Origin: Amoebophrya sp. AT5.2
Taxonomy: Eukaryota; Sar; Dinophyceae; Syndiniales; Amoebophryaceae
Direction of reading: 5' to 3'
DNA: 25,328 nt
Assembly: GCA_005223375.1 (NCBI GenBank)
Contig: RXOD01004250.1
Span: 1-25,328 of the forward strand
Both the position numbers and the translations under genes were made by a program. The notes beneath the pieces were generated by a model that was not told the DNA's origin, did not search any database, and saw nothing but the letters and a program-made list of their open reading frames with translations. Below, piece by piece: positions 1 through 25,328 of this stretch. The first letter of the stretch is position 1; each line of letters opens with the position of its first letter.

Positions 1-164
1 CCCGCCGTTCGTCCTTTTGTTTCGTGCTCTGGCACCACTTTCACTTTGGCCGTTCCGCCGAGCCCCGTCCCCCCGCAATCGCTTTCGGCTTCGCTTTCGC
101 CACACCGCCGCCGGCGTGCTTCGCCGCTCCCACGACCACGGACGGCCCACCCCCCGCCGACTTG

Positions 165-869
165 TTAGTTTGGCCAGCAGACCCACCGCGCCAGCGTTCT
201 GCTGTTCCATCCGGTTCGGCGTACGTTTGCCGCCGGTCCCGGCGCCGCTGCTTTTGCGCCCCGAAGCCCTTTTTGGCGCTGATCCTTGCCGCTGCTTGGC
301 GCCGCTTTTGCCACCGACCGGCAGCCCGCCCGCGCTCCCCGCTCGCTCCCGCCAAATTCAGCAATGGCGGCAAATTCGCCGGCGCCGCTTTCGCCTTTGC
401 CTTGGGCGCCAGACCTCCCAGCCGCCGCCAGTAGTCCGGCCAGCGGAACCGCGGGCGCCGCCGCCTCGGCCAAGTCGCCCGCATTCGCGCATCGAGACGG
501 AAATGCGGCCCCGCCCAGCTGCAGCGCGTTCATCTGCTGCGCGATGTGGCGCAGCTCATCGCGCTCCCAGTCGCGCAGCCGCATGGTCGCCAGCGCCTCG
601 CCCTGCGCGTGCGCGACCATTTCCCCGCGCCACGCCTGTCCCGCCTGCATGCGGTAGCGGGTGGCGCCCGAGATTTTCGGAAGCGGAATGCTGCCAGCAT
701 TCGCTTCCGCCGCCACGGCGTCGCGCACCACGTGGCGAAAGTATTCGACTGCATTGGCGTCATCGCGCGGACACCGCTGCGGCTGCTGCTTGTCGCCTTC
801 TTCGACGGCCATCCGCTCGTTGTACATGATGCCGACCATGGTCCCTCCTTCGCAAACCTGGCCCGCCAT
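165..869 (-). CDS. Candidate Ala/Gly-rich protein near the left edge (unrecognised)
   Basis: An open minus-strand frame with an ATG at 869 (another in frame at 839) ends at a TAA at 165. Residues encoded by about 839-520 look protein-like: a mixed, charged stretch containing NERMAVEEGDK, EYFRHVVRDAVAAE and LRDWERDELRHIAQQMNALQ, probably helical. The rest is Ala/Gly/Arg-rich low complexity. A second minus frame (484 down to 41) is also open and reads plausibly (DYWRRLGGLAPKAKAKAAPA), so a splice or frame change near 480-530 is possible, which would make the true 3' end different. I recognise no family. High GC keeps several frames open here, so this could also be non-coding. Confidence 0.3.
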   Translation of the reverse strand: MAGQVCEGGTMVGIMYNERMAVEEGDKQQPQRCPRDDANAVEYFRHVVRDAVAAEANAGSIPLPKISGATRYRMQAGQAWRGEMVAHAQGEALATMRLRDWERDELRHIAQQMNALQLGGAAFPSRCANAGDLAEAAAPAVPLAGLLAAAGRSGAQGKGESGAGEFAAIAEFGGSERGARAGCRSVAKAAPSSGKDQRQKGLRGAKAAAPGPAANVRRTGWNSRTLARWVCWPN

Positions 870-1040
870 CTCGATCGAAAACCCTACCAAAGCAAAAAAG
901 GCACCAAAACAACGCCGAGCACCGCGTCGGTCGCGGTTCATCGGTTCCGCGACGCGCACTCTGCCTCCCGCTTTCCCGCCGCCATTGATTGCCGCCCCCA
1001 AGCCCTCCCACCCCCGGCTTGACAGCTGCAAATCCTCCAC

Positions 1041-2600
1041 CGCACTTCATTCGCCCCATCGCTCCTTTCGTTCCTCGCTCGTCCTCAAGCTCAAGCTTTA
1101 CTCTTCCCTTCGCTGCTGCTTGCGCCGATCGCTCTCCTCCTCGCGCCGCTTGCTTTGCGTTTCTCTGTGTCCTCTGCCCGTCTCGCAACGATTCGCTCGC
1201 TTCGCGCGATGTTCTATTGAAGTCGTGCGCGATTGTTTTGCATCTCTACCCTCCTTATACTTTAACGGGGTGCGCCTGCGCGTTTCTTTGTCGCTGGGGT
1301 CACCACGCGAGTGGTCGCGCGACTCTACTCCCTGCAGAACTACAGAATTGCTTTTTCGTGTACTTATTAGTGCTACGCACACCTCATACCACATCGGTGC
1401 CTGTTCTGCTTTTGCCCACTGTCTGCGCCGATGCATGCCAGCCACCGACTGTCTGGCTCACGACCACGCTCGTGTGCGGAAGCCTCGCTCCATGTCCATC
1501 CTCCTGTCGTCCACGGCCACGACAATGCGAAGTCGCTTCGTTCACGACATTACGACTATCGATCTTCTTGCTCGCGCTGTTCGCCGACCGACGCGCGCTG
1601 TTTTTCATTCCGACGCTTCTATTACTGTTCGTGCGAACACAACAGTGACAACACCCAGCCCACCGTTCGTGTGTAGAACGAACCGGCCGCGGCTACGTAC
1701 AGCACTACCTCTACGATGCCCTCTGTCTTTTACGCACATGCCATCTCTTGCTGCTACACTTGGTTGCGTTGTTCCGCAGCCAGTTCTCATTATTTTGCCC
1801 TCCGCCCTTCTTAACATACCATGCATCATGGTCATGCCGCCCGCCACTATTTACAATCTTTCCATATCGCCGACTGTACGTTGCCGCCGCTTCGCACCCG
1901 CCACCTGCACCCCGCCGCGCGCTCCTTGTCTTGTTCCTTCCGCTGCTGCGAGCACCTGTGCCACGACAGTCAATAAGCTGGCTGCTCCGTCATTTTCTTT
2001 CCATTCATTTTTCACCTGCGCACCCCCCCAATACACCCATATCGTTGCAAGCCGATACTTGCTGCGTTTTTTTGTTCCCATCCAGACCGTTGCTCCCATC
2101 CAGACCGTTTCCGCTGCACACGCCACCGACCTCATGCCGCGCAGTTGCAACCTGCCATGCCCCATCTCTTGCCCAGCCACCCCAGCCGTCGCGCCTGCTC
2201 CCGCAGCTTGCCAGCCTTCGTTTTTCCGCCGTCGCTGCGTGCACCCGCCCCACCCCCATTTCCGCCAAGCAAGCTTCTGTGTCTGCGTGTGCCATTTTTC
2301 ATCCGCCCACGAGCATACTCGCAATGTATTATTTTTCCGCGCTACACGAAAACTTCCCTTCTTCAGCCACTATATAATATCACTGTGTGTTCGCTACCAG
2401 TACCGGGATGCCCTTCCTTATCGTTTTTCGTTCCCCGCCTTCTGCTCGGCCTCCGACCGGCCGCGTGGGCTGCCCAGCCCCGGCTGCGCGCTCCTGTCCT
2501 TTTCTAGCGCGCGCGCCTCCAGCGCCGCCGCTTGCGACCCCTTTCCCCACCCTCCACGCACCCAGCCTCCCCTGATTCCTCCCTGTTCGTGTTCCTAGTT
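1041..2600. other. C-rich, G-poor strand-asymmetric stretch without a credible gene
   Basis: The plus strand is dominated by C and T with little G; one 60-base row at 2161-2220 has 31 C and 12 G. Long frames stay open on the plus strand because A-containing stop codons are rare, not because of coding constraint: translations are rich in Ser, Pro, Arg, Cys and Thr, with no domain or conserved motif. Minus-strand translations are Trp/Gly/Arg-rich and equally unconvincing. It lies directly upstream of the candidate minus-strand gene at the left edge, so it could be its promoter or 5' region. Confidence 0.5.
2076..2109. repeat. Two-copy 18-bp tandem repeat
   Basis: The unit TCCCATCCAGACCGTTGC at 2076-2093 is followed immediately by a second copy at 2094-2109 that matches over 16 bases. 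It is a small local duplication inside the C-rich stretch, with no visible function. Confidence 0.8.
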
Positions 2601-3956
2601 GCCGATGCATGTGTGTCACAATACCACAGCTAGTTTGCCTGTGATTTTTCTCTGCCTCAAGCTCAACGCTTAGCACACTTAAATTGATACCATGTCCATG
2701 ACAGACCAACCATGGGTGGGAAAGCGCTTGCGGGCCCCACCAGCATCGCATCCATGCACCTTGCTTACGCCAGATAATAAATGAATTTGCTTTACCAAGA
2801 GTGAGCATCCATGTGGCGCGCCATTCGATCAGGAAAGAATCACCTCAATCATATGTTTTGTTATGCTGCTTTAGCGCTGGGGACCTTATGCATCCATTAA
2901 TTTGTTTGGCAAAGGCAATGCGCCTTTGCAATTTATTACATCTGTCCAGCTATGACCAACCATGTGCTGTTCATGCGTGGCTTTGGTAAAGCTTGCTATG
3001 GATGCATGGCTGCAAGGAGGGGGGCCAGCCAACAAGCATTCGAGGCAAGATGGAGACTCACTGGTGACGCACATGAATGCTGAAAAATTGCAAAGAAATC
3101 ACAGCAATTCAAAATAAAACCCATGCAATCTATGCAAACTAACATGCTTGCAAAATTTTTGTGCATTGTGAATGCCATTCAAAATCCAAAATTAATCGAA
3201 CCAACGAATCTACCATCAACAAGCGAAAGCGGGCGCCAATCCATAAGGAAGGTGCACAGCCGCTTGATAAATTTGCGGCTGGGCATAGTATAGTTCTATC
3301 TTTCGGGTTTCGCCATCTCTCGCACTGCACTAATTCTCGCATGTCGCTAGGCACAGCCTGCCACAAGCTGAAACGCGGCGCAGCCAATCCATTCGCGATC
3401 CGTAATCATACAGAGCCGCCATAGTTAAATAGGCGGCCCGCGCGGGCGCGCAAGCACGCAGTCTGAATGAAACGCAGCCGGCGCGGCCAATCTGTTCGCA
3501 ATCAAGGTCTCCGCAGACGGTCCGACCACGCGACTCAGCTACGGTCATCCGAGCGCTACTCTTTCGCGACGAACGCTCGCAACGCGCGCGCGGCGTGGGA
3601 CAAGGAGCAAGAAACTAACGGAGCGAAGCGCCGCCACAAGCTCTCACTCTATGCATGGCAATCGAACGGAGGAAGCCCCGACCGCGACCATTGCGAAAGG
3701 CAAGTCGTTGGCCGACCGAGCGCCACGCGCGTGGGTGCCTGCGAGCTTCTACCCTCGGCAACAGCGACCACACCAGCTTCGCCACCCCACACCACTGGCA
3801 TCCGCCCCGGTTCTGCGGGCCCCCGGGGACCCCTCTCCCGCGTCACGCTCGGTCATGGACATCCCAAGCGCTGCCATTTTCATCCTTGGCGCTATTTCCC
3901 TTGTTGTGGTCTATCTTCGTCCTTCGAGGATTAGCTGCCACTGCCTGAGGTAATGG
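2601..3956. other. Gene-poor intergenic stretch
   Basis: No convincing gene is visible. 2600-3400 is relatively A+T-rich and repeatedly uses ATGCAT, GCATGC and TTGCAA words, unlike the gene-bearing DNA further right. 3400-3955 is GC-rich with CG dinucleotides. The only ORF with a recognisable property is 3855-3953 on the plus strand: 32 codons starting MDIPSAAIFILGAISLVVV, a plausible single membrane segment, ending AG|GTAATGG, which could be a splice donor. I found no matching second exon. Confidence 0.4.
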
Positions 3957-4024
3957 TTGGGGTTCGGGGGGTTTGAGATGAGGGGTTCCACTCGGGGGTT
4001 TCATTCAAAGGGGTCGGCGGGGGA
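3957..4024 (+). other. Cluster of G runs (possible G-quadruplex)
   Basis: Six runs of four or more G occur within about 68 bases of the plus strand, followed by a run of about ten A. Some loops are longer than the classical 1-7 nt, so a G-quadruplex is possible but not certain. No gene is adjacent on the plus strand. Confidence 0.4.
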
Positions 4025-4213
4025 AAAAAAAAATCATCCAATTCCAATGATTCCCATTATTAATCCGGTTTTCACCAATCCCCAGAGACACAAAGATTCA
4101 TTTTAGACCAATAGACTTTTGGATCAGAATTAATGCATTTAATTTTTTGTGCATTTGAAAGCAATCCAGTTTTTTTTTATAAGAGTGGGGTGACAAAATT
4201 GTTTGCTGGTTCA

Positions 4214-4262
4214 CCGGTTAATTTGGGGGGAAGGGACCATCCCTCCCCCCCAAGTTAACCGG
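4214..4262. repeat. Near-perfect 22-bp inverted repeat with 5-nt loop
   Basis: The left arm 4214-4235 begins CCGGTTAA and ends in G-runs. The right arm 4241-4262 is its reverse complement with two mismatches (arm positions 9 and 18; the first would be a G-U wobble in RNA). The loop is ACCAT (4236-4240). No U tract marks it as a bacterial-type terminator and the setting is eukaryotic. It may be a solo hairpin or the remnant of a small palindromic mobile element. Confidence 0.85.
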
Positions 4263-4410
4263 GTTCCCCTCCAGATTCAACTCCCGCCGGCTGGCGCGGT
4301 TGCGCGTCCCGTCCCCAACGTCCCCGGCGGTTGCGATTTGGACATGTTGCATGTGAAAGATGTCATCAGAAAAATGCATGCAATGAATTCGAGTGAGTTT
4401 CGAATGCAAT

Positions 4411-4478
4411 CGGCTTGGTCGCATGCGCATCAGATTGCATGGCGGCTTGGTCGCATGCGAGCGCATCAGATTGCATGG
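4411..4478. repeat. GCATGC-containing tandem duplication (32 + 36 bp)
   Basis: The unit at 4411-4442 (CGGCTTGGTCGCATGCG then CATCAGATTGCATGG) is repeated directly at 4443-4478, with a 4-bp AGCG insertion in the second copy. The surrounding 4370-4500 sequence is full of TGCAT/GCATGC words, including a further partial copy just after. No ORF here is convincing. Confidence 0.85.
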
Positions 4479-4704
4479 CGCAATGCATTTCAGTCGCATA
4501 AGAGAGGAATGATTCATTTTGCTATTCTTCGCGTTGCAGCATCTACATAACATCTCCATCCATGTTTGTTAGTTTGTTGTGGTCTTAAAAAAATTAAAAG
4601 TCAGTCTACTGCTGGCCCTAGTCGTGCTCGTGCCAGCCACAAAGAAAGCTAGCAGACAGAAGACACAAAAAATAAAAATGTCGACAGTTTTGTCACGTGC
4701 CGAG

Positions 4705-5664
4705 CTACCTGATCGTCGCGAACTGAAGTAGTTCCACACTGTTTGGCATGATTTGAAGATTTGTGCCTCTCAGATTTTCTCCTTCGCCGGTGGTGCACAC
4801 TAGGTCCGGCTCCCGGGGTCCGAACACCTTGATTTGTCGCACGTGGGTGTCCCTGCCGCTCTGATGATTTGCGAGAATCGCAATCTGCACGTAGAAAGCG
4901 CGCACAAAATGCTCCACCGGCGCTCGCTGCAGCTCCGCAAGCCTCGACATCGGGGATGTGGTATTGTCGCTACCACCAGTTGCACCCATTCCCCCTCCCA
5001 GGGCATGACCTACGCCAGCGCCACGACGCATGCCGGTCTCCAAACTATCTTCGTTGGCGTTGAAAAAACTCTCCCCGCCTCCGCCGCCGTACTGCTGGAT
5101 CACGCCCGCTTGCGTGCCCGCGCCAGGAGTATTTCCTTGTGACGCCATCATGTCGCCACCCGCCATGGCCATGCTGCTAGTATTGGCCATACCCGCATTC
5201 ACGCCGCTCGTCGGCTCAACACCTCCCGCTCCGCCGAACATTCCTTGTCCGCCCGCAATCGCGCCGGTCGTTGACGATGAAGTTGCTGTTGCGGTCACAC
5301 CCCCTCCTCCTGCCGCCATCGCACTTGCGGCCCCGTTCCAAAGTCCGGACACCAAAGGCAGCCGCACCCACCCCTCCGGCTCCTTCAGTTCGAAACTCTG
5401 GATCTCTTCCAAGTCGTCGAGCGTGTTTCCAATGCGCACGGAGACGAGGGAGGGAGTGTACGACTCATCACTCTTGTGGCTCAGATAGAAGTGGACCTCG
5501 GAGATCTTGGTCTTGCGCAGGAACGATAGGTTGATCAGGTGCGGGAGGTACCCATCGCTCTGCCAAAAGCTGTCCGCTTTATCGTCGCGAAGACACTCGA
5601 CGCCATTGCCGGGCTTAGCCGATGACAAAGACCAGTTCGCGTCCGCAGAAACGTCGCGCAACAT
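4705..5664 (-). CDS. APC10: Anaphase-promoting complex subunit 10 (APC10/DOC1) with a large internal insertion
   Basis: APC10 is the DOC-domain subunit of the APC/C ubiquitin ligase. With CDC20 or CDH1 it forms the substrate (degron) receptor that drives mitotic exit. The DOC core is unmistakable: NWSLSSAKPG (res 10-19), LRDD (25-28), FWQSDG..PHLIN (33-45), HKSDESYTPSLVSVRIGN (63-80) and, after an insertion, FYVQIAILANHQSGRDTHVRQIKVF (257-281). The protein ends in Ile-Arg, the conserved C-terminal IR tail that docks onto APC3/CDC27. It is 319 aa against about 185 in human; the excess is a Gly/Ala/Met/Ser-rich stretch at about 110-255 inside the beta-sandwich. The start is the first in-frame ATG (5664), placed as in human relative to WSLSS. 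The frame is open further upstream without an ATG, so an extra 5' exon is possible. Confidence 0.93.
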   Translation of the reverse strand: MLRDVSADANWSLSSAKPGNGVECLRDDKADSFWQSDGYLPHLINLSFLRKTKISEVHFYLSHKSDESYTPSLVSVRIGNTLDDLEEIQSFELKEPEGWVRLPLVSGLWNGAASAMAAGGGGVTATATSSSTTGAIAGGQGMFGGAGGVEPTSGVNAGMANTSSMAMAGGDMMASQGNTPGAGTQAGVIQQYGGGGGESFFNANEDSLETGMRRGAGVGHALGGGMGATGGSDNTTSPMSRLAELQRAPVEHFVRAFYVQIAILANHQSGRDTHVRQIKVFGPREPDLVCTTGEGENLRGTNLQIMPNSVELLQFATIR

Positions 5665-5715
5665 CGCGAGGACTGCACGAAGTCGTGGATGGGTGCCACC
5701 CTGCCCTGCGTTCAA

Positions 5716-6911
5716 CTTAATGATGGCAAATGGGCTACTTCAGTCATATTATAGCGGTTCCTCGCTACCGGCCAAATAACTGTGCACTTAGTAGCTCCTT
5801 CTGCAATCACTCAGATGCTGGATCTCGGCTATCCAGGTCCACCTACTGCTGTCATTGCATCTTCGTCGGTAACGGTATTGGACACGAAAGTATTTCACAA
5901 ACCACGAAGGCAACGTCGTATAATGGGACAAACATATGTGTATGTCCTGAATGTTGTGGCTAGTACTTCCGGATAGGCGACACGACACGCCATGTAGTAA
6001 GTTGTCACGACGATCATCGTTGTCCAGCAATCAGATTTCGTATCAACTATCAAATCATTCAACTACGAAGCAGCTCGTTTCAAGAACGTGCTCCCGTCGG
6101 GGGCCATTCCAGCATGGCTTCAACACGACCCACAGAAAAAAGAACATCTGCGTACGCGGTGCCGTAGCGGCGCGCGCTTTTCCGCCTGCCTTGTCATCTT
6201 ATCGATATGTACTCATGATTCGTTTCCCCGACGATGCCAAGTTAGTAACTGAGAAACGCTTGACCAACGTCAAATAATAAATTGTACATGTACAGTGCGC
6301 TGGTCCACTGCTGGTACATCGGAGAGAATGCAAAATTTTGTAATCTAGACTGCTATCCACGATGGAATGCGGCCCCTGTAGAGCCAACTCTTCCGTCTGA
6401 TCTTCACACTGCGCCACTACTTCGTTGGCGATGGTGACATCACAGTTTTAGTTTTTCTCTCGCCGCAGAATAAATTTCAGCTTGAGCGGGTTTTAGTGAT
6501 AGATCTCGTCACATCGAAGTGGGTGTACAGCGAGAACCCCTGCGCGCAGAAGTTCGGGTCAACTAGAAAGATAAATCAACACTTACACTTGTGAGTCCTA
6601 GGGACGAGATAAGAATCCACCCACGGTTCACGACCACGCTGGGTATCTATTAGGTGCGGGTCATTTTTTGCACGTACTGGGTCAGTAGCGATTGTAACTA
6701 AACGTACGACATTGGTTGCTGGTCTATCTACTTTTGAATTTTGTGCGCAACGTGGAAGCCATCAGCAGAATCAACATACATATATGACGACTCTGTGGTT
6801 CGGTGCTAACCTCCCCTTGAATCTACATACTTATTGTACAACTACATCACCTCGGATTCGTTTTGATGGACCACTGCAAAAAAAGCTCTCTCTGGAATTA
6901 CTTTGCTTTTA
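5716..6911. other. Intergenic region between APC10 and the ABC transporter
   Basis: No gene is supported on either strand. It should contain the 5' region of APC10 and the 3' region of the ABC transporter gene, both read leftwards. Short open frames here lack ATG starts, motifs or consistent splice sites. A short perfect palindrome (TGTACATGTACA) lies near 6289. Confidence 0.5.
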
Positions 6912-9632
6912 TTAGTCCTCTTCCTCGTCTTTCTGTTCGTGTTGTTCTATTTGCCTTCGCACCAGATCTCGGTACTTTTCGCTGCTCGCCATTAGTTCTT
7001 CGTGCGTTCCCCGCGCCTGAATTTTGTGACGGTCCAGCACGAAGATTTGGTCTGCTCGCCGCACTGTCGACAGCCGGTGCGCCACGATTAGCGTGGTTCT
7101 TCCCCGCATCAGCTGCTCGATCGCTTTCTGTACCAGCGCCTCGCTCTCGCTGTCCAGCGCCGAGGTCGCTTCGTCCAGCAGCAGCACTTTCGGGTTCACC
7201 ATTAGCGCCCGCGCGATCGCGATCCGCTGTTTCTGCCCGCCCGACAGCCGCACCCCACGCTCCCCCACGAGCGTGTCGTAGCCCTCCGGAAACGCCGTCA
7301 CAAACTCGTGAGCGTACGCCGCCTTCGCAGCCGCCACGACCGCTTCTTGCAGCTTGAACTTCTCCTGCTCGTCGCCACCATTCATTTTTTCCGCCGAGGA
7401 TAACCCCCTCTGCTGCGCGTTCCAGCCGTAGGCGATGTTTTCCGCGATCGACACGCCGAAGAGAACCGGCTCCTGCTGCACCCAGGCGAAGTTTGCCCGC
7501 AGCTCCTGGTGCTGCAGGTCCCGAATGTCCACGTTGTTCAACAGGATTCGCCCCGCAGAGACGTCGTAGAAGCGCTGCAGCAGCGCCATGATCGTGGACT
7601 TCCCGCCCCCAGACTGTCCAACGAACGCGACCGTGGCATTCATCGGAATCTGGAAGTCGATCCTTCTTAGCACCTTCACGTCGGGGCGAGACGGGTACAC
7701 AAACGACACTTCCTGAAATTCCACCATGATCTCCTTCTCCGGCGGCTCTCCGGTGGACGCAAGTGGCCTCGCTTTCGACGCAGTAGCGGCGCCGCCTCCG
7801 GACTCGTCAATTGTCGCGAGCGATGTTTTCGCACCGCCACCTCCGACAACAACCTCGGCCATCTCAATTGTCTCCTCGTTCATCTTGCCAACATTCATTT
7901 TCGACGACGGCGGCGCAAACGCAAAGCTCGCCTTCGCCCCGGGCCCCCCTGCCACGGCGACTCCATCGGCAATTGGTCTGCCCGGAATCTCGAGCGGGAT
8001 TAAGGGCTCGCGGTCGATCAGCTGGAACGTGCGGCGCGCGGCTCCGAGCGCCTGGTACAGAATCGCGATGAGGTGCGTGAGCAGCGAGATGCTGCCCCCC
8101 ACCTGCACGGCGTAGACGAGAAAGGCGATCAGGTCTCCTGGGGTCATCCGCCCGTCCAGCACCAGGTGCGCGCCGTACCAGATGACCAGGTCGGTCACCC
8201 CGTAGCCGAGCAGTGTGACCACTGCTATGAAGCCGGCGTTCATCAGCTGCTTCAGGATTCCGAAACGATACACCGTGCGGGACTTGCGCGGCGGACACCA
8301 GCAGCAGCCGACGTCGTTGTCGGGGAGCAAGCAGCCGCCGAGGGCGTTGGGCTTCACCGCGCGCAGTCGGGCGCCCTCCTCCGCGCCGTGGTCCGCCTCG
8401 TCGAGATCGAGAAAACCGTCGTCACCAGCAGCAGCAGCAACAGCAGCTGTGGCCGGTGTGTACTTCTTGGACACAACAGCGACCGCGGTTCCGATGTCGC
8501 TCTCCTTGCTGAGCGACGTATTCCCGGTGATTGTGCGTTCCGCAATCGGAGTCGGCTGCTCTGGTACCGTGTGGTGTGCTGCGGCGATCACAGGCGGCCC
8601 CGCGAGGAGCACTCCTGCGTCTTGCGGCCCTCGCCCGGTGGTTGTTTCCATCTCTATCACTGCGTTCGCTCTCCGCACAACCCTGTCGCCAGCACTGCTC
8701 CCCGCCATGTCCTCAAACGTGTTGCACGCACTCAAGTCGTCCGGGTCGCCCAAAGCCTTCCGGAATCGCCCCAGCTCGAGCCCCTCCCCCGCGAACGAGC
8801 GCATCGTGCGGACGTTCGCGATCGCCTCCTGCGCCGCGTTCGAGCTCTCACCTAGTGCATCCGTCGCCAGCGTGCTGATTTTCTGCAGTCTCCACCCGTA
8901 CAGCGCGAGCGCCCCCACCACGAACGGCACCACGCAGAACGCGAGCACGGAGAGCCGCCAGCTGGTGACCATCATCATCACCGCGGAGAGGATTAGCTCG
9001 ATGAGGCCCCTTAGAAACATGCTTAGGTTCGAGGTGGACACGTCCTGCAGGCTCGTGCAGTCCGACGTGAGCCGGCTCATCAGTTCGCCCGTTTTGCGCT
9101 CGTCGAACATGGCCAGCTCCTGGGTGACGATCGACGCGAACAGCTGCAGTCGGAGCCGCGCGACGACCCGTTCGCCCGCCGCGTTGAAGATGAAGGAGCG
9201 GATGGCGGTGGCGAACGCGCCCAAAGCGAGCAGCATCAGCAGCTGCAGCGCCAAAACGTTCACCGCCTCGCGCTTCTCGCTCGTCGGCTTGGGCGCGCCG
9301 GTGTCGGCGTCGGCCCCGACCATGATCTCGTCCATCAGCGCGCCGAAAGCGAGCGGCAAAAGCAGCGGCGGAATCAACGAGAGCAGCAGGAAAAACAGAC
9401 CCACCACAAGCCAGAACCGCTCGGGTCTGGCGAGGCGCAAGATGCGGGACACCGAGACGTTCTCCACGTGCTCCTGGTCTAACTGCTCGGCCAGCGCACT
9501 GTTCTTCGGGGAGGAGGCAGAACCTCTCCGACGCTTGCCGGCAGCGGTCCGGGTGGGCGCGGTGGCATTCGTCGTGGTGGTGCCCGTAGTTGCGGAGGCG
9601 GACGAAGCATCGGGTTGCTGATGTGGGGCCAT
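6912..9632 (-). CDS. ABCB-type ABC half-transporter (TMD-NBD), intronless
   Basis: An ATP-driven membrane exporter subunit that should work as a homo- or heterodimer. One TMD is followed by one NBD in 906 aa. The predicted TM segments are at about 73-97, 126-146, 205-225, 229-246, 465-485 and 500-522, with the coupling-helix segment FDERKTGELMSRLTSD (176-191) between TM2 and TM3. The NBD (about 635-900) is complete: Walker A GQSGGGKST (672-680), Q-loop VQQEP (718-722), signature LSGGQ (796-800), Walker B VLLLDEAT (816-823), D-loop SALD and H-loop His852. Catalytic residues are intact, so it should be active. Two insertions are unusual: about 295-452 in the second cytoplasmic loop, ending in a Cys-rich CCWCPP, and about 550-632 between TMD and NBD. 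The ATG at 9632 is the first in frame, although the frame is open to 9752. The family resembles TAP-like/ABCB8-10 proteins; substrate and membrane are not predictable. Confidence 0.95.
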   Translation of the reverse strand: MAPHQQPDASSASATTGTTTTNATAPTRTAAGKRRRGSASSPKNSALAEQLDQEHVENVSVSRILRLARPERFWLVVGLFFLLLSLIPPLLLPLAFGALMDEIMVGADADTGAPKPTSEKREAVNVLALQLLMLLALGAFATAIRSFIFNAAGERVVARLRLQLFASIVTQELAMFDERKTGELMSRLTSDCTSLQDVSTSNLSMFLRGLIELILSAVMMMVTSWRLSVLAFCVVPFVVGALALYGWRLQKISTLATDALGESSNAAQEAIANVRTMRSFAGEGLELGRFRKALGDPDDLSACNTFEDMAGSSAGDRVVRRANAVIEMETTTGRGPQDAGVLLAGPPVIAAAHHTVPEQPTPIAERTITGNTSLSKESDIGTAVAVVSKKYTPATAAVAAAAGDDGFLDLDEADHGAEEGARLRAVKPNALGGCLLPDNDVGCCWCPPRKSRTVYRFGILKQLMNAGFIAVVTLLGYGVTDLVIWYGAHLVLDGRMTPGDLIAFLVYAVQVGGSISLLTHLIAILYQALGAARRTFQLIDREPLIPLEIPGRPIADGVAVAGGPGAKASFAFAPPSSKMNVGKMNEETIEMAEVVVGGGGAKTSLATIDESGGGAATASKARPLASTGEPPEKEIMVEFQEVSFVYPSRPDVKVLRRIDFQIPMNATVAFVGQSGGGKSTIMALLQRFYDVSAGRILLNNVDIRDLQHQELRANFAWVQQEPVLFGVSIAENIAYGWNAQQRGLSSAEKMNGGDEQEKFKLQEAVVAAAKAAYAHEFVTAFPEGYDTLVGERGVRLSGGQKQRIAIARALMVNPKVLLLDEATSALDSESEALVQKAIEQLMRGRTTLIVAHRLSTVRRADQIFVLDRHKIQARGTHEELMASSEKYRDLVRRQIEQHEQKDEEED

Positions 9633-11053
9633 CCTCGATTCCGATGGTGAGGCGGAATTCTTCACGAACAAGATATCTTCTGAGGCAAGTTGGCAGTAGA
9701 AGGAACGGAGTGCGAAAAGTAGAAGATAGGCACTACTGTCACGATCAGTCACAACAACGTAGCCAAGAAAATTACAAAGACGCTACTAGCTAGGTATCTA
9801 TAACAATCTCAATCTTCCCTGTACTGGGATGAAGTTGGTTCCGAAAAAACACTTCAATCGTCGGGTTGTTTCGTTTTCGTGCAGGGTAGGCGTAAGTAGG
9901 CGAGCGGGAACGCAAGGGTTCACGAGTTGCTATATAAACCATGTGATCAGCTGTAAGTAAATCGATTTTGACTTCTGAACATCCGCAAATGTTCGGACGG
10001 CCGGCAGCTTTACCTCACGACTTCACACAAGTTCTGCACACTCGCGTTTGGAGATAAAGCCGTGACTTGCTTCATTTAAAGCGAACTATGATTTTTTCCG
10101 GGTAGGGGTATAAGGAGTTCAAAGGGCACCTGACGAGTTTTTTTCACGAACGCTCAATTTTGCGATCGAGACCACGGTTTAGTTAATCGACGAGGGCGCG
10201 GGCGCCGCTTCCTATCGTCACGGACGTCGGTCTACTTAATACTCGCCAAAAAAACCGATCGTGATTGCGAGTTTTTCTCGACACGACGACCACACAGGAG
10301 TAGCATCAAGCTCAGCCGATGAGGCCTGGTACATCACACATTAAGGTACCAGCTGCAGCATCTTGTCGTTTTGTCTCGGGGACCGATTCTTAATCAATCA
10401 CACGAAAAGCGTCATCAAGCAAAAGAAGAGGCTGACAACCCTTAGGGCGGCGGGAACAATGACTCACTGGTACAGCACAGCAAGGACTCGACGACGGCGG
10501 CTCGGGGGTTGATGTGGACGGGGTTCCGTCCAAGTCACATCAGATCACGGGGGCCACCCTTCACCCCATGTATCCGGTTCGATCCGGTCCTGATCATTGA
10601 ATCAATCTGAGTTGTGAACCCGTTTGATTTTCTTGATGTGCAAAATTGTAGCACTCATTGGCATCTCGCTGCAAAAAGTATTCATTGTGTGATATTACCC
10701 CTGTGTGGTCGAGGTCGTGCCCACGACGACGCTGCAGTTAGTGTGGTGGGAGAGGTTTGCTGTGTTAAGGGCTCCATCCTCGTAGCTGCTGCAGCTCTGC
10801 CAGCTATAATGCGAAGACAATGTAATTTCGGCAGCTGTTGCTTAGGGGTAGCTTTTCTGAGTCGTGAACTGTGCTGCGCCTGGAATTGACCAGGGCAGAA
10901 TCATCAATTTTTAGATGCGTATCATTTGTTGGTCCGGAGTGAGTACGCCGGGCTCACCGCGGCTATTGAAACGAGAACGGCATAACAAATTGACGTGTTA
11001 GTTAGATGATCAGAACGAGACTGACCTCCATGGAGCAATCCTTTTTCTTAGAC
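9633..11053. other. Upstream/intergenic region of the ABC transporter gene
   Basis: No credible coding region on either strand. The only longer open frame (10614-10889, plus) lacks an ATG start and shows no motif. The part next to 9632 should hold the ABC transporter 5' UTR and promoter. I see no clear TATA box, tRNA or snRNA. Confidence 0.5.
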
Positions 11054-11206
11054 CTAGGCCCGCGGCTGCATTGCCGACTGCCGGTACCAGCCTTCATCGA
11101 AGCCGCGCTGTTCCACCGTAGTGCCTCCGGCCGCGCGGCTCTGCCGCGCCCGCTGCTGGCCGGTCACCGCGTCTTCGACAATGTACGCCGACGGACCGCG
11201 ATCCAT
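11054..11206 (-). CDS. Short ORF or terminal exon with the GF-x-EG-x-YR motif
   Basis: A 50-residue frame from ATG 11206 to TAG 11054 ends in TTVEQRGFDEGWYRQSAMQP, closely matching the two repeats of the neighbouring ORF at 11398-11664 upstream in transcription direction. The frame is open back to about 11248 without an ATG, so this may be a terminal exon instead. No AG|G acceptor of the kind used elsewhere in the window joins it cleanly to the neighbour. It is either a separate small gene, a diverged duplicate, or a 3' exon of the same gene. The family is not recognised. Confidence 0.4.
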   Translation of the reverse strand: MDRGPSAYIVEDAVTGQQRARQSRAAGGTTVEQRGFDEGWYRQSAMQPRA

Positions 11207-11397
11207 CCAATCTGGCGTTGGTTTTGAAGAACGCAAGTAACAGTCCACGGATCACGACCAACTACAAACACAAAGAAACGTATCTGTACTACCAGCTGTT
11301 TTGGCTGTGACCACGAGCACCACGATACGCATGATCTCTTCCATTTATTTTTGAATCAATTGCTATGTACTTGGCACTTAAGTTTTTAGTGAGTTTG

Positions 11398-11664
11398 TTA
11401 GTTGTAACGTCGGTAAGGACCTTCCTGGAAGCCGCGTTGCTCGGCGGTGGTGTTGCGGATGCTTTTCTTGTACTGCAGCACGACCGGGTCTTTTTCCGCG
11501 GCGGCTCCCGGCTGATACGAGGCGCGATACCAGCCCTCTTCAAAGCCGCGTTCCGCGTTTGTGGTGGCACGGCCTCCACCCGCGGCCGCGGCCTTCACGG
11601 ATTTCTTCGAACCCTTCAGGCCGGCATCGGGCTTACGTTCCTCAGCACAGCACGCCTGTCCCAT
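11398..11664 (-). CDS. Small MGxxCC protein with two GF-x-EG-(W/P)-YR repeats
   Basis: An 88-residue ORF starts MGQACC. Gly2 suits N-myristoylation and Cys5/Cys6 suit palmitoylation, so dual acylation and inner-face membrane attachment are likely (inference from motif knowledge). A basic linker (res 11-33) is followed by repeat 1, TTNAERGFEEGWYR (34-47), and repeat 2, TTAEQRGFQEGPYR (72-85), and the protein ends three residues later. A third copy of the motif lies in the ORF at 11054-11206. Small acylated proteins of this build often sit at the alveolate plasma membrane or inner membrane complex, but I do not recognise this family. The start is a clear ATG and the stop is TAA. Confidence 0.6.
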   Translation of the reverse strand: MGQACCAEERKPDAGLKGSKKSVKAAAAGGGRATTNAERGFEEGWYRASYQPGAAAEKDPVVLQYKKSIRNTTAEQRGFQEGPYRRYN

Positions 11665-11744
11665 GCCTGCGATTCCGAAAAAACGGTTTTTCGGATTCCG
11701 ATTCGGGAATGGAACTATAACAACTTCTGATGTGAGCGCGTAGC

Positions 11745-12814
11745 TGGTGAGTTCGCCAACGTCGTTTGCTCGGGCAGCACCAGGACCAGCTGTTGATTGT
11801 TAGTTACTAAACTTCGACTTACGTCAACGTCGAGGTCGACCGATGCCGGATGTCGAAGTGGTTAGTCGCGCGGGCGAATGAGAAAAATAAATTCTGAAGA
11901 GGTCGATTGGACTTGAGGTTGTAATGAATGGCCGAAAAGAGGCAATTCCTGCTGCAAATGCAAAAATAAATGTTTAAAAAAAAGAGTACGAGTTCGAGTC
12001 TATCTAAAATTTCTTTGAGAAGATGAAATCAATGCATAAAACAGCGACAAAGAAAAAGGACCATCGACAAGAATTCTATTTCGGATTCGGGAGAAAAAAG
12101 TATAAATACATAGCGCAAAAGCGTGTGAGCAGTACGCTTTCGCTTATAGATACCAGAGGCCGAATGAAGTCGCACCGATAGAATCGTACTCAGTAACATG
12201 TTTTTTATTGCGCACACAGCTTGCATACCGAGATTTGTGTCAGCATCTGCAGAATCCACCGACAGACGACCATGATTTCACTTTCACATTTACCGACGCG
12301 GCCCGGCAGCGCCACAATGGCCAGCAGGGTATGCAGTGAGAAGGAGCCAAGGATTTCCTACTTTCTGACGCTGAAAGAAAGGATTGGAGTACTACACGCG
12401 AATGCGGAGACAACAATTATGAAGACCCTTCGCACCCACAAGCACAACGTTGGGAACACTAGACAGCCTTCACAGATGACAGTCAGTGTGCAATTGTTCT
12501 CGTGCCTCTCGGAAAAAGGCACAAGAAGAGAATTTAATAAATGAATCTTTGTTCGATCGCGCCGAATGAGGCATTTCTGGAGGTGTCGTTGTTGGCAGTG
12601 CCGTATTGCCTTCAGAGGAGGTATACAGGTTTTTTTGCAGCCTCTTTCTGTCTGTCACGCCATGTCTAGTCATCGCGAAGCAACGAGCAGAAAATCTGGG
12701 GTTGCTCCATCTCCGTAAGCGCACACTGAGAATCAACTGACAGTGTCGTTCGTCGTCAGCATCCATTCATTTCATCCTGGTCTAGCACGCCGCACTGTAT
12801 TCTTTCATAATGTA
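11745..12814. other. Intergenic region, likely including the NudC 3' UTR
   Basis: No gene is supported. The sequence next to 12815 lies downstream of the NudC stop codon and is probably its 3' UTR. Short open frames on both strands show no motif. The middle part (11870-12210) is A-rich on the plus strand. Confidence 0.5.
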
Positions 12815-14318
12815 TCAGCCTCCGAAGTTGAAGCCACCGGCGTCGTTGCCGCCGTAGTTCACTTTGCACTTGGAGAAATCCATTTCGGGGTGTGCTGTCT
12901 TGAATTTTGCGAGAAGGTCGTGCTGCTTCTGTTGGTCGCTGGTTGGCAGGCCCATCTGCTTTTGTCGCTGGTCAAACATCATCTTCTCCACGGTCTGCCG
13001 CGTCTCCCCGTCGAGGTCGGAGAGCTTTGAATTCTCCGGCACGATCTTCTTCGTGTCAATCTCCGCGTCGCCTATTGTGAAGACGAAAGAGCTTGATCAA
13101 GCGTGCATATTTATGCATTGGAGCGCGACTCTACATGTTAGTTCTTATTCGTGCCAAGACTGAGATCTGAACGATGCACATCCCCCGAGAGGGATGAATA
13201 AAGCACAATAAAAATACCCTTGACGATGGTGCCCCACCACTTCATTTGGTCGACTTTTTCGAAGGAGATGTGGACGGTCTTTCCGTCCACGAGCAGCCAG
13301 GTGCAGTCGTCCGTTTTTACCTTCCCATAGAGTTCCCCGTCGACGATCGTCTCCCCGTTCTTGTACGCCACTTTCAGCTTGTCCTGTACGTGGTGGTGGT
13401 TGAGGTTGTGGCATTGATTTGTATAATTGATAAGGATTGCAAGGTAAGTTTCATAGGCAACCGCAGTCCCGTGTCAGCTGCAGCGCTGTGAATTTTAATC
13501 AGGGAACAGAACACATACACATCAATGAAAAAAATAGGGGCAACTATGGCGGTACTACGGGTACTGGAGGAGCTTAAACTTGGTATAAAAAATTAATAGA
13601 GATTCAATTTATCAGGTTCGAGTGACGAGTCATAAAAAAATAAACAACTGTTGGAAAGTACCTGCTTGATCACGACGTTGAGGTCTCGCGACTTCACACC
13701 GGGTTTCACGGAAATGTGCATATCGGCCGTTCCCAATGTTTGCGTCCACGTGTACTTGTCGTTGCTACCCCCGTTCCCCACTGGTGGCGGCGCTTTGTCG
13801 TCGTCCTCTGCCGTTTCGGTTTCCGGTTCTTCCCCCCCTAGGTTCGGCGATCCCGCCGTCGTGCTCTTCTCTGCGTTGCCGTCGTCTTCTGGTGGCAGCA
13901 GCGTCGCGCCCTTCTTCGCGGCACTCTCGGCAGCTGCGTCTTTCACGACTCCCACTGGCGTGTTGGCCGGCACCTCCTCGATGAGCAACCCGGAGTCTTC
14001 CTCCTCCTTCTTCCGCTTCAGCCTTTCGTTGTAGTCCTCCTCGTCCTTCTTCTTCTGCTCCGCCGCACGCTTCTTCCGGTCCTCGTCGAGCTTCTTGGAC
14101 TTCTCGAGCTTGGCCTTGTGCGCGTCCATGGCGAGGTTGTAGTTCTTGTTAAACGCTCCATTCACGATCTTCATGCACGCAGCCTGGTCCTTCGACCCGA
14201 CATAGAAGTCGGTCTTGCGCCCGAGAAATCCGAAAAAAGCGTCGAAAATCTGGTCGATGCCGCCGGCCTGCTGGGCCACGTTCATAAACAAACCGTCAAA
14301 ACGCTCGTCCGCTGACAT
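12815..14318 (-). CDS. NUDC: NudC nuclear migration protein (CS domain, HSP90 co-chaperone), 3 exons
   Basis: NudC stabilises dynein-pathway and other clients together with HSP90. Exons: 14318-13662, 13383-13218 and 13071-12815 (657+166+257 bp = 359 aa plus stop; human has 331). Introns are 278 and 146 bp, with boundaries CAG|GTACTT...ACAG|GAC and AAGG|GTATTT...ATAG|GC. The N-terminal NudC domain ([16 protein letters not shown]...[14 protein letters not shown], res 5-41) is followed by a Lys/Glu-rich coiled coil (about 60-108), an acidic linker, and the CS/p23-like domain (KYTWTQTL at about 188, [25 protein letters not shown]). The C-terminal family signature is intact: [31 protein letters not shown] and [10 protein letters not shown]. 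The ATG at 14318 gives the expected N terminus. Confidence 0.95.
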
Positions 14319-14882
14319 CTTGAGGTGGTCTAGCTATGATCCCGTCGTAGAAAGAAAGATTTTTGAGAGCAAATACTAGGAATCAATTCAAATTCACTTC
14401 AGCAGCGTGCTACGCGTAGTAAAGTAAAGAAGATTCTTCTTGAAGAGATGGGTCGCCACACGACTGTTGAATGAAAAGTTCGATTTGCGTCGTAAGCGTG
14501 ACTCTCGGCACGGTTCGATGTGCTTAGGGCACACAGAATAATAGTTAGACTGAATTTGGGACTTTGGATGTTGGATGATCTCGGCAAGGGCATCCGATCA
14601 TTGATTGATCCTGGGTTTGAAGATCGCGTGCGTTTGATGATTCGTTGATCCAAGGCGCTTTCTTGGAGCAGAGCCACAAATGGGAACAAATCGATCGAGA
14701 AGCTTTCTCGCGCTCAGAAAAATGAACCGACAGCGTGCTGGCAACGGATCCTTAAGCTGCTTCCTTTATTCCTAGTTTTGCTTTTGCGTTTCTCTCTCGG
14801 GAATATGGTCAAGGCCAAAGAAGCGAAGGATGCCTGCTTCGACAACGTCATCCACAGAAAAAAGCTTCGTTACTTCAGCATG
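14319..14882. other. Short intergenic region upstream of NudC
   Basis: No coding region is supported. It should hold the NudC 5' UTR/promoter and the 3' UTR of the 374-residue protein gene to the right. Confidence 0.5.
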
Positions 14883-16007
14883 TCATCTCACGATCACTTC
14901 CGCCCCAAGCTTTGCGTCGGTCACGCTCACTTCCTTTCCGTTGATTTGCACCAACAACGCCTCATCTCGTTTTCTCCTGCCGCCATCGCGCTTTCCCATC
15001 CGCGCCGTTCCTTCACTTACAGTTACGAAGCTCTCGTCGTCCCCCCTCATCAAAGGCACTACTTCCACCCCGGGCCTTTGCGTCAGCAGTGCGCGGAATT
15101 CCGAAAGAGATATTTCATGAACCTTTGTTGATCCTTTGTCAGCTCTTGCCGTTTCCGCCGTTCCACCTTCTCCCACCTGGTGGTGCCCGGCTCCTCGCCG
15201 CTGGCGCACAAAGCGCGCGACTACGTCACCGGTTGCAGGCTGCGCGAGCCACTCATGGTACGGCAGTCCCTCCACACACAACTCGCCGTCGGGCGATAAT
15301 GCGCACGCGGCCACGCGCATCGGCACATCTGACGAAGTCACGAACCGCGGTTGCGTCGGAGCTGGTGCTCCGGATGCAGTTGATGAAAACGAGCCACTTA
15401 TCCCTTGTGCCGGCAGAAGAGCCCGCAGCCGGGACGCCAGCGCCGCAGGCGCGAAGGGGCAGCCGCTGCTCCTGCTGGGAGGTGCTTCCTTCGCCGCAGT
15501 CGAAAACGACGTAGCTTCTGCTTGTGCCGCGACGCATGCGGTGGCATCCTTCTGGGGAACAATGACGTTTCCAGTGGTGTCCAATCGAAGCCCTGCTCCG
15601 CCTCCGCCCGCAGCTGCCACCAGCCAACCAAGAAATTGCGAACGCAGCATGATTTCCCGCACCGCTTCGTGGGCGTGTAGCGCCGACAACTTTCGTGTGT
15701 AGAACAAGAAATCACCCGCCTGCAACTTCTCGTGCAGTTCTCTGTCGGTCGAGAATCCCGTCGCGCGGCCGTAAAACTCGACACCGGCGATTTTCATGGC
15801 GTCGAACCTCCTTTTCGTTTCCGCGTGGGAGTCGAGCACCTCGCGACGCCGCAATTCCCAGCACAGGACCCCCGCGCCGACGGCGAGAAGCGGGACAGAG
15901 CGGTAAAAGGCGCGCTTGCTGCGGTGATCGATGCGAGCACGAATGGCGAACACCGGTGAGACGACCGCTTCTGCTGTCGCTCGACCGGGCACTGCGCCTA
16001 AAGACAT
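14883..16007 (-). CDS. Unrecognised 374-residue protein with N-terminal membrane anchor
   Basis: A single uninterrupted frame runs from ATG 16007 to TGA 14883. The N terminus (res 1-36) is Arg/Ala-rich and nearly lacks acidic residues, followed by a short hydrophobic segment VPLLAVGAGVLCW (38-50): a mitochondrial or signal-anchor arrangement is plausible. Then come a charged helix (51-72) and the segment QAGDFLFYTRKLSALHAHEA (96-115). A later strand pattern, MRVAACALSPDGELCVEG, is followed by EWL, GDVVARFVR and LSEFRALLTQRPGVEVVPLM. The order GD-hydrophobic strand, hydrophobic strand with DG turn, then L-x-x-h and a VxVVPL strand loosely recalls NlpC/P60-like or permuted papain-like proteins, but the expected catalytic His position reads Arg. 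Function unknown. Confidence 0.6.
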   Translation of the reverse strand: MSLGAVPGRATAEAVVSPVFAIRARIDHRSKRAFYRSVPLLAVGAGVLCWELRRREVLDSHAETKRRFDAMKIAGVEFYGRATGFSTDRELHEKLQAGDFLFYTRKLSALHAHEAVREIMLRSQFLGWLVAAAGGGGAGLRLDTTGNVIVPQKDATACVAAQAEATSFSTAAKEAPPSRSSGCPFAPAALASRLRALLPAQGISGSFSSTASGAPAPTQPRFVTSSDVPMRVAACALSPDGELCVEGLPYHEWLAQPATGDVVARFVRQRRGAGHHQVGEGGTAETARADKGSTKVHEISLSEFRALLTQRPGVEVVPLMRGDDESFVTVSEGTARMGKRDGGRRKRDEALLVQINGKEVSVTDAKLGAEVIVR

Positions 16008-17675
16008 ACTGTGCTGTTCACTGAAGCTAAGATCGGCTACCTAAAAAAGCCACAGTTTTTGTCGTTCAGGCACGGAGTTTGGGCGATCCAGGGGCTAGGC
16101 GAAAAAGTGGGCGAAACGTGAATTGACCCGGGCAAATGAGACATGTCGATGTACAATTAAAAAGAGCCAATCTGTAGAAGACACGGGCCGGCGGCGGCAA
16201 GCAAAAAATGAACCGTTTCATCTAAGAGAGGTGCAGCCAGCTCGCAACAGAAAGAATGCCTGCGCCGTTTTTGTTGAAGATTCACCAATTGTTCTCTCTA
16301 GGGCTTCACTCGGTACCTTAATGATTGATATAATTGCTCCTCCGCCCGTGCCTCCGTGTCTACCTCTACGGGCGCTCTCTGTTAGTTTCAACCAGTGTAC
16401 GTTTCGCTGACCTCGGCCTGCTCGTTGCACCAGTTGACGAAAAAACACAAACGATGATATTCTGTGCACAATCAACGCGCCTCGCTCTCTGCTTCACTTA
16501 CTTTTCATACGAGCGGGAGCCGGCTGTTGTAGCGCTACCGCGTGTATGCGTTTTTAAAATCTCGCTTGCTTGGTGCGTTCAAAACTGATTCCGCTTGCGA
16601 TGAAGAGCAGAAGCGCGCTGTCGTGATTACGATGCTGCAACCTTTTACACAGCGCGATACACAGACACAGTCACAGAAAAACATCTTTTGACGGTACACA
16701 GCGGGATGGATACACAGTGAATTCGCGGGACCATTGAAGCTTATAGAAGAACGGCAACTTGAAGCTGGGACGAAAAAGACGGCTGGCTTCGCAGGCTGAG
16801 ACTGCGGGATTGAAAGCCACAGACGGCAGGGCGCCCGCATGTTTGAGCGCCTGGTTCTGGCGATGGCGGGCCCGGGGCGGCAGGCGGTTTCGCAGGCAGA
16901 GGTGGGATTGCATTGTGACGATCACTGGTTTCGGGACGAGAGCGGCTTTCGGAATGATGGCTCCTGCCGCAGTGATCGGTGCTGGCCGCGGCGTAGATTT
17001 TGTCGGTCTCGGTGTGATCGTCCAAATTAGATTGGAGCAGCGCCCCTCTGGAAGCGGGTTAAACGTCACTCATTACTTTAGTGGAGACTTGAGTTCAAAG
17101 AACACCGCAATTGGCTGAGAAAAAGCCGATGGTGGTAAGCCACTTCTTGTCGTGATGTCTGTGTGAGATGAAGTCGTGAATGAGTTCGTAGTTCATTGTC
17201 AACATAAAAAACCATTGTTTTGGCAGCCGCCGTAGTTCGTTGTCAACATACATTCGTTCGTCTGTCGTTCAGCAAAGAGAAAGAAAGGTGAAGCGTCGAG
17301 TCTTTATCGAGAAACAAGAAATTTCTGGCTGAGTGTAAAAAACCGTTCGTTATCCGACATACAAATTCCGCCCATACAACGTAACGCACAGAGATCGCTA
17401 CTTAAGCAGAATGAGGGCCGTACGTCAGGAGTGGCGGACGCCGCTCCTTGCTTCTGTTGTAGAAGAAAATATGCTCCAAGGTTCATCATGTTCCAAATCC
17501 ATGCCCATCCGATGTTGAGTGTGCAGCAGAAAAAGGCGTCCTGTAAGGATCTAGACTGTGGCGGCGGCAATCTCGCATCCGGCGACATCGCCTCCCAACC
17601 CAGCTCCCCGGGCCCCAATTGGTCATTTTTGTGTTTGATCGACACCATCGGCTCTCCACCTCGAGCTCGACACGA
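16008..17675. other. Intergenic region downstream of transportin
   Basis: No gene is supported on either strand. The part adjacent to 17676 is the probable 3' UTR of transportin; an open minus frame there (17648-17304) shows no domain. Open frames around 16670-17118 on both strands are overlapping shadows without motifs. Confidence 0.5.
17187..17250. repeat. 20-bp direct repeat pair, 44 bp apart
   Basis: Copies at 17187-17206 and 17231-17250 read CGTAGTTC(A/G)TTGTCAACATA, with one mismatch. They lie in non-coding DNA downstream of transportin. Function unknown; possibly a local duplication. Confidence 0.8.
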
Positions 17676-20600
17676 TTATGGCGGTTTGGTGCAATCTATG
17701 TAGTCCGCCGTGATCCGCGCGGCTAGATCTGGGGGCTGCAGGCGGAACACAAGATTGTCCCAGGCTGCGCTCCCGAGCTTTCCTCGGTACCCCTGCAGCA
17801 CCTCGCGGAAGCGTGTTTTCAGCTCCGTCCCCTCCTTCCCTTGGAAGCTGTCCACGTTCAACAGAAACAACACCAGCAGCAGCTCCTGCTGCATCAGGAG
17901 CACCTCCGGGTTGAGCTTGATCAGGTTGCAGAAGCCCATGAACGCCCTTGTTTTTTCGTGGTCCACGCGCGCGTCGCGCATCAGCACGAGAAAGGCCTGC
18001 GCGAAGGAGCCGAACTGCCCCACCATGTCTTCCGGGGACACGCACGCCAGCCGCCCGAGCGTGATGCACGCGTTCACGGCGTAAGGATTGGATCCGGGTG
18101 GCTGATGGGGGTGGTCGACACCATTCGGGGTGGTCGGATAGCTCCCACTGTGGCCGATGGAATTGACGAGCTGCGTGGTGATCTCCCCGGCGAAGGGCTT
18201 CATCGTGGCGGCGTCGACTTGGAGCGCCACCTCGCCGACGGCCCAGCCGGCGTTGTTGGAAACCGCGTGATTGGGATGGACCAAATTTGCGGCACAAGCC
18301 GGAAGCAGCTGCGGCAAAAACGGCTTCAGATACCTGAGAGGGCGGATACGCGAGAATGACATGTCAATGCATGATTGGCGTGATGGTCATACCAAAAATT
18401 ATATGTAAGTATTGTATGTTATTTAACACCGCCACAGCGCGCTCGCGCTTATTGTAGGCACGGCAGAAGCGTGATCGGCACCGACTCGCACCAAAGCGGA
18501 ATGACAATGACGAATGCCGATGACAAGTAGTAAAACTAATACCTTGGGCAAAACTTCGCGCACTCACCCATGAGTGCGAAGGCACACTGTTGCGCGCCGA
18601 AGTGGTAGCCCCGGTTTCCGTTCGCGCACAGAATGGTTGGGAGCACCTGGACGAAATTCTTTTGCTCCAGCAGCTGCCCGACGTCGCCTCCGAAGCCGTC
18701 GACGATGCCGGACAGTAAATCAAGCGCCGTGGCTATGATGTCTCGCTCCGGGCGCTCTGCGTTGTTCGGGTTCTCCGAGAACACGACCTCCTGCTGCAGG
18801 GTGTCCGCGATTATCTGCCCGCACCGCTCGATCACTTTCAGCGCGATCGGAGAAAACATGGAGCCTGTGTGAAGTTTTAATTTGCTTCGCTATCGAAATA
18901 ATCGATGAGACTAAGGAGCACAGTTGTAGAGAACATTTTCCTACCGCCGATCGGCAACCCGATTCCGGGAAAGAATTATCTAACCTCGTCAATCTTGTGC
19001 CGATAGCGTTGCGCAAGCACGGCCCGAAATGAATGCTAATAAGTACAGGCACTACCGAGGTTTTCCACTAGCGCCATGAGGCACTCGAAGCAGGCGATGG
19101 TGAGCTTGTCCCGGGGCTGCAGTTCGTCGAACTTCTTCATGATGGGGGGAATCAGGACGTTCAAAGAGGCCTCCTCCTTGATGTTCCACCTTACGTTGCG
19201 GACGAAGGCTCCCACCGCGTCGTAGAGCACGAAAAGGTTCTTCGTTTGGTACGTATCGAACGCGCGCGCGAACGTCGGCAGAACGTCGGGAATGAAGTCG
19301 GAGAAAGGCTCCTGCGTAGACTCGCACAGGGTGGCAAACGCGGAGCACGCGGCCTCCTGCACGCGCTTCGAGCGGTCGAGAATGCGCAGCAGCAGCGACT
19401 TTATCACCTCCCGGCAAACATTCGGGTTCTCGCACACCCAGTAGCCGTATCGGGACATGCACCTGATAATTTATATTGAGAGAAATTGCTCCTGATGCTG
19501 GGGTCGGCGATGCATTCAGATCAAATCAAAGTGAGGCTGTTTATTTTACATTTTTACGTGTATCAATTCTATTTCCAGCCGCGCAGATTTATCAAGCTCG
19601 GTACCAGCAACTAATGCTGCGCAGGAGCGGCTTGTCGTGGCCAGACGTTTTCGTGATGAGCAGCTCGAAAACTTGTGGCAGGTGGCTGCACATGAGCTCA
19701 AAGCACCCGACGCCGATTGCTCCTATCGCGAGAACCTGTTCATATGTGGTTAGAAACAGTCGGCAAAAGAAAACCAACGAACTCGGTCTCATGATGATGA
19801 ATGACTGCGAAAAATCTGCCCGAGAGCGAGACCGTGGATGTAAAAAAGGTGAAACTTTCTATACCGCGCTTTCCTGTGTCTCCCAGTCGTTGGACTGTAG
19901 GTTCTGTGATATTATGGGCAGCACCAGGTTCATCACGTCGGCGCCGTAGTAGTTTGCAAGGTGGTCCAGGCTGTTGGCTGCGGCTTTGCGCACCGTCCAC
20001 TCGGACCCCCATGCGTTTGTCTGTTCCGGCTTCTCCGGGTCATCGTCCGCGTGCTGATTGCGCGAATCGTGAAACCTGAAGATGTCGAAATAAAGTCATT
20101 CCTTGAGCTTGACTATGAGGCATTTTATGTGTTTGCTCCTCCCAGTGAATTTCGCAACGGCCACCACTACCTAGACAACCACACCAACGTGTCCCCGTCC
20201 TCGTCTCAAAATCGCAATTATAGGCTACCTGGGCTCTATATCCTGCGCGTGGTCCTTCGCCGAGACGTCATCGTCACGGTCGTACATGTTGAGGTAGTCG
20301 GCTTCCGCGTACTTCATGTTTGTGAGCAGCACGGGCACCAGCTGCGGGAGGATCGGTTTTATCGCCTCGTAGTACGCGTTCCACCGGATGGCCTGTGACC
20401 AGAAGTCGCAGGCCTCGATCCGGATCTTCTCGTTGGCGTGATGGCTGTGGCGCAGCATGAACTCAAGCACGGTGGAGGCCGCCTTCTCCCCCACCAGGTT
20501 GTACCCGCGTTCGCTATTCAGCAGGTGGGACATGCCTTTCACCACGCCGACAAGCACGTCCGCCTCGTCGTCCGCAGCGAGCCGTTCGATCATCTGGAAG

Positions 20601-21927
20601 TAGCTCCCGAGCAGATGGCCTGAGAAAGCAGCATCAATCGAGATGCGATCACAACCTATGGATCCACCGATCGCGAGAGCAAGTACGTCTACGTACACGT
20701 CGAAGGTGAAAACTCAAGAACTATTCCGAACAATACAACAATTACCCAGCATGTCCCCGAAGGGACTTCTCTCCAGGAAGTCGTTGAGCACGAAGTGGTT
20801 TACGAGTTCGATGGCGTACTTTCTGCAGACCTTGGGCGCCTCCATCCGGCCGTAGTCGATCGCCGTGGGCAGCAGTTTCTCGCTGCAGAACTGCAGGAAC
20901 TGCTTCTGCTGGTCCGGCAGTTCCACGTCCGGAACGCCGCCCATGGGCGCGGCGGTGAAGCCGGCGACGCCGCCCTGCTGCTCCTTCACGAAGGTCTTCA
21001 TCGCGTCGCAGGCGTCCTCGCAGATCTTGCTCAGGCAGGAGAAACTGCCGTCCAGCCGCTCGAAGTCGCTCGGGTTCGGGTTCGTGCTCGAGGTCGCGCT
21101 GCTGGTGCCCACGCGCAGGCCGGTGGTGAGAATCCCGATCGCGTCGAAGTTGTTCGGGAGGTGCGTCTTCTGGATGATGAACGTGAGCACGTTCCCGGAC
21201 GTCTCCCGTTAGAGGTTGAAAAAATCCAGGTCGTGCTTCAGGTTTAGGTTTAGCCGATATCGGAACCCCCCTCCTCGGATCACCTATGACCGTCGCCCAG
21301 CGATAGCCGGCTGCTAGGGCTCCATCACGCCGCACTTGGTCCCGTTGCGAATAAGTAAACCGACACCAAGCAATAGCAGAGCGCTCCCTGGCACTGGCTT
21401 CCTATGTCAGTGCGGTATGCTGGGCGATGGGAACCAAACCCAAGAAGCCGCAGCCTCCTCGGCGGGGGCCATACCCTACGATTGCGCTAGACTCAGATCT
21501 AAACCTCAACCCTGTTGGTGTTGATCCCCCATGATCCCAGCTGAAGGGGAGAGCTACAGCAAGGAGAAGCACTCTCAGCAAACCTAACCCTGGACCTGGA
21601 CCTGAATTTATTCAACCCTTAATCCCGGATCACGCGCGAGGGGTCGCGCACCGTCTCCACGAGCTGGTCGCGAACCGTGCGGATGTGCTGCGGATTCAGC
21701 GTCGAGATGTCGCGCGACCGGAAAAACTGCTTCAGCACCAGCCCAGCGCGCTGGCGAAGCTGCTCCTCGCGGGCCTTGTCCTGAAACACGTAGATGAGGT
21801 AGAGCAGCAGATCGGGGTGCTGGTTCAATTGCTGGAACCGCTCCGCCACCTGCCGCTGCGCCTCATTGCTCGGCGTGTTGGCGAGGGTCAGCGTCTCCAC
21901 GACGGAGGCAAGAACCTGCTCGTCCAT
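17676..21927 (-). CDS. TNPO1: Transportin-1 / karyopherin beta-2 nuclear import receptor, 8 exons
   Basis: A HEAT-repeat importin that carries PY-NLS cargo through nuclear pores and releases it on RanGTP binding. Exons: 21927-21623, 21203-20746, 20619-20229, 20075-19865, 19735-19605, 19462-19056, 18864-18543 and 18333-17676. They sum to 2883 bp = 960 aa plus stop (human about 890-898). Landmarks: QLNQHPD near the N terminus, LSKICEDA, KIRIEACDFW, NMKYAEAD...QDIEPRFH, RSISCW...SRYGYWV, ILDRSKRVQEAACSAFATL, ALDLLSG and NNAGWAVGE. The Trp residues in SISCW and AGWAVGE correspond to the two PY-NLS-contacting Trp of human transportin. Six introns are G|GTA...AG|G (126-209 bp). Intron 1 is a transposon-like element without GT-AG ends. 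The ATG at 21927 matches the human start region (MDEQ against PDEQ). Confidence 0.95.
21209..21622. mobile_element. Introner-like non-autonomous DNA transposon forming transportin intron 1
   Basis: This 414-bp segment starts TTAGAGGTTGAAAAAATCCA on the plus strand and ends with the reverse complement of TTAAGGGTTGAATAAATTCA; the first 24 bases of the two ends match at 20 positions (TTARRGGTTGAAWAAATYCA...). Subterminal AGGTTTAGGTTTAG (left) and its counterpart AGGGTTAGGTTTG (right, reversed) extend the similarity to about 45 bp. It is flanked by the direct repeat TCCCG at 21204-21208 and 21623-21627, a 5-bp target-site duplication. Removing the element plus one TSD copy (419 bp) gives ATC CGG GAG ACG, i.e. 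IRETSGNVLTFI against human IRATVGILITTI. No position within the repeat gives GT...AG. It encodes no transposase. An alternative GA...AG splice (21624-21203) would lose one residue in frame. Confidence 0.88.
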
Positions 21928-24165
21928 GGTGTCGCGGTCGGAGGAAAGGGGGGGGAACGAAAATGCTGCAGTACTTCTAGAGCTGGACGCCCCCCACAAC
22001 TTGTGCTCGAGGGGAGCTCCTGTCACACGTACCGGCGCTTCCCAAGCGAGATCCTGCGCACGAAACAACCGTCTCGTCCGTGATAGAGACAAAGCCTTCG
22101 TGCCCAGACGTTCGCACCTCCTGTGTGGAAACTGGGTCTTGTCTCAAATCACAGCGTGCATCCCTCTCACGCGCGCATCCTGACGAGAAATCACCGTTAC
22201 TGCGGCACCGGCGGCCCTGTATCTTCTGACCGCCATGACCGCAAGTCCCGAACCAGCCCCCGGAGGGAGAAGTTCCGTCCCATATCTTCTGAAAATAACC
22301 TCTACCACTACTGGTAGTGGTACTGACTGTTGAAACTAATAATTCCTGTTCTGCATCGGCATCGCAAAACTTGTTTCACTGCCTACGTGCAAATATTTTT
22401 TTGTTCGTACTTTGCACTTTCACGATGGGCATAGTCGTGGGCGACACGGAGCGCCACAACGGGGAAATGATCGGATGGGCTGCGGCAATGATATTACCAT
22501 GCTGTAGAAACCTCCGCAACGTAACCCGAGTTTTCGAACATGCATTCGTACGATGATCTGACTACTTTTGGTGAGTTTTTCAAGAACAGATCGATCGCGA
22601 AAGAGCCGCAGCGATGCACAAGAGTGTCTTACAATTGCTGATGGTCTTTGATCCGCATTGTACACTTGATCGTTTAAATCCCACAGGCATTCATCTTCAG
22701 GGACACTGGACGAAGAACATAGCGCGTGTCACGTGAAGTGTTATTGCTGAGCGAGACGCTAGCAGAATGGCGGCCAATGAAATGGAATGAGCAGCACAGG
22801 TGTGAGCTGAAAGTGATCTCAAGTAGGTAGATGCCGAAGCACGACCACGTTCTCATCTGCAACACGCGTCTCTTGTCTCGCATCTCAGTTGATACGCCCA
22901 TCCGGAAAGTCCAAGGCTAGAAACTGATAGAAAACACTTAGCTCGCACTCGCTTCGAACCCGCCCGGCTTGTCTCAGTCTGAAGTAGACACAGAAAGGAA
23001 TCGTAGCTAGCATATCTCCTACGTACTTGAGTCATATGAAAAGTCGCCTGACGATCTCTGTCTCTCGCATCGCCGATAAGTCAGTGTGTCCCACACGACG
23101 AAAAATGGGATGATATGGCACGGAACCAATATGGTGACAAAATTCTCGGAAAAGGATGGGGCGGCATCAATCGACGCGTCTCGTTATTGTAAAATTGATT
23201 CGGGAATACAACGTAACACCGTCTCCCCCCCATCAGAGAGGCGTGCGTAACTAATGCTTCCCTACGTCACGAACTCCACTTCTCATTGATTGGATGCTCG
23301 GAATAAAAATCTAAAATAAAGAACTTTATGCCAAAGGCCAGGTCGGTGTCGTTCTAAACACATCTGCAACAATCACGTAGATGATGCAAAATTGCTCAAA
23401 ACGCGTACCAACTTCTTCTGTTTCGAGCACAGTGCGACAGTAACGTCTTACTTCACGACGACCTAGAGGACCGGGTCCTCCAACGATCGAGATGCAGAGG
23501 GCGACCAAGGGGACCTTGAGCGTTCTTCTTGGTCTCTAGTTGTTGCTCTGTCCGTCGACTTCATTGTCGACAAACGCCACTGTGCCTCTTCCAGCCGCCG
23601 TGCGCTTCAGTCAGGTGTGCTCGGAGCGGTCATCTCGACACAGGTGGCGCACTCGGTGCGTAGCTGCTGCCTGATGGAGGAAGGTGCATCGGCGCGTCAA
23701 CCTCGTGAAAGTTGAAGAAGCGAAAGCGAATATCATTTTGTACTATCGTACTACCAACAACGATTCCTTCGAGAACTCGACCTGACGGCCGACGCTTGCT
23801 ATTTCTGGAAGCCTTAACGAGCAGAACTGCACTTGGCTGACGACTAGCGGCCTCACAGGGTGAAGTAGGCGCACGACTTTCCAATCTCACCGCGATGAAA
23901 CGTGAAATCTGCCCTCATGATGATTTTAATGCTGCGGCGGTAAACGCCTATGATTGTCCCATGTTTCTCTTTCTTCCTCCATTGCGTGCGAGTTGTTGGA
24001 TCTCATACCAAAGAAAGAGCACAACGAAGTACCTGCGAATTTTTCTCCGCCTTCGCTGTGGACAGAGCAGTCTGAGTAACGCGCGGCCGCGTGGTCATTG
24101 TTGTCCCCGTTGTGCCCGATTGTACGAGGAGGGTGAGGGATTGAGAAAGCGATATCCCCCGGCTT
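21928..24165. other. Upstream region of transportin and long gene-free stretch
   Basis: About 2.2 kb without a supportable gene. 21928-22300 should hold the transportin 5' UTR/promoter; the frame is open to an upstream ATG at 22092, but those codons do not resemble the family. A small palindrome, TACCACTA-CTGG-TAGTGGTA, lies at 22303-22322. A minus frame at 23890-23630 contains a mildly protein-like segment (VLEGIVVGSTIVQNDIRFRF) but has no ATG or consistent splice sites. Confidence 0.45.
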
Positions 24166-24339
24166 TCACACGGCGTCAGATTCAGAATCGTCGTCGCCAT
24201 CGCTTTCCTCCGCGCCAGCCATAGCAAGCAGTTCCTCCTCTCGGCGTACTCGCAATCGCGTGCGGTAAATCTTCACCGGCTCATCAGGAGCAGGAGGAGG
24301 AGCCACGGCACTGCTGCCACGTCCAGGGCTCGAAACGTG
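24166..24339 (-). CDS. Candidate terminal exon encoding an acidic-tailed peptide
   Basis: A minus-strand frame encodes a Pro-rich start, then EPVKIYRTRLRVRREEELLA and an acidic end AEESDGDDDSESDAV before TGA at 24166. The charged composition is protein-like, but there is no in-frame ATG. A plausible acceptor is AAAACAG|CAC at 24340, although unlike the mapped introns it is not followed by G. Possible 5' exons lie at 24409-24427 and 24610-24629. I recognise no family; it could also be chance. Confidence 0.3.
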   Translation of the reverse strand, partial: HVSSPGRGSSAVAPPPAPDEPVKIYRTRLRVRREEELLAMAGAEESDGDDDSESDAV

Positions 24340-24920
24340 CTGTTTTGATGTAGTCACGATAAAGAAGAACGGTCGGAAGTACTTAGGTGCGTGAACGTAC
24401 TTACTTACTTGAGATGTGCACGTGCACCTGGAGAGAAACTAAAGCACGAAAACCAAGCACGACTCGCTTCTTTGTATCCACGTCGTATATAAACGCCGCT
24501 GAAGCGAAGGCTGAACAAAGAAGAACTGCGGAAACCATCGATGACCTGAACAAATCATCTACTGTGGTACAAATATATTTTTTAGAAAACGCGCCGAAGC
24601 GCTACTCACGTGCCGGTGACCACGATCATAAGCAATGCTGTTGATGCGAGCACCACGAAAACGCGGCTCGTTTTAGGTCTTCATCTCAAGGATCTTAAAC
24701 TCAAAGACCCTAGCCCTAGTAGAAGTCGTGAACACGGTTGCACTTGCCGGGTCGTCTGTCCCGAGCAAAATAAAGTGGATACTTGGAAATTACTCTGGTG
24801 CCGCATCAACCGTGGTAATGGATCTCGCAGCGCTTTTAGCTAAGAGAGTCGTCGACGTCGTCGAATAGGCAGTCGAACGACGAATGTCGTAGGTAGTTTA
24901 GGTTTGTGCCTGCTCACTTA

Positions 24921-25328
24921 TTATCTTCGTACCGTCGCTGCAGCTTTGTCTCCCGCACCCGCCGCCGCAGACGCATCGCATCGGGGTTTTCTCCCTCTCC
25001 GTTTTGACTGGTCCGCGCTCGCGTCAATGTCGGACGCGACGGCGTGTGCTTTTGCAGGCGCGCTGCTGCTACTCGCCACTGCAGATTTCGTCGCTGCGCT
25101 TGCAGCCGCAGCCGGTGCCCGCTTCCCGGCTGCCACCCTCGCCATACCTCCGCCGCGCAAATGTTTTCCGCCTTCGTCCTTGGGAGAGTCTGCCAGTGCC
25201 ACTGCGCTGTCGCTAGTGTACATGTCTTCATCGCCCATCTTGTCACACTCGTCCCCGGACGCGGAGGACTTGGGACTGTCACGCCTTATTGCACCCGCGT
25301 TGTGGCGGTGCCGGCCCGCGCCGCTTGG
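24921..25328 (-). CDS. C-terminal part of a basic, AT-hook-like protein (runs off the right edge)
   Basis: A minus-strand frame is open from the right edge to TAA at 24921 (135 codons visible). It is Ala/Ser/Asp-rich and low complexity, with an SP-rich start (RRDSPKSSASGDECD) and near the end a basic cluster QSKRRGRKPR resembling an AT-hook core and a nuclear localisation signal. An in-frame ATG lies at 25238, but the frame continues upstream, so the gene probably begins outside the window. A DNA- or chromatin-binding nuclear protein is the natural guess, on motif evidence alone. A second overlapping frame is open here but ends in an unstructured mix. Confidence 0.45.
   Translation of the reverse strand, partial: PSGAGRHRHNAGAIRRDSPKSSASGDECDKMGDEDMYTSDSAVALADSPKDEGGKHLRGGGMARVAAGKRAPAAAASAATKSAVASSSSAPAKAHAVASDIDASADQSKRRGRKPRCDASAAAGAGDKAAATVRR

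Follow-up and report, generated by a model that had tools for sequence, protein, structure and literature searches.

What is the segment that interrupts the first coding exon of a transportin gene in Amoebophrya sp. AT5.2, and how might the gene be read through it? The gene lies on the minus strand, as fixed by homology, of the window, i.e., the whole 25,328-nucleotide stretch of DNA that was analyzed. A first-pass annotation had described the first intron of this gene as a DNA transposon, and its observation of an element with terminal inverted repeats (TIRs) and a target site duplication (TSD) is confirmed. The segment is a 414-bp non-autonomous TIR element and putative introner (21209..21622, minus strand), with boundaries common to a family of copies detected by genome matches. 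In gene sense it reads from 21622 down to 21209, with the ends TTAAGGGTTGAATAAA ... TTTTTTCAACCTCTAA. The TIR at the gene-sense 5′ end (21599..21622, minus strand), TTAAGGGTTGAATAAATTCAGGTC, is identical to the other TIR at 20 of the terminal 24 bp, with weaker similarity up to about 45 bp, just as the annotation had reported, and it is apparent in the sequence logo of 48 copies. The TIR at the gene-sense 3′ end (21209..21232, minus strand) contains a TTTTTTC tract and a CCTCTAA end and falls in the block that is best conserved across the family. Inside the exon, the element is flanked by a perfect repeat of 5 bp, TCCCG on the plus strand, with one copy adjoining the gene-sense 5′ end (21623..21627; CGGGA in gene sense) and the other the gene-sense 3′ end (21204..21208).

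Exact excision of the element with one TSD copy would join exon 1 (21623..21927, minus strand; ATG at 21927), which then ends in the TSD, to exon 2 (20746..21203, minus strand). The joined transportin aligned without a gap at the junction with transportin-1 (PDB), as anticipated by the annotation, according to which this removal restores a conserved coding frame. In the window copy, no TSD register out of six corresponds to GT-AG, GC-AG, GA-AG or AT-AC, in contrast to intron 2 (20620..20745, minus strand), which is canonical (G/GTAATT...CTCAG/G). Stop codons are present in all three frames within the first 15 nt of the element's gene-sense 5′ end, and thus little of this end can be retained; among 48 copies, the 27% that have an A at position 13 lack the stop in frame 0. 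The sense RNA of the window copy, the only copy folded, is predicted to form a long hairpin (z = -3.33 relative to 100 shuffles), whose outer stem closes exactly at TTA/TAA, leaving both CGGGA copies side by side and unpaired.

The public gene model treats this site differently. The best transportin match was the EukProt model g2746.t1 (98% over the whole query), followed by proteins of Amoebophrya A120 (59%) and A25 (61%). All 959 of 959 amino acids of g2746.t1 could be rebuilt from the window with seven introns, indicating that this model annotates the AT5.2 genome. Six of these introns have the form GTA...CAG, in agreement with the earlier description of the other transportin introns as canonical (the script considered only GT, GC or GA donors and AG acceptors). 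Intron 1 of the model (21203..21633, minus strand; gcgc/GTGATC...CGGGAG/acg), with a GTG donor and a GAG acceptor, comprises the element together with 11 nt on its upstream and 6 nt on its downstream side. Because it is wider than the element, the model lacks four conserved residues, VIRE, precisely at the element. Four residues at this site are kept in all eight other aligned sequences that cover it (10 of 54 matches were aligned), i.e., those of A25, A120, Prorocentrum, Chromera, Gregarina and three unnamed ones; one fragment stops short of the site.

A second EukProt model, g5760.t1 for DNA polymerase theta, has one extra N at the introner junction (MPNNVPQ instead of MPNVPQ), which corresponds to the nearest GT-AG option. 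Both models seen (2/2) would fit a gene prediction restricted to GT-AG, and judging from the genomic sequence the public annotation apparently hides the element behind nearby GT-AG ends. The transportin gene thus offers a concrete case of a GT-AG gene model hiding a probable introner, in which conserved residues vanish or, as in the polymerase, residues appear exactly at the element. If the GT-AG introns of g2746.t1 and g5760.t1 are supported by RNA, however, they contradict exact excision. For mitochondrial ribosomal protein S15, another gene with such an insertion, no model of the g2746.t1 or g5760.t1 style was present among the 33 matches listed, and A25 was likewise absent there. As a side observation, these small indels (loss of VIRE in g2746.t1, P0001; gain of N in g5760.t1, P0088) lie exactly at introner junctions, and the AT5.2 protein set may hold further artefacts of this kind.

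The annotation would have been undermined by the absence of any other TIR/TSD copy in the genome, and many copies were found. Matching the window element against its own genome gave 43 matches (40 of 154 candidates were scored). Genome-wide, 411 sites match the terminus pattern TTARRGGTTGAAWAAA with no more than one mismatch, compared with 10 for the reversed control, implying roughly 200 copies of the family. Inspection of 80 loci, whose GC content is 55.92%, yielded 59 copies with both ends. Among these, 49 have a TSD with at most one mismatch over 5 bp, including 37 with a perfect TSD; the ten paired copies left out of later counts were nine with poorer TSDs and L049, which reaches a contig end. 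In the 57 paired copies with enough flanking sequence, the 5-bp direct repeat is perfect in 36 and has at most one mismatch in 48, whereas at six shifted control positions it was perfect in 0 of 57 and within one mismatch in at most 1 of 57. The direct repeat thus exceeds chance expectation. It is 5 bp and no longer, as the sixth base matches in only 4/36 copies on the left and 6/36 on the right.

The two ends of the family (TTAAGG... and ...CTCTAA) are consistently unlike each other, with TTAAGG at one end and TTAGAGG, read inwards, at the other. The first and last 16 nt are near-invariant in 48 copies, the same termini having been used to pick them, and the last 50 nt in gene sense form the most conserved part of the family. 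Pairwise identity between copies has a median of 67%. The median length of 393 bp is too short for a transposase gene, and the family has the features of miniature inverted-repeat transposable elements (MITEs), i.e., TIRs, a TSD, multiple copies and a short, gene-free body. The autonomous relative with a transposase called for by the annotation was sought through two transposase families, and neither MULE (PF10551) nor hAT (PF05699) domains were found; the hAT control gave no match either. Analysis of the flanks of 48 copies revealed a partly palindromic preference at the target, CC-N5-GG, compatible with targeting by a transposase. Separately, position -8 carries a one-sided A in 58% of the 48 copies, compared with 17% for the mirror T, and this A could be a target or a splicing signal. 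A motif-free scan for TIRs with TSDs over 274 kb gave nine matches compared with one in the control: seven belonged to this family, one was the element of another family at L042, described below, and one was a short pair in L068.

The unlike ends make it possible to orient each copy without reference to the gene. Copies were oriented by the difference between TTAAGG and TTAGAGG alone, and the coding strand was determined afterwards. The length of open reading frames (ORFs) proved a noisy test of orientation due to long antisense frames in this GC-rich genome: with no margin, 8 of 48 copies, that of the window included, had their longest ORF on the opposite strand. With a margin of at least 1.3-fold, the TTAAGG-first strand prevailed in 19/19 copies at a minimum of 1200 nt, in 24/25 at 900 nt and in 31/33 at 600 nt, the only clear exceptions at the last threshold being L009 and L046. 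We therefore adopted codon scoring, with codon usage trained on window genes only, for 47 of 49 copies, L046 and L061 being left out for their short flanks. The TTAAGG-first strand scored better in 47/47 copies, including 32/32 clear-cut cases; this turned L009 around, while L046 was too short for scoring. Both flanks were coding on the TTAAGG-first strand in 28 copies, and in 28/28 the frames agreed after removal of the element and 5 bp; no copy had both flanks coding on the opposite strand. L021 and L063, dropped for poor TSDs and thus outside the codon-scored set, have their longest ORF on the other strand.

Coding-like flanks were found for 79% of the 47 family copies, compared with 29% of 400 random window stretches and 33% of nine copies of two related families (p = 0.0003 relative to the main family). 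The insertions into coding exons fall in all three phases, with 12, 7 and 10 of 29 in phases 0, 1 and 2, respectively. A fixed orientation of this kind provides a genome-only argument for RNA removal by a strand-reading process.

We generated 42 joined proteins by removing the element and one TSD, and 13 of them were given to homology searches. Like transportin, the joined ClC protein (L012), compared with H+/Cl- exchange transporter 3, the DNA polymerase theta helicase (L022) and mitochondrial S15 (L070), compared with ribosomal S15, were gap-free at the junction. A joined cation channel had one weak stretch gap-free at the junction and another with a one-residue gap four residues before it. 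A Pfam domain extended across the junction in five of 10 proteins (Ion_trans, Vps53_N, Band_7, Ribosomal_S15 and BT1); two others had a domain elsewhere and three had none. Similar insertions are thus present in the transportin, ClC, polymerase theta, S15, channel, Vps53, Band_7 and BT1 genes, and these insertions at non-homologous positions are putative introns. A test of the joining register by ORF length favored register 0 in 30 of 49 copies, +1 in 11 and -1 in 4, with 4 ties; it is the weaker test, being subject to the same ORF-length noise.

We then asked of each border whether known splice sites could account for it. No GT-AG pair was found in any TSD register of the 37 perfect-TSD copies, extending to the family what the annotation had noted at this locus and arguing against canonical U2 GT-AG borders at the TSD; 34 of the 37 have no GC-AG, GA-AG or AT-AC register either. 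The GA...AG pair that the annotation had put forward can be rejected as a general border, with only 1/37 copies having it in the TSD register. GT at position +7 of the element (TTAAGG/GT) failed as a general donor since an in-frame TAA would be kept in phase 2 insertions (10/29, among them the window copy), and the first downstream AG failed as an acceptor since its offsets are spread over the three classes modulo 3 (20, 14 and 12), giving no common rule. Searches for spliceosomal snRNAs identified U6 in the genome and gave no match for U1 or U2; as U2 was also missed and no control genome matched, they are uninformative on U1.

Taken together, these data support the annotation's interpretation. 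We consider it likely that the window segment is a copy of a non-autonomous TIR transposon family working as a polar introner, which RNA processing would take out at or close to the TSDs without GT-AG; the exact splice junction is a prediction. After insertion into a coding exon, the sense transcript would pair the two TIRs into a hairpin, which would bring the two TSD copies together. The element and 5 nt would then leave the RNA as an intron whose borders lie at or close to the TSD and are not GT-AG, and the original frame would be restored. The annotation's repeat-guided mechanism, in a purely symmetric form, leaves the fixed orientation unexplained. Given that orientation, the asymmetric ends must provide the process with strand-specific signals, for which TTAAGG on the 5′ side and CTAAACCTAAACC, the T-tract and CCTCTAA on the 3′ side would be the candidates. 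A spliceosome tolerant of odd borders would fit, whereas excision at the DNA level or a purely symmetric hairpin would not, and copies inserted the wrong way in coding DNA would be harmful and lost.

A bolder and more tentative version, which we hold to be possible though we would not wager on it, is that GT and AG are dispensed with entirely and the element's asymmetric ends stand in for them, the TIR hairpin and the polar motifs defining the intron and the cut falling within the TSD whatever its sequence. If true, a whole class of introns would do without U1-type donor recognition, and within one and the same genome a slight difference in one TIR (TTAAGG versus TTAGAG) would part an intron-competent family from a plain MITE family.

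The most serious competitor, which we regard as unlikely, also makes the element an intron but has the spliceosome borrow GT and AG from the exon or TSD, with a few codons gained or lost. The EukProt models do so for transportin (minus VIRE) and polymerase theta (plus one N), and borrowed splice sites are known for introners described in PMC9860276. The 3′ end of the element resembles an intron 3′ end (T-tract, CTAA), a likeness that would explain the orientation too. A GT-AG pair altering at most 15 nt is open to 22/37 copies, compared with 43% of random placements, and one altering at most 6 nt to 11/37, compared with 21%; yet the median cost of the nearest pair, 15 nt versus 20.5 nt at random, is not significantly lower (p = 0.10). 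When codon gain or loss was allowed, a stop-free, in-frame pair within 45 nt was available to 33/37 copies, compared with 87% of random placements, leaving 4/37 without one, about the random rate (13%). The form GTA...YAG, which is that of the six other transportin introns, is open in frame within 45 nt to only 2/37 copies, compared with 10% at random. Borrowing would also cost S15 18 conserved-core residues around FDTNSPAVRIA, a stretch identical in A120, and transportin the VIRE residues kept in the eight other sequences covering that site among the 10 of 54 matches aligned.

Three other alternatives carry less weight. That the copies are not removed at all and disrupt their genes, as pseudogenes or polymorphic or harmful insertions, could be reconciled with the many perfect TSDs, which may mean recent insertion, but neither the single orientation in 47/47 scored copies nor the coding enrichment would be expected, the flanking frames are open and conserved in basic genes, and the copies have diverged from one another; we judge it quite improbable. 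We give still less credence to the idea that the fixed orientation is a property of insertion, e.g., through transcription-coupled targeting, rather than of selection for splicing. No TIR transposon is known to follow gene orientation so strictly, and a sister family whose ends are of a similar type shows no enrichment in coding DNA (8 copies, compared for coding context). Excision from DNA, in the manner of ciliate internal eliminated sequences, would account for the TIRs, the TSD and the restored frame but has no cause to track gene orientation, and yet every scored copy faces the same way as its gene; dinoflagellates, moreover, are not known to have a dual nucleus, and we find this reading barely credible.

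The same genome contains related families that differ at their ends. When TTARR ends bordered by 5-bp TSDs were sought, two matches lay beyond the main family; with seven other motifs there were none. One related family has symmetric TIRs (L042:2035-2490, with TTAGAGACCCAAAGGTGCGTACTT at both ends, and L081-L087); its eight copies, with TTAGAG at both ends, have a perfect 5-bp TSD in 7/8 cases and are not concentrated in coding DNA. A third family is represented by a 555-bp element (L048:258-812) with asymmetric ends, TTAAGTGG and TTAGAGGG, and the TSD AGTGT. When its flanks are joined, the TTAAG-first strand has the best score, as in the main family, although the right flank alone is not coding-like. 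With asymmetric and symmetric sister families side by side, the end motifs that make an intron of a transposon become open to testing.

Introner elements with RNA-seq support have been described in Amoebophrya A25 and A120 (Farhat et al. 2021, PMC7789003), and the annotation's link to such elements in this genus was apt, as the host here is an Amoebophrya. As described there, those elements share with the present family inverted repeats of 8-20 nt at both ends and direct repeats of 3-5 nt at the borders; they are repeated introns with non-GT-AG ends, as is predicted for the copies in AT5.2. The A25 repeat motif, given in that description as TTA followed by two purines ... G, is matched here by TTAAGG and TTAGAGG. 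The most frequent direct repeats of A25 share bases with the 5′ end of the inverted repeat, whereas the 5-bp TSD of AT5.2 abuts it. The passages of PMC7789003 consulted here do not mention which way the elements face with respect to their gene, a feature that is constant among the scored copies of AT5.2. According to Table 1 of that paper, 99.98% of AT5 introns are GT-AG, a figure repeated in a review (PMC11453091), and the GC content is 55.92 for AT5, 47.8 for A25 and 51.2 for A120. On the basis of this GT-AG figure, strange intronic elements were suggested to be confined to a subset of the genus by DeMontigny and Bachvaroff (2025, PMC12005148), in a text that also puts a K. veneficum strain at about 65% AT. 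Among the matches listed in a literature search covering mainly open-access papers, none described introners in AT5 or a constant orientation of introners lacking GT-AG. The class is therefore already known, from A25 and A120, as the annotation had surmised, and the family, its polarity and its presence in this genome appear to be new. Transposon-made, probably non-GT-AG introns would thereby extend to a third Amoebophrya lineage.

Introners derived from DNA transposons have also been described in Symbiodinium microadriaticum, Florenciella and Aureococcus, among others (Gozashti et al. 2022, PMC9860276). Both these and the AT5.2 elements are non-autonomous and have TIRs and/or TSDs, and the AT5.2 elements would likewise create introns in exons; according to that account, however, the others carry or borrow recognizable splice sites, in contrast to the 37 copies examined here, with GT-AG in no TSD register. 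TIRs, TSDs, a length of hundreds of base pairs and a high copy number are common to MITEs, but the AT5.2 family, unlike these, is concentrated in coding exons in one orientation and is apparently removed from RNA. Bacterial IStrons, which combine an insertion sequence with a group I intron, are likewise mobile elements made harmless by RNA removal, self-splicing through the group I ribozyme being the IStron feature (PMC4227781).

Finally, the subterminal repeats GGTTTAGGTTTAG and CTAAACCTAAACC of the window copy (21209-21255 and 21578-21622) resemble telomere repeats of the TTTAGGG type, and could just as well be motifs similar to a branch point in the sense RNA.
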